From Bacillota bacterium (GTDB lineage: Bacteria > Bacillota > UBA5301 > Bu52): a stretch of 64,000 nt of DNA. Position numbers and translations under genes: made by a program. This document shows, one piece after another, positions 1 to 64,000 of this stretch. Location of the stretch: NCBI GenBank assembly GCA_014896355.1, contig JADBKO010000026.1, positions 1 through 64,000 on the forward strand, given 5' to 3'. Numbering within the stretch: position 1 is the first letter of the stretch; every line of letters begins with the position of its first letter. The notes below the pieces were generated by a model. That model was given only the letters and a program-made list of their open reading frames with translations, searched no databases and had not been told where the DNA came from.

Positions 1-88
1 CGTCTTCCAGCCGTGCTCATCCATCGTTTTCAGAATCCGTCCGGCGCCTCCACGCATTGCGCCGGGACCGGGCGGCGCCGGCAGCCCG

Positions 89-544
89 TTACCGGCACCA
101 GGCCTCGCCCCAGGCCCGCATGGCATCCACGATGCCGTTCAGGCTCTTGCCCTTCTCGGTGAGGCTGTACTCCACGCGCGGGGGAACCTCCGGATACACC
201 TTGCGGGTGACGATTCCGTCGGCTTCCAATTCCTTGAGGCGGTCCGAAAGGGTCTTGGGGCTGACGCCCTCCAGGGAACGCAGCAGTTCGCCGAACCGCT
301 TGGTTCCAGTGAACAGGTCCCGCAGAATCAGGATCGTCCATTTGCCCCCGATGACCTCCAGGGCGCGTTCCACGGCGTCCTGGTCTTGCTCATGGTCTTC
401 CTGCACCGGCAGTTCGGCAGTGGCCGCACGGTTGGCAGCCAAAGGAAACACCGGCTCATGAGCCCTGCGCGCCGACGCCCGCTTGCGGGGGCGGCCCACC
501 ACGCCCTGCCGAATTGCTACTGCTGCTGGATCCACCGTCATCAC
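89..544 (-). CDS. HxlR-family winged-helix transcriptional regulator
   Basis: The 151-residue product carries a typical HxlR winged helix from about residue 55 to the end, including IGGKWTILILRDLFTG, RFGELLRSLEGVSPKTLSDR and RVEYSLTEKGKSL. HxlR proteins are usually about 110 residues, so the first 50 or so residues, rich in Arg and Ala, are an extension or the true start lies further in. The GTG at 544 and the ATG three bases on both sit directly behind TCGGGAG, so I kept 544. A TATGAT-like minus 10 lies at 587-592. The neighbour is a divergently transcribed regulator and no target operon is adjacent, so the ligand and targets are unknown. The family call is secure, the start is not. Confidence 0.85.
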   Translation of the reverse strand: MMTVDPAAVAIRQGVVGRPRKRASARRAHEPVFPLAANRAATAELPVQEDHEQDQDAVERALEVIGGKWTILILRDLFTGTKRFGELLRSLEGVSPKTLSDRLKELEADGIVTRKVYPEVPPRVEYSLTEKGKSLNGIVDAMRAWGEAWCR

Positions 545-620
545 TCCCGAAAAGTCTATTCAGCTGGCTTATTCAATTTTGGACTTATCATACTCCGTCT
601 CAGTAAACGGATTGTTACAA

Positions 621-645
621 GTTCGTTAACACATTGTTAATGAAC
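621..645. promoter_or_regulatory. Inverted repeat, candidate operator between two divergent regulators
   Basis: Arms GTTCGTTAAC (621-630) and GTTAATGAAC (636-645) are reverse complements except for one base, separated by 5 bases. The AT-rich palindrome sits midway between the divergent HxlR and SufR-like genes, upstream of the SufR-like promoter. It fits an operator for a dimeric regulator, but which protein binds is inference. Confidence 0.4.
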
Positions 646-726
646 CGACGAACTCCGGCAACCCCTCCGGGTCTGGGGTGCAGTCCCGCGAGCAGAGAGC
701 TTTCTCCAGTTTGTGCTTGCTAATCT

Positions 727-755
727 TTGCTAACCAACAAAATGGGTGATACAAT
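727..755 (+). promoter_or_regulatory. Putative sigma-A promoter for the SufR-like regulator
   Basis: TTGCTA (727-732), a 17-base spacer and TACAAT (750-755) lie about 70 bases upstream of the start codon at 826. The minus 10 has 5 of 6 consensus bases and the minus 35 has 4 of 6. Confidence 0.5.
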
Positions 756-825
756 CAGATGCAGCCACGCTGCACCGCGACCAGGGCAGAAAAACCGGAA
801 AACCGGCAAATGAAGGTGGGCCACC

Positions 826-1494
826 GTGGAGAGCCGCGTTGACGAATTTCTCCCCCTTTCCGGCAGCCGCAAAGAAATCCTACACCTCCTGAAACTGCAC
901 CAACCCTTGAGCGTGGCTCAGCTGGCTGCGGCCTTGGGCATCTCCCCCATGGGGACCCGGCAGCACTTGGCCATTCTTGAGCGGGAAGGGCTGGTGCAGG
1001 CTGCGCCCCGACGGCTGGGGCCGGGCCGGCCGGGCCACGTGTACACCCTGACCCCTCGAGGCGATGAGCTGTTCCCCCGCCGCTATTTGGACCTGGCACT
1101 GCAACTGCTGAGCCTCGTGGAAGCCCATGGTGGACCGGAAGAATTAGAAGGACTGCTTCGCCTGCAGGCGGAACAGGCCGTGACAGAGCTGGCTCCGCAG
1201 ATGGCGGGCCGCGCCCTGCCAGAAAAGGTGGCGGTCCTGGCAGCCTTTCTGGAACGCCACGGGTTCATGCCGGGGCCCGCCGATACCCAGGAAACATCTG
1301 GAGCGGAGAAGCCCCTTTCCCTGCACCTGCACAACTGCCCGATCCGGCCCGTGGCCCAGCGTTATCCCATGCTGTGCCGCCTGGAGTCAGAAGCCCTTTC
1401 CCGGCTCCTGGGAGCCAGGGTCCGGAGAACGAGCTGCATCGCCGGCGGCGCTTTCCACTGCCGCTACGAGATTGTGGATCCAGGGCCTCACTGA
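826..1494 (+). CDS. SufR-like helix-turn-helix regulator with four-cysteine Fe-S motif
   Basis: This 222-residue protein has an N-terminal winged helix (about residues 13-80, with LSVAQLAAALGISPMGTRQHL) and a C-terminal segment with four cysteines, C171, C184, C204 and C212, in the arrangement HNCP..., YPMLCRLE, RRTSCIAGG and FHCRYEI. This matches the SufR/COG2345 family, in which cysteines hold an Fe-S cluster that senses iron-sulfur status and represses suf genes. No suf genes lie in this window, so its targets are elsewhere or different. GTG at 826 follows AAGGTGGGCCACC. It ends 7 bases inside the convergent SIMPL-domain gene. Confidence 0.8.
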   Translation: MESRVDEFLPLSGSRKEILHLLKLHQPLSVAQLAAALGISPMGTRQHLAILEREGLVQAAPRRLGPGRPGHVYTLTPRGDELFPRRYLDLALQLLSLVEAHGGPEELEGLLRLQAEQAVTELAPQMAGRALPEKVAVLAAFLERHGFMPGPADTQETSGAEKPLSLHLHNCPIRPVAQRYPMLCRLESEALSRLLGARVRRTSCIAGGAFHCRYEIVDPGPH

Positions 1495-2516
1495 AGGCCG
1501 TAGCGGACTTCGATGCTGGCCCCCACCGGAATCTGACCCGGGAGCACCGCCGGGCCTGCGGCCACGCTCTCGGCCCTGAAGGCTGCACCTGTCAACTGCG
1601 GCCCAGCGAAAGCGTCCGGAGACTCGCCAGGCCCCAGAACCTGCAAAACGCGCACCTCAAGCAAAGGACCCAGCCGCACACCCATGTTCCGGGCCACAGC
1701 CGCCGCTTGGCGGCGGGCCAGCGCTGCCGCCTGTTCCAGGGCGGACTCCTGCCACTTCGCCGGGTCGCTCAAATAGAAATGCAGGCCTTGCACCTGGTTG
1801 GCGCCGGCGGCGGAGGCTGCATCCAGAAGGGCCCCGGCAGCTTGAAGCGGTGGGCCGTCAGAGCCGCCCAGCCGCACAGTGAGCATAATGCGAGCCTGGT
1901 AGCCCTGGACCTGGTCTTCCCCGCTCTTCTGGTCATAACGCGTCAAAGGAAAGACCTCCAAGGCCTGGGTCTGCAAAGCCTTACGGGCCACCCCTTGCCT
2001 CTCCAGGGCGGAGATCACGGCGTCCATGGCCGTGGCTGCGGCGGCCTGGGCTTTGGCAGCCGTGTCTGCCCGCTGTACGACCCCTACCGACAAATCTGCA
2101 CGGTCCGGAACCGCCAAGACCTGCCCGGCGGCCTGCACCACCAGGATCGCCCCCTTGCCGGCCCGGGTGGTCTCAGAGGCGGGCTGCGAACCCGTCTGGA
2201 GCAGCTTCGCCGGCCCTGCCGCCGGCGGCGCAGCGATGGACGCTCCCGCGGCCGGGGTTGCTGCGGCGGCCTCCACCTCTGTTCCGCCTACCTGCCCCGC
2301 GCCGCGGAAAGCCGCCGGCTGGCCCACAGGGGTTGCATTTTGAACCGCTGCTGGAGCCCCTGAACGGCTCGCAGGCCCCCGCTGTCCTGCCAGCAACAAC
2401 ACCACCAGCACCGCCGCGGTGCCAAGAACCAGAAGAACCCGGACCTTGCGGCCACCTGCCTGCACGCGGATCTCCCCCTTTGCCCGGCCGGCGGCCCACT
2501 TTTTCAAGCGAGCCAA
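1488..2516 (-). CDS. Membrane-anchored SIMPL (DUF541) domain protein
   Basis: The 342-residue product begins with a basic cytoplasmic stretch, then one membrane anchor at about residues 26-43 (VRVLLVLGTAAVLVVLLLAG). An Ala/Pro/Gly-rich linker follows to about residue 120, then a SIMPL domain (LAVPDRADLSVGVVQ, ALETQ-like repeats, TRYDQ, YQARIMLTVRL) running to the C-terminus. SIMPL domains occur in extracytoplasmic proteins such as BP26 and YggE and their biochemical role is not settled; some affect oxidative stress tolerance. The gene overlaps trxA by 13 bases on the same strand, so the two are probably co-translated. The family assignment rests on the conserved VxxADTAxxAxxxxA-type pattern and the overall layout. 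Confidence 0.8.
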   Translation of the reverse strand: MARLKKWAAGRAKGEIRVQAGGRKVRVLLVLGTAAVLVVLLLAGQRGPASRSGAPAAVQNATPVGQPAAFRGAGQVGGTEVEAAAATPAAGASIAAPPAAGPAKLLQTGSQPASETTRAGKGAILVVQAAGQVLAVPDRADLSVGVVQRADTAAKAQAAAATAMDAVISALERQGVARKALQTQALEVFPLTRYDQKSGEDQVQGYQARIMLTVRLGGSDGPPLQAAGALLDAASAAGANQVQGLHFYLSDPAKWQESALEQAAALARRQAAAVARNMGVRLGPLLEVRVLQVLGPGESPDAFAGPQLTGAAFRAESVAAGPAVLPGQIPVGASIEVRYGLQ

Positions 2517-2824
2517 TGCTCCAGCTTATCCACCAGGACCTTTTTCGGGACCGCGCCCACCACCTTATCCACGGGCTTGCCGTCCTTGAAGATGATCACC
2601 GTCGGGATGCCCATGACCTGATAATCCACGGCCAGGCTCTGGTTATCGTCCACGTTGAGCTTGGCCACTTTGACCTTGCCTTGGTATTCCTCGCCCAGCG
2701 ACTCTACGATGGGGCCAATGATACGGCAAGGCCCGCACCAGGGCGCCCAGAAATCCACCATGGCCACGCCCTGATGTTGCAGGATCTCGCTCTCGAAATT
2801 GTGGGTGCCAACTTCCAACGCCAA
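2504..2824 (-). CDS. trxA: Thioredoxin
   Basis: A 106-residue thioredoxin with the active site FWAPWCGPC (C30 and C33), the cis-proline motif GIPTVIIF and the usual C-terminal helix. It is a cytoplasmic dithiol-disulfide oxidoreductase serving ribonucleotide reductase, peroxiredoxins and related reductases. I start it at the TTG at 2824 because AAGGAGGGG lies 7 bases upstream and this gives the standard family length; the longer frame to 3046 runs into the nfo gene and has no thioredoxin features. It is followed by the overlapping SIMPL gene and preceded by nfo, all on the minus strand. Confidence 0.95.
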   Translation of the reverse strand: MALEVGTHNFESEILQHQGVAMVDFWAPWCGPCRIIGPIVESLGEEYQGKVKVAKLNVDDNQSLAVDYQVMGIPTVIIFKDGKPVDKVVGAVPKKVLVDKLEHWLA

Positions 2825-2885
2825 GATGAAACCCCTCCTTGCAGATCCCGTATTCGCTTCCCGGCCGCCAATCCCTTCCCGACTC

Positions 2886-3860
2886 CTAGGCCCCCGAGGC
2901 CTGTGCCGCGGGCCCCGCCTGCTGCCCGGCCAGGCGCAAAACCCGCCGGATCTCCTGGGCATACTCGCGGTAGTCCTCCACCGGGGTTTCCAAAAGCAGC
3001 GGCAGGCGGGCGATAAAAGGGTTGCGCACGTAGGCACCGATTCCATTGTCCCCCAGACGGCCCTGCCCGATGCGCTCGTGCCGGTCCCGACGGCTGGCCA
3101 ACTCCACCTTGGAGTCGTTCAGGTGCGATGCCTTCACGCGCTCCAGACCCACGGTCCTGTCCAACTCCCGCAGCAGCCTGTCCACCCCTTCCGGCGTGGA
3201 CAGGTCGTGCCCGGCGGCGAAAAGATGGCAGGAATCCAGGCAGACGCCGACCTGGGGCGGGTTGCCCAGGCGCTCCAGGATCGTGGCCAGCTCTTCCAGG
3301 TGGCCGCCCACCTCAGAGCCCTGGCCCGCCATGGTCTCCAACAGCAACATTTCCGGGCCGTTGGTCTTCTCCAATGCCGTGGAAATGGCAGCCACAATGC
3401 GGTCGATGCCTGCGTCCGCCCCCGCGCCGCCGTGGGAACCAGGGTGCACCACCAGGTATTCGACGCCCAAAAGGGCCATGCGCTGCCAGTCTTCGGCCAG
3501 AATCCGGGCAGCGAAGGCATGGGTCTCGGGATTGGGCGCTGCCAGATTGACAGTGTATGGCAGATGGCCCACCACGGGATACAGGCCCAGCCGCTGCCGC
3601 TCCTTCTGCCACTCTTCGATCTCCTGGTCTGTGATGGCCCGGGCGGCGCCCCCGCGCGGATTACGGGTGAAAAACTGGAAGGTGTTGGCGCCGACCTCCT
3701 CCGCCAGCAGCGCTGTGTGGCCCAATCCCCCCGCGGTGGTCAGGTGAGGGCCCAGGCGCAAGCCGGGCAGTGGGCGGGAGGGCGGCGCCGGCGTTTCCCC
3801 CGTGGCTGCCGGCGCATGGTCGGCCGCCGTTACCGGCCGGGCCGTTTTTCGCGTTTTCAT
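2886..3860 (-). CDS. nfo: Endonuclease IV (AP endonuclease)
   Basis: The protein is a TIM-barrel AP endonuclease of about 324 residues, acting on abasic sites in base-excision repair. Metal-site motifs are visible: GHLPYTVNLAAP, VVHPGSHGG, LLLETMAGQG, GVCLDSCHLFAAGHDL, ASHLNDSK and RHERIGQG. The family is usually near 280 residues; here an Ala/Pro-rich N-terminal segment of about 35 residues and a C-terminal Ala/Gly tail make it longer. I chose the ATG at 3860 over an upstream frame start at 3962 because the extra residues look unlike the family and GAGGAG lies 12 bases before 3860. It sits just upstream of trxA. Confidence 0.92.
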   Translation of the reverse strand: MKTRKTARPVTAADHAPAATGETPAPPSRPLPGLRLGPHLTTAGGLGHTALLAEEVGANTFQFFTRNPRGGAARAITDQEIEEWQKERQRLGLYPVVGHLPYTVNLAAPNPETHAFAARILAEDWQRMALLGVEYLVVHPGSHGGAGADAGIDRIVAAISTALEKTNGPEMLLLETMAGQGSEVGGHLEELATILERLGNPPQVGVCLDSCHLFAAGHDLSTPEGVDRLLRELDRTVGLERVKASHLNDSKVELASRRDRHERIGQGRLGDNGIGAYVRNPFIARLPLLLETPVEDYREYAQEIRRVLRLAGQQAGPAAQASGA

Positions 3861-3979
3861 GAGACGGCAATGCTCCTCGTCGGCCGGGTCTCGGCGCCCG
3901 ACCGGGTTTTCTTCCAGGATCCATACCCTGGCCGGGCCGGATCCTTCCCTAAAGTTTACCACAACCCCGCAAACGGTGG

Positions 3980-5818
3980 TCAGCCCTCAAAATGAGCCAG
4001 GGTGGCCTGCGCCTGCCGCCTCGTCCACGGCCAGATCCGAATCACCGCCACGGCCACCACTGCCAGCAGAAGGGCATACAGCAGGGCGGCACCCAGGTAG
4101 TTCCGCAAAAACCAGGCCAACGCAGCCAGAAGCCCGAGAAACACCATGCCCACAGCGGTGCCGATGAGGGTATTGAGGTTGCGCTTCATCACCTGCTGTG
4201 GGTCCACCCATTTCAGCCGGGGCCAGCGGTAGTCCACGGCCACGCCCAGCATGGTGTGACCCAGCGCCGCTTCCAGCCCCAGGATCAGGCCCAACAGCAG
4301 GTACAGGCTCAAACCTGGAGCAAGCCACAGGGCCAAAACGAACACTTCTACCCCCAACACCGCGGGGAAGGCCATGGCCGAAGCCACTTTTGCCCCTGCC
4401 AGGCGGGCTGCCGGGACCGGCAGTGTCCGGGAGATCCAGAACCACTTTCCCTCCCGGGAGACCGCAGTGTAGGCGAAAGGATTGGTCAGGCTCAAAACGG
4501 CCACGGCACCCGCCATGATCAGGGCAGCCCACCAAGGCTGTACCGCAACCAGGGCCAGCACCTGTGGCAAGGCCCGGGGGTCCTGATGCGCCGCCACCAG
4601 CATGAGGGGCGGGAGGATCAGGATGGCCGCAGCGTTCAGAAGGTAGGTCGGAGTGCGCAGAATATCCCGCACCTCCCGCAGCCACAGGGCCAACCACAAC
4701 GGCTGGGCCCGCCAACCTGCCGGTGCGGCCACAGCGACACCCGCCTCACCGCTTCTTGTCCCGGTCGTTGCCCCGGCCGTGTGGGGCAACGGCGGTACCG
4801 GCACCGGCGGCCCGGTTTTGAGCCGCCCACGCCGGCTGCCTGCTTCAAACGTCTTCTGTACGGCCGGATAAAGCCAGCGCTCACCGGCCAGGACGGCCAA
4901 GGCCAACCCCAGCAGGGATACCGCAGCGAAAGCCAGCAGATTGGCCCATCCGGACGCCTGTCCTCCCCACGCCATGGCCAGGCCGCCCCAGAGGCTGGGG
5001 GGAAACTTTTCGCTGATGAGGCGAGCGAGGCCCGTAGGCTGCGCCAGCAAAGACTGCAGAGCAGCAGAGGCCTGCGGAGCCATCCGACTGGCCTGGGCAT
5101 TCCACCACACGACGAGTACCAGAAAGGCAAGGCCCAGTACGATCCGCAGGCTGTTGCGATACCGCTGAAATGCCGTGTAGCGCATGAGCGGCAGGACCAC
5201 CAGGCTGTCCAAGGCCAACGGCAGCCAGGGGATGAGGATAAAGGCCGACACGATGGCCGCCCACTGCAGGATTCCGGCCCCGGCGGCCACGCCAAAGGCC
5301 ACTACGGGAGCGGCAAAGAAGAGCAGGAGCGTGGCATACACCTGCGCCAGCATCAGGCCCAACTTGGCAACCATGATCTGCCAAGGCCGCAAGGGCAATG
5401 CCATCAGCCGCTGCCAGTCCTGGGCAAAATAAAACCCTGAGATTGAGTAAAAAAAGCCGAAAAACAGGACCACCCATTGGCCGCCCAGAACCAGTACAGT
5501 GGCGAGGAGCGGTGCCTGTCCGATCCGCACCGCCTGGGCCGTCAGAGCGTGCACTCCTTCAAAAAGCGCGCCTTCGAAGGGAAGAAAGGCCATCACCACA
5601 AAGATCCCCAGGATCAAGGGACCCAGGCGCCGGCGCAGGTCTCCCCGGCCGACCGCCCGTTGGTGTGCGCCCCCGGCCCCTGGACCCGTCAAAGAGGCGC
5701 CGCCTGCAAACAACGCCTCCCGCAGCAGGAGACGCCACAGCCGCCAGGTAACATACAGCGGAGAAACCGGTGCAGCGGCCGGGTGCGAAAGGTTCGCTTG
5801 CTGTTCAATATCCGGCAA
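3980..5818 (-). CDS. ABC exporter permease subunit
   Basis: A 612-residue polytopic membrane protein with many hydrophobic helices in two halves separated by a soluble loop near residues 330-370 (PPVPVPPLPHTAGATTG). The pattern resembles large ABC-2 type exporter permeases of Firmicutes. The gene follows the ATP-binding subunit by 97 bases on the same strand and the two surely form one transporter. The substrate cannot be told from sequence. The stop is followed at once by the end of the nfo upstream region. I am sure of membrane location and of ABC context, less sure of the exact permease family. Confidence 0.8.
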   Translation of the reverse strand: MPDIEQQANLSHPAAAPVSPLYVTWRLWRLLLREALFAGGASLTGPGAGGAHQRAVGRGDLRRRLGPLILGIFVVMAFLPFEGALFEGVHALTAQAVRIGQAPLLATVLVLGGQWVVLFFGFFYSISGFYFAQDWQRLMALPLRPWQIMVAKLGLMLAQVYATLLLFFAAPVVAFGVAAGAGILQWAAIVSAFILIPWLPLALDSLVVLPLMRYTAFQRYRNSLRIVLGLAFLVLVVWWNAQASRMAPQASAALQSLLAQPTGLARLISEKFPPSLWGGLAMAWGGQASGWANLLAFAAVSLLGLALAVLAGERWLYPAVQKTFEAGSRRGRLKTGPPVPVPPLPHTAGATTGTRSGEAGVAVAAPAGWRAQPLWLALWLREVRDILRTPTYLLNAAAILILPPLMLVAAHQDPRALPQVLALVAVQPWWAALIMAGAVAVLSLTNPFAYTAVSREGKWFWISRTLPVPAARLAGAKVASAMAFPAVLGVEVFVLALWLAPGLSLYLLLGLILGLEAALGHTMLGVAVDYRWPRLKWVDPQQVMKRNLNTLIGTAVGMVFLGLLAALAWFLRNYLGAALLYALLLAVVAVAVIRIWPWTRRQAQATLAHFEG

Positions 5819-5915
5819 TGGAGCGGTCCCCTTTCATCCATTGAATGCCCCGCAAGAATGCCCCGCAGGAGGCTCCGCCGCCATCCCGGGCGAGGCCGGC
5901 AGCATGGTGCCGGTG

Positions 5916-6647
5916 TCATTCTTTTTCCGTGAGCCGCAGGAACAAGTCTTCCAGGGTCTTGTCGCCGGCCTGATGCTGCCGGCGCAGCTCGTCCATGGTG
6001 CCTTCGGCGATCAGGCGGCCGTGATGGAGGATACCCACCCGGTCGCAAAGCCGCTCCGCCACCTCCAGGATGTGGGTGGAAAAGAAGACCGTCCCGCCGG
6101 CATCACAATGCTCCCGCATGATCTCCTTGAAAAGATGGGATGCGCGGGGATCAAGCCCCACCATGGGTTCGTCCAGAATCAGCACGGGCGGCCTCGGCAA
6201 CAAAGCCGCCGTGACTGCGATCTTCTGCTTCATCCCGTGGGAATAGCTTTCGATGCGGTCATCCACGGCGCCGGTCAGTTCGAAAACTTCCAGGAGTTCT
6301 TCGGCGCGGCGGGCCCGTTCCCCCGACGGGATGCCGTAGACGTCGGCGACGAAATTCAGGTACTCCCGGCCCGAAAGGCGCTCATAGAGGTCAGGGTTGT
6401 CCGGAACGAAGCCGATGCGCCGTTTGGCCTCCAAAGGGCGCTGGACGACGTCGAATCCGTCCACTTCCACCCGGCCTTGATCCGGCAGCAGCAACCCTAC
6501 GATCATCTTGATGGTGGTGGTCTTGCCCGCGCCGTTGGGCCCTAGAAAACCGTAGATCTCTCCGGTGCGCACCGTCAGGTCGAGCCCGTCCACGGCGCGG
6601 TGGTCGCTGCCGGCATAGGTCTTCGAGACGTGGTACAGTTGGATCAC
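5916..6647 (-). CDS. ABC transporter ATP-binding protein
   Basis: A 243-residue nucleotide-binding subunit with Walker A GPNGAGKTT, Q-loop region RRIGFVPDNPDLYERLSG, signature YSHGMKQK, Walker B VLILDEPMVGLDP and the switch His in FFSTHILE. It couples ATP hydrolysis to the adjacent permease. I start it at GTG 6647, which follows AAAGGAGGGAGCCTC; an upstream in-frame ATG at 6740 adds 31 residues unlike the family and overlaps the end of the upstream gene. The closeness to Bacillus EcsA and to daunorubicin-type exporters suggests export, but the cargo is unknown. Confidence 0.93.
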   Translation of the reverse strand: MIQLYHVSKTYAGSDHRAVDGLDLTVRTGEIYGFLGPNGAGKTTTIKMIVGLLLPDQGRVEVDGFDVVQRPLEAKRRIGFVPDNPDLYERLSGREYLNFVADVYGIPSGERARRAEELLEVFELTGAVDDRIESYSHGMKQKIAVTAALLPRPPVLILDEPMVGLDPRASHLFKEIMREHCDAGGTVFFSTHILEVAERLCDRVGILHHGRLIAEGTMDELRRQHQAGDKTLEDLFLRLTEKE

Positions 6648-6740
6648 GAGGCTCCCTCCTTTGGCCCGTGCAGCACACGCACAACCCGGATCCGCCGGCA
6701 TCCCTGCCGCGCGGTCCCCAGCCCTGCCACAATGGCCCAT

Positions 6741-8621
6741 TCACATAGACCCCGCCACTGCCGCATCCTTCGCAGGTTTCTGGGAGGGACCCGCATTGCC
6801 GCCTGCCGGAACTGCCTGAGCCTCCGGCGTTCCGGTCGTGTGCTTGCCTGCCGCGCTCATACCCGCTCCGGAGGCAGGCCGGACGTTCACCCCCTGGGCC
6901 GGTGCGGTGACAGCCGGTAAAGGCGCGAACCGCCGCACGCCGGCCGTGTAGCGGTTGGCGGGATTCCAGAGCATCCATTCCTGAATCCCGGCATCCCGGG
7001 CGGCCCGGATTTGGGCCTCCACTTCCGGCACGCTGTACGCCACCCGCAAGCTAAAGTCCTGCAGCCACGGCACCAGCCGAACCTTGCTGCCTGCAGCCCG
7101 CAGCCGCTCCTGGGCCCGGGTCAGGCTGTGGAGGACGGTGTCATACGGGTTACTCTCTGGATCGCCGATACCATAGGAGCCGCGCTGGTAGTGGGAAGGA
7201 TAGACCATGGGACACAGATAATCCACGGGCGTGGCGGCCAGTGTCTCCAAATACTGGCCGATGCCCATGTCATCCTGGGCTGTGGTCACCAAGCCGAAAA
7301 TGTCTGCTGCCACAGTCACATGATACCTGTGTAGAACATCGGCGGCCCGGGTGAGAAAGGCGGCAATCTCCGCGGCGCGGCTACGGCCGTTGGCGAAGGG
7401 GTAATGCAATTCCGACATCTGCGGTGAATCCGGGAAGCGCACGTAATCGAACTGGATCTCCCCAAAACCCAGCTTGGCTGCTTCCACCGCCAAGGCCAGG
7501 TTATAGTCCTGCACGGCCTGGCTGTAGGGATCCACCCAATATTGGCCGGACCGGTCCTGGTACAGGCCGTCCCCGAGGCGCACTCCGAACTCCGGGTGGG
7601 CTCTCACCAGCCGGGAATCCTTGAATACCGCAATACGGGCAATGGGAAACAGGCCGGCGCTGCGGAGCCGGCGCAGAAGGCCCGTGACGTCCGCAATCTT
7701 GCGGTCTGCGGTCCGCGCCGACACGACCAGGGGTTGCGTGGACAGATAGCTCACAGCGCCCGTATCATCCTTGAGTTCCACCACGACACTGTTGATCCCG
7801 GCGGGAGAGGATGCCGCATAGCTGAGGATCCGGTTCAGATGCTGGCTGGAACCGGCCACCCAGCCCGTGACGAACACGCCCCGCACCTGGGCGGGCCTGG
7901 GCAGCGGCGCCACGGCCGGGCCCGGGAAGGCGGAACCCGAAGCCGCCGCGGGCAACGCACTGGAGGCAGGTGGCGACCCGCCGGACGGCTGCGCGCCTGC
8001 GGCCGGCTCGCTGCCACCGGACGATGGCTCGGCGCTGCCAGAGGATCGCTTCGCTCCGCCGGGAGACAGACTGGCGCCACCGGAGGATGGCTGTTCACCT
8101 TCTGTCAGGCCGCCGGTTCTCTCTTGGTGAGGTGCCTCAGGCTGCTGTGCGGCTGAAGCGCCGCTGGAAGGAGGCTCCAGGCCGGCCTCCGCCCCCGCCT
8201 CTGCCCCAGAGGCCGGACCGGCGCTGCCTGCTCCGGAAGGCACCGCTTTGCCAGTGGGGGCGGACGGCTCCAACGCCGCGCCGGATGCAGGCCCACCTGG
8301 GCCAGCGGACTGGCTGGAGTCCGGAACAGCCGGTCTGCCGCCGCCCGGGCCCGGGCGCGTTTCGCCCGCTGCGGGGCCGGCGTGCGCCCGGCTGAAGGCC
8401 GGTACCACTGTCCCGGGCTCGGCGTCCGCCCGCGGCTTGGACCGGACGGGCCGCGTCGAATAGCCCGGAGGGACGACGGCCGTGCGCTGGCGTATGGGCA
8501 GCACCGGCGCATCGATCCAGGCGAAAAACACCGTAGAAACGGTCATGACCGCCAGGCTGATCAGGACCAGAACAGCCCAGCCGAGCAAAGGTCCGGGCCC
8601 GCGGAGACCTGTGGGTGCCAT
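6741..8621 (-). CDS. Membrane-anchored DUF4015 putative glycoside hydrolase
   Basis: The 626-residue product has one N-terminal membrane anchor (about residues 12-35), a long Pro/Ser/Gly/Ala-rich linker (about 65-235) and a TIM-barrel-like DUF4015 domain (about 245-580) beginning RGVFVTGWVAG, with NSVVVELKDDTGAVSY, FGEIQFDYVRFPD, VAADIFGLVT and WMLWNPANRYTAG. DUF4015 proteins are regarded as putative glycoside hydrolases related to GH13 or GH114 folds; no activity is proven that I know of. The acidic residues in ELKDD and FDYVRFPD are candidate catalytic positions. I prefer ATG 8621 to the upstream ATG 8672 because a purine-rich site (AGGAAGGCAGAAAGGG) precedes it. Confidence 0.75.
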   Translation of the reverse strand: MAPTGLRGPGPLLGWAVLVLISLAVMTVSTVFFAWIDAPVLPIRQRTAVVPPGYSTRPVRSKPRADAEPGTVVPAFSRAHAGPAAGETRPGPGGGRPAVPDSSQSAGPGGPASGAALEPSAPTGKAVPSGAGSAGPASGAEAGAEAGLEPPSSGASAAQQPEAPHQERTGGLTEGEQPSSGGASLSPGGAKRSSGSAEPSSGGSEPAAGAQPSGGSPPASSALPAAASGSAFPGPAVAPLPRPAQVRGVFVTGWVAGSSQHLNRILSYAASSPAGINSVVVELKDDTGAVSYLSTQPLVVSARTADRKIADVTGLLRRLRSAGLFPIARIAVFKDSRLVRAHPEFGVRLGDGLYQDRSGQYWVDPYSQAVQDYNLALAVEAAKLGFGEIQFDYVRFPDSPQMSELHYPFANGRSRAAEIAAFLTRAADVLHRYHVTVAADIFGLVTTAQDDMGIGQYLETLAATPVDYLCPMVYPSHYQRGSYGIGDPESNPYDTVLHSLTRAQERLRAAGSKVRLVPWLQDFSLRVAYSVPEVEAQIRAARDAGIQEWMLWNPANRYTAGVRRFAPLPAVTAPAQGVNVRPASGAGMSAAGKHTTGTPEAQAVPAGGNAGPSQKPAKDAAVAGSM

Positions 8622-8799
8622 AATCCCTTTCTGCCTTCCTTCCCGTTGCTTCGCTGCTTTCTGCTTCCACATTTCACCATTTTGCCCGGAATACCCCAGG
8701 ACTATGAGTGCGATCCCATGGCAGGCGGGCCCCGGGGATATGCCGCCCGCGGACCATGAAGTCTATTTCGCCGTCGGACCAGGGTTTCCTGGCTCCAGG

Positions 8800-8842
8800 T
8801 GCCAGCGACCAGGCCCTTCCCGGACCCTTCCGGTCGCTGGCA
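8800..8842. repeat. Perfect 11-bp inverted repeat in a 326-base non-coding region
   Basis: TGCCAGCGACC (8800-8810) and GGTCGCTGGCA (8832-8842) are perfect reverse complements around a 21-base GC-rich loop; a smaller CCAGG/CCTGG hairpin lies just before it at about 8779-8793. No T-run follows on either strand, so it does not look like a standard terminator. The rest of 8622-8947 holds only the merR promoter. Confidence 0.4.
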
Positions 8843-8892
8843 ACCCAACTCGAAAACCGCTTCGTGCCTGCGTTCATACGTAATAATTACGT

Positions 8893-8922
8893 TTGACTGT
8901 ACGCTTTACCGCATGGTAGAAT
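8893..8922 (+). promoter_or_regulatory. Putative sigma-A promoter for the merR-htpX operon
   Basis: TTGACT (8893-8898), an 18-base spacer and TAGAAT (8917-8922) lie just upstream of the MerR-family gene. It is one of the best consensus matches in the window. Confidence 0.65.
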
Positions 8923-8947
8923 GCAGAAGAGGTGATCCCATGCGCCC

Positions 8948-9376
8948 ATGAGTTTGTATAGAATTGGTGAGCTGTCGCGCCTGGCGGGTGTGAGTCCGCG
9001 GACCATCGACTACTACACGCGGTTGGGGCTCCTGGTCCCGGTGCGACGGACTTCCGGAAGCCACAGGCTCTACGATGATGAAGCTCTGCACCGCCTTGGG
9101 ACTATCCGTACCCTGCAACGGCAAAAGATGACGCTGGAGGAAATCCGGGCCCAGGTGTGCATCGAGCAGGAGACCGCAGACTGGAGCGGGTTCAAGGAGC
9201 TTTCAGCCCGTCTGGACCAGTTGAACCGGGAACTGACGGCCCTATGCAAAGAGCGGCCCTGGGCCAATGGAGCGCAGCGGAGCGCGGCCCTCAAGACCTT
9301 TCACGGGCTGGCGGCCAAGGCGTTGGCCATGGCCCAAACTCTGCTGCTTCTGGCAGGCGAGATCCAAAACCTCTGA
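8948..9376 (+). CDS. MerR-family transcriptional regulator
   Basis: A 142-residue protein with an N-terminal MerR winged helix (YRIGELSRLAGVSPRTIDYYTRLGLL, then SGSHRLYDDEALHRLGTIR) and a coiled dimerisation helix. The C-terminal effector part is short and has a single Cys near the hinge (RAQVCIEQE) with no clear metal motif, so the signal is unknown. The start ATG at 8948 lies 13 bases past AGAGGTG, while a three-codon ATG-CGC-CCA-TGA frame begins at the ideal distance and overlaps it. It precedes htpX by 67 bases on the same strand and may control it. Confidence 0.9.
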   Translation: MSLYRIGELSRLAGVSPRTIDYYTRLGLLVPVRRTSGSHRLYDDEALHRLGTIRTLQRQKMTLEEIRAQVCIEQETADWSGFKELSARLDQLNRELTALCKERPWANGAQRSAALKTFHGLAAKALAMAQTLLLLAGEIQNL

Positions 9377-9443
9377 CAAAGGCCGTTGACCGACTGGACC
9401 GAATGTGCGGGACCCTCAACCATTTCGCGAGGTGAGGCAAGAT

Positions 9444-10295
9444 TTGAGTAATGTGCTGAAACCCTGGATCCTCATGGCAGCGTTGACAGCGTTGCTGGTG
9501 GTCATGGGGGATCTCATTGCCGGCCAAAGCGGGATGTACTTCTTCTTCCTCCTGGCCGTGGCCATGAATTTCGTGGGGTACTGGTACAGCGACAGGATCG
9601 CCATTGCCATGACCCATTCCCGACCTGTGAGCGAAAATGAGGCGCCGGGCCTCTACGCGCTGGTGCGGCGCTTGACCCAGCGGGCCGGGCTGCCCATGCC
9701 GAAAATCTACATCACCCCTTCGCCGCAACCCAACGCCTTCGCCACAGGGCGCGACCCTGAGCATGCATCCGTGGCCGTCACCGAAGGCCTCCTGCACCTT
9801 CTGAGCGAAGAAGAGATGGCCGGAGTCCTGGGGCATGAGTTGGCCCACGTGAAACACAGGGACATTCTGATCAGCTCTCTGGCAGCCGTGCTGGCCGGCG
9901 CCATCACCATGATCGCCGACGCCGCCCGCTGGGCTTTGATGTTCGGGGGCCTCAGCCGGGATGAGGACAACAACAATCCGTTGGCCGCCATCTCATCCAT
10001 TCTGATGCTGATTTTGGCGCCCATCGCCGCTCTGCTGATCCAGATGGCCATTTCCCGCTCGCGGGAATTTTACGCCGACGAGACAGGGGCATGGATTGCC
10101 GGCGCGCCGGACGGGCTGGCCAACGCCCTGCTGAAGCTGGAACGCGCTGCCCAGGCCATGCCGATGCCGGTGAATCCGGCGGCAGCCCACATGTTCATCG
10201 TCAACCCGCTCTCAGGCGAGGCGATTTTGTCTTTGTTCAGCACCCACCCGCCCATCCAGGCCCGGGTGGAACGGCTGCGCAGAATGCGGATCTGA
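9444..10295 (+). CDS. htpX: HtpX-family M48 membrane zinc metalloprotease
   Basis: A 283-residue protease with two N-terminal membrane helices, the zinc motif HELAH (H131, E132, H135), further helices in the middle and a third zinc ligand region SREFYADETGAW. HtpX degrades misfolded or damaged membrane proteins. The TTG at 9444 is chosen because GAGGTGAGG sits 6 bases upstream and the length then matches the family; a frame start at 9405 lacks a binding site. The C-terminal STHPPIQARVERLR is typical of the family. It lies downstream of the MerR gene and ahead of a strong hairpin. Confidence 0.93.
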   Translation: MSNVLKPWILMAALTALLVVMGDLIAGQSGMYFFFLLAVAMNFVGYWYSDRIAIAMTHSRPVSENEAPGLYALVRRLTQRAGLPMPKIYITPSPQPNAFATGRDPEHASVAVTEGLLHLLSEEEMAGVLGHELAHVKHRDILISSLAAVLAGAITMIADAARWALMFGGLSRDEDNNNPLAAISSILMLILAPIAALLIQMAISRSREFYADETGAWIAGAPDGLANALLKLERAAQAMPMPVNPAAAHMFIVNPLSGEAILSLFSTHPPIQARVERLRRMRI

Positions 10296-10337
10296 ATGGG
10301 GCGGCCGCCACGGCTGGACGCGCCGGAGATCCCGCGC

Positions 10338-10386
10338 AAAAAGCCCGGGCGGAGAGTGGAGCCTGTGCTCCCTCTGCCCGGGCTTT
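10338..10386. terminator. Bidirectional hairpin between htpX and ssrA
   Basis: AAAGCCCGGGC and GCCCGGGCTTT form a long GC-rich stem extended by GAG and GGAGC pairs. On the minus strand the stem is followed by five T residues, so it can end the ssrA transcript; on the plus strand it follows htpX by about 45 bases, with only three T residues. Confidence 0.7.
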
Positions 10387-10516
10387 CATCGCAGACGGAC
10401 GGCTTTTCTTGACTCTGCCTTTGAGGGGGATTCGAGTCGGTTGAGCAATACCTAGGTCAAATGGGTGATTGGGCGAACCGTGACCACCATTACGGCGTTT
10501 TTGCATGAGAAAGTCG

Positions 10517-10873
10517 TGGTGGAGGCGGCGGGGTGTCGAACCCCGCGTCCGAAAAGGCAGCCCCAGAAGGCACTCCGAGCGCAGCCGGCAATTTGCATTT
10601 GCCTGACAGGCCTCCCGCCGGCCGGATGCCTGTCAGGCTATCTCGATCAGAATTCGCGCCGCCCCTCCGAGAATTGGGGCCTTGCTAGCCTGCTAAATAA
10701 CGCCCGGATCTGTTCCCGCAGGCTGGGATCAGGCGGACGGCCGCGTGGTTAGTTACGCAGCGTAAGCGAGATTGTCGTTGGCGTTTGTACGCCTTCTACC
10801 TTATTAACGAGGCGGTAGAAACCTCGGCTCGCTCCCTCTGACACCGCACTTCCCGTCGAGACCCATCGCCCCC
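10517..10873 (-). ncRNA. ssrA: Transfer-messenger RNA (tmRNA)
   Basis: Both ends are recognisable. The 5' end GGGGGCG pairs with 3' GCCTCC before ACCA to give an alanine-type acceptor stem with the G3-U wobble, and the 3' part holds the T-arm GGGGTTCGACACCCC. The reading frame from GCC at 10782 to TAA at 10753 encodes the tag ANDNLAYAA, ending in the protease-recognised YAA. Length is 357 bases, typical for a one-piece tmRNA. It rescues stalled ribosomes with SmpB, whose gene lies just upstream on the same strand, yet it has its own promoter at 10955-10983. The mature 5' end probably arises by RNase P cleavage of a leader of about 75 bases. Confidence 0.97.
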
Positions 10874-10954
10874 GCGATGCACCGCCGGTTCTGCCACCGC
10901 CGGTGTGACCGGTGCCCACAAACCCGCTTGTACAACCCCGTAGCTCACGATTCC

Positions 10955-10983
10955 ATTATAGAAGTAAAAGCGCAGAAAATCAA
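10955..10983 (-). promoter_or_regulatory. Strong sigma-A promoter for ssrA
   Basis: On the minus strand TTGATT (10978-10983), a 17-base spacer and a perfect TATAAT (10955-10960) lie between the smpB stop and the tmRNA 5' end. Confidence 0.8.
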
Positions 10984-10994
10984 CGCCCGCATGG

Positions 10995-11519
10995 TTACTT
11001 GTTGGCTTCCCGCAAGGCCCGGGCCAAATCCCGCTGGGCGTCGCGGCGGGCAATGTCTTCGCGGCGGTCATACAGTTTTTTGCCACGTGCCAGGGCCAAT
11101 TCCACCTTGGCCAGGCCGCGGGCATTAAAGTATACCCGCAGGGGTACCAACGTCAGCCCCTTCTCCCGCACTTTCGACCACAAGCGCCGGATCTCGGCTT
11201 TGTGGAGCAGGAGCTTGCGCACCCGCCGGGGATCATGGTTTTCCCTGTTCCCATGCGAGTAGGGGCTGATATGCATGTCATACACAAACACTTCGCCGTT
11301 TTCGATGCGGGCGAAGCTGTCCTTCAAATTGACCCGGCCCTCCCGGATGGACTTCACTTCCGTCCCCGTGAGCGCCAAGCCTGCCTCGACTTTCTCCAGA
11401 ATTTCATACTCATGCCGGGCCTGGCGGTTCGTGGCCGCCGTCTTGCCCTCAACGGCCGGGGCACTGTGAGCTGTCTTTCCGCCGGGAGCACCGGCGGGTC
11501 TCTGCGCCGCGGTGGTCAC
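10995..11519 (-). CDS. smpB: SsrA-binding protein SmpB
   Basis: SmpB binds tmRNA and delivers it to stalled ribosomes. The core ([91 protein letters not shown]) is complete, and the C-terminal basic tail that enters the mRNA channel is present. The 174 residues include about 28 extra Ala/Gly-rich N-terminal residues. The GTG start overlaps the secG stop as GTGA, so translation is coupled to secG. The ssrA promoter begins 12 bases before the smpB stop is passed, keeping the trans-translation genes adjacent. Confidence 0.97.
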
Positions 11520-11743
11520 AGCCGCATCATGTAGTCAATCACCAACGCCGCGACTACGAAGAGGACCGCCAGCACGGTGGTGGCCTTGTTCAGAAAGACT
11601 TCCAGCCCTTTTTGCGGCGTGAAGAACATCTGGGCACTTCCGCCGATGGAACCCAAGCCTTCCCCCTTGCTGGACTGCAGCGTGATCACCACGATCAGTG
11701 CAATGCCCAGGAGAAGCTGCACGATCATGAGCGCTGTCAACAT
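11516..11743 (-). CDS. secG: Preprotein translocase subunit SecG
   Basis: A 75-residue SecG with two membrane helices ([21 protein letters not shown] and [16 protein letters not shown]) and the conserved linker [19 protein letters not shown]. It assists SecYE in protein export. ATG 11743 is preceded by GGAGGTGGAAGAGCA and gives the standard length; the longer frame to 11815 would start upstream of the predicted transcription start. Stop overlaps the smpB GTG. Confidence 0.95.
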
Positions 11744-11780
11744 TGCTCTTCCACCTCCCGGCAGGCGACAGGCGATTTTA

Positions 11781-11809
11781 AGTATACCATAGGGCCGGGC
11801 GCCTGTAAA
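11781..11809 (-). promoter_or_regulatory. Sigma-A promoter for secG-smpB
   Basis: TTTACA (11804-11809), a 17-base spacer and TATACT (11781-11786) on the minus strand, about 38 bases upstream of the secG ATG. A perfect 6-bp inverted repeat (GTCTAC...GTAGAC, 11839-11859) lies 30 bases further upstream. Confidence 0.7.
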
Positions 11810-11954
11810 CCGCACTGCCGCCCGCCGCCGCCCCCGTCGTCTACAGGTGGTCGGTAGACACTCGTTGCCTGCGCCGTCCGCGGCGACAGGGGCCGCCAGC
11901 CTTGATTCTCAAAAAGGCAGCGCGGACGACCTGCCACCGGCGGGCATCTGCTTT

Positions 11955-13319
11955 TCAGACAGAATCCCCGTTCTGGTAGGACACGTCGTCCGGCCCGTCC
12001 TGCAGATAGACATATTTCTCGCCCTTGGCCCTCCAGGCCTGGTAGCGTTCCTCGGCCTTCTGGCGGCAGGCGGGACAGGCATCCGGGGGCAGCACTACGA
12101 TGTGGGCTGTGGGCAGAGGTCCGGCGATTCCCTGCCGCTGGGCGGCGGAGCGGATGATCCGCACGCCGCTGCAATCCGGACAGATCCGGATGGCCTCATC
12201 CTGCTCCTCCAGGATGTCGTCGGTATCGTAGTAAATCGTACGCTGCCGTTCCAACCATTGGTTGGGACCCACCCCCAGCTTGGCCAGGTTCTCCTCCGCC
12301 AGCTCCCGGCGATGCTCCCAGATCTGCCGGATCTGGTCCACCAGGCGGTGGATGTACTCCGTTACCTGGGGAGCCTGCCGCAGGGCGCCGGCGTCATAAT
12401 CCGGCTCCCGGACCCGGCCGGTATCCTGGCCGGCCAGTGCCAGCAGAATCCCCACGTTGACGTACGGCAGGGCGCCTTCCACGGAGTAGCCGCCCTCCAG
12501 CACCACGATATCCGGCCGCAGCTTCTCTGTCAGCTGAGCATAGCCTTGGGCGCTGACCATCATGTTCGTCAGCGGGTCGCTGTAATGGTTATCCTGGCCG
12601 GCGCCGTTCACCACCAGGTCCGGCTGGAAATCGTCCAGAAGGGGCCGCACCAGATTGTCCATGATGTAGAGCAGCCCTTCGTCACCGGTGTAGGGCGGCA
12701 CCGGCACATTGATGGTCAGGCCGTAAGCGCCCGGCCCCCCCAGCTCATGGACGAAGCCGGTGCCCGGGTAAAGGGTGCGGCCGTCCTGATGGATACAGAT
12801 GTGCAGGATGTCCGGGTCATTGTAGTAGATGTCCTGGCTGCCGTCGGCATGATGGGCGTCCGTATCCACGATGGCCACCCGCAGCCGGCGGCCGTCGCGG
12901 GCCAGCGCCGCCCGGCGCAGAGCTTCGATCATGATGGCTTCGTTGTTGATCAGGCAAAAGCCCCGCTGTCCCCGCACCACCCGGTGGGCATGGTGCCCCG
13001 GCGGCCGCACCAGCACGAAGGCCCGCTCCACCTGGCCCTCCAGCACGGCCATGCCGCTGACCACGGCGGCGCCGGCGGCCACCCGGTGGGGAGTGGGCAC
13101 TTCCTCCTGCACCGTCGGAACGCAAATGTGCACCCGGGCGATCTCATGGTCCGTAGCCAGGCGCGGCTGCAGGCGCACCAGATTGGGAAGGTCCCACAGG
13201 CCTTCCTCCTCGATTTGGTCCCGCGTATACAGCAGGCGCTCTTCCCGCTCCGGATGCGTCGGCGAAATGGCCCAGTCGAACGCGGGGAAGAACGCCAAAC
13301 CCACCTTGGGCCCGCTCAC
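11955..13319 (-). CDS. Histone-deacetylase-like amidohydrolase with C-terminal CxxC pairs
   Basis: The 454-residue product is an arginase/deacetylase-fold zinc hydrolase of the HDAC/AcuC/polyamine-deacetylase superfamily. Active-site features are intact: H109-H110 in RPPGHHAH, D154 and H156 in VDTDAHHADGS, D243 in GAGQDNHYSDPL and Y278 in LEGGYS. Beyond about residue 350 there is an extension holding two cysteine pairs, CPDC (380-383) and CPAC (415-418), that may form a zinc ribbon. GTG 13319 overlaps the stop of the hydantoinase-like gene as GTGA, with AGGAGGGG upstream. The substrate is unknown: acetylated lysine, acetylpolyamine or another N-acyl compound are all possible. Confidence 0.88.
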   Translation of the reverse strand: MSGPKVGLAFFPAFDWAISPTHPEREERLLYTRDQIEEEGLWDLPNLVRLQPRLATDHEIARVHICVPTVQEEVPTPHRVAAGAAVVSGMAVLEGQVERAFVLVRPPGHHAHRVVRGQRGFCLINNEAIMIEALRRAALARDGRRLRVAIVDTDAHHADGSQDIYYNDPDILHICIHQDGRTLYPGTGFVHELGGPGAYGLTINVPVPPYTGDEGLLYIMDNLVRPLLDDFQPDLVVNGAGQDNHYSDPLTNMMVSAQGYAQLTEKLRPDIVVLEGGYSVEGALPYVNVGILLALAGQDTGRVREPDYDAGALRQAPQVTEYIHRLVDQIRQIWEHRRELAEENLAKLGVGPNQWLERQRTIYYDTDDILEEQDEAIRICPDCSGVRIIRSAAQRQGIAGPLPTAHIVVLPPDACPACRQKAEERYQAWRAKGEKYVYLQDGPDDVSYQNGDSV

Positions 13320-15223
13320 TCCAACCCCTCCTTGCTGACCACGTAGGGACGGGGCCGGGTTTGCGCCCGCACCAGCATGACCTGGCCCACGGTGTACGAC
13401 CCCCGCACCACAGAGAAGCTCTGCTCCTCCACCACTTCCGCCTCCCGGGTGGGCGGGGCCAAACCTTGCGGCTCCAGCGCCCGCGCCCGCCGCAGCGCCC
13501 ACTGGCAGGCCACTTCCCGCGCCCGCTCCAGCGTGAACCGGCCGCCCGGCGGGAGCTGTTCCCGCTGGCCCGATTCTGCGACGGTATAGAAACCGTTCTC
13601 CGTATCCACGTGGACGGTGGCCACGGCGGTGGGCTGGCTGATGGCAGCGCCCAGAGCATTGGCTGCGGCGGCCAAGGGCGGGACAATGGCCGGAACCCCC
13701 ATTCTCGCCCCCACGCGCGGCACCAGGACGGCCGCCGGGCCTCCGATGCCCACGATTCCCGCGATCGGCGGCGGCGGGCCGGCCAGCACCTGGGCGATGG
13801 TGTACAAGGGCCGCTCCATGACCTGCCGGTACGTGGACCGGACCGCCTGGCAGATACCGCCCACCACCTGGGACAGGATCTCCTCCGCCGCCCCGGCGGG
13901 CGTGCATCCCAGCGCCGCGGCGATGGGATGCAGGGCCCGCTCCGCCAACTGCGGGTCGCCGGCCTTCAGAAGCCCCAACACCACCATGGCGTCGGTGGGC
14001 GTAGGCGCCGGCCCGCCCAGGCAGGCGGCGGGTCCCATGCGCTCCGGTCCGATGCGCAGCCGCGCTGCCGCCGCCTGCCCCGGCGCGGACGACACCACCG
14101 GCACGCCTCCCGCCTGTGGGCCCGCGCCCGCTGCCTCCACCCGGACGACGCTGTCGCCGCCCAGGCCGAAAGAACGGGTGAACAGCGCCCGCACCACCGT
14201 GCCCCGGCCGCCGATCTCGGCGCCATAGCGGGCGAACAGCGGCTTTTGCTCCAACAGCACCCCCACGTCCGTGGTGGTCCCGCCGATGTCGAGCACAGCC
14301 ACAGCGCCTGCGAGGCCCCCCAGAGGGCTGTCCGCTCCGCCGGCCAGGGCCTGGGCCCCCATGATACTGGCCGCCGGCCCGGAGAGAATGGCCTCCACCG
14401 GCCGGGCAGCCGCATCATCCAAGGACATGGTGCCGCCATCGGCCTTCACAATGTATACCGGCGCCTGGATGCCGCGGACCTGCAAAGCCTGGCGTACAGC
14501 CTGGTTGAACTGCCTTTGCTGGCGGAGGATGGCCGCGTTCCAGTACGCCGTGTTCAGCCGGCGGGGAAAGTTCAGGACACCGGAAAGCTGGTGCCCCATG
14601 GTCACCGGGACGCCGGCCCACTCCCCGGCCTGCCCGGCCAGTTCCCTGGCCAGCTGGGCCGCCACAGCCCGTTCCGGCTCCGGGTTCCGCACGGAGAACT
14701 TGCCACACACCGCAAAGACCCGGGCCCCCGTTTGCCAAAGACGGCCGAAGGCTCTTTCCACTTCTTCGGGCCGCACCGGCGTGAGTTCCCGCCCCCGGTG
14801 GTCCACTGCGGCCGAGAGGGCTGCCAGTTTCTGTCCAAAGCCGAATTCCTCCCAGTTGCGGCCCGGACCCGGCATGGCCAAAAGGCCCACGGGATCATGC
14901 TTTCCCTCCACGATGGCGTTGGTGGAGAGCGTGGTGCTCAGGATCACCCTGGCGACCCGCGCTGCAGGCACCCGGCTGGACAGCAGCTCGTCCAACGCGC
15001 CCAACACGCTGTCCAGCAGATGCTCATGGTCGGTGGGGCAGCGGGCCGAGGACAGGACACTCACCCGGCCCGGCTCGCTCTCTTCCAACAGGACGGCGTT
15101 GGTAAAGGTTCCGCCCACGTCGATGCCGGCAATCAGAGGGGCCACCCTGCTGCCAGCGGTGGCCCCTGCCTGGGATACGCCGTCGCCCATCCACCGGGAA
15201 TTGTCGGACGTGCGATCAAGCAT
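13316..15223 (-). CDS. Hydantoinase/oxoprolinase family protein (HyuA-like)
   Basis: A 635-residue ASKHA-fold protein of the hydantoinase A/oxoprolinase family, with two phosphate-binding signatures: GIDVGGTFTNAVLLE near the N-terminus and AVLDIGGTTTDVGVLL in the middle. Family members use ATP to open cyclic amides such as hydantoins or 5-oxoproline, usually with a HyuB partner. No HyuB gene is adjacent. The gene lies 46 bases downstream of eno on the same strand and is coupled to the deacetylase-like gene that follows. ATG 15223 has AAAGG upstream and gives a normal N-terminus; an upstream frame start at 15316 lies inside eno. The substrate is not predictable. Confidence 0.85.
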   Translation of the reverse strand: MLDRTSDNSRWMGDGVSQAGATAGSRVAPLIAGIDVGGTFTNAVLLEESEPGRVSVLSSARCPTDHEHLLDSVLGALDELLSSRVPAARVARVILSTTLSTNAIVEGKHDPVGLLAMPGPGRNWEEFGFGQKLAALSAAVDHRGRELTPVRPEEVERAFGRLWQTGARVFAVCGKFSVRNPEPERAVAAQLARELAGQAGEWAGVPVTMGHQLSGVLNFPRRLNTAYWNAAILRQQRQFNQAVRQALQVRGIQAPVYIVKADGGTMSLDDAAARPVEAILSGPAASIMGAQALAGGADSPLGGLAGAVAVLDIGGTTTDVGVLLEQKPLFARYGAEIGGRGTVVRALFTRSFGLGGDSVVRVEAAGAGPQAGGVPVVSSAPGQAAAARLRIGPERMGPAACLGGPAPTPTDAMVVLGLLKAGDPQLAERALHPIAAALGCTPAGAAEEILSQVVGGICQAVRSTYRQVMERPLYTIAQVLAGPPPPIAGIVGIGGPAAVLVPRVGARMGVPAIVPPLAAAANALGAAISQPTAVATVHVDTENGFYTVAESGQREQLPPGGRFTLERAREVACQWALRRARALEPQGLAPPTREAEVVEEQSFSVVRGSYTVGQVMLVRAQTRPRPYVVSKEGLE

Positions 15224-15269
15224 GATGACGACCTTTCTTCCCTCCGGGCCGGCGCTTGAGGCGCCGCCC

Positions 15270-16607
<1,338 letters not shown>

Positions 16608-18269
16608 TCACTGCACGGGTTCCATGAGCGAGCTGCCCGTCATCTCCGGGGGCTTGGGGATGCCCAGGATCTCCAGCAGTGTCGGCGCAATGTCCGCCAG
16701 AATGCCGTCCCGCAGCCGCACCGGCTGCCGGTGGCCGATGAGGATGGCCGGCACCGGGTTGAGCGTATGGGCAGTGTGGGGCTTGTCGCTGCCGGGTTCC
16801 AGCATCTGATCGGCGTTGCCGTGGTCTGCCGTGACCAGGATCTCCCCGCCGGCGGCCAGCACGGCATCCACCACCCGGCCTACGCAGGTGTCCACCGTCT
16901 CCACCGCCTTGATGGCTGCCGGCATGACGCCCGTATGGCCCACCATGTCGCAGTTGGCGTAATTTGCGATGATCACATCGAAGCGGCCGCTCTCGATGGC
17001 CTCCACCAATTTGTCGGTGACAGGGTAGGCGCTCATCTCCGGCTGCAGATCGTACGTAGCCACCTTGGGTGAAGGGACCAGAATGCGCTCTTCGCCGGGG
17101 AACTCCCGTTCCTCGCCGCCGTTGAAGAAAAAGGTCACGTGGGCGTACTTCTCGGTCTCGGCAATGCGCAGCTGTCGCAGGCCCCGATTGCCGAGAACCT
17201 CGCCCAGGGTGTTTTTCAGCTCCTGGGGCGGGAAGGCCACTTTGGCATGGAGCTCCTCATCGTAGCGGGTCATACAGACGAATTCCAGCGAAGAGAGGTC
17301 CCGGGGCCGGGCAAAGCCGCTGAAATCCGGCTGGGTGAAGGCCCAGGTCAGCTCGCGGGCACGGTCATAGCGGAAATTGAAAAAGATCACCGCGTCGTCG
17401 GGTTTCACGGTGGCCACCGGATGGCCCTGGGCGTCCGCGATCACCGTGGGAACCACGAATTCATCGGTTTCCCCGCGCTCATAGGCCGCATCCAGCGCCG
17501 CCAGGGCCGAAGGCGCCGTCAACCCCTCGCCCAGCACCATGGCCCGGTACGCCTTCTCCACGCGCTGCCAGCGCTTGTCCCGGTCCATGGCGTAATAACG
17601 GCCGCAGATTGTGGCAATCCGCCCGACCCGGTATTCCCGGCAGCGGTCTTCCAGCTCCTGCAGATACTCCCTGGCGCTGGCAGGCGGCACATCACGGCCG
17701 TCCAGAAACGCGTGGACGAAAACCTGGGCCACCTGCATCTGGGCCGCCAGCTGCAGCAACGCGTACAGGTGCCGGGAATGGCTGTGCACCCCGCCGGGGG
17801 AGACCAGGCCCATCAGGTGTACGTGGCTGTGGTGGGTCCGGGCGTGCTCCATGGCGCCGCGCAGCACAGGGTTGCGGAAGAAATCTCCCTCCCGGATGGC
17901 TTTGTCGATGCGGACCAGATCCTGGTACACAATGCGGCCGGCGCCGATGTTCAGGTGCCCCACATTGGAGTCCCCCATCTGCCCGGCCATGACCCCCACC
18001 GCCTCGCCGCTGGCTTCCAACGTACAATGGGGATACTCGCGGAAATAGCGGTCCAGATGAGGCGTGTGGGCCCGCCAGATGGCGTTCCCCTCGCCGGCGG
18101 GCCCCAAGGCGAAACCGTCCATCACCACCAGCACCACCGGCCGGGGCCGGCCTGCGGAGGCCCTTTCTCCGGCACCCGCCGTTCCCCGCATCTCCACTTG
18201 CGCCGGGCCGGCCGCAGCCGCCTTCGTCCCGGCGTCCTGATTCAGCTCAGGCATGTTCGCGATCTCCAT
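16608..18269 (-). CDS. gpmI: 2,3-bisphosphoglycerate-independent phosphoglycerate mutase
   Basis: This alkaline-phosphatase-fold, manganese-dependent enzyme interconverts 3- and 2-phosphoglycerate. The phosphorylated serine is S101 in MGDSNVGHLNIGAGR; metal motifs VVMDGFALG, HAFLDGRD, GRYYAMDRDKRW, NCDMVGHTG and VTADHGNAD are present. At 553 residues it is about 40 longer than usual, because of an Ala/Gly-rich N-terminal segment of about 42 residues before RPRPVVLVVMDGF. ATG 18269 follows AGAGGAAGA; ATG 18254 is an alternative. It lies 22 bases after tpiA and 54 before eno. Confidence 0.97.
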   Translation of the reverse strand: MEIANMPELNQDAGTKAAAAGPAQVEMRGTAGAGERASAGRPRPVVLVVMDGFALGPAGEGNAIWRAHTPHLDRYFREYPHCTLEASGEAVGVMAGQMGDSNVGHLNIGAGRIVYQDLVRIDKAIREGDFFRNPVLRGAMEHARTHHSHVHLMGLVSPGGVHSHSRHLYALLQLAAQMQVAQVFVHAFLDGRDVPPASAREYLQELEDRCREYRVGRIATICGRYYAMDRDKRWQRVEKAYRAMVLGEGLTAPSALAALDAAYERGETDEFVVPTVIADAQGHPVATVKPDDAVIFFNFRYDRARELTWAFTQPDFSGFARPRDLSSLEFVCMTRYDEELHAKVAFPPQELKNTLGEVLGNRGLRQLRIAETEKYAHVTFFFNGGEEREFPGEERILVPSPKVATYDLQPEMSAYPVTDKLVEAIESGRFDVIIANYANCDMVGHTGVMPAAIKAVETVDTCVGRVVDAVLAAGGEILVTADHGNADQMLEPGSDKPHTAHTLNPVPAILIGHRQPVRLRDGILADIAPTLLEILGIPKPPEMTGSSLMEPVQ

Positions 18270-18291
18270 TCTTCCTCTTCTGGCACACGGT

Positions 18292-19050
18292 CTAATGAAA
18301 GGCCACGATACGGGCGAACGACGCCGCATCCAGGCTCGCTCCGCCCACCAGGGCCCCGTCGATCTCCGGCTGGGCCATGAGCTCATCGATGTTTTCCGGG
18401 TTCACGGAGCCGCCGTAGAGAATCCGTACCGCCGAAGCGGTGTCCTCGCTGAACGACTCCGCCACCTGTTGGCGGATCAGCCCGATGACCCGGTTCGCTT
18501 CGGAGGCCTCAGCGGTCCGGCCGGTGCCGATGGCCCAGATGGGTTCATAGGCGATGATGACTTCCGCCATGTGCACAGGTGTCAGGCCGGCGAAGGCCGC
18601 CTGCACCTGGGAGCGCACGAGCTCGTCGGTCTGGCCGGCATCCCGCTGCTCCAAAGTCTCCCCTACGCACACAATGGGGATGAGGCCGTGATTCAGGGCC
18701 GCTTTGACCTTCTTGTTCACCGTTTCGTCCGTTTCGCCGAAGTAGCGGCGGCGCTCCGAATGCCCGATGATGGTGTGGCTGCAGCCGGCTTCCCGCAGCA
18801 TTCCCGGAGAAATCGCCCCTGTGAAGGCCCCTTCTTTCTCCCAGAACACATCCTGGGCGCCCAGGCGGATACGGGAGCCCCGCAGTTCGGCGTGGACCGC
18901 CGCCAGGGCGGTAAAAGGCGGGCAGACGACGATTTCAACGTCCGGCAAGGGATGGGCGCTCAAGGCTTCTTTCAGATCCTGGACCAGGCGCACCGCCTCG
19001 CCCACGGTCTTGTGCATCTTCCAATTGCCGGCAATGACCGGAACGCGCAT
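18292..19050 (-). CDS. tpiA: Triosephosphate isomerase
   Basis: A 252-residue TIM with RVPVIAGNWKMHKT, the catalytic His in GHSERR, catalytic Glu in IAYEPIWAIGTG and the phosphate-binding ILYGGSVNPEN. It equilibrates dihydroxyacetone phosphate and glyceraldehyde 3-phosphate. ATG 19050 follows GGGAGGTGGG. The 104-base gap to pgk is the largest within the glycolytic operon and contains a long inverted repeat. Confidence 0.98.
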   Translation of the reverse strand: MRVPVIAGNWKMHKTVGEAVRLVQDLKEALSAHPLPDVEIVVCPPFTALAAVHAELRGSRIRLGAQDVFWEKEGAFTGAISPGMLREAGCSHTIIGHSERRRYFGETDETVNKKVKAALNHGLIPIVCVGETLEQRDAGQTDELVRSQVQAAFAGLTPVHMAEVIIAYEPIWAIGTGRTAEASEANRVIGLIRQQVAESFSEDTASAVRILYGGSVNPENIDELMAQPEIDGALVGGASLDAASFARIVAFH

Positions 19051-19073
19051 AGTCCCACCTCCCAGGGAAATGA

Positions 19074-19133
19074 GGCCCTGCCTGCAGCCAGCCCCGCGCC
19101 CAGCCGGGCCAGGCCGGCGCCGCAGACAGGGCC
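19074..19133. repeat. Long-range inverted repeat between pgk and tpiA
   Basis: GGCCCTGCCTGC (19074-19085) and GCAGACAGGGCC (19122-19133) pair with one G-T, closing a GC-rich loop of 36 bases that can fold further. No T-run follows. It could be an intra-operon processing or stability element; function is inference. Confidence 0.4.
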
Positions 19134-19154
19134 CTTACGCTGCTGACGCGCGGC

Positions 19155-20339
19155 TCAGGCTTTGTCGTTCAGCGCCGCCACACCCGGCAGGGTCTTCCCC
19201 TCCAGGAACTCCAGGGAAGCTCCGCCACCCGTGGAGACGTGGGTCATTTTGTCCGCGAAGCCCATCTCGGTGATGGCCGCCGCCGAATCCCCGCCGCCGA
19301 TGATGGTGGTGCCGGGGCAGGCCGCCACCGCCTGGGCCACCGCCCGGGTGCCTTCTGCCAGCGGCGCCACCTCGAACACGCCCATGGGGCCGTTCCAGAT
19401 GACGGTGCGGGCTTTGGCGATTTCCTGGGCGAACAGCTGCTGGGTCGCAGGGCCGATGTCTGCACCTTCCCAGCCGGCAGGAATCTGATCCGCCGGAACC
19501 ACCTGGCGCGGCGCGTCGGCCCGGATTTCCGTGGTGGCCACCACATCCACGGGCAGAAGCAGCTTCACGCCGCGCTGCCGGGCCCGCTCTTCCATCTGCT
19601 TGGCGAAATCCAGATGCTCCGCATCCAAAATGGAGCTGCCAATTTCGCCGCCCCGGGCCTTGATGAAGGTGTAGGCCATGGCGCCGCCGATGAGAAGCGC
19701 ATCCACCTTGCCCAGCAGGTTCTCGATGACCGCGATCTTGTCCGCCACCTTCTTGCCGCCCAGGATGGCCACAAAAGGCCGCTCCGGGTTCTCCAGGGCC
19801 TGGCCCATGGTGCCGACTTCCTTTTCCATCAGGAACCCGGCCACCGCCGGCAGATAGGCAGCCACACCCGCCGTGGACGCATGAGCCCGGTGGGCGGATC
19901 CGAAGGCATCGTTCACGTACACATCCGCCAAATTGGCCAGCTGGCGGGCAAAGTCCGGGTTATTCTTCTCCTCTTCCGGATAGAAGCGCACGTTCTCCAA
20001 CAGCGCCACTTCACCGTCTTTCAGCTGGCGGCTGGCCTCCTCCGCCACAGGGCCCACGGTGTCTTCCACAAAGCGCACGGGCTTGCCCAGGAGTTCCGAC
20101 AGGCGGGTGGCCACAGGCTTCAGCGTGTACTTGAGGTCCTTGCCCTTGGGCCGGCCGAGGTGGGAAACCAGGAGGGCACGGCCGCCCTGGTCCAGGATGT
20201 AGCGGATGGTGGGCAGGGCCGCGCGGATGCGGGTGTCATCAGTGATGCGCCCGCTCTCGTCCTGCGGGACGTTGAAATCCACCCGCACCAGCACCCGTTT
20301 GCCCTTCAGCGGCACATCGCGAACGGTCATTTTCTTCAT
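19155..20339 (-). CDS. pgk: Phosphoglycerate kinase
   Basis: A 394-residue monomeric kinase transferring phosphate from 1,3-bisphosphoglycerate to ADP. Visible motifs include [52 protein letters not shown], the ATP site [22 protein letters not shown] and GGGDSAAAI. Ten bases separate it from gap, so they are surely co-transcribed. Confidence 0.98.
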
Positions 20340-20349
20340 GGCGCATCCC

Positions 20350-22642
<2,293 letters not shown>

Positions 22643-22711
22643 CCCCCACGCGCCCGGCAGCCGCCGGGCTTAGAGGCGCATGCATCCTGGGTTCTGCCCA
22701 AATCTGCCTTC

Positions 22712-22751
22712 CCGGGACGGTTCGCGCTAGAGAGGGACGTTTTGTGTCCCG
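22712..22751 (-). promoter_or_regulatory. Candidate CggR operator (two 20-base repeats)
   Basis: On the minus strand, CGGGAC-N6-CGTC-N4 (22751-22732) is followed in phase by TCTAGC-N6-CGTC-N4 (22731-22712), giving a repeated CGTCCC at 20-base spacing. This follows the layout of the Bacillus CggR site, CGGGAC-N6-TGTC-N4 twice, from memory, with the second half degraded. It lies 70-110 bases upstream of cggR. No clear promoter was seen beside it. Confidence 0.45.
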
Positions 22752-22838
22752 CCCACGGCCAACTGACCCGCCGACATGGGCAATTCTTCATGACCGCTGG
22801 AAATCCTTGTGATATTCCGTGAAAATCTGCCGCGCGGT

Positions 22839-24224
22839 TCAGGGATAGCGCCGGCGCCGCCGGGAAGAGGGGATCCCCAGTTCCTCCCGGTACTTGTTGA
22901 CCGTGCGGCGGGAAATCCGGATTCCTTCCTGCCGCAGGCGGGCGGCCAGTTCCGCATCGCTGGCCGGGAAGCGGGGGTCCTCGGCGGCGAGGAGCTCTTT
23001 CAGGCGGGCCTTCACGCCGGCGGTGGCCACCCGGCCCTCCTCGTGGTCCCCGGCACAGGCCACACCGTTGCTGAAAAATGCCCGCAGCTCCAAGGTTCCC
23101 TGCGGGGTCTGGGCATACTTGTGCGCCGTGGCCCGGCTCACCGTGGACTCATGCAGGCCCAACTCCTGCGCCACATCGCGCAAGGCCAAAGGCCGCAGAT
23201 ACTTGCTGCCCCGGCGCAAAAAGTCCCTCTGGCGCCGGGCCAGGCATTGGACCACCCGGTAGATCGTCTGCTGCCGTTGTTCAATGTTGCGGATGAGCCA
23301 CAGGGCGGAGTTCAGCCGCTGGTGCAGGAAGCGCAAAACCTCTTGCTCCCCACGGCGGCGCGCCTGCTGCCACATCTGCTGGTATTGGCGGGAGATCCGC
23401 AAATGCGGCGTGGCCGCCTCGTTCAAAAGCACCACGGGCTCGCCATCGACCAGTTGAATGACTGCATCGGGCACGATATAGCGCGGCTGCGTTTCTCCCC
23501 CCAGGCTGCTGCCGGGCCGGGGATTCAGGCGGCGGATGTGGTCGGCTGCAGCCTGGACCTCCGCCACGGAGACGCGTAGCTCCGCGGCGATGTGCGTCAG
23601 CCGCCCCGCGGCCAGATCCTCCAGGTGAGTGCGGACGATCTGGGCAGCCAACGGGTCCGCGTGCGGCTCCCGCGCCAACTGAAGCAGCAGGCACTCGGAC
23701 AGGCTGCGGGCGCCGACCCCTGCCGGATCGAGACTCTGGACCACTGCCAGGGCCCTTTCCATATGTACCAGACTCACGCCCAGGGCGCAGGCCAGTTCGG
23801 GCAAGGGCTGGCGCAGATACCCGTCGGGATCCAGGTTTTCCACCAGGAAAGCAGCGGCACGGCGCAACGTCGAAGCGGAGACCGCCAGCCGCAACTGCCC
23901 GAGAAGAGCCTCGTGGAAACTGGGCTGCCAGGACAGCCGTTCTTCCCAGCGCCCGCCTCCCGCATCCTCGTCTGCCGGCCAGTCGTCGGGCTCCGCTCCT
24001 GTCCCGGTGGCCTGCGGACCCACCAGGTACTCCTCCCAGGGGCAGTCCGCCCCGGGTTCCCCAGAATCCACCCGCTCCAGCACCGGGTTGTCCTGCAACT
24101 CCTGTTGCACCCGCTCCTCCAAGGCGACGGCATCCATCTGCAGAATGGCGATGGCCTGCTGCAGCCGCTGGGTCATGACCAGCTTCTGCTGGTGTTCCAG
24201 CGAGGTCTCCTGGCCCAGATGCAT
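22839..24224 (-). CDS. rpoN: RNA polymerase sigma-54 factor
   Basis: A 461-residue sigma-54. The Gln-rich activator-contact region I lies at residues 9-50 (HQQKLVMTQRLQQAIAILQM, QELQDNPVLE), followed by an acidic region II, the core-binding domain, the helix-turn-helix (LGLHESTVSRATAHKY) and the RpoN box near residues 439-447 (RRTVNKYRE). It directs transcription from minus 24/minus 12 promoters with AAA+ activators, none of which is in this window. ATG 24224 follows GGGGGGATCGGC. It sits directly upstream of cggR, as in several Clostridia-like genomes. Confidence 0.97.
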   Translation of the reverse strand: MHLGQETSLEHQQKLVMTQRLQQAIAILQMDAVALEERVQQELQDNPVLERVDSGEPGADCPWEEYLVGPQATGTGAEPDDWPADEDAGGGRWEERLSWQPSFHEALLGQLRLAVSASTLRRAAAFLVENLDPDGYLRQPLPELACALGVSLVHMERALAVVQSLDPAGVGARSLSECLLLQLAREPHADPLAAQIVRTHLEDLAAGRLTHIAAELRVSVAEVQAAADHIRRLNPRPGSSLGGETQPRYIVPDAVIQLVDGEPVVLLNEAATPHLRISRQYQQMWQQARRRGEQEVLRFLHQRLNSALWLIRNIEQRQQTIYRVVQCLARRQRDFLRRGSKYLRPLALRDVAQELGLHESTVSRATAHKYAQTPQGTLELRAFFSNGVACAGDHEEGRVATAGVKARLKELLAAEDPRFPASDAELAARLRQEGIRISRRTVNKYREELGIPSSRRRRRYP

Positions 24225-24266
24225 GCCGATCCCCCCGCTCCACCGCCCGGCCTCCGCGGCCAGGCC

Positions 24267-25298
24267 CTATCCCGTGGGGTGTTGTCCCGGGCAGCCTGCC
24301 TGCCACTCCGGTTCCGGCAACCGCAGCGTTTCCCTCCGGGCGGCCAGGTCCTGCAGGCGCCGCAGGTGGTGGTAGACTGTGGATTTGGTGGCAGGCGGAT
24401 CCAAAACCCGCGCCAGCTCTTGCAGGCTGGCCTCCGGGTGGGCCAACCGCGCTTCCGCCACCTGCCGGGCCCGGTCCGGCAGAGCCTGCAGCCCGGGATA
24501 AGCAGCCAAAGCCTGGATGGCCTGGACCTGTTCCATGGCCGCAGCCACAGATTTGTCCACGTTGGCGGTGTCACAATTCATGGTGCGGTTGATATCGCTG
24601 CGGACTTCGCGGCGCAGGCGAAGCTCTTCCCAACCCAGCAGGGTGTTCCTGGCGCCCAGGAGAGCCAGAAGCTCCCCGATCCGTTCGCCGCTCTTCAGAT
24701 AGACCACCCAGTGACGGGCCCGGCTGGCCAGCTTCGCCGGAATGCGCAGGGCCTGGAGTGTGCGCTGAATATCCTCGGCGTGGCCGCGGCTGAGCGCCGT
24801 GAACTCCAGATGATACGCCCGCTGCGGTTCCGCCACAGAACCACGGGCCAGAAAAGCGCCGCGCAGAAAAGCCACCTTGCAGCAGTGCTTGTGCAAGACA
24901 GCGGGCCGGATGTGCTCCAGGGGTAAAAACTCAGGCGCCGTGAGCCCCAGCTCCAGCAGCCGGGCCCGCCACGGCCGCGAGAGCCCCGCCTCCCCTGCGC
25001 CCCCAGGTTCCCAGGCCTGCACCCGGTAGATGCGGCTGCGACCCAGGCGGCGCTGGTGGGCCACACTGAGCTCCACCGGCCCGGCGAAAACTTCTTTCAG
25101 TAATCGGAAGGCGTGGCGCGCCACAGCCGGGTTGTCCGCAGTGAAAGCGAGCCGCAATCTGCCGCCTGCCCACTCCAGGCTGCCGGCGCCGCGGAGCAGG
25201 CCTGCCAACTCCGCCTTGCGGCAACAAGGCTGCGGGTCCTGGGCCATCTGGATGAGTTCGGCCTTTGTCTCCTGTGAAAAGCCCACCAGCTGCTTCAT
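24267..25298 (-). CDS. whiA: WhiA-family DNA-binding protein
   Basis: A 343-residue WhiA: an N-terminal LAGLIDADG-homing-endonuclease-like domain in two parts (residues about 1-200, ETKAELIQMA, CCRKAELAGLLRGAGSLEW, FLRGAFLARGSV) and a C-terminal helix-turn-helix (SLQELARVLDPPATKSTVYHHLRRL). In Firmicutes WhiA affects chromosome segregation and cell division; in actinomycetes it drives sporulation. ATG 25298 abuts GCGGAG with almost no spacer, and a TACACT box (25310-25315) lies just ahead, so the message may be nearly leaderless. It is separated from rapZ by an ECF gene and a terminator. Confidence 0.95.
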   Translation of the reverse strand: MKQLVGFSQETKAELIQMAQDPQPCCRKAELAGLLRGAGSLEWAGGRLRLAFTADNPAVARHAFRLLKEVFAGPVELSVAHQRRLGRSRIYRVQAWEPGGAGEAGLSRPWRARLLELGLTAPEFLPLEHIRPAVLHKHCCKVAFLRGAFLARGSVAEPQRAYHLEFTALSRGHAEDIQRTLQALRIPAKLASRARHWVVYLKSGERIGELLALLGARNTLLGWEELRLRREVRSDINRTMNCDTANVDKSVAAAMEQVQAIQALAAYPGLQALPDRARQVAEARLAHPEASLQELARVLDPPATKSTVYHHLRRLQDLAARRETLRLPEPEWQAGCPGQHPTG

Positions 25299-25395
25299 CT
25301 CCGCAACTTAGTGTATTCCCGGGCCGGGGAGGCGAATCCTGCCGCCAGTGCCGGCTCCGCAGAGGCCGGAACGGCGGAAGCCAGGGAAAATGGCA

Positions 25396-25423
25396 AAGCC
25401 CTGGAACGGAATCTCCAGGGCTT
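25396..25423 (-). terminator. Hairpin downstream of the ECF gene
   Basis: AAGCCCTGGA (25396-25405) and TCCAGGGCTT (25414-25423) are perfect complements with an 8-base loop. On the minus strand a short TTTGCCATTTTC follows. It lies about 100 bases after the ECF stop and about 100 before whiA. Confidence 0.6.
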
Positions 25424-25523
25424 CAACACTGCGCGTTGCGTGGAACCGCGCGGAAGACCGGGCCGCACGGCCCCGGGCTGGAGCGGGATGGAGTCGCGCC
25501 CCGACGGCGCGCCCCCGTTGCCC

Positions 25524-26144
25524 TCAGTGTTCTCCGCCCTTGGGCAGGTGGGCCGCACCGCCGGGGCGCACCGCACGGGAGGCTTCCGCCCCCGCCACCC
25601 CCATGTAGCGGCGCAGCCACACAGCTGTCTGCTTGTAGAGGGCAAAGGTGACGACAGAGTTGAGGCTGGCCTTGACCAGATTGAAGGGGATGATGGCCGG
25701 CCACAGAGTGGCCTGGACCACTTCCCTGGGAATGCCGTAAAACACTGGCGATAGAAGCAGATTTGCCCAGGCCATGAGGCCCGTAGTGGCCAGGGTCGCC
25801 ACCAGCAGGCTGGCGATGGCGCCGCCCAGGGTGCGCCAGCGCCAGTAAATCGCAGACGATACGCCCACCAGGGCACCGGTGGCAAGAAAGTGCATGAACG
25901 CGCCGAACGGGCCGCCCAGGCCGGTGATCAGCGCCATGACCACCGCCACCACCGCAGCCATTGCGATGCCGGCCGCCGGCCCGAACAGGAAGCCGGCGAT
26001 CAGCACCGGAACATCGCCGGGCTCATAGATGAGATAATCTGTAAAAAGAGGAACTTTCACCCACACGATCAAAACCAGTGCCATGGCCGTCAACATGGCC
26101 ATGGCCACCAGCCGCCGGGTGGTCTCACGGGACCGCATCCACAT
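25524..26144 (-). CDS. ECF transporter substrate-binding (S) component, RibU-like
   Basis: A 206-residue integral membrane protein with five to six helices (MLTAMALVLIVWVKVPLF, VPVLIAGFLFGPAAGIAMA, VAVVMALITGLGG, ASLLVATLATTGLM). The segment YEPGDVPVLIAGFLFGPAAG resembles the RibU loop that contacts riboflavin, so riboflavin or FMN is the first guess, though other vitamins cannot be excluded. S components pair with a shared EcfT-EcfA-EcfA' module, which is not in this window. It follows rapZ by 31 bases, too short for an FMN riboswitch, so it probably depends on the rapZ promoter. This position normally holds yvcK. Confidence 0.8.
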   Translation of the reverse strand: MWMRSRETTRRLVAMAMLTAMALVLIVWVKVPLFTDYLIYEPGDVPVLIAGFLFGPAAGIAMAAVVAVVMALITGLGGPFGAFMHFLATGALVGVSSAIYWRWRTLGGAIASLLVATLATTGLMAWANLLLSPVFYGIPREVVQATLWPAIIPFNLVKASLNSVVTFALYKQTAVWLRRYMGVAGAEASRAVRPGGAAHLPKGGEH

Positions 26145-26175
26145 GCCGGACCCGCTCCTTTCTCCGCAACTCCCA

Positions 26176-27147
26176 TTACTCCGATTTTAAACTGGGGCTG
26201 CCGCCGCCGTCAACGCTGCCGGCGGTCTTTTCCACCGCAGCCTCCGGGATATCGTTGGCGCTGGCGGCTGTGCTTCCGCCCCGGTTCATGTCCCGGTGCA
26301 GGACTCCGGGATGATAGCCCCGCCGCCGCAGGTCATCGGCGATGACCTCCGCCAAGGTCACGGATCGATGCCGGCCGCCGGTGCATCCAATGGCGATGAC
26401 CGCCTCGGTCTTCCCCTCCCGCTCGAACTGCGGCAGCAGAAAGTCCATGAGGCCCAACAGCTTATCCAGAAACTGTTGGGTTTGCGGCCAGCGCAGAACA
26501 TATTGCCGGACCGGCTCATCCTGCCCGGTGAGATGCTTCAATTCCGGCACGTAGTACGGGTTCGGCAGGAAGCGGCAGTCAAACACCATGTCCGCGTCCA
26601 TGGGCAGGCCGTATCTGAACCCGAAGGACACCACGGTCAGGCCCAGACGGCTGCCAGGAAGGCCCATGCCGAAAATCTGGGCAATGCGCACCCGCAGCTC
26701 ACGCCCGCTCAACTGGCCGGTGTCGATGATGTAGGTGGCGTGCTGCCGCAGGCGGGCCAGGCGTTGGCGTTCGGCCGTGATGGCGCCCAGAATGCTGCCC
26801 TCCGGGGCTAAAGGATGGCGCCGGCGGGCCTCCTTGAAGCGCCGCACCAGAACGTCGTCCGGGGCTTCCAGGAACAAGATTTCGTAGCTGAACCCGGCGG
26901 CCTCCAGTTCCCCCAGCGCGGCAAAAAGGGCGTCGAAGAAACTGCCGCCGCGGATGTCGCTGACCAGGGCCACATGCGTGACGCGGCCCTCGGAATGACG
27001 GCAAAGCTCGGCAAATTTGGGGATCAAGGCCGGTGGCAGATTGTCCACACAGAAATAGCCCAGATCCTCGAAACTGTGCATGGCCTCCGTCTTCCCTGCC
27101 CCTGAAAGGCCGGTGATGATGACCAAACGAAGGGATGGCACACTCAA
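26176..27147 (-). CDS. rapZ: RNase adapter/nucleotide-binding protein RapZ (YvcJ)
   Basis: A P-loop ATP/GTP-binding protein with Walker A GLSGAGKT, the motifs FEDLGYFCVDNLPPALI and VALVSDIRGG, and the C-terminal RapZ domain (VVSFGFRYGLPMDADMVFDCRFLPNPYYVPELKHLTGQD, AIGCTGGRHRSV). In E. coli RapZ controls GlmZ sRNA and glucosamine-6-phosphate; in Bacillus YvcJ affects competence. TTG 27147 follows AGGAGG by 12 bases and gives 323 residues; the last 35 or so residues are an extra tail. A consensus promoter lies about 120 bases upstream. The amino-sugar genes nagA-nagB lie next to it upstream, which fits the known link to glucosamine-6-phosphate. Confidence 0.93.
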   Translation of the reverse strand: MSVPSLRLVIITGLSGAGKTEAMHSFEDLGYFCVDNLPPALIPKFAELCRHSEGRVTHVALVSDIRGGSFFDALFAALGELEAAGFSYEILFLEAPDDVLVRRFKEARRRHPLAPEGSILGAITAERQRLARLRQHATYIIDTGQLSGRELRVRIAQIFGMGLPGSRLGLTVVSFGFRYGLPMDADMVFDCRFLPNPYYVPELKHLTGQDEPVRQYVLRWPQTQQFLDKLLGLMDFLLPQFEREGKTEAVIAIGCTGGRHRSVTLAEVIADDLRRRGYHPGVLHRDMNRGGSTAASANDIPEAAVEKTAGSVDGGGSPSLKSE

Positions 27148-27265
27148 AAGAGAGCCGGACCTCCTACCGGAAGCCAGAAATCCGCCGTCCCGCCCCGGCC
27201 TGTGGCCTGCCACCGGGCTGGACAGCCGCGCGGCTGGGCAATTGCTCAATTTGACGGCTGCTTAA

Positions 27266-27294
27266 ACTGTAGTGGAAGCCGCCCGCTTTGTCAA
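27266..27294 (-). promoter_or_regulatory. Strong sigma-A promoter for rapZ
   Basis: A perfect TTGACA (27289-27294), a 17-base spacer and TACAGT (27266-27271) on the minus strand, directly after the nagB stop at 27326. The leader to the rapZ start is about 110 bases. Confidence 0.75.
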
Positions 27295-27325
27295 CGCGCC
27301 CGGCGCCCTGGCCATGCCGCAACTT

Positions 27326-28102
27326 TCACCCCAGGGCCACGGTCCCCGCACCTTGGACCTTCCGCCGCAGGGCCGGCGAAAGAAGGGCGGCCGCCGCTTC
27401 GTCCACGAAAATGCTGGCGCGGGGATGGCGCTGCAGCACCGAAGCCGGGACTTCGGGGGTCACCGGGCCTTCTACAGTGTTGCGCACCGCTTCGGCCTTG
27501 TCCGGCCCGCTGGCCAAAAGCAGGATCTCCCGGGCCTTCATGATGGTCCGGATACCCATGGACAAAGCCTTGCGGGGCACCGCAGCCCGGCTGGGGAAAA
27601 AGCGGGAGTTGGCCGTGATGGTCCGCTCTGAAAGCTCCACCAGATGCGTGGGCAGGGAAAAATCCACCCCCGGCTCATTGAAGCCGATGTGGCCGTTGGC
27701 GCCGATGCCGAGGATCTGCAGGTCGATGCCGCCTGCCCGCGCGATCTGCTCCTCGTATGCGCGGCACTCCGCGTCGACGTCCGCCGGATCCCCGGCCGGG
27801 ATAAAGGTGTTTTCCGGGGGCACGTTCACATGGCGGAACAGGTGCTCCCACATGTAGTAGTGGTAACTCTGCTCATGGCTGGCGGGCAGCCCGTAGTATT
27901 CATCCAGGTTGAACGTGGTGACCTGCGCGAAATCCACCCGTCCCTGGCGGAACGCCTCCACCAGGCGCTGGTACAAACCCAGCGGAGTGCTGCCTGTGGC
28001 CAGCCCCAGAACCAGGCGCGGGTTGTTCCGCAGGGCGGCGATGACCTTTTCGGCGGCGGCTTGGCTTAGCTCGTCGTAGTTCTTGAAGATGACCAGGTCC
28101 AT
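27326..28102 (-). CDS. nagB: Glucosamine-6-phosphate deaminase
   Basis: A 258-residue NagB converting glucosamine 6-phosphate to fructose 6-phosphate and ammonia. Motifs: VLGLATGSTPLGLYQRL, TTFNLDEYYGLP (catalytic Asp), GIGANGHIGFNEPG, and RTIMKAREILLLASG. ATG 28102 follows GGAGGAACGGAT. It lies 37 bases after nagA; together they feed amino sugars from cell-wall turnover or chitin into glycolysis. Confidence 0.97.
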   Translation of the reverse strand: MDLVIFKNYDELSQAAAEKVIAALRNNPRLVLGLATGSTPLGLYQRLVEAFRQGRVDFAQVTTFNLDEYYGLPASHEQSYHYYMWEHLFRHVNVPPENTFIPAGDPADVDAECRAYEEQIARAGGIDLQILGIGANGHIGFNEPGVDFSLPTHLVELSERTITANSRFFPSRAAVPRKALSMGIRTIMKAREILLLASGPDKAEAVRNTVEGPVTPEVPASVLQRHPRASIFVDEAAAALLSPALRRKVQGAGTVALG

Positions 28103-28139
28103 ATCCGTTCCTCCAAACCGGCTTCCTGCCGACCATCCG

Positions 28140-29330
28140 TTATAGGCTTTCGCGGCGGTACACCCGATGTCCTCCCACGACCGTCTGTTGGACCTGCCAG
28201 GCGGAAGACAGCACCACCAGGTCCGCCATCTTCCCCGCTTCCAGGCTGCCATAGCGGTCAGCCAGGCCCAACACCCGCGCGGGAACCCACGTGGCGGCCC
28301 GTACCGCCTGCGCCAGGGCGGCACCGGTGAAGACCCGGACGTGGGCGACGGCCTGTTCCATGGTGAGCAGGCTCCCAGCCAGCGTGCCATCCGCCAGACG
28401 GGCGGATCTTCCGTCCACTTGGACGGTAAGGCCGCCCAGGTCATAGGTCCCGGGGCGCAACCCTTCCGCCCGCATGGCATCGGTGATCAAGGCCAGGCCG
28501 TCTGGGCCCTTGATCCGCCAAAGGAGGCGGACGGCGGCGGGATGCACGTGAATCCCGTCGGCGATGAGCTGCGCCACCACCGTGGGGCTGTCCAGGACGG
28601 CGCCGACGGTTCCGGGCTCCCGGTGATGCAGCCCCCGCATGGCGTTGAAGGTGTGGGTGCACATGCGGACCCCGGAGACAAAGGCCTGCATGGCCTGGTC
28701 GTACGTGGCGTCCGTGTGGCCGGCCACAGCCACAACATTCTGTTCCCGGCACCACTGAATCACGCCGGCGGCGCCGGCCAGTTCCGGTGCCAGGGTCACC
28801 ATGCGGATGGCGCCCCGGGCCAGGCGTTGCAGCCGTTCCAGCTCCTCCCGGTCAGGGGCCCGCAAAAAGGCGGGGTCCTGGGCGCCGGCGTGGGCCGGGC
28901 TCAGATACGGGCCCTCCAGGTGAAGGCCCAAAATGCGGGCGCCGCTGGGCCGGGGCCCCGCGGCCTGCCGGGCCTGTACGGCGGCCTCCACCGCCGCCTG
29001 CAGCGATTCGGGCGAGGCCGTCAGGGTGGTGGCCAGAAGGGACGTGGTACCGTGGCGGGCGTGCTCCTCACACACCCGCGTGCAGGCTTCTACTGTGGCA
29101 TCCATGAAATCCGCACCGCCGCCGCCATGGACGTGTACATCGATGAAACCGGGGCTCACATACGCACCGGCCAGATCCTCCTCCGGCTCAAGGGTACCGG
29201 ACGAAGCCATGATCCCCGGCCCGCGGTCGGGCCCCACGTAGGATAGGATGCCTTGGTCCGGATCAAAAGCCACCTCCCACCCTTCCGCCACTCTGTCCTG
29301 CAATACAACCTGCCCGTTGCGCCAACGCAA
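28140..29330 (-). CDS. nagA: N-acetylglucosamine-6-phosphate deacetylase
   Basis: A 396-residue amidohydrolase removing the acetyl group from GlcNAc 6-phosphate. Visible are the metal motif DVHVHGGGGADFMDA, LHLEGPYLSP with the ligand Glu, VAVAGHTDATYDQA, THTFNAMRGLHHREPG and the catalytic Asp in ALITDAMRAEG. The TTG at 29330 is chosen because AAGGAGGAGATTTCC precedes it; the longer frame to 29516 covers the promoter region. No NagR-type regulator is adjacent. Confidence 0.96.
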   Translation of the reverse strand: MRWRNGQVVLQDRVAEGWEVAFDPDQGILSYVGPDRGPGIMASSGTLEPEEDLAGAYVSPGFIDVHVHGGGGADFMDATVEACTRVCEEHARHGTTSLLATTLTASPESLQAAVEAAVQARQAAGPRPSGARILGLHLEGPYLSPAHAGAQDPAFLRAPDREELERLQRLARGAIRMVTLAPELAGAAGVIQWCREQNVVAVAGHTDATYDQAMQAFVSGVRMCTHTFNAMRGLHHREPGTVGAVLDSPTVVAQLIADGIHVHPAAVRLLWRIKGPDGLALITDAMRAEGLRPGTYDLGGLTVQVDGRSARLADGTLAGSLLTMEQAVAHVRVFTGAALAQAVRAATWVPARVLGLADRYGSLEAGKMADLVVLSSAWQVQQTVVGGHRVYRRESL

Positions 29331-29543
29331 GGAAATCTCCTCCTTGTTAAGTCTGAAGAAGATTTTCTCCCGCCACAGGCGGTTATCCTGCCGCCTGCCC
29401 GGATTCAGAATGAAGTTTCCGGCGCCATGGGATAATACTAGGGTCAACGCGGGCCGCAGGCATGGACCCGGGATCGCCCCCGGCGCACCTGCGGGCAGGC
29501 CAGCAGCGGGCACCATCCGTCTGTTTTGGAGTCATATCAGGAA

Positions 29544-30437
29544 ATGGAGAGCACGCCCTATTCTTTCAGTTCCAGCACCACTCCTGAGTCTCGCCAGGCC
29601 GGGGGCCAGGCCGAAGAAGCCCAAGGCGCAGCCATCCCCCCGGAGAGCGGCCCGGAGCGCAGGCGGCCACGCCCCGCCCGGGCCGTAACCCGGGTGTGGC
29701 CGCCTGTGCAGGCCGTCCGCCGGTCCGGCGCCGCCCCGGAGGGGCCGCAGCCGGGGGCGGGAGGCTTCTCCCTGCCGGGGTACGCGGCCGGGACCCCCAC
29801 CTCGCCGTGGGCAGGCGCGGCGGATTCCCCCAGCCCCTGGGCTGCAGCCGCAGCCGTTCCGCTGCCGGATGCCTACGGGGTCAACCGCCTGGTTCTCCTG
29901 GCCCGGGACCCCTGGTGGCTCCACGCTTATTGGGAGCTGGCAGCGGATCTGCTGGCGGAAGCCCGCCGTTTCCGGCAGGAGGGCGGCGTCCTCTGCCTGC
30001 GGGTGCGGGAGACGTCTGCGGAATCCCCCCGCTGGATGGATTTCGATGTCCACAGCCCGGTGGGCCGTTGGTATGTGGATGTGCAGGTTCCCGGCCGTTC
30101 CTACCAGGGGCAGCTGGGGATCCGCAGCCGGGATGGGCATTTTCACGCCCTGCTCTCCTCCAACGTGGTGGAAACGCCAGCCGCTTTCCCGTCGGACCAG
30201 TGCGACGGGCGCTGGGCCACGCTGACGGAGCTGTGGGACGAGATCCTGCGTTGGCGCCAGAGACTGCCGGGGCCCGCGGGGGCTTCCCCCGGGATCTCGG
30301 AGCAAGCCTGGCGCCTGTGGCACCGGCGGTTGGATGTGGGCTCCGCCTTCGCCGGCGCGTGGGGGCTGCCCGGGCCCGGGGCCAGCCCCGGGATGTGGTC
30401 CCCCGGCATCTCTTCTCCCCTGCCCTGGTACCGCTGA
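29544..30437 (+). CDS. DUF4912 domain protein
   Basis: The product (about 297 residues) has a disordered Pro/Ala/Gly-rich N-terminal third and a DUF4912 domain at about residues 110-225, with NRLVLLARDPWWLHAYWEL, LRVRETS, DFDVHSPVGRWYVDV and YQGQLGIRSRDGHFHALLSSN, followed by a low-complexity tail. DUF4912 proteins often precede a GH57 branching enzyme in Firmicutes, and the fold resembles a carbohydrate-binding module, so glucan or polymer binding is a fair guess, not proven. The gene lies 18 bases before the branching enzyme. The start is uncertain: ATG 29544 or TTG 29526. Confidence 0.75.
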   Translation: MESTPYSFSSSTTPESRQAGGQAEEAQGAAIPPESGPERRRPRPARAVTRVWPPVQAVRRSGAAPEGPQPGAGGFSLPGYAAGTPTSPWAGAADSPSPWAAAAAVPLPDAYGVNRLVLLARDPWWLHAYWELAADLLAEARRFRQEGGVLCLRVRETSAESPRWMDFDVHSPVGRWYVDVQVPGRSYQGQLGIRSRDGHFHALLSSNVVETPAAFPSDQCDGRWATLTELWDEILRWRQRLPGPAGASPGISEQAWRLWHRRLDVGSAFAGAWGLPGPGASPGMWSPGISSPLPWYR

Positions 30438-30455
30438 GGATTCGGAGGTGGCGCC

Positions 30456-32165
30456 ATGCCCCGCGGCTATCTGGCCCTGGTCCTGCACGCGCATCTGCCC
30501 TTTGTCCGCCACCCGGAGCATCCCCATTTCTTGGAAGAGGGATGGCTGTACGAGGCCATCACCGAAACGTATCTGCCGCTCGTGGATCGCCTGTGGCGGC
30601 TGCACGATAAGGGTGTGCCGTTCCGGCTGGCCTTGGGCGTGACCCCGACGCTGCTGTCCATGCTGGCGGATCCTCTCCTCCAGGAACGCTACAGCCAGCG
30701 TCTGGCGGCCCTGCAGGAGCTGGCCGACCGGGAGGAATACCGCACCCGCAGCCAGCCGGAGGCTTTGCATCGCCTGGCCTGTATGTATCAGAGCCGCCTG
30801 GCCCGTGCCCGCCAGCTGTGGGAGGGCTACGGCCACAATCTGATCCGGGCCCTGCGAGACCTGCAGGACAGCGGGCATGTGGAGATCCTGGCCTCGGCGG
30901 CCACCCATGGCTACCTCCCTCTTCTGGCCGTGCAGCCGGAGGCCGTGCGGGCGCAGATTGCCGTAGGCGTGCAGGCGTACCGCCATGATCTGGGCCGGGA
31001 CCCGCGCGGCTTCTGGCTGCCCGAATGCGGGTACTCCCCGGGTCTGGATCGCTTCCTGGCCTCCCAGGGCATCCGCTACTTCCTGACGGACGCCCACGGC
31101 CTGCTCTTTGCCCGGCCCCGCCCCCGCTATGCCAACTATGCTCCCGTCTTCACCCCCGCCGGAGTGGCGGCCTTCGGCCGGGACCTGGAGTCCGCCAAAC
31201 AGGTGTGGAGCGCCACAGAGGGCTATCCCGGGGATTACTGGTACCGGGACTTCTACCGCGACATCGGCTTCGATCTGGACGAAGAGTATCTGCGCCCCTA
31301 TTTGCCCCCCGGGCCCCGCGGCCCCGTCCGCAGCATGCTGGGGATCAAGTACCACCGCATCACCGGCCCCACGCCCTATAAGGAATGGTACGACCCGGAA
31401 CGGGCCCGGGAACGTTACCAGGTCCATGCCGGCAATTTTCTCTTCAACCGGGAACGGCAGGTGGAGTGGCTGGCGGACCACATGGACCGCCCGCCCGTGG
31501 TGGTCTGCCCGTACGACGCAGAACTTTTCGGCCACTGGTGGTACGAAGGGCCCGACTGGCTGGAGCAGGTCTTCCGCAATCTGGCGGCACGGCGCAACGA
31601 GATCCTGGAGCCCATCACGCCCGGCGATTACCTGGAACGCCATCCCCGCTGCCAGGTGGCCGAACCGGCCCAGTCCAGCTGGGGATACCAGGGTTACAGC
31701 GAGGTGTGGCTGAACGGGAGCAACGATTGGATCTATCCCCACCTGCACCTGGCCGCCCAGCGCATGGTGGAGCTGGTACGGCGCTATCCCCGGGCGGAGG
31801 GATGGCGGCGGCGGGCCCTGAACCAGGCGGCCCGGGAGCTCTTGTTGGCGCAGAGCAGCGACTGGGCCTTCATCATAAAAGCCGGCACCATGGTGGAATA
31901 CGCGGTGGGGAGAACCCGCCAGCACCTGCACCACTTCCACCGCCTGTTTGCCGCCTTGACCGGGCAATGGCCGGCACCGGCGTGGAGGGATCCGGTTGCG
32001 GGTACGGCCGGCGGCCAGCAGATTGCCATGCCCCAGGCCGGACAGCCGGAGGCGCCGGGCGGCCTGGATCCATGGCTATCCGCCCTGGAAGAGCGGGATA
32101 ACCTCTTCCCCTTCCTGGACTACCGGGTCTATTGGCCCCTGGCTGCCGCAGCCGGCGGCGCCTGA
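30456..32165 (+). CDS. GH57 family 1,4-alpha-glucan branching enzyme
   Basis: A 569-residue GH57 enzyme. The N-terminal GYLALVLHAHLPFVRHP, the nucleophile E190 in GFWLPECGY and the acid/base D354 in CPYDAELFGHWWYEG match the positions seen in characterised thermophilic GH57 branching enzymes; a DUF1957-type helical C-terminal domain follows (NDWIYPHLHLAAQRMVEL, QSSDWAFIIKAGTMVEYA). It makes alpha-1,6 branches in glycogen-like glucan. GGAGGTGGCGCC precedes the ATG. It is coupled to the DUF4912 gene and converges on the nucleotidyltransferase gene with only 3 bases between them. Confidence 0.93.
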   Translation: MPRGYLALVLHAHLPFVRHPEHPHFLEEGWLYEAITETYLPLVDRLWRLHDKGVPFRLALGVTPTLLSMLADPLLQERYSQRLAALQELADREEYRTRSQPEALHRLACMYQSRLARARQLWEGYGHNLIRALRDLQDSGHVEILASAATHGYLPLLAVQPEAVRAQIAVGVQAYRHDLGRDPRGFWLPECGYSPGLDRFLASQGIRYFLTDAHGLLFARPRPRYANYAPVFTPAGVAAFGRDLESAKQVWSATEGYPGDYWYRDFYRDIGFDLDEEYLRPYLPPGPRGPVRSMLGIKYHRITGPTPYKEWYDPERARERYQVHAGNFLFNRERQVEWLADHMDRPPVVVCPYDAELFGHWWYEGPDWLEQVFRNLAARRNEILEPITPGDYLERHPRCQVAEPAQSSWGYQGYSEVWLNGSNDWIYPHLHLAAQRMVELVRRYPRAEGWRRRALNQAARELLLAQSSDWAFIIKAGTMVEYAVGRTRQHLHHFHRLFAALTGQWPAPAWRDPVAGTAGGQQIAMPQAGQPEAPGGLDPWLSALEERDNLFPFLDYRVYWPLAAAAGGA

Positions 32166-32168
32166 CCC

Positions 32169-34727
32169 CTAGGGAGCGGGGGCAGGGTCCGGCCCGGGCC
32201 CTTGCTGCAGCGACACCAGGATCCGGCTGTAATGGGCCAGCAAGGCGTCTGCCTCTTCATCGGACCGGCCCTCGGCGAAGATCCGGAACACCGGCTCATC
32301 GGCGTCGGGAAGGACCAGGGCCCATCCGCCCGGATGGGTGATCCGGACCCCTTCGCCCCCTTCGCTGGGCAGCTGATCCAGCAGAAGCCGCATGACGCGA
32401 CCCTTCTGCTGCCAGGGGCAGGGAACGCGGGCCTGGCGCCAATGAAAGCCGGGCAGCTGGTCCACCAGGCCGCTGAGCCGGACGGGGGCTCCGGCCTCCG
32501 TCCCCGCCAGGGCTGCCAGCACCTCCACCAGGGCCATCAGGGCATCGAAGGCCGGATGGAACAGCCACGGGCTGGCCTTTTCGGGCCATTCCTGCGCCTG
32601 CCCGCCTCCGGCTTGCAGAAGGCGCACTTCCAGATCTTTCTCCAGGACGGAGCGGGGATTGGCCTGGGTCCGGATGACCCTGGCCCCCAGCTGCTGTCCC
32701 AGCTGTTCCAGGACGGCGGGTGCCTGCGCCGGAACGGCCACGGCCCGGCGTCCGCGGCGCAGGGAAAGGCCCACCACCAGGGCGAACAGCTTCTCGTCAC
32801 CCACGAGCCGGCCGCGGTCGTCCACCAGCACCACTTCATCGCCGTTGCTGTCCGCTGCCGCCCCCAGGTCGGCCTGGTGGTCCAACACGGCCTGGGCCAG
32901 GCGCCGGGCGGCGCTGGCCGGGTCGCTGGCCGCCGCCGTATCCCCGACCGTGTGGACGCGGCAGCCCAACCGCTCCAGCAGAGTTGGCAGCAGCAGGCCA
33001 ATGACGCCGCCGGAATCATAATCCACCACCACTTCCAAGTGGCGTTGCTGGATGCGGGCCACGTCCACGCCGGCCAGGAGTTCGTCCAGGTATTTGTCCA
33101 CCAATCGCGGGAGGAACGCCACCTGGCCTACCTGGGCCGCCGGCACCCGGGCGAAGTCCTCGCGCCAGTAGGCGTTTTCCACGGCCCGCAGCTGCCCCCG
33201 TTCCAGGTAAAGGCCGCGCTGGTCCAAGAACTCCAGGCGCAGCTCATCCCCACCCTGCCGCTGCCGTAGATGCACCCCGCCGGCGGTCCGCAAGAGCGTG
33301 ATGGCGAAGCGCAGCACCGGCAACGTGGCGGTGCCCAGATCGAAAACCCCCACGCCTGCCGACAACAGCCCGGCGATGAGGGCCCGCTTGCTCATGCGGG
33401 CCGCCGGTCCAGCGGAGCTGGCCACGGCCACCCGCCTGCCCGGGCCCAGAGTGCTGCCGAAAGCGGCGCCCAGGCGGGTGGCCACTTCCGGCGGGATGTC
33501 CACGTTGGCGATGCCCGACACGCCGGTGCTTCCAAACAGAGCCGCAGGGGAAGGCGGCGCCCACACCAGGCTGCTGCCGAGGATGACGCCGGCGTCGATG
33601 GTCTTGCCAGGCCAGACTTTGACGCCTGGCCGTAACACGGTCCGCTGCCCCACCGTGGTGTCGCGGGCAATGACGGCCCCCTCAAAGGCCGCGGCATCGG
33701 CCCGCAGGCGGGCACCGCTTGCCACCAGAGCACCCCGCAGCTCCACCCGCCGGTCCAGCAGGACCCGGGGCCAGACGATGCTCCTTTTCACCACAGCACC
33801 GGAGCGCACCAGGCAGAAGTCCCCCAGGGTGGTCAGGCCGCTCAGCATGGAACCGCGCTCCAGGTGACAGTGGCGGCCGATGACCGCCGGGCCCGCCAGG
33901 ACCACGCCGGGCTCCAGCAGCGTGCCCTCCCCCACCCAGATGCCGGGCGCAATCTGCTCGCCGGGGATCTGCACCCGCACCCGGCCGGCCAACACGTCAT
34001 AGTGGGACTGCCGGTATTGCTCCAGGGTGCCGATATCGGACCAGTATCCCCGGGCCACGAACCCGTACAGGGGCGCACCGCGGCGCAGGAGGGCGGGAAA
34101 CACGTCTTTGCTGAAATCCTGCACTCCGGGCCCGATGGCCTCCAGAATCTCCGGCTCCATAATGTAGATGCCGGTGTTCACTGTGTCTGAGAATACCTGG
34201 CCCCACCCGGGCTTCTCCAGAAAACGGCGGATGCGGCCGTCGGGCCCGGTGACCACCAAGCCGTATTCCAGGGGCGATTCCACCCGTGTCAGCACCAGGG
34301 TGGCCAAGGCCCTGCGCTGGCGGTGAAAGGCCAGAGCTTCCGCCAGGTCCATATCCGTCAGAGCGTCGCCGCTGATGACCAGGAACGTCCCGTCCAGGAC
34401 GTCCCGGGCCTGCCGCACGCTGCCGGCGGTGCCCAGGGGCTCCTCCTCGATGCGGTACTGGACCTTGACCCCATGGTCACGGCCGTCCTGCAGAAAGCTG
34501 GTAATGGCTTCCGGCAAGTGCTGCAGCGTCACCACAATGTCGTTGAAGCCGTGGCTGCGCAGCAGAAACACGATGTGTTCCAGCAGAGGCCGGTTGGCCA
34601 CCGGAACCATGGGTTTGGGCAGGTCGCAGGTGAGCGGGCGCAAGCGCGTGCCTTTCCCGCCGGCCATGATCACGGCCTTCCTGCCGCCCTGGGCCTTCCC
34701 CTGGCCCTTTTGCGTCACTGGGGCCAT
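32169..34727 (-). CDS. Sugar nucleotidyltransferase fused to a degenerate phosphomannomutase
   Basis: An 852-residue two-enzyme fusion. Residues 17-250 form a nucleotidyltransferase with AGGKGTRLRPLT and LPKPMVPVANRP; 255-385 a left-handed beta-helix (GEGTLLEPGVVLAGPAVIG); 395-852 a phosphomannomutase-like region. In the latter, the active-site serine loop (normally TASHNP) reads GGVHLRQRQGGDE at 483-495, the metal loop (normally DxDxDR) reads DSNGDE at 625-630, and the sugar loop (normally GExSGH) is replaced by EKAS. It is therefore probably catalytically dead and perhaps regulatory. It overlaps the upstream glycosyltransferase by 13 bases. Confidence 0.88.
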   Translation of the reverse strand: MAPVTQKGQGKAQGGRKAVIMAGGKGTRLRPLTCDLPKPMVPVANRPLLEHIVFLLRSHGFNDIVVTLQHLPEAITSFLQDGRDHGVKVQYRIEEEPLGTAGSVRQARDVLDGTFLVISGDALTDMDLAEALAFHRQRRALATLVLTRVESPLEYGLVVTGPDGRIRRFLEKPGWGQVFSDTVNTGIYIMEPEILEAIGPGVQDFSKDVFPALLRRGAPLYGFVARGYWSDIGTLEQYRQSHYDVLAGRVRVQIPGEQIAPGIWVGEGTLLEPGVVLAGPAVIGRHCHLERGSMLSGLTTLGDFCLVRSGAVVKRSIVWPRVLLDRRVELRGALVASGARLRADAAAFEGAVIARDTTVGQRTVLRPGVKVWPGKTIDAGVILGSSLVWAPPSPAALFGSTGVSGIANVDIPPEVATRLGAAFGSTLGPGRRVAVASSAGPAARMSKRALIAGLLSAGVGVFDLGTATLPVLRFAITLLRTAGGVHLRQRQGGDELRLEFLDQRGLYLERGQLRAVENAYWREDFARVPAAQVGQVAFLPRLVDKYLDELLAGVDVARIQQRHLEVVVDYDSGGVIGLLLPTLLERLGCRVHTVGDTAAASDPASAARRLAQAVLDHQADLGAAADSNGDEVVLVDDRGRLVGDEKLFALVVGLSLRRGRRAVAVPAQAPAVLEQLGQQLGARVIRTQANPRSVLEKDLEVRLLQAGGGQAQEWPEKASPWLFHPAFDALMALVEVLAALAGTEAGAPVRLSGLVDQLPGFHWRQARVPCPWQQKGRVMRLLLDQLPSEGGEGVRITHPGGWALVLPDADEPVFRIFAEGRSDEEADALLAHYSRILVSLQQGPGPDPAPAP

Positions 34728-36211
34728 GGAGATGCACCTCCCGCCGTCTTCCTGGCGTCCGGGGCGGTGGAATCCGCCGCGACGGAGCCCTGATCCCGGG
34801 GCAGCCTCGCCGCGTGGCGTTGGGGCGACGGCCGGGCGTGGGCTGTGCTCATGCGGCGGAAGAACTCCTCCACCTGACCCACAAACTGTTCCTCCGGCGA
34901 CCGGCCGGGTCCGGCAGGTTCCTGCCCCCAGGGGCTGGCCATGAACTCCTGCCAGACCTGCTCATACACTGCCGCAGTCTGGCCTGCCACGCGCTGCCAG
35001 GAATAATGCTGCACCACATCGGCCCAGGCTTCCTGGGCCAGGTCCCGGGCCAGTTCCGGATCGTGCAGGAGGGTCAGCACGTTGTTCGCCAGGGAGTCGG
35101 CGTTGCCGGGGTAAGCCTTGAGGCCGTTGACCCCGTGCTGGATGATCTCCCGGAAGCCGCCGGCATCGGCCACCACCACCGGCGTGCGGCTGGCCATGGC
35201 TTCCAAAGCCACAATGCCGAAGGGCTCATACGTGCTGGGAAAAACCGCCACATCCGCCACGGCCAGCAGCCGGTTGCGGGTGGCGTCCTCCACAAACCCC
35301 AGGAAGGACACCTGCTTCTCCAGGTAGAGGTCGTGGGCCCGTTCCTGCAGGCGTTGCCGCTCCGGCCCCTCGCCCGCCACCACAGCCCGGGCCCGGGGAA
35401 GGTAGGTGGTGATCTTGGGCATGGCCTCCACCAGGGTTCCGGCGCCTTTTTCATTCACCAGCCGGCCGATGAAGAGAAGGAGTTTTTCATCATCCCGGGC
35501 AAAGCGGCGGCGAAACTGCCACCATTCGGGCGATTCCTTAGGCCAGGGTTGGAAATCCTCCGGATGGACGCCGTTGGGGATGACGCGGATCTTGTCGTCC
35601 GGCAGCTGGAAAACCCAGCCCAGCTCCTGGCGCATATGCTGGCTGCAGGCCACAACCCGCCAGGCTTCGTATCCCAGCCACCACTCCACGTCGCTGATCT
35701 GGCGCTGCAGATCCGTATGCAGGCCGCCGTTGCGGCCGTACTCCGTGGCGTGGATGGTGGCCACCAAAGGCCGATGCCAAGCGTGCTTCACGGTCCTGGC
35801 TGCGTAGGCCACCAGCCAATCGTGGGCATGCAGGATCTGGTAGTCCTCCGGGCTGAGGCGGAGGGCCGCTTTCAACAAGGAAAAGTTGAACTGCAGGATG
35901 GAAGTGTAGAAATCCCGGGCCGGCGGGTACCCATCGCCCACACGCACCACGCGGACGCCCTGGTCTTGCTCCCCGCCCTTTTCCGGCGTGGCTGCGGGCC
36001 CGTCCCGGTGCGCGGCGGCAGCTTCCGGCAGGGGACCGGAACTCCGGGCCCGGGCCTCGCCGTCCGGGAGGGTGGAGCCTTGGGCCGTCAAGACCGTGAC
36101 CTCATGGCCGAGCTTCACCAGGGCGCGGCTCAGGCCCTGCACATGACGGGAGACTCCTCCCACCACCCGGGGCGGGTACTCCCAGCTGAACATCAGGATC
36201 TGCACGGGCAT
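34715..36211 (-). CDS. GT4/GT5-type glycosyltransferase (glycogen-synthase-like)
   Basis: A 498-residue GT-B retaining glycosyltransferase with the N-terminal donor/acceptor motif FSWEYPPRVVGGVSRHV, LHAHDWLVAYAA, IPNGVHPEDF, LLFIGRLVNEKGAGTLVEA and the ExxxxxxxE signature EPFGIVALEAM. WEYPPR-type proteins in Firmicutes and Archaea are annotated as glycogen or sucrose-type synthases. With the downstream nucleotidyltransferase and the convergent branching enzyme it suggests alpha-glucan synthesis. An Ala/Arg/Gly-rich insert lies around residues 48-80. ATG 36211 has GAAGAAGGG just upstream. Confidence 0.88.
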   Translation of the reverse strand: MPVQILMFSWEYPPRVVGGVSRHVQGLSRALVKLGHEVTVLTAQGSTLPDGEARARSSGPLPEAAAAHRDGPAATPEKGGEQDQGVRVVRVGDGYPPARDFYTSILQFNFSLLKAALRLSPEDYQILHAHDWLVAYAARTVKHAWHRPLVATIHATEYGRNGGLHTDLQRQISDVEWWLGYEAWRVVACSQHMRQELGWVFQLPDDKIRVIPNGVHPEDFQPWPKESPEWWQFRRRFARDDEKLLLFIGRLVNEKGAGTLVEAMPKITTYLPRARAVVAGEGPERQRLQERAHDLYLEKQVSFLGFVEDATRNRLLAVADVAVFPSTYEPFGIVALEAMASRTPVVVADAGGFREIIQHGVNGLKAYPGNADSLANNVLTLLHDPELARDLAQEAWADVVQHYSWQRVAGQTAAVYEQVWQEFMASPWGQEPAGPGRSPEEQFVGQVEEFFRRMSTAHARPSPQRHAARLPRDQGSVAADSTAPDARKTAGGASPWPQ

Positions 36212-36318
36212 CCCTTCTTCGCCGTTTTGCCCGTAGTTTCCCTCCTGTTCCGCCGGGCCATGCAGGCCGCGCTCCCTCCGCCGGGGTCACCGGACAGCCG
36301 CGGCCAGGAAGCCGCCGG

Positions 36319-37992
36319 TCACTCCCACTCAATGGTGGCCGGCGGTTTGGAACTGATATCGTAGACCACCCGGTTGACACCGGGAACCTGGTTCATGATG
36401 CGGCTGGCTGTTCGCTCCAGCACCGGATAGGGGATCCGGGCCCAATCTGCCGTCATGCCGTCCTGGCTGGTCACCGCCCTCAGAGCGATGGCATACCCGT
36501 AGGTCCGTTCGTCCCCCATGACGCCGACGGTGCGCAATCCCGTCAGGACGGCAAAATACTGCCAAATGTCGCGGGCCAGGCCTGCTGCCGCCACCTCTTC
36601 CCGGAAAATGGCGTCCGCCTGCCGCAGAATCTCCAGCTTTTCCGGGGTGACCTCGCCGATGATGCGCACGGCCAGGCCGGGGCCAGGGAACGGCTGCCGC
36701 TGCACAATGGCTTCCGGCAGGCCGAGCTGCTGCCCCAGCTGGCGGACCTCATCCTTGAACAATTCCCGCAGAGGCTCCACCAGCTGGAAACCCAGATGCT
36801 CCGGCAATCCGCCCACGTTGTGGTGGGACTTGATGGTGGCGGCCTTGCCGCTTTGGCCGCCGCCGCTTTCGATGACATCCGGGTATAGCGTCCCCTGAAC
36901 CAGGTAGCGCACATCCGGCAACTTGGCCGCTTCCTCCTGGAAAACCCGGATGAATTGATGGCCGATGCGTTTACGCTTCTCCTCCGGCGCAGTGACACCG
37001 CGGAGCAGCTCCAGAAAGGCCGGCCCCGCCTGCACATGGATCAGGGGGATCTGGAAGGTGCGGGTAAAGGTCTCCACCACCTGCTGGGCCTCATCCTGCC
37101 GCAAAAGGCCGTGGTCCACAAAGATGCAGGTCAGCCGCGAGCCCACCGCCTCGTAAGCCAGGGCCGCAGCCACCGCCGAGTCGACCCCTCCGCTGAGGCC
37201 GCAAACCAGGCGGCCGCCGGCGTTGGTTTGGCGGCGGATGGCTTCCACCGCAGCCTGCCGGAAGGACTGCATGGTCCAGTCCCCGCGGGCACCGCAGATC
37301 TCCCGCAAAAAGCGCTCCATGAGCCGGCTTCCAAACGGCGTGTGCACCACTTCCGGGTGAAACTGCACGCCGTAAAGGTGCCTGCGGGGATCCCCCATGG
37401 CCGCCACGGAGCAGTTGTCACTTTCCGCCCAGACTGCAAAGCCCGGAGGCGGCTCCAAGACCCGGTCGCCATGGCTCATCCAGCAAACCCAGGGCTGTTC
37501 CGGGCAAGTCTGCGCCTGCGCCTCTTCCTGGGGGCCGCAGGCAGGGCTGGCGGCGCCACCGGCCCGAGGCCCTCCTTGTGGGCCGGCGCCGTCTTCCACC
37601 GGAAAAAGCACCTCCGCCCCAGGGCGCAGCCGCAGATCCACGCGGCCGAACTCCCGGGCTGCAGCGGGCTCTACCCGTCCCCCCAGCTGATAAGCCATCA
37701 GCTGCATGCCATAGCAGATCCCCAAAACCGGCACACCCAGCTGATAAACCGCGGGGTCCAGCCGCGGGGCTCCGGGGCTGTAGACGCTGGCAGGTCCTCC
37801 CGAAAGGATGATCCCGATGGGCTGGAGCCGGCGGATATCCTCCAGGGGGGTATCGAAGGGAATGAGCTGGCAATAAACGTGGCTCTCCCGCACCCGGCGG
37901 GCGATGAGCTGGCTGTATTGGGCGCCGAAATCGATGACCAGCACCGTCTGGTGCCCATCCTGGGTTTGCGCATGTACGCTGTGGCCGGTCAA
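36319..37992 (-). CDS. guaA: GMP synthase (glutamine-hydrolysing)
   Basis: A 557-residue GuaA that aminates XMP to GMP. The class I glutaminase domain has C93 (VLGICYGMQ) with H212 and E214 (VQFHPEVVH); the ATP-pyrophosphatase has SGGVDS at 267-272; the C-terminal dimerisation domain ends [18 protein letters not shown] Gly/Ala/Gln-rich insert of about 33 residues (about 134-166) splits the glutaminase domain before WVCWMSHGD. The TTG start overlaps the hpt stop (TTGA), with GGAGGT nine bases upstream, so the two purine-salvage genes are translationally coupled. Confidence 0.97.
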
Positions 37993-38528
37993 CGGCGGTA
38001 AACCTCCGGTTTCAACACGCCGATGTAAGGAAGCTGGCGATAGTTCTCCGCGTAATCCAGCCCGTAGCCCACCACGAACCGGTCGGGGATGGTGAAGCCG
38101 TTGTAGTCCGGGGTGATCTCCACCTTGCGCCGGGACGGCTTATCCAGCAGTGTGCAGATGCGCAGCGAAGCAGGGCGGCGGGACCGCAGATTGTCCACCA
38201 GGTAAGACAACGTCAGGCCCGTGTCGATGATGTCCTCCACCAGCAACACGTGGCGCCCGGTCACGGTTTCATCCAGGTCTTTCAGGATCCGCACCACCCC
38301 TGAGGACGCTGTGGCTTGGCCGTAGCTGGATACCGCCATGAAGTCCACAGCCACCGGAAGGTCCAGATGGCGGATGAGGTCCGCCAGGAAAATGACGGCC
38401 CCGCGCAAAATGCCGATGGTCAGCAGATGCCGGTCTTGATAATCCCGGGTGATCTGGCGGCCCAATTCGGCCACCCGGCGCTGAATCTGCTCTTCGGAGA
38501 GAATGATTTCCTGCAAATCCGGATGCAT
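37989..38528 (-). CDS. hpt: Hypoxanthine phosphoribosyltransferase
   Basis: A 179-residue purine-salvage transferase making IMP or GMP from hypoxanthine or guanine and PRPP. The PRPP motif is [37 protein letters not shown] and [12 protein letters not shown] complete the family pattern. In Firmicutes hpt often sits by tilS and ftsH; here it is paired with guaA instead. Its own promoter lies at 38588-38616 and no guanine riboswitch is seen in the leader. Confidence 0.96.
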
Positions 38529-38587
38529 CGTTGAAGCCGACTTAAAGTGCGGCTATGCTGCCCCCTTGTCCCACAGGTAATATCGTT

Positions 38588-38616
38588 ATCATACCATACG
38601 GGTATTTCCCGGGCAA
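38588..38616 (-). promoter_or_regulatory. Putative sigma-A promoter for hpt-guaA
   Basis: TTGCCC (38611-38616), a 17-base spacer and TATGAT (38588-38593) on the minus strand. The spacer region contains a short CGGG/CCCG inverted repeat. The leader to the hpt ATG is about 50 bases. Confidence 0.6.
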
Positions 38617-38735
38617 CCGCCGCCGGCAGTCAAGGAAGATGCGTTCTACGGCAACTGTACTACAGCCAGTGCCTTCCGGCATACTTTTCCCCTGAGTAGT
38701 GGCAGGGCCTTCGCAGAAATGGGGGCCGGCACACC

Positions 38736-40079
38736 ATGAACACAAGGTGGCAGATGGGAAGCCGGCCCTGGCGCGGGGCCGGCCGGCTGGTGCTGGCAAC
38801 CGTCGTGGGCGTGGTCGGTTTGGTGCTGCTGGCAGTATTGTCTCGCTGCCCATGGGGGAACCCAGACACGGGGGCACCGCCGGTCGCAACGCCCGGCGGC
38901 GCCGGGGTGGGGCCGGGACCGTGGGAACCCCTGAGCCCCAGCGACCAGCAGATTGCTGAAGCCCTCCAGGCCCTTTACGGCGCCAGAGCCGAGGCCCTCC
39001 TGCGCGGAGACCCGAGCCGGGTGGAGACCCTTTTTGATCCCTCCAGCCGCTTCGGCCGCTGGGCCTATGAGCACGAGGTCCGCCGCATCCAGTACCTGAA
39101 GGTCTGGGCCGCAGCCCGGGGAATCCGGCTTCTGGAGGTCCAAAGCCAGATCGCCGTGCGCACAATTGAACGGGCTTCCGGGCGGGCCTGGGCCTACCTC
39201 GTCCAAACCCTGACCGTGGATTATGTGTACACCCGCAGCCATGGAAACGGCGCCGCCGGCGGGGAAAGTCCCAACGGCGCCGCCCGTAAAGTGAACCGCT
39301 TCCGGGTGGGCACCCGCCACATGGTGGAGGTGGCTTGGCAAGGCCAACGGTGGTTCATTCGCCGCGATTGGTATACAGACCCGCTGGAGGAGGATGCCGT
39401 GGTCTCCGATGCCCAGCCTGCCGAGGTTCCCGAAGGCCTTCGCAGTCCGGCGGCGCCTGGCTCCCGCGGCCCCTCCGCCACAGATTTGGGCCCAACGCCC
39501 ACTCGCCCCGGCCACCGCATGGCGGAGCCGGGCAAATTCGACCGCCAGGGCGCCGTGGCCTACGCCCGCCGCTGGGCAGGTTTGGCCCTGGGATGCCAGG
39601 GCAGCTACAATCCCCGCTACCGGGACTACACCTACCTCGGCGGGGATTGCACCAATTTCGTTTCGCAGGCTCTGGCGGATCCGGAAGGCGGAAGACTGGC
39701 TACGGACTCCGTATGGCACTACTCCTGGGGACACAGCCGCGGCGCCGGCAGCGGCAGCTCCACCTGGGTCCAGGCCGGGTCCCTGGCCCGCTACCTGGTC
39801 TATTCCGGCCGCGCCCAGCTGGTGGCCAGGGGCACGTACGAGGATCTGGTCAAGCCCACGCCGGAACATCCCTTTGGCGCCATCGCCCGGATGCAGGAGG
39901 GAGATGTCCTCGCCTACCAGGAGAGGGGCCGGGTGGAGCATCTGGCCATTGTCACAGGCCGGGACAGCGCCGGCTACGTACTGGTCAACACCCACACCGC
40001 CGACCGGGACCTGGTGCCCTGGGATCTAGGCTGGGATAAGAACACCATCTACTGGCTTCTGCACATCGTGGAGAGGTAA
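38736..40079 (+). CDS. Membrane-anchored amidase-like (Amidase_6) protein
   Basis: A 447-residue protein with an N-terminal anchor or signal (RLVLATVVGVVGLVLLAVLS, then CPWG), a middle region and a C-terminal domain from about residue 270 (FDRQGAVAYARRWAGLALG) to the end. GGDCTNFVSQALADPEGG gives the catalytic Cys, and VEHLAIVTGRD and VLVNTHTADRDLVPW hold the His region. This matches the putative amidase family Amidase_6, close to NlpC/P60-type peptidases, and suggests a cell-envelope amide hydrolase. It stands alone between divergent hpt and convergent groEL. Target substrate is unknown. Confidence 0.82.
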   Translation: MNTRWQMGSRPWRGAGRLVLATVVGVVGLVLLAVLSRCPWGNPDTGAPPVATPGGAGVGPGPWEPLSPSDQQIAEALQALYGARAEALLRGDPSRVETLFDPSSRFGRWAYEHEVRRIQYLKVWAAARGIRLLEVQSQIAVRTIERASGRAWAYLVQTLTVDYVYTRSHGNGAAGGESPNGAARKVNRFRVGTRHMVEVAWQGQRWFIRRDWYTDPLEEDAVVSDAQPAEVPEGLRSPAAPGSRGPSATDLGPTPTRPGHRMAEPGKFDRQGAVAYARRWAGLALGCQGSYNPRYRDYTYLGGDCTNFVSQALADPEGGRLATDSVWHYSWGHSRGAGSGSSTWVQAGSLARYLVYSGRAQLVARGTYEDLVKPTPEHPFGAIARMQEGDVLAYQERGRVEHLAIVTGRDSAGYVLVNTHTADRDLVPWDLGWDKNTIYWLLHIVER

Positions 40080-40120
40080 GGAGAAAGCCACAGGCAAGGC
40101 AGGCAGCACACGTCGAGCGT

Positions 40121-40166
40121 AAAAACGCGCCAGGCCGGGATCGCCGCAAAGGCGGCCCCGGCCTGG
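40121..40166 (-). terminator. Rho-independent terminator after groEL
   Basis: CCAGGCCGGG (40130-40139) pairs perfectly with CCCGGCCTGG (40157-40166), with an inner CGCC/GGCG stem. On the minus strand it is followed by GCGCG and five T residues (40121-40125). It also lies about 50 bases after the convergent amidase gene. Confidence 0.75.
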
Positions 40167-40207
40167 GATGTATAAGGATACGGACGCCGGGCAGGAGCCG
40201 TGGCGCC

Positions 40208-41845
<1,638 letters not shown>

Positions 41846-41905
41846 TTACTCTGCTCGCAGCGTAACAGAACGGCAATCTGCCGCCTCAAGGGGCAACCTG
41901 CGGCA

Positions 41906-42196
41906 TCAAGCAATAACCGCCAGGATGTCGCTTTCCCGCAGGATCAGGTATTCCTCGCCATCCAGCTTGACCTCGGTGCCCGCGTATTTGGCGAAGAGGA
42001 CATGATCGCCTTCCTTGACAGCCATGGGGATTTGGCGCTTACCCTCGTCATCCCACCGGCCGGGGCCCACAGCGAGGACCTTCCCCTGCTGGGGTTTTTC
42101 TTTGGCGGTGTCAGGAATGACAATGCCGCTCTGGGTCTTTTCCTCCGTATCCAACAGCTGAACCACTACCCGGTCGGCTAACGGCTTGATGCGCAT
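41906..42196 (-). CDS. groES: Co-chaperonin GroES (Hsp10)
   Basis: A 96-residue GroES starting [13 protein letters not shown], with the mobile loop [19 protein letters not shown] and the roof and base strands [27 protein letters not shown] 42196 follows GAGGTCAGTTCC. The longer frame to 42247 would begin within the CIRCE operator and is rejected. It is first in the groES-groEL operon. Confidence 0.98.
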
Positions 42197-42240
42197 GGAA
42201 CTGACCTCCTCTACCGGACTGGTGACTGGTTGCGTTTTTG

Positions 42241-42267
42241 TTAGCACTCAGCTTTGGTGAGTGCTAA
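42241..42267. promoter_or_regulatory. CIRCE element (HrcA operator)
   Basis: TTAGCACTC (42241-42249), nine bases, GAGTGCTAA (42259-42267): a perfect match to the consensus CIRCE. It predicts repression of groES-groEL by HrcA, whose gene is not in this window. It overlaps the region just downstream of the minus 10 box. Confidence 0.98.
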
Positions 42268-42278
42268 CCCCAGGCAAT

Positions 42279-42307
42279 ATATTACTCAAGCACCGTGCCC
42301 AACGCAA
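42279..42307 (-). promoter_or_regulatory. Sigma-A promoter for groES-groEL
   Basis: TTGCGT (42302-42307), 17 bases, TAATAT (42279-42284) on the minus strand, with the CIRCE element starting about 12 bases downstream, the classic HrcA arrangement. Confidence 0.75.
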
Positions 42308-42454
42308 GAGGGTATTTTCTATGACCCCCGGGATTTTCCAGCAGCGGCATTGCCTGAGACCCGCCAGCCGGATCCGGCGATATCCAAATTCTTGCTTAAG
42401 GTGCCCCAGCGATGCAGACTCATACTTCCTGCAACCCGGATGCCTTCACCGCCT

Positions 42455-43144
42455 TCAAGGCGTGCGGCCGGTCACCACCGCCACGCTGGCGCTGCAGCCC
42501 AGGCGGTCGGCGCCGGCGGCCAGCATGGCCAGAGCGGTCTGATGGTCCCGGATGCCGCCGGAGGCTTTGACCCTCAGGCGGCTGCCGACGGTGGCCCGCA
42601 AGAGGCGCACATCCTCCACGGTGGCGCCGCCGTGCCCGAAGCCGGTAGAGGTCTTGACGAAGGCCGCCCCCGCCTCTTCTGCCAAATGGCAGGCGAGGAC
42701 CTTCTCCTGGTCTGTGAGCAAGCCGGTCTCCAGGATCACCTTCACCGGCACCGGTGCCACAGCCTGCACCACCTGGCGGATGTCCTCCCGCACCCGGTCC
42801 TCCTCCCCCGCCTTCAGAAGGCCGATGGCGAGCACCATGTCGATCTCCCGGGCGCCGTCCGCCACGGCCCGGGCGGCCTCCACAGCTTTCACCTGCGCAG
42901 GCGTGGCTCCCAGCGGGAAGCCCACCACGGAACAGACTCCCACTGGGGTGCCGGCCAACTCGCCGGCGGCCTGGGCCACAAAAAGCGGATTCACGCATAC
43001 GGTGGCGAACCCATAGGCCCGGGCTTCGGCACAAAGCCGCTGGATATCCATGGGCGTGGCATCGGGCTTGAGCAAAGTGTGGTCGATGCGGTGAGCCAGT
43101 TCCCGGTCAAAGTCCCCAATTGCTTTCACCTGATCTGAACCCAT
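42455..43144 (-). CDS. deoC: Deoxyribose-phosphate aldolase
   Basis: A 229-residue class I aldolase cleaving 2-deoxyribose 5-phosphate to glyceraldehyde 3-phosphate and acetaldehyde. The Schiff-base lysine lies in [16 protein letters not shown], and the proton-relay lysine in [22 protein letters not shown] opens the barrel. ATG 43144 follows AAAGGAGATCGTACAC. It stands 42 bases from the moeA-PBP gene and is the only nucleoside-catabolism gene here. Confidence 0.97.
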
Positions 43145-43186
43145 GTGTACGATCTCCTTTCGGCAGGTCACGGGGCTTTCCGCAGG

Positions 43187-45181
43187 TCAGGAAACGGGCG
43201 GCGCGGGCAGCACCTGACCCATGTCGCGGGTGTCGTAGCCCCCCAGGGCTTCCACCTGGCGGGCGAAGGCGGGCTGGCGCAGGATCTCCAGGGCGGCTTG
43301 GACCAGGGGCGCCTGCAAAAACCTGCGGGGCACCACGAAATCGTAGCGTTCCTCCGCCAACGGTACGAATCCGGTGCCTACGGCCCGAGCTGCGGAATAC
43401 AGCCCCAGGCCCACATCGGCGCTGCCGCTTTTCACTGCGGCAGCCACAGCCAAATGGTTGTATTCTTCCCGTTCGTAGCCGGCAATCTGCGCAGGCCGCA
43501 ACCCGCGCCGTTTCAGTTCCAGGTCCAACAGCACCCGGGTGCCGGCCCCCCGCTGCCGGTTCACGAAGCGGACGCCCGGTCGGGCCAGGTCCGCCACGTC
43601 CCGGATCCCTAAGGGGTTTCCCGGAGCCACGATGAATCCCTGCTGGCGGTGGACGAAATTCACCACCACCACGTCTTCGCCTGCCAGATAGCGGCGGATG
43701 AAGGGGAAATTGTATTGGCCGCTGGCCTCATCCAGAAGATGGCTGCCCGCCAGGTGGGCATAGCCGCGCCGGATGGCCAGAAGCCCTCCCAGGCTGCCCA
43801 CGGCGGAGATGGCCAGGCGGGCTCCGGGCAGTTTGCGGCTGAGGGCCGTAGCCAGAAGATCCAAAGCCGGGTCATGGCTTCCGGAGAAGACCAGGGTCCT
43901 CTCCGCCTGGTCCGGCGGCCCGAACAGCTCCACTTCCGCCTCCTGGCCTTCCTCCACGCCCTGCTGCCCTGCAGGCAGGCGCACCCACCCGTCTGCCCGC
44001 ACCAAGGACATGATCACCCCGGCGCCGCGGGAAAGGGGAAGAGCCAAAAGCCGCTCGCCTACCCGGCCCAGCTGCACCCGCACGAATTCCTCCACTCCCC
44101 CGGGGGAGGCCAGACGCCGGGTCATCACCGCCCGCACCCGCACCGGCTGCGGCGTCACGGTACCCAGGAGCTCCATCAGCAGGGGGCGGAGGAACAGCTC
44201 CGCCGCCAGGACCGCGGAAACCGGAAATCCAGGAATTCCCAGCACCGGCTTGCCGCCGATCTGGCCCAAAATCACCGGTTTGCCGGGGCGCGTGGCCACC
44301 CCATGGACCACCAGAGATCCCAGCTTCGCCACGACGCCGGCCGTCCGATCCCGGGGCCCGGCCGAGGAGCCTGCGTTGATCACCACCACGTGGGCGCCGC
44401 CGTCCAGGGCTTGCTCCACGGCCTCCTGCAGTGCACGGGGGTCGTCGGGCGCCGGTGCGAGACGCACAGGTACACCGCCCCATTCCTGCACCAGGCCTGC
44501 CAGCACGTAGGAGTTGAACTCCGGAATGGCGCCGGCAGGCAGCCCTTCCACCTCTGGAACGGCCAGCACGTCCACCAACTCACCGCCCGTGGGCAAAATG
44601 GCCACCCGCGGCTGGGGGCGCACAGAAACCCGGGTCACGCCGGCGGCCAGCAAGGCCCCAATGTCTACGGGCCGTATACGGTGGTTCTCCGGAAGAACCA
44701 TCTCGCTGGCCACAATATCCTCGCCGACGGGGCGCACGTCCTGCCAGGGCACCGCCGGCTGGCGCAGCAACACGCGGCCCGCCGGCAGGCGCTCCACCTC
44801 TTCGATCATGACCACCGCGTCATAGGGCGCCACAAGCGCCTGCCCCGTATGAACAAAGCTGTACTGGCCGGGCTCCAGGATCACCGGGTGGGCCTCGTTG
44901 GCTCCGAAGGTATCCGCAGCCTTCACGGCGATGCCGTCCATAGCTGCGCCGGCGTAATGCGGCGAGGAAGCCCGGGCCCGCACCGCCTCCGCGGTGATCC
45001 GGTGCAAAGCCTGGTCCACCGGCACGCGCTCGCCGGACAAGGGCGCCTGCCAGCCTTGTCCGCGCAGATGGTCCAGCCACTTCCGCAGTGCTTCCTGCCA
45101 GGGCACCGGGTGCAGATACCGGTGCCAATCCTCGGACCCCTGTCCGCCTCCGGATCCCTGCCGGTCTCCGGGCCCCTCCAT
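43187..45181 (-). CDS. MoeA fused to a periplasmic-binding-protein-like domain
   Basis: A 664-residue fusion. Residues about 25-430 form MoeA, molybdenum insertase (HYAGAAMDGIAVKAADTFGA, LPTGGELVD, INAGSSAGPRDRT, GIPGFPVSAVLAAE). From about 440 to the end there is a substrate-binding domain like that of LysR regulators or phosphate/molybdate-binding proteins (RTLVFSGSHDPALDLLATAL, VNRQRGAGTRVLLDLEL, AGYEREEYNHLAVAAAVKSG). Such MoeA-PBP fusions are known in Clostridia and Archaea and may bind molybdate, tungstate or a related ligand. It follows the second moeA by 78 bases on the same strand. ATG 45181 has AGGGATT upstream. Confidence 0.92.
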   Translation of the reverse strand: MEGPGDRQGSGGGQGSEDWHRYLHPVPWQEALRKWLDHLRGQGWQAPLSGERVPVDQALHRITAEAVRARASSPHYAGAAMDGIAVKAADTFGANEAHPVILEPGQYSFVHTGQALVAPYDAVVMIEEVERLPAGRVLLRQPAVPWQDVRPVGEDIVASEMVLPENHRIRPVDIGALLAAGVTRVSVRPQPRVAILPTGGELVDVLAVPEVEGLPAGAIPEFNSYVLAGLVQEWGGVPVRLAPAPDDPRALQEAVEQALDGGAHVVVINAGSSAGPRDRTAGVVAKLGSLVVHGVATRPGKPVILGQIGGKPVLGIPGFPVSAVLAAELFLRPLLMELLGTVTPQPVRVRAVMTRRLASPGGVEEFVRVQLGRVGERLLALPLSRGAGVIMSLVRADGWVRLPAGQQGVEEGQEAEVELFGPPDQAERTLVFSGSHDPALDLLATALSRKLPGARLAISAVGSLGGLLAIRRGYAHLAGSHLLDEASGQYNFPFIRRYLAGEDVVVVNFVHRQQGFIVAPGNPLGIRDVADLARPGVRFVNRQRGAGTRVLLDLELKRRGLRPAQIAGYEREEYNHLAVAAAVKSGSADVGLGLYSAARAVGTGFVPLAEERYDFVVPRRFLQAPLVQAALEILRQPAFARQVEALGGYDTRDMGQVLPAPPVS

Positions 45182-45259
45182 AATCCCTGGCCTCCTCCCC
45201 GCCTGCAGGCACCGCCGGACACAGCGCACACCAGCAACGGGCGCCGCCGTATCTGCAGC

Positions 45260-46531
45260 CTAACGATAGCGGTGAACCTCCACCCAATCCCCTTTTTTCA
45301 GGCCCTCCGAAGGGCCTGGGACAACCAGCCAGCCGTCGGCCTCCACCATGGGGGTGATGAGGCCGGATTTACGGAAAAGCGGCTCTGCCACCCACATGTC
45401 GCCCTGGCGGCGCAGACGGACCTGCACCACGTCCAGCCGGCCCACGGCGGACGGCAGATTGGCCCCCAACTGCGCCGGCACGGTGGCCGGGGCGCTTCCC
45501 TTTGCCGGGTCGCCGGTCCCGGGGCCGTCCGCCGGCAGTCCTTGCAGCAGAGCGAGCCAGGGCGCCACAAACAACGAAAACGTGACCATGGCCGAGGCTG
45601 GATGCCCCGGTAGACCGAACACCGCTTTTCCTGCCGCAGCGCCCACAAGCAACGGCCGGCCAGGCTTGATATGGACGCCGTGCACCAAGACCCCCGGCGG
45701 CCCCAGCGCTTCCACCAGCCGCAACGTATGGTCCCGGCTGCCCACAGAGGACCCGCCGGAGAGGACCAGAACATCCGCCTGCTGCAACAGCTCCCGGCTG
45801 CGGGCCAGCAGATCCTCCCAGCGATCCGGGCAGATTCCGCCCAGAAGCGGCTCACCGCCGGCTTCGCGCACCAGCCCGGCCAACGCGTAGCTGTTGATGT
45901 CCCGCACCTGTCCCGGGCCGGGCTGCTCCCACGGCGCCACCACTTCGTCGCCCGTGGAAAGAATGGCCACCACCGGGCGGGGGACCACCGGAACCTCCGC
46001 CCTTCCCAGGGCAGCCAGAGCTCCCAGATCCGCCGCCCGTAGCCTTCTTCCCGCCGGCAGCACCAGCTGCCCCGTGGACCAATCGTCGTCGGCAGCCACC
46101 ACGTTCTCCAAGGGAGCCACGGGGCGCACCACTTCGATGCTGTCCGCCCCTGCGTCGTGGACATATTCTTCCATGACCACAGCGTCCGCCTGCGGCGGCA
46201 ACATGCCGCCGGTGGGCACTGCCACCGCCTCTCCCGTTTGCGGGCCGCCGGGTGCAGGCCTTCCCATCTCCACCCGGCCGGCCACCTGAAACAGCGCCGG
46301 AAAGCTCTCAGAAGCGCCAAAGGTATCCCGCGCCTGCACGGCGTAGCCATCCACCGCCGAGCGGCGGAACCCCGGCAACGGCGCCTCCGCTTGGCAGGGC
46401 CGGGCCAGCACCCTTCCCAGGGCCTCGGCCAGCGGCACCCTCTCCACGCCTGTGGCCGGCACAGGCAAGGCCTGGCGTAGCCTGCGCCAGGCCTCTTCCG
46501 GTGAAAGGAGCTCATAAAAAAGACGCCCCAT
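45260..46531 (-). CDS. moeA: Molybdopterin molybdenumtransferase
   Basis: A 423-residue MoeA that inserts metal into adenylylated molybdopterin. Motifs: LPGFRRSAVDGYAVQARDTFGA, LPAGRRLRAADLGALAALG, VAILSTGDEVV, VLSGGSSVGSRDHTLRLVE, and FGLPGHPASAMVTFSLFV. A second MoeA-type gene follows, a pairing often seen in organisms using both molybdenum and tungsten enzymes. A longer loop with PADGPGTGDPAKGSAPATV occurs near residue 325. Confidence 0.96.
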   Translation of the reverse strand: MGRLFYELLSPEEAWRRLRQALPVPATGVERVPLAEALGRVLARPCQAEAPLPGFRRSAVDGYAVQARDTFGASESFPALFQVAGRVEMGRPAPGGPQTGEAVAVPTGGMLPPQADAVVMEEYVHDAGADSIEVVRPVAPLENVVAADDDWSTGQLVLPAGRRLRAADLGALAALGRAEVPVVPRPVVAILSTGDEVVAPWEQPGPGQVRDINSYALAGLVREAGGEPLLGGICPDRWEDLLARSRELLQQADVLVLSGGSSVGSRDHTLRLVEALGPPGVLVHGVHIKPGRPLLVGAAAGKAVFGLPGHPASAMVTFSLFVAPWLALLQGLPADGPGTGDPAKGSAPATVPAQLGANLPSAVGRLDVVQVRLRRQGDMWVAEPLFRKSGLITPMVEADGWLVVPGPSEGLKKGDWVEVHRYR

Positions 46532-46614
46532 GCCTACTCAATCCGCCCAATCCGGCCGTTCCGCCCCGTCCCGTCCGGGCGCGGCGTCACTCCCGGTGCC
46601 GCAGGTGCAGCGGG

Positions 46615-47346
46615 CTATGCCCGCGCCTGCGGAGCCGTGAGGCTCCCACCTTCCCAGTGCGGCACCAGCCGGCTCACATCCAGCTGCGCGCAATAGGGGA
46701 GATCGTCCCGGAAACCGATGTCGATCAGGAACCGGCCGTGCTCCGTGGACGCCAGCAACTCCTTTAGGCGGCCTTCCCATTCTGCGAAGACCTGCCGGGC
46801 CAGGCGGGCCGCATCGGTCGGCTGAAACACCCCGGGAGCCACAGCCTCCAGGGCTGCAACCACCGCGCCGGCGCCGGCCAGGTCCTCCCACGAGAAACGG
46901 CCCTTGCGGCCCGCGCAGGCCAGCAAAACCGGCTTCTCCTGCTCCGCCAGCCAGCGGGCCACGGCGGTCCGGTTGCGGAAGCAGGCGACCGTCACCGCCC
47001 CGGCCCGGGCCGCATGGCGCAAGGCCACTGTGCCATTGGTGGTGGTGAGGTAGACGGTTTTTCCCGCCACTTTTTCCCGGCTGTATTCGTAAGGCGAATT
47101 GCCGCAGTCGAAGCCGGGCAGGGCCACACCTTTCCGCTCCCCGCCCACCAGGGCTCCCTGGCGGGAGCCTGCGCCCGCCAGGGCTTCCTCCGGCGTCAGC
47201 ACGGGCACCACTTGGGCAGCGCCGTTCTCCAGCGCCGTGACCATGACCGTGGTGGCCCGCAAAATGTCGAGTACCGCCACGGCCCAACCGTTCAGATCGC
47301 GCTCCGCCAACTCCGCGGGCACCAGAGAGACATCCAGTGTCACCAC
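46615..47346 (-). CDS. comB: 2-phosphosulfolactate phosphatase family protein
   Basis: A 243-residue ComB-family protein (VAVLDILRATTVMVTALENGA, PEEALAGAG, FDCGNSPYEY, TVYLTTTNGTVAL, CAGRKGRFSWEDL). In methanogens ComB removes phosphate from 2-phosphosulfolactate during coenzyme M synthesis; in Firmicutes the family is common but its role is less clear, perhaps sulfolactate formation. No ComA or ComC gene lies near. The active-site acidic and Cys residues in the listed motifs are present. Confidence 0.9.
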   Translation of the reverse strand: MVTLDVSLVPAELAERDLNGWAVAVLDILRATTVMVTALENGAAQVVPVLTPEEALAGAGSRQGALVGGERKGVALPGFDCGNSPYEYSREKVAGKTVYLTTTNGTVALRHAARAGAVTVACFRNRTAVARWLAEQEKPVLLACAGRKGRFSWEDLAGAGAVVAALEAVAPGVFQPTDAARLARQVFAEWEGRLKELLASTEHGRFLIDIGFRDDLPYCAQLDVSRLVPHWEGGSLTAPQARA

Positions 47347-47377
47347 GTTTCAGCCCCCGGCAGAGATTCTGCGTCGC

Positions 47378-48580
47378 TCAGAAGTTCAGCGACAGGTCAG
47401 CGCAGGCCTGCCCGGTGGAAAAGTCGGCGGTCTGAACCGCCACGTTGGCCCGCACCGGGCCCAACCCCAGCCCGAGGCCGCCGGTATACATGACAGGCGT
47501 GGCAGCGCCCGGCGTGCCGTAAGCACCGGCCCGCAGAGCCAGGACCCCCAACACAGACTGCTCCACTCCCAGCCGCCACACGGCGGCATCAGAGCCGGCC
47601 AGATCCGTGCTTCCTGCAGTCAGCGGCTTGTCGATGCCCGCCGCCACCGTAAGCCCCAGAAGCGGCGGCCGCACCGCCACACCCAGCGCCAGCACCGGCG
47701 CGAGGGTTTCCCTCGGGCCCGCGTCGCCCCAGGTCAGGGTGGCGCCGAGATTCCGTACCACGGCGCCCAGGTGCATGATGTCGAGCGTCTGTGCCTGCAC
47801 GCCGATATCGTACGCCACGCCGGTGCCGCGGATGCTGTCGCTCGTCGCACTCCACTGTCCAGGCCCCGACACGTCGTAGTGGGTCCGATCATATGCTCCC
47901 TGCAGCAGCTTGATATTGGCCCCCACGTCCAAACGGGCCAGCGAGAGGGCCGGCACCTGGAACGAGTGGGCCAGAGTCAACGTGGAAGCGTTCACCGCCT
48001 TCCATTGGGTGGTAACGCCGTCGGAAGCGTTTTGCGGGAACTGGGCTTGGGCCACGCCCTGGGCCACGGCGCTCAGGGCCACGTGGGTGGTGGCCAGGCC
48101 CAGGGTGCCTGTACCGGCCACAGAGATGGACTGCCCTTGGTACTTCTCCCACAGGGTCTGGGCGTCGGTGCCAGCCAGGAGATCCTGCAGGAGAGGGAGA
48201 CTCTCTTTCTGCGGCAGGTCCAGGCTGAGGGAAGGCACGATAGAGATCCAATGCACGTGGGCGATTCCCGCTGGATTCCAATACGCCGAGGTCTGGTCCG
48301 CGGTGATGGCCACCACGGCTCCGCCCATGCCCAGGGCCGCGGCGCCCACACCGGGACCTTCTGGGATGGTCAGAACCGTGGGATCCGGGGTGGTGGCAAT
48401 GGCAGCAGCAGCAGGCAAGGGCAAAGCCAGGGCCACAGCCAGGGCCAGAGCCGTGCACAGGGCTGCGGCTGCCAGGCCGCCGGCCCGGCCAGGGATGCAG
48501 CGATGTGTGAAACGCCGGAGAAACCGGCTGTGGGCGCTGCCGCAACAGCGGGCAGCGCGACGGCTGGTATTTTGCGACAT
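47378..48580 (-). CDS. PorV/TraF-like outer-membrane beta-barrel protein
   Basis: A 400-residue secreted protein. Residues about 18-33 are basic, 34-55 are hydrophobic and a cleavage site lies near 60 (PAAAAIA). The mature N-terminus has GAAALGMGGAVVAITADQT followed by SAYWNPAGIAHV, the hallmark of the PorV/PorQ/TraF/FadL-like barrels. Alternating short strands fill the rest, ending in SLNF with a terminal Phe, as for outer-membrane barrels. In a Firmicute this implies a diderm envelope or an unusual surface protein. ATG 48580 follows GGGAGGTTTTTTCC. It is between tsaD and comB on the same strand. Confidence 0.7.
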   Translation of the reverse strand: MSQNTSRRAARCCGSAHSRFLRRFTHRCIPGRAGGLAAAALCTALALAVALALPLPAAAAIATTPDPTVLTIPEGPGVGAAALGMGGAVVAITADQTSAYWNPAGIAHVHWISIVPSLSLDLPQKESLPLLQDLLAGTDAQTLWEKYQGQSISVAGTGTLGLATTHVALSAVAQGVAQAQFPQNASDGVTTQWKAVNASTLTLAHSFQVPALSLARLDVGANIKLLQGAYDRTHYDVSGPGQWSATSDSIRGTGVAYDIGVQAQTLDIMHLGAVVRNLGATLTWGDAGPRETLAPVLALGVAVRPPLLGLTVAAGIDKPLTAGSTDLAGSDAAVWRLGVEQSVLGVLALRAGAYGTPGAATPVMYTGGLGLGLGPVRANVAVQTADFSTGQACADLSLNF

Positions 48581-48776
48581 GGAAAAAACCTCCCGGAGCC
48601 GGCCCGTCCTTGAGCCGGCCAGCCCGAATTTCCTTGGTGAGGAGGGAGCTTCCCTTTCCAGGCCGCGTTTTCCTGCTGCATAGGAAGAAAGCGCGCTTCC
48701 TGACGAATGACGGCACGCTTCCAGACGGCAGCAGGCTGGCGGCACCCTGTTTCAGCCGAAGTGGGCCCTGCCCGGG

Positions 48777-49865
48777 TCAGGCAGACGCGCCGGACGCCGC
48801 CGGGGCTTCGGGCAAAGCCAGGCTGGGCACGGCATTCAGGTCCCATCCGGACCGCTCCCCCCGGGCCAACCGGTAGGTTCCGGCGCAAGCCACCATGGCG
48901 GCATTGTCCGTGCACAAAATCGCCGGTGGCATGTACAACCGGCCGCCCTGCTGCCGGACTGCCTCCTCCAGGCGGCGGCGCAGCTCCCCGTTGGCGGCCA
49001 CGCCGCCGGAGAGAAGAACCGTACGGACACCCAGCTTCTTCATGGCCTGCACGGTACGGCTCACCAGCACGTCCACCACGGCCGCCTGGAAGCTGGCGCA
49101 CAGATTGCTCAGCGTCCGGGGGTTCCGGTCCGGCAGCTCCTGAATCAGCCGGGCCACGGCGGTTTTCAGGCCGCTGAAGCTGAAGTCCAGCGTGTCCTCG
49201 CCGGCCAGAGCCCGGGGCATGGGGTAGGCCTGGGGGTCCCCCTGCCGGGCCTGGGCCTCCACTGCCGGCCCGCCGGGGTAACCCAGTCCCAGCAAGCGGG
49301 CCACCTTGTCAAAGGCTTCGCCTGCGGCGTCGTCGCGGGTGCGCCCCACCACCCGAAACTCCCCGTGGGCCCGGATATACACCAAATCCGTGTGGCCGCC
49401 GGAAACAGTGAGGCACAAAGCCGGGGGCTCCAGCTCCGGGTGCACCAGGAAGTTCGCATAGATGTGCCCCTCCACATGATGCACACCAATGAACGGCTTG
49501 CCCAGGGCCAGAGCCAAGCCTTTGGCGGCAGAGACACCCACCAGCAGGGCGCCCACCAGGCCCGGGCCATAGCTGACCGCGATGCCGCCAATTTGGTCCA
49601 GGGAGGCGTGGGCTTCCTGCAAAGCCTGCTCCACCACGGGGACAATCCGCTCCAGGTGGCGGCGGGCCGCAATCTCCGGCACCACGCCTCCGAAGCGCTG
49701 GTGCACGGCGATTTGGCTGCTGATGACGTTCGAGCGGATCTGGTGGGCGCCCGCCACCACAGCTGCAGAGGTCTCGTCGCAGGACGTCTCCAAGCCCAGA
49801 CACAAGAACCCGGAGTCAAAATACTGCCCCGGGTCCGGCGCCCCGCCGGCCCAGCTATTCTGCAC
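48777..49865 (-). CDS. tsaD: tRNA N6-adenosine threonylcarbamoyltransferase TsaD
   Basis: A 362-residue ASKHA-fold enzyme that transfers threonylcarbamoyl to A37 of ANN-decoding tRNAs with TsaB and TsaE. LCLGLETSCDETSAAVV opens the fold; the metal motif is HHVEGH at 129-134; SGGHTDLVYI, DFSFSGLKTA and LSGGVAANGELR follow. The GTG at 49865 overlaps rimI by 11 bases, with CGGAGATGG upstream. Longer in-frame starts run far into rimI. Order is tsaE-tsaB-rimI-tsaD. Confidence 0.96.
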   Translation of the reverse strand: MQNSWAGGAPDPGQYFDSGFLCLGLETSCDETSAAVVAGAHQIRSNVISSQIAVHQRFGGVVPEIAARRHLERIVPVVEQALQEAHASLDQIGGIAVSYGPGLVGALLVGVSAAKGLALALGKPFIGVHHVEGHIYANFLVHPELEPPALCLTVSGGHTDLVYIRAHGEFRVVGRTRDDAAGEAFDKVARLLGLGYPGGPAVEAQARQGDPQAYPMPRALAGEDTLDFSFSGLKTAVARLIQELPDRNPRTLSNLCASFQAAVVDVLVSRTVQAMKKLGVRTVLLSGGVAANGELRRRLEEAVRQQGGRLYMPPAILCTDNAAMVACAGTYRLARGERSGWDLNAVPSLALPEAPAASGASA

Positions 49866-50628
49866 GGGGAACCATCTCCGGAGGGGGGTTCTTCCACATA
49901 ATAATGGCATCTTCGTTGTTGTCGCGGTAATACCCTGGCCGGACGCCGACAACCTGGTAGCCCAGGCTCTCATATAGATGCCGCGCCGGAGCGTTGGACT
50001 TGCGCACTTCCAAGGTCATCCGCCGAATGCCGTGCTGGCGGGCCAGCTCCTCGCCCCGCTCCATGAGGCGGCGCCCCAAATGATGGCCGCGGTAGCGGGG
50101 ATGCACGGCCACATTGGTGATATGGGCTTCATCGAACAACAGCCACATGCCGATGTAGCCGATGACCCGCCCGCGCCAGACCGCCACCAGGTAGCGGGCG
50201 CGGGGATTATCCAACAGCTCGCCGTAGAAGGCGTTCTTCGACCACGGCGTGGGGAAGGACAGATGTTCCACCTGCATCACCTGGCCCAGGTCGCTGACGT
50301 ACATGGGACGAAACAGCACCTCATCCAGGTTGAGCTCCTCCCCGTCCCGGGACGGCCTGCTCCGGAGGCGCAACCCCTCTTGCCCTCCCGGGAGGTTCCG
50401 CTCCGCGGCGCCCGCCTCCCCTTCACCGGGCTGTGCTGCCTCCGCCGGCCCGGCCTCCGCCGGGGCACCGGCGGCAGCGCCGGACCTGGCCCCATGGTCC
50501 ACCGCGGGCCCGCGCCGCAGCGACATCCCGGGCGTCGGGGCTTCCCGGGCCGCCATTGAGCCCGCCGGCCCTTGGGTGTGCACTTTCAGCCACAACCACA
50601 ACTGCCGCCACCAAAGGGGGGCATCCAT
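49855..50628 (-). CDS. rimI: Ribosomal-protein-S18-alanine N-acetyltransferase-like, long N-terminal extension
   Basis: A 257-residue GNAT. The acetyltransferase domain covers about residues 102-245 (LFRPMYVSDLGQVMQVE, AHITNVAVHPRYRGHHLGRRL with the acetyl-CoA loop, LEVRKSNAPARHLYESLGY, GYYRDNNEDAIIMW) and matches RimI, which is normally about 150 residues. The preceding 100 residues start with a Trp-rich helix (APLWWRQLWLWLKV) and continue as an Ala/Gly/Glu-rich linker. ATG 50628 follows GAGGTAGCGACC, so the extension appears real. Position between tsaB and tsaD is the usual one. Confidence 0.92.
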   Translation of the reverse strand: MDAPLWWRQLWLWLKVHTQGPAGSMAAREAPTPGMSLRRGPAVDHGARSGAAAGAPAEAGPAEAAQPGEGEAGAAERNLPGGQEGLRLRSRPSRDGEELNLDEVLFRPMYVSDLGQVMQVEHLSFPTPWSKNAFYGELLDNPRARYLVAVWRGRVIGYIGMWLLFDEAHITNVAVHPRYRGHHLGRRLMERGEELARQHGIRRMTLEVRKSNAPARHLYESLGYQVVGVRPGYYRDNNEDAIIMWKNPPPEMVPRAE

Positions 50629-50654
50629 GGTCGCTACCTCGCTTCCTGGTCGGC

Positions 50655-51434
50655 TTACGGCCCGCACCGAAGCGGCCCCGCCTCGCCTCCCTCTGTCTGC
50701 GCCCCCAGGCCTGCTTTGACCTCCGCTTCCGAAGGCCGCAGATATACAGCAGTCAAAGTACGGGGGTCGCTGGCTTCACCGGTCTGTAGGCGCTTCAACC
50801 CCAAGGCCCCTACCCAGGCCGCCCGCAGGCAGTTCTGAGCCGCAGGCGCCAGCCATACCGGCTGGGGAAACCGCTCCGCCCACTGCAGCAAGGCAGGGCG
50901 GTAATAATCGAGGCCGTCACCACAGAATAGCACAGATTGGCGCTGCTGGGACAACACGTGCAAAAATTGGTCTACGGGCCCGGAGAACAACGGGCCCACC
51001 TGCTCAGGCCAGGCCCATGGGCCTGCCGGCCCCGGTTCCGGGTCCCGCCGCGGGCAGAAAACCCCGGCGTACACCTCGCCCCGCCGCGCAGCCAGCAGTG
51101 GGCAGACGACCCCGTCCACCGGTAGGAAACCGAAGGCCCAGGCCTCCAGGGTGCCTACGGCAGCCAGGGGTTTTTGCAGAGCCCAGGCCATGGCCTTCGC
51201 GGTGCCCAGACCGATGCGGAGCCCGGTGAAGGAACCCGGCCCTGTTGTCACAGCCAGGGCGTCCAAATCCGCCGCCCGCCAGCCTGCCGTCTGCAGGACC
51301 TGGACCACAGCCGGCACCAGGTGCTCGGAGTGGGTCCGTTTCACCTGCAGCGTCAGCTCCGCTTCCAGGCCCCGCTCGCTGAGCAAGGCGGCACTGCCTA
51401 TCCGGCCCGAACTGTCAAACGCCAGGATGCGCAA
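50655..51434 (-). CDS. tsaB: tRNA threonylcarbamoyladenosine biosynthesis protein TsaB
   Basis: A 259-residue catalytically inactive ASKHA paralogue that scaffolds TsaD for t6A synthesis. ILAFDSSGRIGSAAL at the start, VKRTHSEHLVPAVVQVL, AVTTGPGSFTGLRIGLGTAKAMAW and LLAARRGEVYAGVF are diagnostic. TTG 51434 lies within the end of tsaE (20-base overlap); AAAGG lies 12 bases upstream. Confidence 0.95.
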   Translation of the reverse strand: MRILAFDSSGRIGSAALLSERGLEAELTLQVKRTHSEHLVPAVVQVLQTAGWRAADLDALAVTTGPGSFTGLRIGLGTAKAMAWALQKPLAAVGTLEAWAFGFLPVDGVVCPLLAARRGEVYAGVFCPRRDPEPGPAGPWAWPEQVGPLFSGPVDQFLHVLSQQRQSVLFCGDGLDYYRPALLQWAERFPQPVWLAPAAQNCLRAAWVGALGLKRLQTGEASDPRTLTAVYLRPSEAEVKAGLGAQTEGGEAGPLRCGP

Positions 51435-51945
51435 ATCCGTCCCGGTCCTTTCCGTCCGCTTCCGGAGGACCGGCCAGGGCCCGCCGGGCCAGGCGTTCGT
51501 AGCGTTCACCCCGGGCCACCAGCCGCACACGCCGGCCCTGCTCCAGGATGCTCAAGCCAATGCCCAGATATTCCGCAGGCCGGAATCCATCCAGCTTCTC
51601 AGGCCATTCTACAAGGCAGACGCCTTCCCCTGCCAGTGCCTCCTCCAGTCCCAGCTCCTGCAGCTCCTCCGGGGACTTGATGCGATAGAGATCGCAGTGG
51701 AAGACCGGGATCGGGCCCGGATACTGGTTGATCAACGTAAACGTGGGGCTGGTGACAGGACCCCGCGCACCGACGCCCCCGGTGATGGCTTTGGCCAGCC
51801 AGGTCTTGCCGGCCCCCAGGGGCCCGGAGAGCAGCACCACGTCGCCGGCCTGCAGCCATGTCCCCAGCCGTCGGCCCCACTGCGCCAATGCCGCCGCTGT
51901 GGGAAAATCCAAAGTCCCAACTTCCCCGCCTGGAATGCCGGTCAC
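51415..51945 (-). CDS. tsaE: tRNA threonylcarbamoyladenosine biosynthesis ATPase TsaE
   Basis: A 176-residue P-loop ATPase with Walker A GPLGAGKT (41-48), TSPTFTLINQYPG, VFHCDLYRIKSPEEL and VCLVEWPEKL. It regulates the TsaBD complex during tRNA A37 modification. GTG 51945 follows GGAGAGCT. It begins the t6A block, 19 bases after dppA. Confidence 0.96.
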   Translation of the reverse strand: MTGIPGGEVGTLDFPTAAALAQWGRRLGTWLQAGDVVLLSGPLGAGKTWLAKAITGGVGARGPVTSPTFTLINQYPGPIPVFHCDLYRIKSPEELQELGLEEALAGEGVCLVEWPEKLDGFRPAEYLGIGLSILEQGRRVRLVARGERYERLARRALAGPPEADGKDRDGFAHPGV

Positions 51946-51964
51946 AGCTCTCCACGCCCCCGCC

Positions 51965-52786
51965 TCATGCGCCCTCTTCCGCCAGGGCGATCATGGCCCG
52001 CATGGCCTTGAAGGCCGTGAGGTAGTCCGGGTGCTCCAGGGCCACGGTGCGCGGATCCAGGCGCAGGGAACCTGGAATCAGGAGCGCCGCGTCGGCCATG
52101 GCGGTGTTGGCGAACTCCACTTCCAACCGCACCGGCGCCGCCAGCTGCAGGGGGGCCACGGGCTGCTGACTCAGCCTCTGGACCGCCGCCTGGGCCGCCT
52201 GCCGGATGGCAGCCCGGGCCCGCTCCGGATGCCAGCAGGCTGCAGCGTAGCGCGAGAAGGCTTTTTTCACCGCCACGGTGGTGACCCCCGGCAGGAGCTC
52301 CTGAGCTTCCCGCACCACGGCGTCGTCTCCCGTCACCAGGACCACAGGGACGCCGTAGTAGCCGCAGACTGCGGCGTTGATCCCGATCTCCCCCATGGGA
52401 CGGCCGTTCAGGCGCACCTGGCGCACCACGCCGGCATAGGTATGGTCGATCACGGCCGGGCTGGTGCCCGCCTGCGCATGGTAGCCCACAAAAAACGCCG
52501 CGCTGGCTCCTTCCACTCCCTGCACCATGCTCAGGGGCTTGTTTTCCCCGCTGATCAGGACCGCCGCCGGGTTCAACAGCTCCGGGAGGATATTCTGCAT
52601 ATGCGAATGGGAATCGTTGACCACCACCTCGCTGGCGCCGCCTGCCAGAGCTCCTTCCACGGCGGCGTTGGCCTCCAGGGTCATGAGTTTACGGGCAGCT
52701 TCGTATTCTGGCCCCTGGTCCTTGATCTGCCGCTGCAGCACGACGCCGCTGACGCCTTCCAGATCCACGGATATCCAGACACGCAT
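51965..52786 (-). CDS. M55-family D-aminopeptidase (DppA-like)
   Basis: A 273-residue zinc aminopeptidase of family M55, like Bacillus DppA, which cleaves D-Ala-D-Ala and similar peptides. Metal ligands occur in VWISVDLEGVSG, VVVNDSHSHMQN and FFVGYHAQAGTS; MGEIGINAAVCGYYGVPVVLVTGDD is also typical. It acts in recycling of cell-wall peptides. It lies between asparaginase II and tsaE on the same strand, without the dpp transporter genes. Confidence 0.93.
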   Translation of the reverse strand: MRVWISVDLEGVSGVVLQRQIKDQGPEYEAARKLMTLEANAAVEGALAGGASEVVVNDSHSHMQNILPELLNPAAVLISGENKPLSMVQGVEGASAAFFVGYHAQAGTSPAVIDHTYAGVVRQVRLNGRPMGEIGINAAVCGYYGVPVVLVTGDDAVVREAQELLPGVTTVAVKKAFSRYAAACWHPERARAAIRQAAQAAVQRLSQQPVAPLQLAAPVRLEVEFANTAMADAALLIPGSLRLDPRTVALEHPDYLTAFKAMRAMIALAEEGA

Positions 52787-52807
52787 GGAACTTCCCCTTT
52801 TCTTGCC

Positions 52808-53845
52808 CTATGTGAGCGGGCCGGCTTGCCAGTGGAGAGTGAAGGCCGGCAGGATCCTGCCCACGGCTTCCCCCCGATTGTTTCTCACCGGCGCCTGCCA
52901 ATATGCCTTCAAACCCGGCTCCCCCGTGAGGTCCAACCCCAGCTGGCGAAGAACCTCCAAAGCCACCACAGGCACAGGCCGGGACTGCCCATCCTCCACC
53001 TTGATGGCCACGCCCAAGCCCTGCTCCGGCAAAGCCAGGCAAAAGACCCCTTCTGCGCCGCATTTGGCGATGACCCGTCCCTGTGCGGCCACCATCAGCT
53101 CCGTGGTGAAACGCCCCCGGCCGCTGACCATCTCCGGATGGCGCAGCATGGCCCCGGTGAGGCGGCGCACCGCCGGCCCGTATTCCGCCTTGGCCTGGTC
53201 CGGATGCGCCAGGCGGGCGTAGGCCAGAGCCATGGCTGCCAGCGGGAGCCCGAACACCGGGACCCCGCAGCCATCTACGCCCAGGATGATCTCCTTGGCC
53301 GGCAGGCTACAGAAATCCGCCACCAACGAAAGCATGATCTGCTGTACGGGGTGGGAAGGGCGCAGATACCCCTCCACCGGGAAGCCCAAGTGGGCGGCCA
53401 CGGCCAGCATGCCAGCATGCTTGCCGGAGCAATTGCACTGCACCGGCTCCGGCTCGCGGCCCGCCAGGATCAGGCGCCGGGCCATTTCCGCCGTCACCGG
53501 CGGATGGGTGCCGCATTGCAGCGCAGCCTCCGTGAGTCCGGCCTTGTGCAGGATGCTTTGCACCGCCTGCACGTGCTCGTCTTCGCCGGCATGGGACGCG
53601 GCCATGACCGCCAGTTCCGGGTCCGTGAAGTGGAAGCGGTCTGCGGCACCGGTGGTCAGGACCGCCAACGCCTGGATGGGCTTGGCTGCAGAGCGCCAGT
53701 ACGTCCGGAATCTTTCGTCTCCCACCCAGGCCACCACGGCGCCGTCGGCCCGTACCACCGCCACATGGCCCCGGTGGAAACTCTCCGCCAGTTCCCCGCG
53801 GGTCACCTGAGCCAACACCTCGGCTCCTTTCGGGGCGTTCATCAT
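52808..53845 (-). CDS. Asparaginase II family protein
   Basis: A 345-residue protein of the L-asparaginase II (PF06089) family, with LAESFHRGHVAVVRADGAVV, TYWRSAAKPIQALAVL, ASHAGEDEHV, CNCSGKHAGMLA and GVDGCGVPVFGLPL. Family members share a beta-lactamase-like fold with SxxK (SAAK) and may hydrolyse asparagine or another amide; evidence is limited. The ATG overlaps the stop of the C26 amidotransferase gene (ATGA), indicating coupling. Confidence 0.88.
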   Translation of the reverse strand: MMNAPKGAEVLAQVTRGELAESFHRGHVAVVRADGAVVAWVGDERFRTYWRSAAKPIQALAVLTTGAADRFHFTDPELAVMAASHAGEDEHVQAVQSILHKAGLTEAALQCGTHPPVTAEMARRLILAGREPEPVQCNCSGKHAGMLAVAAHLGFPVEGYLRPSHPVQQIMLSLVADFCSLPAKEIILGVDGCGVPVFGLPLAAMALAYARLAHPDQAKAEYGPAVRRLTGAMLRHPEMVSGRGRFTTELMVAAQGRVIAKCGAEGVFCLALPEQGLGVAIKVEDGQSRPVPVVALEVLRQLGLDLTGEPGLKAYWQAPVRNNRGEAVGRILPAFTLHWQAGPLT

Positions 53846-54612
53846 GAGCTGAGCCTCCCTCCTCCGGCCGCGAGCACCAACGCACGAAACAGGGACAAAA
53901 ACTCCGGATCATCCTCCCAGAGATTCTCGGGGTGCCACTGGACCGCCAGCCAGAACCGGCGTTCCGGGGCTTCCAGTCCTTCCACGACTCCGTCCGGGCT
54001 CAAAGCGGTGACCTTGAGGGCTGCGGGCACCGCCTTCGCAGCCTGGTGGTGGAAGCTGTTGACGTCCACGGCGGCCCTGCCCAGCAGTTCTGCCAGGCGG
54101 CTGCCGGGCTTGACCTGGACCGGATGAACCGCCACATTTCGGGCGGTATCCCAATGGTGCCGCTGCGCGCCCGGCAGCTGGGAAGGCAGATCCTGGTACA
54201 GGCTGCCTCCCAGGGCCACCACCATCACCTGCAGGCCCCGGCAGATGCCCAACACCGGCATGTCCTGCTGCCAGGCCAGCCGCGCCAAAGCCATTTCCAG
54301 GCCGTCCCTGGCGGGATCCACCGGTCCCAGCGCCGGCAGCGGCTCCTCGCCGTACCAGGCCGGATCCACGTCGCCCCCGCCGGTGAGCACCAGACCGTCC
54401 AACCGTCTGAGGATTGCGGCGGCCTGCGCCTCCAGGCCCTGGGGAGCCTGGCCCCCCGGCGGCCTGCGGCCTGTTCCCACCGGCGGCAACAACACCGGCA
54501 GCCCCCCGGCGGCAGCCACCGCCCAGGCATAATCCTCACTGACATAATAACGCTCGGGCGCAGCCTGGCGGCTGCAGGTCAACCCGATCACAGGAGGGGG
54601 GTCCAGGTTCAT
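53842..54612 (-). CDS. Class I glutamine-amidotransferase-like hydrolase (peptidase C26, PuuD-like)
   Basis: A 256-residue C26 hydrolase with the catalytic Cys in VLGICRGLQVM, the His in VQWHPENLW and the motif LVLTGGGDVDPAWYGEEP. PuuD splits gamma-glutamyl-GABA in putrescine degradation; other relatives act on gamma-glutamyl or cyclic peptides. ATG 54612 overlaps the lipid kinase stop (ATGA). Located between a lipid kinase and asparaginase II. Confidence 0.92.
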   Translation of the reverse strand: MNLDPPPVIGLTCSRQAAPERYYVSEDYAWAVAAAGGLPVLLPPVGTGRRPPGGQAPQGLEAQAAAILRRLDGLVLTGGGDVDPAWYGEEPLPALGPVDPARDGLEMALARLAWQQDMPVLGICRGLQVMVVALGGSLYQDLPSQLPGAQRHHWDTARNVAVHPVQVKPGSRLAELLGRAAVDVNSFHHQAAKAVPAALKVTALSPDGVVEGLEAPERRFWLAVQWHPENLWEDDPEFLSLFRALVLAAGGGRLSS

Positions 54613-55535
54613 TTTTCCCGGGTCGCTCCTTCCGGGATCTGGACCCGCAACGCCCCGGGAGCCAAAGAGAACTGTTGGGGCAGCGGGCCCAGAATCTCCC
54701 CGTCCGCATGGACGATGTAAGCCTGGCGGACCGCAGCCGGCTGGGAAATTCGCACCGTTTGGCCAGAAAACACATGAACTTTGGGCAGCTCCAGGTGCCG
54801 GCCGTCGAAAACCTTTCTGAAAGCCCGCAGGAATTCCACGCGGCCCATGCCCTCGATGACGCAGACATCCAGCCGGCCGTCGTCGATGCGGGAAGGGGGC
54901 GAGATGAACAACCCGCCTGCATAGTAGCGCCCGTTGGCCACCGCCACCATCATGGCCTGGTCCTCCCAGCATGTCACGCCGTCCACTTCCACCCGCACCG
55001 GTGCCGGAACAAAAGTGAGAAACGTGGTGAGGATCCCGTAGATGTAGGCTGCCGACCCCCGCAAAAAACGCACCCCTGTATTGCTCTTGCGGGCGACCTC
55101 CGCATCAAATCCTACGCCGGCCACGTTGACAAAACGCCTGCCGTCCACCAAACCCACGTCCACCCGGCGGGCGATACCCTCCACCAGCAGCCGGCACCCG
55201 GCCACCGGGTCCGCCGGGATGGCCAGGCTGCGGACGAAGTCATTGCCGGTCCCCACCGGCAGAACTCCCAACACCAAAGGCGAATCAGGCCGCCCCTCCC
55301 CGGCGGCCAGCCCATTGACCACCTCGGCCACGGTGCCGTCGCCGCCCACCGCCACCACGCCGTCAAAACCCTCGGCTGCTGCCACCCGCGCTGCGGCGAC
55401 CCCATCGCCGGCACAGCGGGTGAAATAGGGCGTAAACCGCACATTGAGGCGCTTCAGCTCCTCGTCCAGGCGGGGCCAGATGCGGCGGCTGTACCCACGG
55501 CCTGCCACAGGGTTGACAATGACTTTCCAGTTCAC
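54609..55535 (-). CDS. Diacylglycerol/lipid kinase (YegS/DgkB family)
   Basis: A 308-residue lipid kinase with the start NWKVIVNPVAGRGYSRRIWP, the nucleotide-binding VVAVGGDGTVAEVVNGL and LPVGTGNDFVRSL, and a C-terminal domain DDGRLDVCVIEGM. It phosphorylates diacylglycerol or a related lipid for recycling of phospholipids. GTG 55535 is chosen to match the family N-terminus; TTG 55580 abuts AAGGGAGGA and remains possible. First of a coupled run with the C26 and asparaginase genes. Confidence 0.9.
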   Translation of the reverse strand: MNWKVIVNPVAGRGYSRRIWPRLDEELKRLNVRFTPYFTRCAGDGVAAARVAAAEGFDGVVAVGGDGTVAEVVNGLAAGEGRPDSPLVLGVLPVGTGNDFVRSLAIPADPVAGCRLLVEGIARRVDVGLVDGRRFVNVAGVGFDAEVARKSNTGVRFLRGSAAYIYGILTTFLTFVPAPVRVEVDGVTCWEDQAMMVAVANGRYYAGGLFISPPSRIDDGRLDVCVIEGMGRVEFLRAFRKVFDGRHLELPKVHVFSGQTVRISQPAAVRQAYIVHADGEILGPLPQQFSLAPGALRVQIPEGATREK

Positions 55536-55600
55536 CTTGCCTGCCCACCCCAACTTCCCATGCTGCGTTGACGGGCGCAATCCTCCCTTGGTACGATACC

Positions 55601-55630
55601 AAAAAGAGAGCCGGGAGCCCCGCCCCGGCT
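55601..55630 (-). terminator. Rho-independent terminator after mazF
   Basis: AGCCGGG (55609-55615) and CCCGGCT (55624-55630) form a 7-bp stem with an 8-base loop, followed on the minus strand by CTCTTTTT. It separates the mazEF transcript from the lipid-kinase operon. Confidence 0.75.
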
Positions 55631-55715
55631 ATCACTAAAGATATACTATTTGACATGCGCCGCCCATCTCCTCCTGGCCGGCGGCTCGCGGCCCGGACAG
55701 GCCGCAATGGGCCCA

Positions 55716-56075
55716 TCAGAGCTTGACCAGCCCCAGGCTGATCTTCAGGGCCTCATCCACGCGCTCCATGCTCTCCACGCTCAAGTGGGCGACCTTCTGG
55801 CGCAGGCGGCCCTTGTCGATGGTGCGGATTTGCTCCAAAAGAACCACGGAATCCCGGTCCAGATGGGTCTCCCGGGCGCTGATCTCCACATGGGTGGGCA
55901 GGCGGGATTTATGGATGTTGGAGGTGATGGCCGCCACGATGGTGGTGGGACTGAAGCGGTTGCCGATGTCGTTCTGCAGGATCAAGACGGGGCGTATGCC
56001 GCCCTGCTCCGAGCCCCAAACTGGGCTGAGATCGGCATAGAATACATCTCCCCGCGCAACCCGCTCCTTGCCCAC
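55716..56075 (-). CDS. ndoA: MazF/NdoA-type mRNA endoribonuclease toxin
   Basis: A 119-residue MazF, closest in pattern to Bacillus NdoA (EndoA): [75 protein letters not shown] and EALKISLGL. It cleaves mRNA at short U-rich or UACAU-like sites. GTG 56075 is 4 bases past the antitoxin stop; a longer frame begins inside that gene. It is followed by a good terminator. Confidence 0.95.
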
Positions 56076-56079
56076 AGCA

Positions 56080-56463
56080 TTACCGCCCCGCTCTCCGGCC
56101 TTCGCTCCGCTTCCTGCCGTGGCCTGTAGCATCCTGCTCCGCCGCCGGGGCCGCCTGCTGGGGCGGTGCCCCGCCGGCTGTGGGAGTCGCGGGCTGGGCC
56201 AGAAGATAACGCTCATAGGCCTCCCAGGCCACCCAGTCTGCTTCCGCCGCCGCCTCCGCCATGTTTCGGTTCACGCCCGCCATCTCGCGATAGCCGTTTT
56301 CCAGACCCTGGCGGATTTCCGGGGCCCGGCGCTCCCGCAGGTAGAGGCGGATCGCCTCGCGAACAATGGAGCTGCGCCGGCGGTGTTCTTCGGCCACCAC
56401 AGCATCCAGTTGGGACAGGAGCGTATCCGAGATACAGATCTGGATCTTGCGGATGGCGGTCAC
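56080..56463 (-). CDS. Ribbon-helix-helix antitoxin (NdoAI/MazE-type)
   Basis: A 127-residue protein with an N-terminal ribbon-helix-helix ([33 protein letters not shown]) and a toxin-binding segment [22 protein letters not shown], resembling Bacillus NdoAI. It neutralises the MazF encoded next and should bind the operon promoter. The C-terminal 35 residues are a disordered Ala/Pro/Arg tail absent from Bacillus. Confidence 0.88.
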
Positions 56464-56623
56464 TCCCCAGCACCTCCGGGCGGATTTGCCAGTGTTTGCG
56501 TTTGGTTCAATTCTATCCCAAAAGAGGACCGGGCGGCAAGGCAGCCCCAGAAAGTGGCAGGCGGCGCTGCTAAACCGGCCGGTTCGGTTGGGCTCACCCG
56601 CCTCCGACTTGTCACGACGTTTC

Positions 56624-56652
56624 TCGACGGTTTACAGTCGTTGTATTATACT
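56624..56652 (+). promoter_or_regulatory. Putative promoter for the XRE gene
   Basis: TCGACG (56624-56629), 17 bases, TATACT (56647-56652). The minus 10 overlaps that of the divergent mazEF promoter; the minus 35 is weak. Confidence 0.4.
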
Positions 56653-56672
56653 TGCTATGTAAGTTCAATCAA
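56645..56672 (-). promoter_or_regulatory. Putative sigma-A promoter for the mazEF pair
   Basis: TTGATT (56667-56672), 16 bases and a perfect TATAAT (56645-56650) on the minus strand. Its leader runs about 180 bases to the antitoxin start. It overlaps the divergent XRE promoter base for base. Confidence 0.6.
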
Positions 56673-56701
56673 TCATACCCCGTGACTGCGAGGTGGCAAC
56701 G

Positions 56702-57046
56702 GTGAGCAGCAAAAGGGAACCCCACACCGCCAACATCCCACCCGAGCAGCTCCAGATCGTGGCACGGCGTCTGGGCCAGGCAGTGCGCCAGGCGCGGCAG
56801 GAACTGGGCCTCACCCAGACGCAGCTGGCAGCAGGCGTCGTCAGCAAGAGCTTCATCTCCCAAGTGGAAAACGGGGCCGCCCTCCCCTCGCTGCCTGTGG
56901 TTTTGCACCTGGCTGAGCAGTTGCAGCTCAGCCTGGACCAGCTGTTTGGATTGGGCCGTTACAGCCCGTCCCGCCCGCGGCGGCGCCGGAGCAGGGGCCT
57001 TGGGGGCCGGGGCAGCGGCAGCCGCCCAGGTCCGCAGCCGCGCTAG
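56702..57046 (+). CDS. Small XRE-family helix-turn-helix protein
   Basis: A 114-residue protein with one HTH ([20 protein letters not shown], then [21 protein letters not shown], about residues 22-80) and a basic Arg/Gly/Ser tail. The tail is disordered and might add DNA or RNA contact. GAGGTGG precedes GTG 56702; GTG 56693 is within the binding site. It is divergent from the mazEF pair and ends 4 bases inside hemL, convergent. Its target is unknown; autoregulation or control of the overlapping divergent promoter is likely. Confidence 0.85.
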
Positions 57047-58437
57047 AGGGCTTCCGCCGCGGCCTGAAAAGCGTCCCTGGCTGCGTCCAGGGTGGTCTGA
57101 ATCTCCGCGTCTCCGTGGGCTGCGGAAACAAACGCTGCCTCGAAGGGCGAGGGCGCGAAATAGCACCCGCTTGCCAGCATCCGCCAGAAGAAGCGGCGGT
57201 AAGCCTCCCCGCTGCTGGCCAGGGCACCCTGGTAATCCCGCACCGGCTGCCGGGAGAAAAAGATCCCGAACAGGGAGCCTACCTGGGGCAGCTGCACCGG
57301 CACGCCCGCAGCGCGGGCAGCGCGTTCCAGGCCAGCCACCAGCCGGGCCGTGCGGCGGGAGAGCTCGGTATAGATTGTGTCCTTCTGCTCCGCCAAGATC
57401 CGCAACGTGGCCAAGCCTGCGGCCATGGCCAGCGGGTTGCCGGCCAGGGTGCCGGCCTGGTAGACCGGGCCGCTGGGGGCCACCTTCGCCATGAGGTCCC
57501 GGCGGCCGCCGTAGGCGCCTACCGGCAGGCCTCCGCCTACGATCTTGCCCAGCGTGGTCAGATCCGGACGTATTTTGTAGAGTTCCTGAGCGCCGCCAAA
57601 AGCCACCCGGAAGCCGGTGATGACCTCGTCGAAGATCAGCAGGGCGCCATATTGGCTGGTCAGGCGGCGCAGGCCGGCCAAGAACCCTTCCTGGGGCGGA
57701 ACGACCCCCATGTTGGCGGCCACGGGCTCCACGATGACCGCCGCAATCTGATCCCCCTGCTGCCGGAACAGCGTCTCCACAGCGTCCAGGTCGTTGTAAG
57801 GGGCCACCAGAGTATCGGCAGCCACCGCTGCCGGAACACCGGGACTGTCGGGCACGCCCAGAGTGGTGGCGCCCGACCCGGCCTGCACCAGAAAGCTGTC
57901 GGCATGCCCGTGATAATTGCCGGAGAACTTGATAAAGCGCGGCCGGCCGGTGGCAGCCCGGGCCAGGCGCAGGGCGCTCATGGTGGCTTCGGTGCCGGAG
58001 TTCACCATACGCACCATCTCCATGCTGGGAAAGGCCCGCCGCACCAGCTCCGCCAGCTCCACTTCGGCGGCCGTGGGGGCGCCGTAACTGGTGCCCCGGC
58101 CCGCAGCCTCCCGCACAGCCTCCACTACGACGGGATGGGCATGTCCCAGGATCAGCGGCCCCCAGGAGCAGACATAATCGATATAGCGGTGGCCGTCTTC
58201 GTCATACAGATACGCGCCCTGGGCCCGGGCCACGAAAAACGGGGCTCCGCCCACATGCTGGAATGCCCGCACTGGGCTGTTCACCCCGCCGGGCATGACC
58301 TGAAGGGCCTGCTCGAACAGGCGGCGGGAGCGGGGCCAATCTGCCCCTGCCCCGCAAGGCGCCGGGGCCGCCAACCCATCCGGGGACCGGTCCGAAACCC
58401 CTTCCATCCCTTTTGTACCGCACCCGTTCCTCGTCAT
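57043..58437 (-). CDS. hemL: Glutamate-1-semialdehyde 2,1-aminomutase
   Basis: A 464-residue PLP enzyme producing 5-aminolevulinate. The PLP lysine is K298 in [55 protein letters not shown] and [16 protein letters not shown] are diagnostic. ATG 58437 overlaps the ahbB stop (ATGA) with GGAGATCC upstream, adding about 30 N-terminal residues. hemA is not in this window. It is last in the tetrapyrrole operon. Confidence 0.98.
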
Positions 58438-59024
58438 GGCCCAGGATCTCCTCCTTCTGCATCCTGCCCGGCGCCAGCCGGCCCGTGGCTGCAGCCCGGG
58501 CGATGGTAATGCATACGGATCTTTTTCAGCTCCGCCCGGGTGAAGAGCAGGTCATATTGGTGGACACCGGTTTTCTCCGCCAGGTCCCGGGCCACGGCCA
58601 GGCAGTCTTCCTCGGTCCGGCCGTGGATCATGGCGTAGAGGTTATACGGCCAGCCCGGGTACGTCCGCCGGGCGTAACAATGAGTCACGGCCGGAGAGGC
58701 GGCCAGCAAAGCGCCGACTTCCTCCAGCCGTTCCGGAGGCACAGACCAGACCGCCATGGCATTGGCCTGGTAGCCCACGGCATAATGCTTCAGGGTGGCT
58801 CCGAAGCGCCGGATGATGCGCTGTTCCATGAGACGGCGGATGGCGGCCAGCAGCTGCTCTTCGCTCATATCCAACCTCTGGGCCGCCGCCAGAAAAGGAC
58901 GGGGGCTGGCCTCCAGATCGTCTTGCAGCACTTCGATGATCCGCCAAAGCCGGGGCGAAATCGGCGCGGGAGGCTCTTCTGCCGGGGATGGCTGTCTTCT
59001 GGCGGGAACTGAGCCGTTTTTCAC
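58434..59024 (-). CDS. ahbB: Siroheme decarboxylase subunit AhbB
   Basis: A 196-residue Lrp/AsnC-fold protein: an N-terminal winged helix ([20 protein letters not shown]) and a ferredoxin-like domain with [39 protein letters not shown] and [12 protein letters not shown]-like features. AhbA and AhbB together decarboxylate siroheme to 12,18-didecarboxysiroheme, en route to heme in the alternative pathway or to heme d1. GTG 59024 overlaps the ahbA stop (GTGA) with GGAGGT eight bases upstream. Confidence 0.9.
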
Positions 59025-59617
59025 GCCTCCTGACCTCCTGTGGAAGGTTCTTCCACCGCAAACTGCACCCGGATTTTGAACAGCTTCGAGGCCGGCAGAG
59101 CCATGTAATCCGTGATGCCGGTGTGGGCGGCGATGGCAGCCAGCTGGGCTTCGGCTTCCTGCTGGGTGGGCGCGATGATGGTGAACCACAGGTTGTACCG
59201 GGCAGCGGGGTAGGCCTTCGCGCCGGCGGATTCCTGGCGCGCCCGCCAGCTTTCCCGCACATAGTTGTGGGTGATGCCGGGGAGCCGGTTCACATAGCCG
59301 GCCACGGCCTCCACCTCTTCCGGCGGCACGGCCATGGCGCAGAGCATGCCCTTGAACCCCAGCCGCCGGGAATCAAACACCGGGCCCAGGCGCCGCACCA
59401 GCCCGGACTTCTGCCAGGACCGCACTTTCTCGACGACGTCCTCCTCGGAAAGCCCCACCTTTTGGCCGAGAAGGGCAAAGGGGCGCGGCACCAGCGGAAA
59501 GTCCGTCTGAAGCAGATTCAAAAGCTGCCGGTCCACGGCATTCAGCACCGGCTCCGTTTCCGCGGGGCTGTCTACCGCCCCTGACCGCCCCTGGCGCCTT
59601 GGAGAAGACGGGTTCAA
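59021..59617 (-). CDS. ahbA: Siroheme decarboxylase subunit AhbA
   Basis: A 198-residue paralogue of AhbB, with [63 protein letters not shown] and [11 protein letters not shown]. Partner of AhbB in siroheme decarboxylation. TTG 59617 overlaps the hemB stop as TTGA, with AGGAGGG nine bases upstream; ATG 59626 is nearly on top of that site, so I prefer TTG. Confidence 0.9.
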
Positions 59618-60690
59618 GGCCTCCATCCCTCCTGCAGCCAGGCTGCCACCTGGGGAGCCCAATAGGTGATGATCAAATCCGCTCCGGCCCGCTTGATGCC
59701 CAGCAGAGACTCCCATACGGCGGTGCGTTCATCCAGCCACCCCCGGTCCACCGCCGCCCGGATCATGGCATACTCGCCGCTGACGTTGTAGGCGGCCGTG
59801 GGCATGGCGAACGTATCCTTCACCCGGCGCAAGACATCCAGGTAGGGCAGGGCGGGTTTGACCATGACGATATCCGCCCCCTCCGCCATATCCAGCTGTA
59901 CCTCCCGCAAGGCCTCGGCGGCGTTGCCGGGGTCCATCTGGTACCCGCGCCGGTTGCCGAAGGAGGGCGCTGAACCTGCCGCATCCCGGAAAGGACCGTA
60001 GAAGGCCGAGGCATATTTGGCGGAGTAGGCCATGATGGCCGTCTCCGTGAATCCCGCTTCATCCAGGGCCCGCCGGATGGCGCCCACCCGTCCGTCCATC
60101 ATGTCCGAGGGTGCCACCATGTCCGCCCCGGCCCGGGCATGGGAAACCGCCGTCCGCGCCAGAAGAGGCAGGGTGGCATCGTTATCCACCTCCTGGCCGC
60201 TCAGGTGCCCACAATGGCCGTGGCTGGTGTACTCGCACAGGCACACGTCGGTGATGACCAGCATATCCGGTAGGGCAGCCTTGATGGCCCGGATGGCCTG
60301 CTGTACCGGAGCCGTGTCGCACCAAGCCTGACTGCCTTCCGGATCCTTGCTGGCAGGAATGCCGAACAACAGCAGCGCCCGGATGCCCAGGTGCGCCAGG
60401 CGTTCGGCTTCCTGGGCCACCCGGTCCACACTCCAATGGTACTGGCCCGGCAACGAGGGAATCTCACGCTGGATGCCGCTGCCCGGCACCACGAAAAGCG
60501 GGTAGATCAGGTCATCGAGGTCCAGCGCGGTCTCGCGGACCAGATCCCGCACCACGGCCGAGCGCCGCAGCCGGCGCATGCGCACCACCGGAAACGCGCC
60601 AGTGGCCTGGCCCGCCACGCTTTCCAGGGCCGGAGCCCGTCTCCTGCTGTCTTCACTGTGCTGCACCTGCTCTGTGATCCCTTGCGCCAT
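59614..60690 (-). CDS. hemB: Delta-aminolevulinic acid dehydratase (porphobilinogen synthase)
   Basis: A 358-residue ALAD joining two 5-aminolevulinates to porphobilinogen. The zinc cysteines lie in [16 protein letters not shown], and the two Schiff-base lysines in [14 protein letters not shown] and [17 protein letters not shown] 60690 gives an extra N-terminal segment of about 35 residues before [14 protein letters not shown]. It starts about 120 bases after the HemC fusion. Confidence 0.97.
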
Positions 60691-60811
60691 CTTGATGCCG
60701 CCGCCCCTCGCATCGACCAATCGGCGGGAGCGGCGGAAAACCTCCCTTCACCTGCTGGAATCCGTGACCAAACTTTCCGGGTCGGTTCAGGGCCTAGGGC
60801 GCGGGCAGGGC

Positions 60812-63499
60812 CTACGGCGCGGGGCTCCGTTTGCCCGCTGCTCCGCCCCCGGTGGCCCAATGCTCCAGGGCCTCCACCAGGCCGGCGACAGTGTAGTCCC
60901 GGGCGATGACCGCCGGTGCGAAACCTTCGTCCTGGAGGGTGCGGGCGGTGATGGGCCCGATGCAGGCCAACGCCACGCCTTCCAGCAGGGGGCGTGCCGC
61001 CTCGGCGCCTCCCAGGCTGGCCAGAAAGTTGCGGGCCGTGGAGGAACTGGTGAACGTCACAGCGTCCACCTGGTGGGCCTGCAACAGACTGCGCAGCTGC
61101 CGCCCAGTGACAAGTCCTGGCGGCCGCCCGTCGCCGGTGGCCGCTGCCGGGCCGGTGGACGCGTCCGCGGCGTCATCCCCGGCTGCGCCTTCTTCTCCGG
61201 TTCCGCCCCCGGGCCCGGCCTGTGCCGGAACCGTCCTGTAGACGGCCACTGCATCCACACGGACCCCGGCAGCTTCCAAGGCCGCCACCAGGGCTTCCCT
61301 GGCCTCTGCAGCCCGCGCCACCAGCACCCGCTTGCCGCCGGCTCCGCCGGCGCCGTCCGTACCTGCCGGATCCCCCATGGCCTGGAGCAAGGCAGCAGCC
61401 AAAGCCTCCGCCTGGTAAGTGTCCGGCACCAGATCCGCCTTCAGCCCGTGCTGGGCCAGGGCTTCGGCGGTGGCCGGGCCGATGGCCGCCAGCTTCGCCT
61501 GTCCAAACGCCCGGGCATCCAGTCCCTTCCGGACCAGGGCCTGCCAGGTGAATTCCACGCCGTTGGCGCTGGTAAACACCACCCAGGCATATTCCGCCAG
61601 CCGCGCCATGGCCTGCTCCAAAGCGGGGTTGTCCAGCAGTGGCTCCGTGCGGATGGTGGGGAATTCCCACACCCAGGCGCCGGCTTCCTCCAAGCGGCGG
61701 CGCAACGCGCTGGCCTGCTGACGGCTGCGGGTGATGACAATCCTGCGCCCGAAGAGGGGCTTCTTTTCAAACCAGCCGATCTTGTCCCGCCACTGGACCA
61801 CGGAGCCCACCACGATCACGGCGGGCGGGCCGAAGCAGGCTTCCTTCGCCTTTTGGGCAATGTCGGCCAGCGTGCCCGTGAGCGTCTCCTGCCGCGGCGT
61901 GGTTCCCCAGCGGATCAAGGCCACCGGCGTCTCCGGCGGCCTGCCGTGGCGCACCAGCGCTGCGGCGATCTGGGGCAGATTCTCCACCCCCATGAGCAAA
62001 ACCAGGGTGTCTGCGCCCTGGGCCACCCGGGCCCAGTCCACCCCGGGTCTCTCTTTGGTTGGATCCTCGTGGCCGGTGAGGATGGCCACGGAGGTGGCCA
62101 CCCCCCGCTGCGTCACGGGAATTCCGGCGTAGGCCGGCACCGCCACAGCGGAGGTGACTCCTGGCACCACCTCCACCGGAATCCCGCGCTGCCGCAGAAA
62201 CTCCGCCTCTTCACCGCCCCGGCCGAAAACAAAGGGGTCTCCCCCTTTCAGCCGGACCACCTGCAGGCCCTGTGCCGCCTTTTCCGCCAGCAGCCTGTTG
62301 ATCTGGTCCTGAGGGAGGCTGTGATGGCTGGATTCCTTGCCCACATAGATTTTCTCTGCCCTGGCCGGCGCCCACTCCAAAAAACCTGGATGGGCCAGGC
62401 GGTCGTAGACCACCACATCCGCCCGCTCCAGCAGTTCCTTGGCCCGCAACGTCAGAAGCCCGGGATCGCCGGGCCCCGCCCCGACCAGATAAACTGTTCC
62501 GGGAGCCGCAGAACGCCTCCCGACTGCGCCCGCCGCCCACACCTTCTCCACCGCCGCCCCGGCCGCAGGCTCCAGTTGCGCCAGGATCCTCCCGGCGCCC
62601 TGCTGCAAAAGAGCCTCCGCTAACCGGGTGCCCAGCTCCTTCGCCTGGCTGGCCGGACCTTCCAGGCGCTGGCGCCAGAGCTTCGTGCCCTCCGGATCGG
62701 CCACCATCCCCTCCAGCCGAAGCCGGCCCGCTGCCACCTGGCCCAACGCCCCGACGGGCGCGTGGCAGCCGCCTTGCAGACGGGCCAGAAATGCCCTCTC
62801 TGCGGTTACGGCGGCCAGAGTATCCGGGTCATTCAGAGGCTGCAAAAGCCTGCGGAGGTCCTCATCGTCCGCGCGGATCTCCAGGCCCAGGGCTCCCTGC
62901 CCCACCGCAGGCAGGATCACGTCCGGAGAGACGATCTCCGCCACCCGGTCCGCCCAACCCAGGCGCTCCAAGCCCGCCCAGGCCAGGACCAACCCGTCCA
63001 GCCCCAGGCTGTCCATTTTGCGCAGCCGCGTGTCCAGATTGCCACGGATGGGCACCAGCTCCAGATCCGGCCGCCAATGCTTCAGCTGCGCCACCCGCCG
63101 CAAGCTGCCGGTGCCGATGCGCCCGTGCAGCGGAACCCCCTGCAGAGACCGGTGGCGGCTGGAAATGAAAACGTCCCGGGGATCCACCCGTTTAGGTACC
63201 GCGGCCAGCTCCAGACCTGGCGGCAGAGCCGTGGTCATGTCCTTGAGACTGTGGACTGCCAGATCGATTTCACCCTGCTCCAACGCCCGTTCCAGCTCTT
63301 TCACGAAAACGCCTTGGCCGCCCAGGGCCGTCAGCGGCAAATCCGCCACCCTGTCCCCGTGGGTTTCCACGACCACCAGCCGGAAACGCTGCTGCGGAGA
63401 AAGCTGTTCCAGCCGGCCCACAACCCATTCTGTCTGCCGCCGCGCCAACAGGCTGCCCCGGGTTCCCACCCGGATTTCCCGATGCCCGACCGTACTCAA
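60812..63499 (-). CDS. HemC-CobA-HemD trifunctional fusion
   Basis: An 895-residue protein. HemC (hydroxymethylbilane synthase) covers about residues 1-310 with dipyrromethane C245 in LQGGCHAPVG; CobA/SUMT (uroporphyrinogen-III methyltransferase) about 335-575 with VYLVGAGPGDPGLLTLRA and VRLKGGDPFVFGRGGEE; HemD (uroporphyrinogen-III synthase) about 582-895 (RRIVITRSRQQASALRRR, FTSANGVEF, FTSSSTARNF). It makes precorrin-2 from porphobilinogen. TTG 63499 overlaps the upstream stop (TTGA), with AAGGAG 11 bases before. An Ala/Gly/Asp-rich insert near 770-800 lies in HemD. Confidence 0.95.
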   Translation of the reverse strand: MSTVGHREIRVGTRGSLLARRQTEWVVGRLEQLSPQQRFRLVVVETHGDRVADLPLTALGGQGVFVKELERALEQGEIDLAVHSLKDMTTALPPGLELAAVPKRVDPRDVFISSRHRSLQGVPLHGRIGTGSLRRVAQLKHWRPDLELVPIRGNLDTRLRKMDSLGLDGLVLAWAGLERLGWADRVAEIVSPDVILPAVGQGALGLEIRADDEDLRRLLQPLNDPDTLAAVTAERAFLARLQGGCHAPVGALGQVAAGRLRLEGMVADPEGTKLWRQRLEGPASQAKELGTRLAEALLQQGAGRILAQLEPAAGAAVEKVWAAGAVGRRSAAPGTVYLVGAGPGDPGLLTLRAKELLERADVVVYDRLAHPGFLEWAPARAEKIYVGKESSHHSLPQDQINRLLAEKAAQGLQVVRLKGGDPFVFGRGGEEAEFLRQRGIPVEVVPGVTSAVAVPAYAGIPVTQRGVATSVAILTGHEDPTKERPGVDWARVAQGADTLVLLMGVENLPQIAAALVRHGRPPETPVALIRWGTTPRQETLTGTLADIAQKAKEACFGPPAVIVVGSVVQWRDKIGWFEKKPLFGRRIVITRSRQQASALRRRLEEAGAWVWEFPTIRTEPLLDNPALEQAMARLAEYAWVVFTSANGVEFTWQALVRKGLDARAFGQAKLAAIGPATAEALAQHGLKADLVPDTYQAEALAAALLQAMGDPAGTDGAGGAGGKRVLVARAAEAREALVAALEAAGVRVDAVAVYRTVPAQAGPGGGTGEEGAAGDDAADASTGPAAATGDGRPPGLVTGRQLRSLLQAHQVDAVTFTSSSTARNFLASLGGAEAARPLLEGVALACIGPITARTLQDEGFAPAVIARDYTVAGLVEALEHWATGGGAAGKRSPAP

Positions 63500-64000
63500 C
63501 GCCAAAGGTGCTCCTTTTGCAGCTCCGCCCATACCGGCGCGCCGCCGATACTCTCCACTGCCTGCCGGATCACCGCCTCATCCCTGCGGGCCACGGCGTC
63601 CAACAGGTCCGCTTCCGCCAGCCCCCGGAGGATCCGGGCCCGCCGCGCCCCATCCGGCACCGCCGCCAGGACGGCCCGCCGGGCCGCGCGCAGAAACTCC
63701 AGATAGCCTTCCCACTCGGGCCCGAACTGCTCCTCCAGACGGCGCCGCAGCCGTGCAGCCAGGGCCGGGCTGGCGCCGCCTGTGGAGACGGCCAGGGACA
63801 GAGAGCCCCGGTGTACCACCGCCGGCACGATGAACGAGGATTCCTGCGGGCAGTCGACCACATTCACCCAGATCCCGTTCGATTGGGCCTCCCGGGCCAC
63901 CTGGCTGTTGGTCCCGGCGTCGTCCGTGGCGGCGATGACCAACGCCATGCCGTGGCAATCCCCTGGCCGGTAGCCGCGGGGCTCCCAGATTATGGCCTGC
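63496..64000 (-). CDS. Precorrin-2 dehydrogenase/sirohydrochlorin ferrochelatase (partial)
   Basis: The frame is open to the window edge, so the N-terminal NAD-binding half is missing. The visible part, VIAATDDAGTNSQVAREAQ, GIWVNVVDCPQESSFIVPAVV and LSLAVSTGGASPALAARLRRRL, is typical of the SirC/Met8p/CysG-N family. It oxidises precorrin-2 to sirohydrochlorin and may insert iron. Its stop overlaps the HemC fusion start (TTGA). The true start lies beyond 64000. Confidence 0.92.
   Translation of the reverse strand, partial: QAIIWEPRGYRPGDCHGMALVIAATDDAGTNSQVAREAQSNGIWVNVVDCPQESSFIVPAVVHRGSLSLAVSTGGASPALAARLRRRLEEQFGPEWEGYLEFLRAARRAVLAAVPDGARRARILRGLAEADLLDAVARRDEAVIRQAVESIGGAPVWAELQKEHLWR

Follow-up and report, generated by a model that had tools for sequence, protein, structure and literature searches.

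A conserved gene pair encoding a HyuA-like ATPase and an HDAC-like zinc amidohydrolase: a possible two-component, ATP-linked amide hydrolase system

The window, which is the whole 64,000-nucleotide stretch of Bacillota DNA analysed here, carries two overlapping minus-strand genes whose open frames were both confirmed: a HyuA-like gene with an ATG start encoding 635 aa, and an HDAC-like gene with a GTG start encoding 454 aa. The features of the locus are:

11955-13319, minus strand: HDAC-like zinc amidohydrolase gene, second of the pair (open frame, Pfam, structure model)
12066-12077, minus strand: second CxxC of the HDAC C-terminal module, C415 and C418 (sequence)
12171-12182, minus strand: first CxxC of the HDAC C-terminal four-cysteine (zinc-ribbon-like) module, C380 and C383 (sequence)
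12486-12497, minus strand: HDAC EGGY, residues 275-278, with predicted catalytic Tyr278 (sequence, 68-pair alignment)
12585-12599, minus strand: HDAC GQDNH, with predicted zinc ligand D243 (HDAC6 alignment, 68-pair alignment)
12849-12866, minus strand: HDAC DTDAHH, residues 152-157, in which we take D154 and H156 to be zinc ligands from the HDAC literature and the HDAC6 alignment
12990-13007, minus strand: HDAC RPPGHH, residues 105-110, with two predicted catalytic His, in 68/68 pairs (sequence; meaning of the motif from the relevant part of PMC11532494)
13316-13319, minus strand: GTGA, shared by the HyuA stop and the HDAC start (sequence)
13316-15223, minus strand: HyuA-like ATPase gene, first of the pair (open frame, Pfam, structure model)
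14267-14293, minus strand: HyuA phosphate motif 2, LDIGGTTTD, residues 311-319 (sequence, 68-pair alignment)
15098-15127, minus strand: HyuA phosphate motif 1, GIDVGGTFTN, residues 33-42 (sequence, 68-pair alignment)
15224-15269, minus strand: 46-nt gap between eno and HyuA, with no promoter-like or terminator-like match (sequence)
15270-16604, minus strand: eno, last of the glycolytic cluster preceding the pair, context only (Pfam; linkage not conserved)

Upstream of the pair and on the same strand lie pgk, tpiA, gpmI and eno (Pfam), preceded by gapA and a CggR-like regulator (named by eye from open frames). Downstream of the HDAC gene are secG and smpB (Pfam) and tmRNA, with a promoter-like match at 11809-11781 before secG and no convincing terminator 3' of the HDAC gene, where the fold was no better than that of shuffles (z -1.05). 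The GTGA overlap and the 46-nt spacing to eno (which ends at 15270) were described in the initial annotation and are confirmed from the sequence. Its remark that no terminator is visible between eno and hyuA is in agreement with our search of 15180-15320, in which neither a sigma-70-like promoter nor a terminator-like hairpin was found. The suggested link to glycolytic control fared differently, as eno, gpmI, secG and smpB were absent from all 109 pair or partner loci (tblastn, E <= 1e-10; flanks of a few kb, in which the short secG could be missed). The linkage to eno is therefore local, glycolytic control is unsupported, and a general link to glycolysis was rejected.

The expectation that the same pair would be found in other genomes was borne out. 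Among 596 genomes of two phyla, 200 had both genes, 5 had only one and 391 had neither. The phylum of the window genome (299 genomes) contributed 117 with both, 3 with HDAC only and 1 with HyuA only, and the phylum of G305, the Desulfosarcina alkanivorans genome of locus L082 (297 genomes), contributed 83 with both and 1 with HyuA only. Four of the five single-gene genomes are contig-end cases, in that a piece of HyuA is present at a contig end in G100, the contigs of G248 and G107 end within or just past the gene, and the match in G546 begins at base 3 of its contig; in the fifth, G224, a single deletion fuses the start of HyuA to the end of HDAC, leaving a remnant of both. Pairing is far beyond chance (Fisher tests, uncorrected for phylogeny). 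HyuA directly precedes HDAC in 191 of the 200 genomes (117/117 in the window genome's own phylum, 74/83 in that of G305), and the genes adjoin each other in 74 of the best 80 of the 512 loci found and in all 13 further relatives with HDAC. Of the nine genomes without this arrangement, all in the phylum of G305, contig ends separate the genes in one (G580), and eight have the genes unlinked yet retain both. Distances between HyuA proteins follow those between HDAC proteins (r 0.93 with kinship uncorrected, against 0.14 for the best of 2000 permutations), and the nearest neighbour is the same in both matrices for only 40 of 68 pairs. Beyond these two phyla, the one match among 148 genomes of the phylum of G306 (a Bacteroidales MAG, locus L074) was in G306, where it is interrupted by a stop. 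It is thus well supported that the partnership of HyuA and HDAC is real and obligate. There was no HyuA-HDAC fusion among the matches listed, and long open frames in G585 and G484 were rejected as fusions, the HyuA and HDAC matches being out of frame.

HyuA is the sole Hydantoinase_A match in the window genome, with Pfam scores of 99 bits for Hydant_A_N and 121 bits for Hydantoinase_A, both above cut-off, and these two domains are present in 25/25 family members. Its structure model (pLDDT 86.4) best matches the HyuA-type subunits of acetophenone and acetone carboxylases and caprolactamase, at Z 25-28. Hydant_A_C, which the canonical HyuA of L164 carries, had no Pfam match in any of the 25 members; solved HyuA-type chains align with the model as far as residue 635, and a diverged equivalent of this domain may be present. 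Residues D35, G37, T39, D312, G314, G315 and T316 of the phosphate motifs are kept in 68/68 pairs, and the last residue of motif 1, N in the window, is D in 58 of the 68. An invariant Asp in the family (GGD357) is replaced by Gly in three solved HyuA-type chains, and family HyuA proteins score 406-795 bits, against a ceiling of about 280 for HyuA proteins outside the family.

HDAC is likewise the sole Hist_deacetyl match in the window genome (205 bits, above cut-off), and residues 2-340 of its model (pLDDT 88.6) match bacterial HDAC-like enzymes and HDAC6 at Z about 40. For the C-terminal part, residues 341-454, searched with the full model, no fold match covering it stood out among the matches listed, and its four-cysteine module is present in 68/68 pairs. 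R105-H110, D154, H156, D243 and Y278 are kept in all 68; the first residue of XGGY is E in 60 and Q in 8, position 250, the gatekeeper, has Ile in 35, Leu in the other 33 and Glu in none, and PIT or PLT, by position 251, is found in 64. GQDNH is specific to the family, AGFDAA standing at the same place in the HDAC6 alignment. As judged by alignment, the predicted catalytic residues are intact in both HyuA and HDAC.

HyuB (PF02538) had no match in the window genome, which led us to reject a HyuB partner encoded elsewhere in that genome, and it was not found in 98 of 121 pair genomes. Across the 299 genomes of the same phylum neither HyuB nor PxpA shows a tie to the pair comparable to that between HyuA and HDAC, and the pair is independent of HyuB. 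Complementarity between PxpA and the pair is weak (PxpA in 27/121 genomes with the pair vs 62/178 without; Fisher p 0.02, phylogeny uncorrected), and is contradicted by the window genome, which holds both.

The surroundings of the pair vary, with mutS/mutL, miaA/miaB, epmA-like, tgt/queA and other genes adjoining it elsewhere. Across 80 loci no third gene is conserved beside the pair (the largest other cluster covers 14/80), and neither is a transporter or catabolic gene. The best neighbour family has just 7 members, hence no common partner, in a tally of 103/143 downstream neighbours, 98/134 upstream neighbours and 15 chosen extras, from which apparently redundant or low-complexity rows were omitted by hand. 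Such varied, housekeeping-type neighbourhoods suggest a role in maintenance or repair rather than in a catabolic pathway.

The reading that we favour, albeit tentatively, is that HyuA and HDAC are one obligate two-component ATP-linked amide hydrolase system in which HDAC takes the place of HyuB. HyuA, an ASKHA-fold ATPase, would use its two phosphate motifs to bind ATP and would activate the amide substrate; the probable mode is phosphorylation of the amide (iminol) oxygen, which has been proposed both for caprolactamase CapA and for oxoprolinase. HDAC, rather than a HyuB subunit, would hydrolyse the activated amide via zinc-bound water, two His and a Tyr, and its C-terminal four-cysteine module is a candidate docking part. 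This chemistry and the putative amide substrate class are what we infer for the pair, along with a physical complex, a phosphorylated intermediate and the order of the steps. Counting against such a system, acetamide hydrolysis requires no ATP, and all characterised HDACs that we know of function without it. The RPPxHH and XGGY motifs are described in the relevant part of PMC11532494 as those of enzymes releasing only acetate, so an N-acetyl substrate fits better than a lactam, which also weighs against this reading. In its favour is the logic of CapAB: according to the pertinent passages of PMC8453981, the ATP site is in CapA, a metal site with a Tyr is in CapB, and mutants of both are inactive. 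Two further observations count against an obligate two-component system: G299 (locus L048), from outside the 596-genome sample, has HDAC and no HyuA, and in L064 some 2.8 kb separates the two genes, which are on opposite strands.

The same motifs suit removal of an acetyl group in two consecutive steps, taken in either order, with HyuA spending ATP, either on a cyclic amide or in the role of a small-molecule kinase, while HDAC deacetylates its product or precursor. Such a closed pathway fits the obligate co-occurrence. Fold neighbours of HyuA outside its own family include N-acetylmannosamine kinases, and the unlinked HDAC adjoins a saccharopine-dehydrogenase-type gene in six loci, three of which also have a PLP decarboxylase. 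However, no third pathway gene or transporter accompanies the pair, and the ATP-dependent cyclic-amide openers of the HyuA family discussed in the relevant part of PMC8453981 all need a HyuB-type subunit, which is mostly absent here. The initial proposal of ring opening followed by deacylation is therefore not established, given the lack of HyuB in the window genome and of a conserved transporter or catabolic gene, and we retain a two-step route as a possible but rather doubtful alternative. It is unlikely, though worth serious consideration, that HDAC deacetylates proteins (at lysine) and that HyuA is its ATP-dependent regulator, adaptor or substrate remodeller. ASKHA proteins often serve as ATP-driven activators, dehydratase activators match the HyuA model at Z 17, and the robust-deacetylase motifs RPPxHH and XGGY occur in 68/68 pairs together with the Leu/Ile gatekeeper. 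Against this, the rim by the zinc ligand is family-specific, HyuA retains the full catalytic motifs of small-substrate enzymes, and we know of no HDAC that depends on a HyuA-like partner. Abundant lysine acylation in syntrophs is consistent with a protein substrate, and the deacylases named for these organisms in the relevant part of PMC9676460 are sirtuins.

The requirement for ATP would be explained by ring opening if the pair stood in for PxpABC as a 5-oxoprolinase, or as another enzyme for the repair of lactam damage, and PxpA is indeed somewhat rarer in genomes with the pair. Its presence beside the pair in the window genome, and the 102 of 178 pair-less genomes that have neither PxpA nor HyuB, make this role very unlikely. 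That chance alone placed two unrelated genes next to each other behind eno would fit the lack of conservation of the post-eno position, but is scarcely credible with both genes in 200 genomes and one in 5, including eight unlinked pairs.

Known partners of HyuA-type ATPases are of the HyuB type, and the HDAC fold is known from deacylases that do not depend on ATP. The pair may, though we advance this with greater reserve than the two-component reading itself, be a third type of HyuA machine, its hydrolysing subunit a zinc enzyme of HDAC fold in place of HyuB; it would then be the first ATP-driven HDAC-family enzyme, with a conserved maintenance function in about a third of the genomes sampled from two phyla. 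The pair occurs in many anaerobic bacteria, and as it is obligate in 200/596 genomes, including those in which the two genes have become separated, thousands of anaerobe proteins annotated as 'hydantoinase' or 'histone deacetylase' probably belong to a single system that is undescribed. A bacterial 'histone deacetylase' label need not mean a protein deacetylase, and the pair raises the question of which amide requires ATP plus a zinc deacetylase.

Full-text literature searches found no paper on the HyuA-HDAC pair, and this enzyme team is apparently undescribed. The terms 'hydantoinase' and 'histone deacetylase' were not found together in Graf et al. 2024, and in the relevant part of PMC10040529 a hydantoinase and a histone deacetylase are in separate gene clusters, not as the pair. 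Family HyuA shares Hydant_A_N, Hydantoinase_A, both phosphate motifs and the overall fold (Z 25-28) with CapAB, 5-oxoprolinase, HyuAB and the acetone and acetophenone carboxylases, and the division into one subunit with the ATP site and a second with the metal site, as described for CapAB in part of PMC8453981, is predicted for the pair. Unlike in HyuAB-type systems, the partner is an HDAC-fold enzyme, and family HyuA lacks a Hydant_A_C Pfam match, has Asp357 for Gly and occupies a separate score range. PxpABC 5-oxoprolinase also has a kinase-like component and a separate hydrolase component; in contrast, the proteins of the pair come from families unrelated to those of PxpABC, and PxpA is co-resident with them in the window genome. 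The HDAC resembles zinc deacylases of the HdaH and HDAC6 type (cluster 1, Graf et al. 2024) in fold (Z about 40), catalytic residues, RPPxHH and XGGY, and differs from them in its C-terminal extension bearing four invariant Cys, in GQDNH by the zinc ligand and in its obligate HyuA partner. It belongs to the same superfamily as the polyamine deacetylases HDAC10 and bacterial ApaH, the latter marked by a PIS motif and a head-to-head dimer, and has RPPGHH and EGGY in common with them. Unlike HDAC10, which has PEG with the Glu gatekeeper whose role in this type of enzyme is described in part of PMC5454378, the family has Leu or Ile at this position in 68/68 pairs, and its PIT/PLT is similar to the PIS found in bacterial ApaH, so that polyamines may be substrates.

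The initial annotation described two overlapping genes lying 46 nt after eno, and this arrangement was confirmed in the window; a search of the eno-HyuA gap returned neither a promoter-like match nor a terminator-like match, in agreement with its remark that no terminator is visible. The pair and its surroundings are laid out as follows.

Glycolytic cluster upstream of the pair, minus strand: gapA and a CggR-like regulator (named by eye), with pgk, tpiA, gpmI and eno (Pfam)
13316-15223, minus strand: HyuA-like gene, 635 aa, starting 46 nt past the end of the glycolytic cluster
11955-13319, minus strand: HDAC-like gene, 454 aa, with a GTGA overlap with the HyuA-like gene
Downstream of the pair: secG and smpB (Pfam)
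10517-10873, minus strand: tmRNA gene immediately 3' of smpB, tag ANDNLAYAA
6741-8672, minus strand: DUF4015 putative glycosyl hydrolase, its N-terminal part with a long Gly/Ser/Pro/Ala-rich stretch

In the 2.6-Mb draft genome each gene of the pair is the sole member found of its Pfam family, and HyuB, the usual partner subunit of HyuA-type enzymes, was not found there.

The same pair, which it had been proposed to seek in other genomes, recurs widely. Scanning a genome collection with the window HDAC gave relatives at 512 loci, of which the best 80 (50-60% identity) were retained, including Bacillota and Desulfobacterota-type organisms (Moorella, Ammonifex, Orenia, Syntrophus relatives and Desulfosarcina). 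HyuA of the same type lies immediately upstream on the same strand in 74 of these best 80 of 512 loci. Four loci (L028, L039, L067 and L068) end upstream of HDAC, with HyuA present elsewhere in each assembly; at L064 HyuA is about 2.8 kb away on the opposite strand, and the genome of L048 (G299) has HDAC without any HyuA. HDAC was detected at E <= 1e-60 in 14 of 41 relatives, the window's genome included, and HyuA adjoins it in all 13 others.

The HyuA-HDAC pair is obligate. Profiles of the HDAC family (A1) and the HyuA family (A2) were used in the window's own phylum with cut-offs of at least 590 and at least 400 bits, respectively, and there other HDAC proteins score below about 242 bits and other HyuA proteins below about 280 bits. 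Among 299 genomes of this phylum, HDAC occurs in 120 (a count that also takes in contig-end or broken pieces in G087 and G224), HyuA in 118 and both in 117, with HyuA first and adjacent to HDAC in 117 of 117. In the phylum of Desulfosarcina alkanivorans (G305; 297 genomes), HDAC occurs in 83, HyuA in 84 and both in 83, and the genes are adjacent in 74 of these 83; in one of the nine non-adjacent cases (G580) contig ends separate them, and in the other eight both are present but far apart. Single findings number five across the two phyla, four at contig ends (G100, G248, G107 and G546) and one a deletion remnant (G224). Fisher tests on the co-occurrence tables gave p < 1e-73, uncorrected for phylogeny. 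Neither yardstick family showed a comparable tie to the pair in the 299 own-phylum genomes, HyuB being present in 23 of 121 pair genomes versus 23 of 178 others, and PxpA in 27 of 121 versus 62 of 178. With both genes in 117 of 299 and 83 of 297 genomes and only five single findings, there is strong support for the earlier idea that these genes act together, and a functional partnership is very probable. In the phylum of the Bacteroidales MAG G306, HDAC was found in 1 of 148 genomes, G306 itself, and the system is therefore concentrated in some phyla.

At L139 (G224, contig C82), one deletion apparently took out the 3' part of HyuA together with the 5' part of HDAC and left a remnant of both, and the pair seems to decay together.

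The proposed tie to glycolysis is not supported: within the few kb of flank covered, eno, gpmI, secG and smpB were found at 0 of 109 loci (tblastn, single queries). No other gene cluster occurs at more than 14 of 80 loci. By the same tblastn counts over 109 loci, which are non-independent because the loci are partly close kin, the neighbours are CMD-type genes (17), MazG (14), an EpmA-like synthetase (12), tgt and queA (11 each), a saccharopine-dehydrogenase type (6), mutL, miaA and PCMT (5 each), mutS and miaB (4 each) and an nspC-like decarboxylase (3). Because these mostly housekeeping neighbours share no common pathway, they argue for a general maintenance role rather than a dedicated catabolic operon.

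Individual loci offer further observations. The pair sits between mutS and mutL at L070, L172, L173 and L174, with miaA adjoining mutL. A protein-isoaspartate methyltransferase (PCMT) homologue shares the locus at L016, L018, L029, L030 and L035, and a repair theme is conceivable from these 5 of 109 loci. Where the pair is unlinked (L175, L177, L179, L181, L185 and L187), a saccharopine-dehydrogenase-type gene lies near HDAC, joined at three of the six by an nspC-kind PLP decarboxylase; a polyamine link is possible.

Across 68 pairs, one from the window and 67 from other loci, mean pairwise identity is 60% for HDAC and 43% for HyuA. The HDAC and HyuA distance matrices are correlated, with r 0.93 against a maximum of 0.14 in 2000 permutations; the former value still includes shared descent, and the nearest neighbour is identical for both proteins in 40 of 68. 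All 68 HDACs keep RPPGHH, D154, H156, D243, Y278 and four C-terminal cysteines; D35 and D312 are invariant in the 68 HyuAs, as is the Asp at position 357, against Gly in three solved HyuA-type chains. The HDAC model (pLDDT 88.6) matches bacterial HDAC-like enzymes and HDAC6 over residues 2-340 (Z about 40), the four-cysteine part lying beyond this stretch. The HyuA model (pLDDT 86.4) matches acetophenone carboxylase (Z 27.9), acetone carboxylase (Z 27.7) and caprolactamase CapA (Z 25.3, rmsd 7.0). Hydant_A_C (Pfam) is matched in 0 of 25 pair HyuA members, unlike a canonical HyuA adjoining HyuB (L164); since the model aligns up to its C terminus, a diverged equivalent may be present. The pair's HDAC has a Leu or Ile gatekeeper, unlike HDAC10 (excerpt of PMC5454378), and its short PIT/PLT is similar to the PIS that PMC11532494 describes in bacterial polyamine deacetylases.

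HyuA-like proteins of 657-658 aa also lie beside a pterin-binding methyltransferase at L165 (2596-4569) and L166 (2565-4541), with an MttB-type methyltransferase near the former and a B12-binding protein near the latter. Their genomes (G298 and G039) gave no HyuB match: here too the HyuA fold is used without HyuB, perhaps in corrinoid methyl transfer.

Full-text searching of open-access journal articles found no paper treating the HyuA-HDAC pair. In the excerpt of PMC10040529, 'hydantoinase' and 'histone deacetylase' are separate items, not a pair, and a large survey of bacterial deacylases (PMC11532494) was absent among full-text matches for the two terms.

In the ATP-dependent caprolactamase CapAB, according to excerpts of PMC8453981, the ATP site lies in CapA, CapB has a metal site close to a Tyr, and a 40 A tunnel connects the two sites; CapA phosphate-site Asp mutants retain no more than traces of activity and CapB metal-ligand mutants none, and the mechanism proposed is lactam activation in CapA followed by metal-assisted hydrolysis in CapB. 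On the simplest reading of the pair, HDAC would perform the hydrolysis step. This mechanism, with HDAC hydrolysing in place of HyuB, is our best guess, and a tentative one. Against it, the excerpted text of PMC11532494 describes RPPxHH and XGGY as typical of enzymes whose sole released acyl group is acetate, and acetamide hydrolysis requires no ATP. These two points keep live both the two-step route of the initial annotation, in which, for example, HyuA would open a ring before HDAC deacylates the product, and a reading in which HDAC is a deacetylase with an ATP-dependent helper. Set against caprolactamase, the pair retains the HyuA half and lacks HyuB, and a zinc hydrolase of a different fold is always present.
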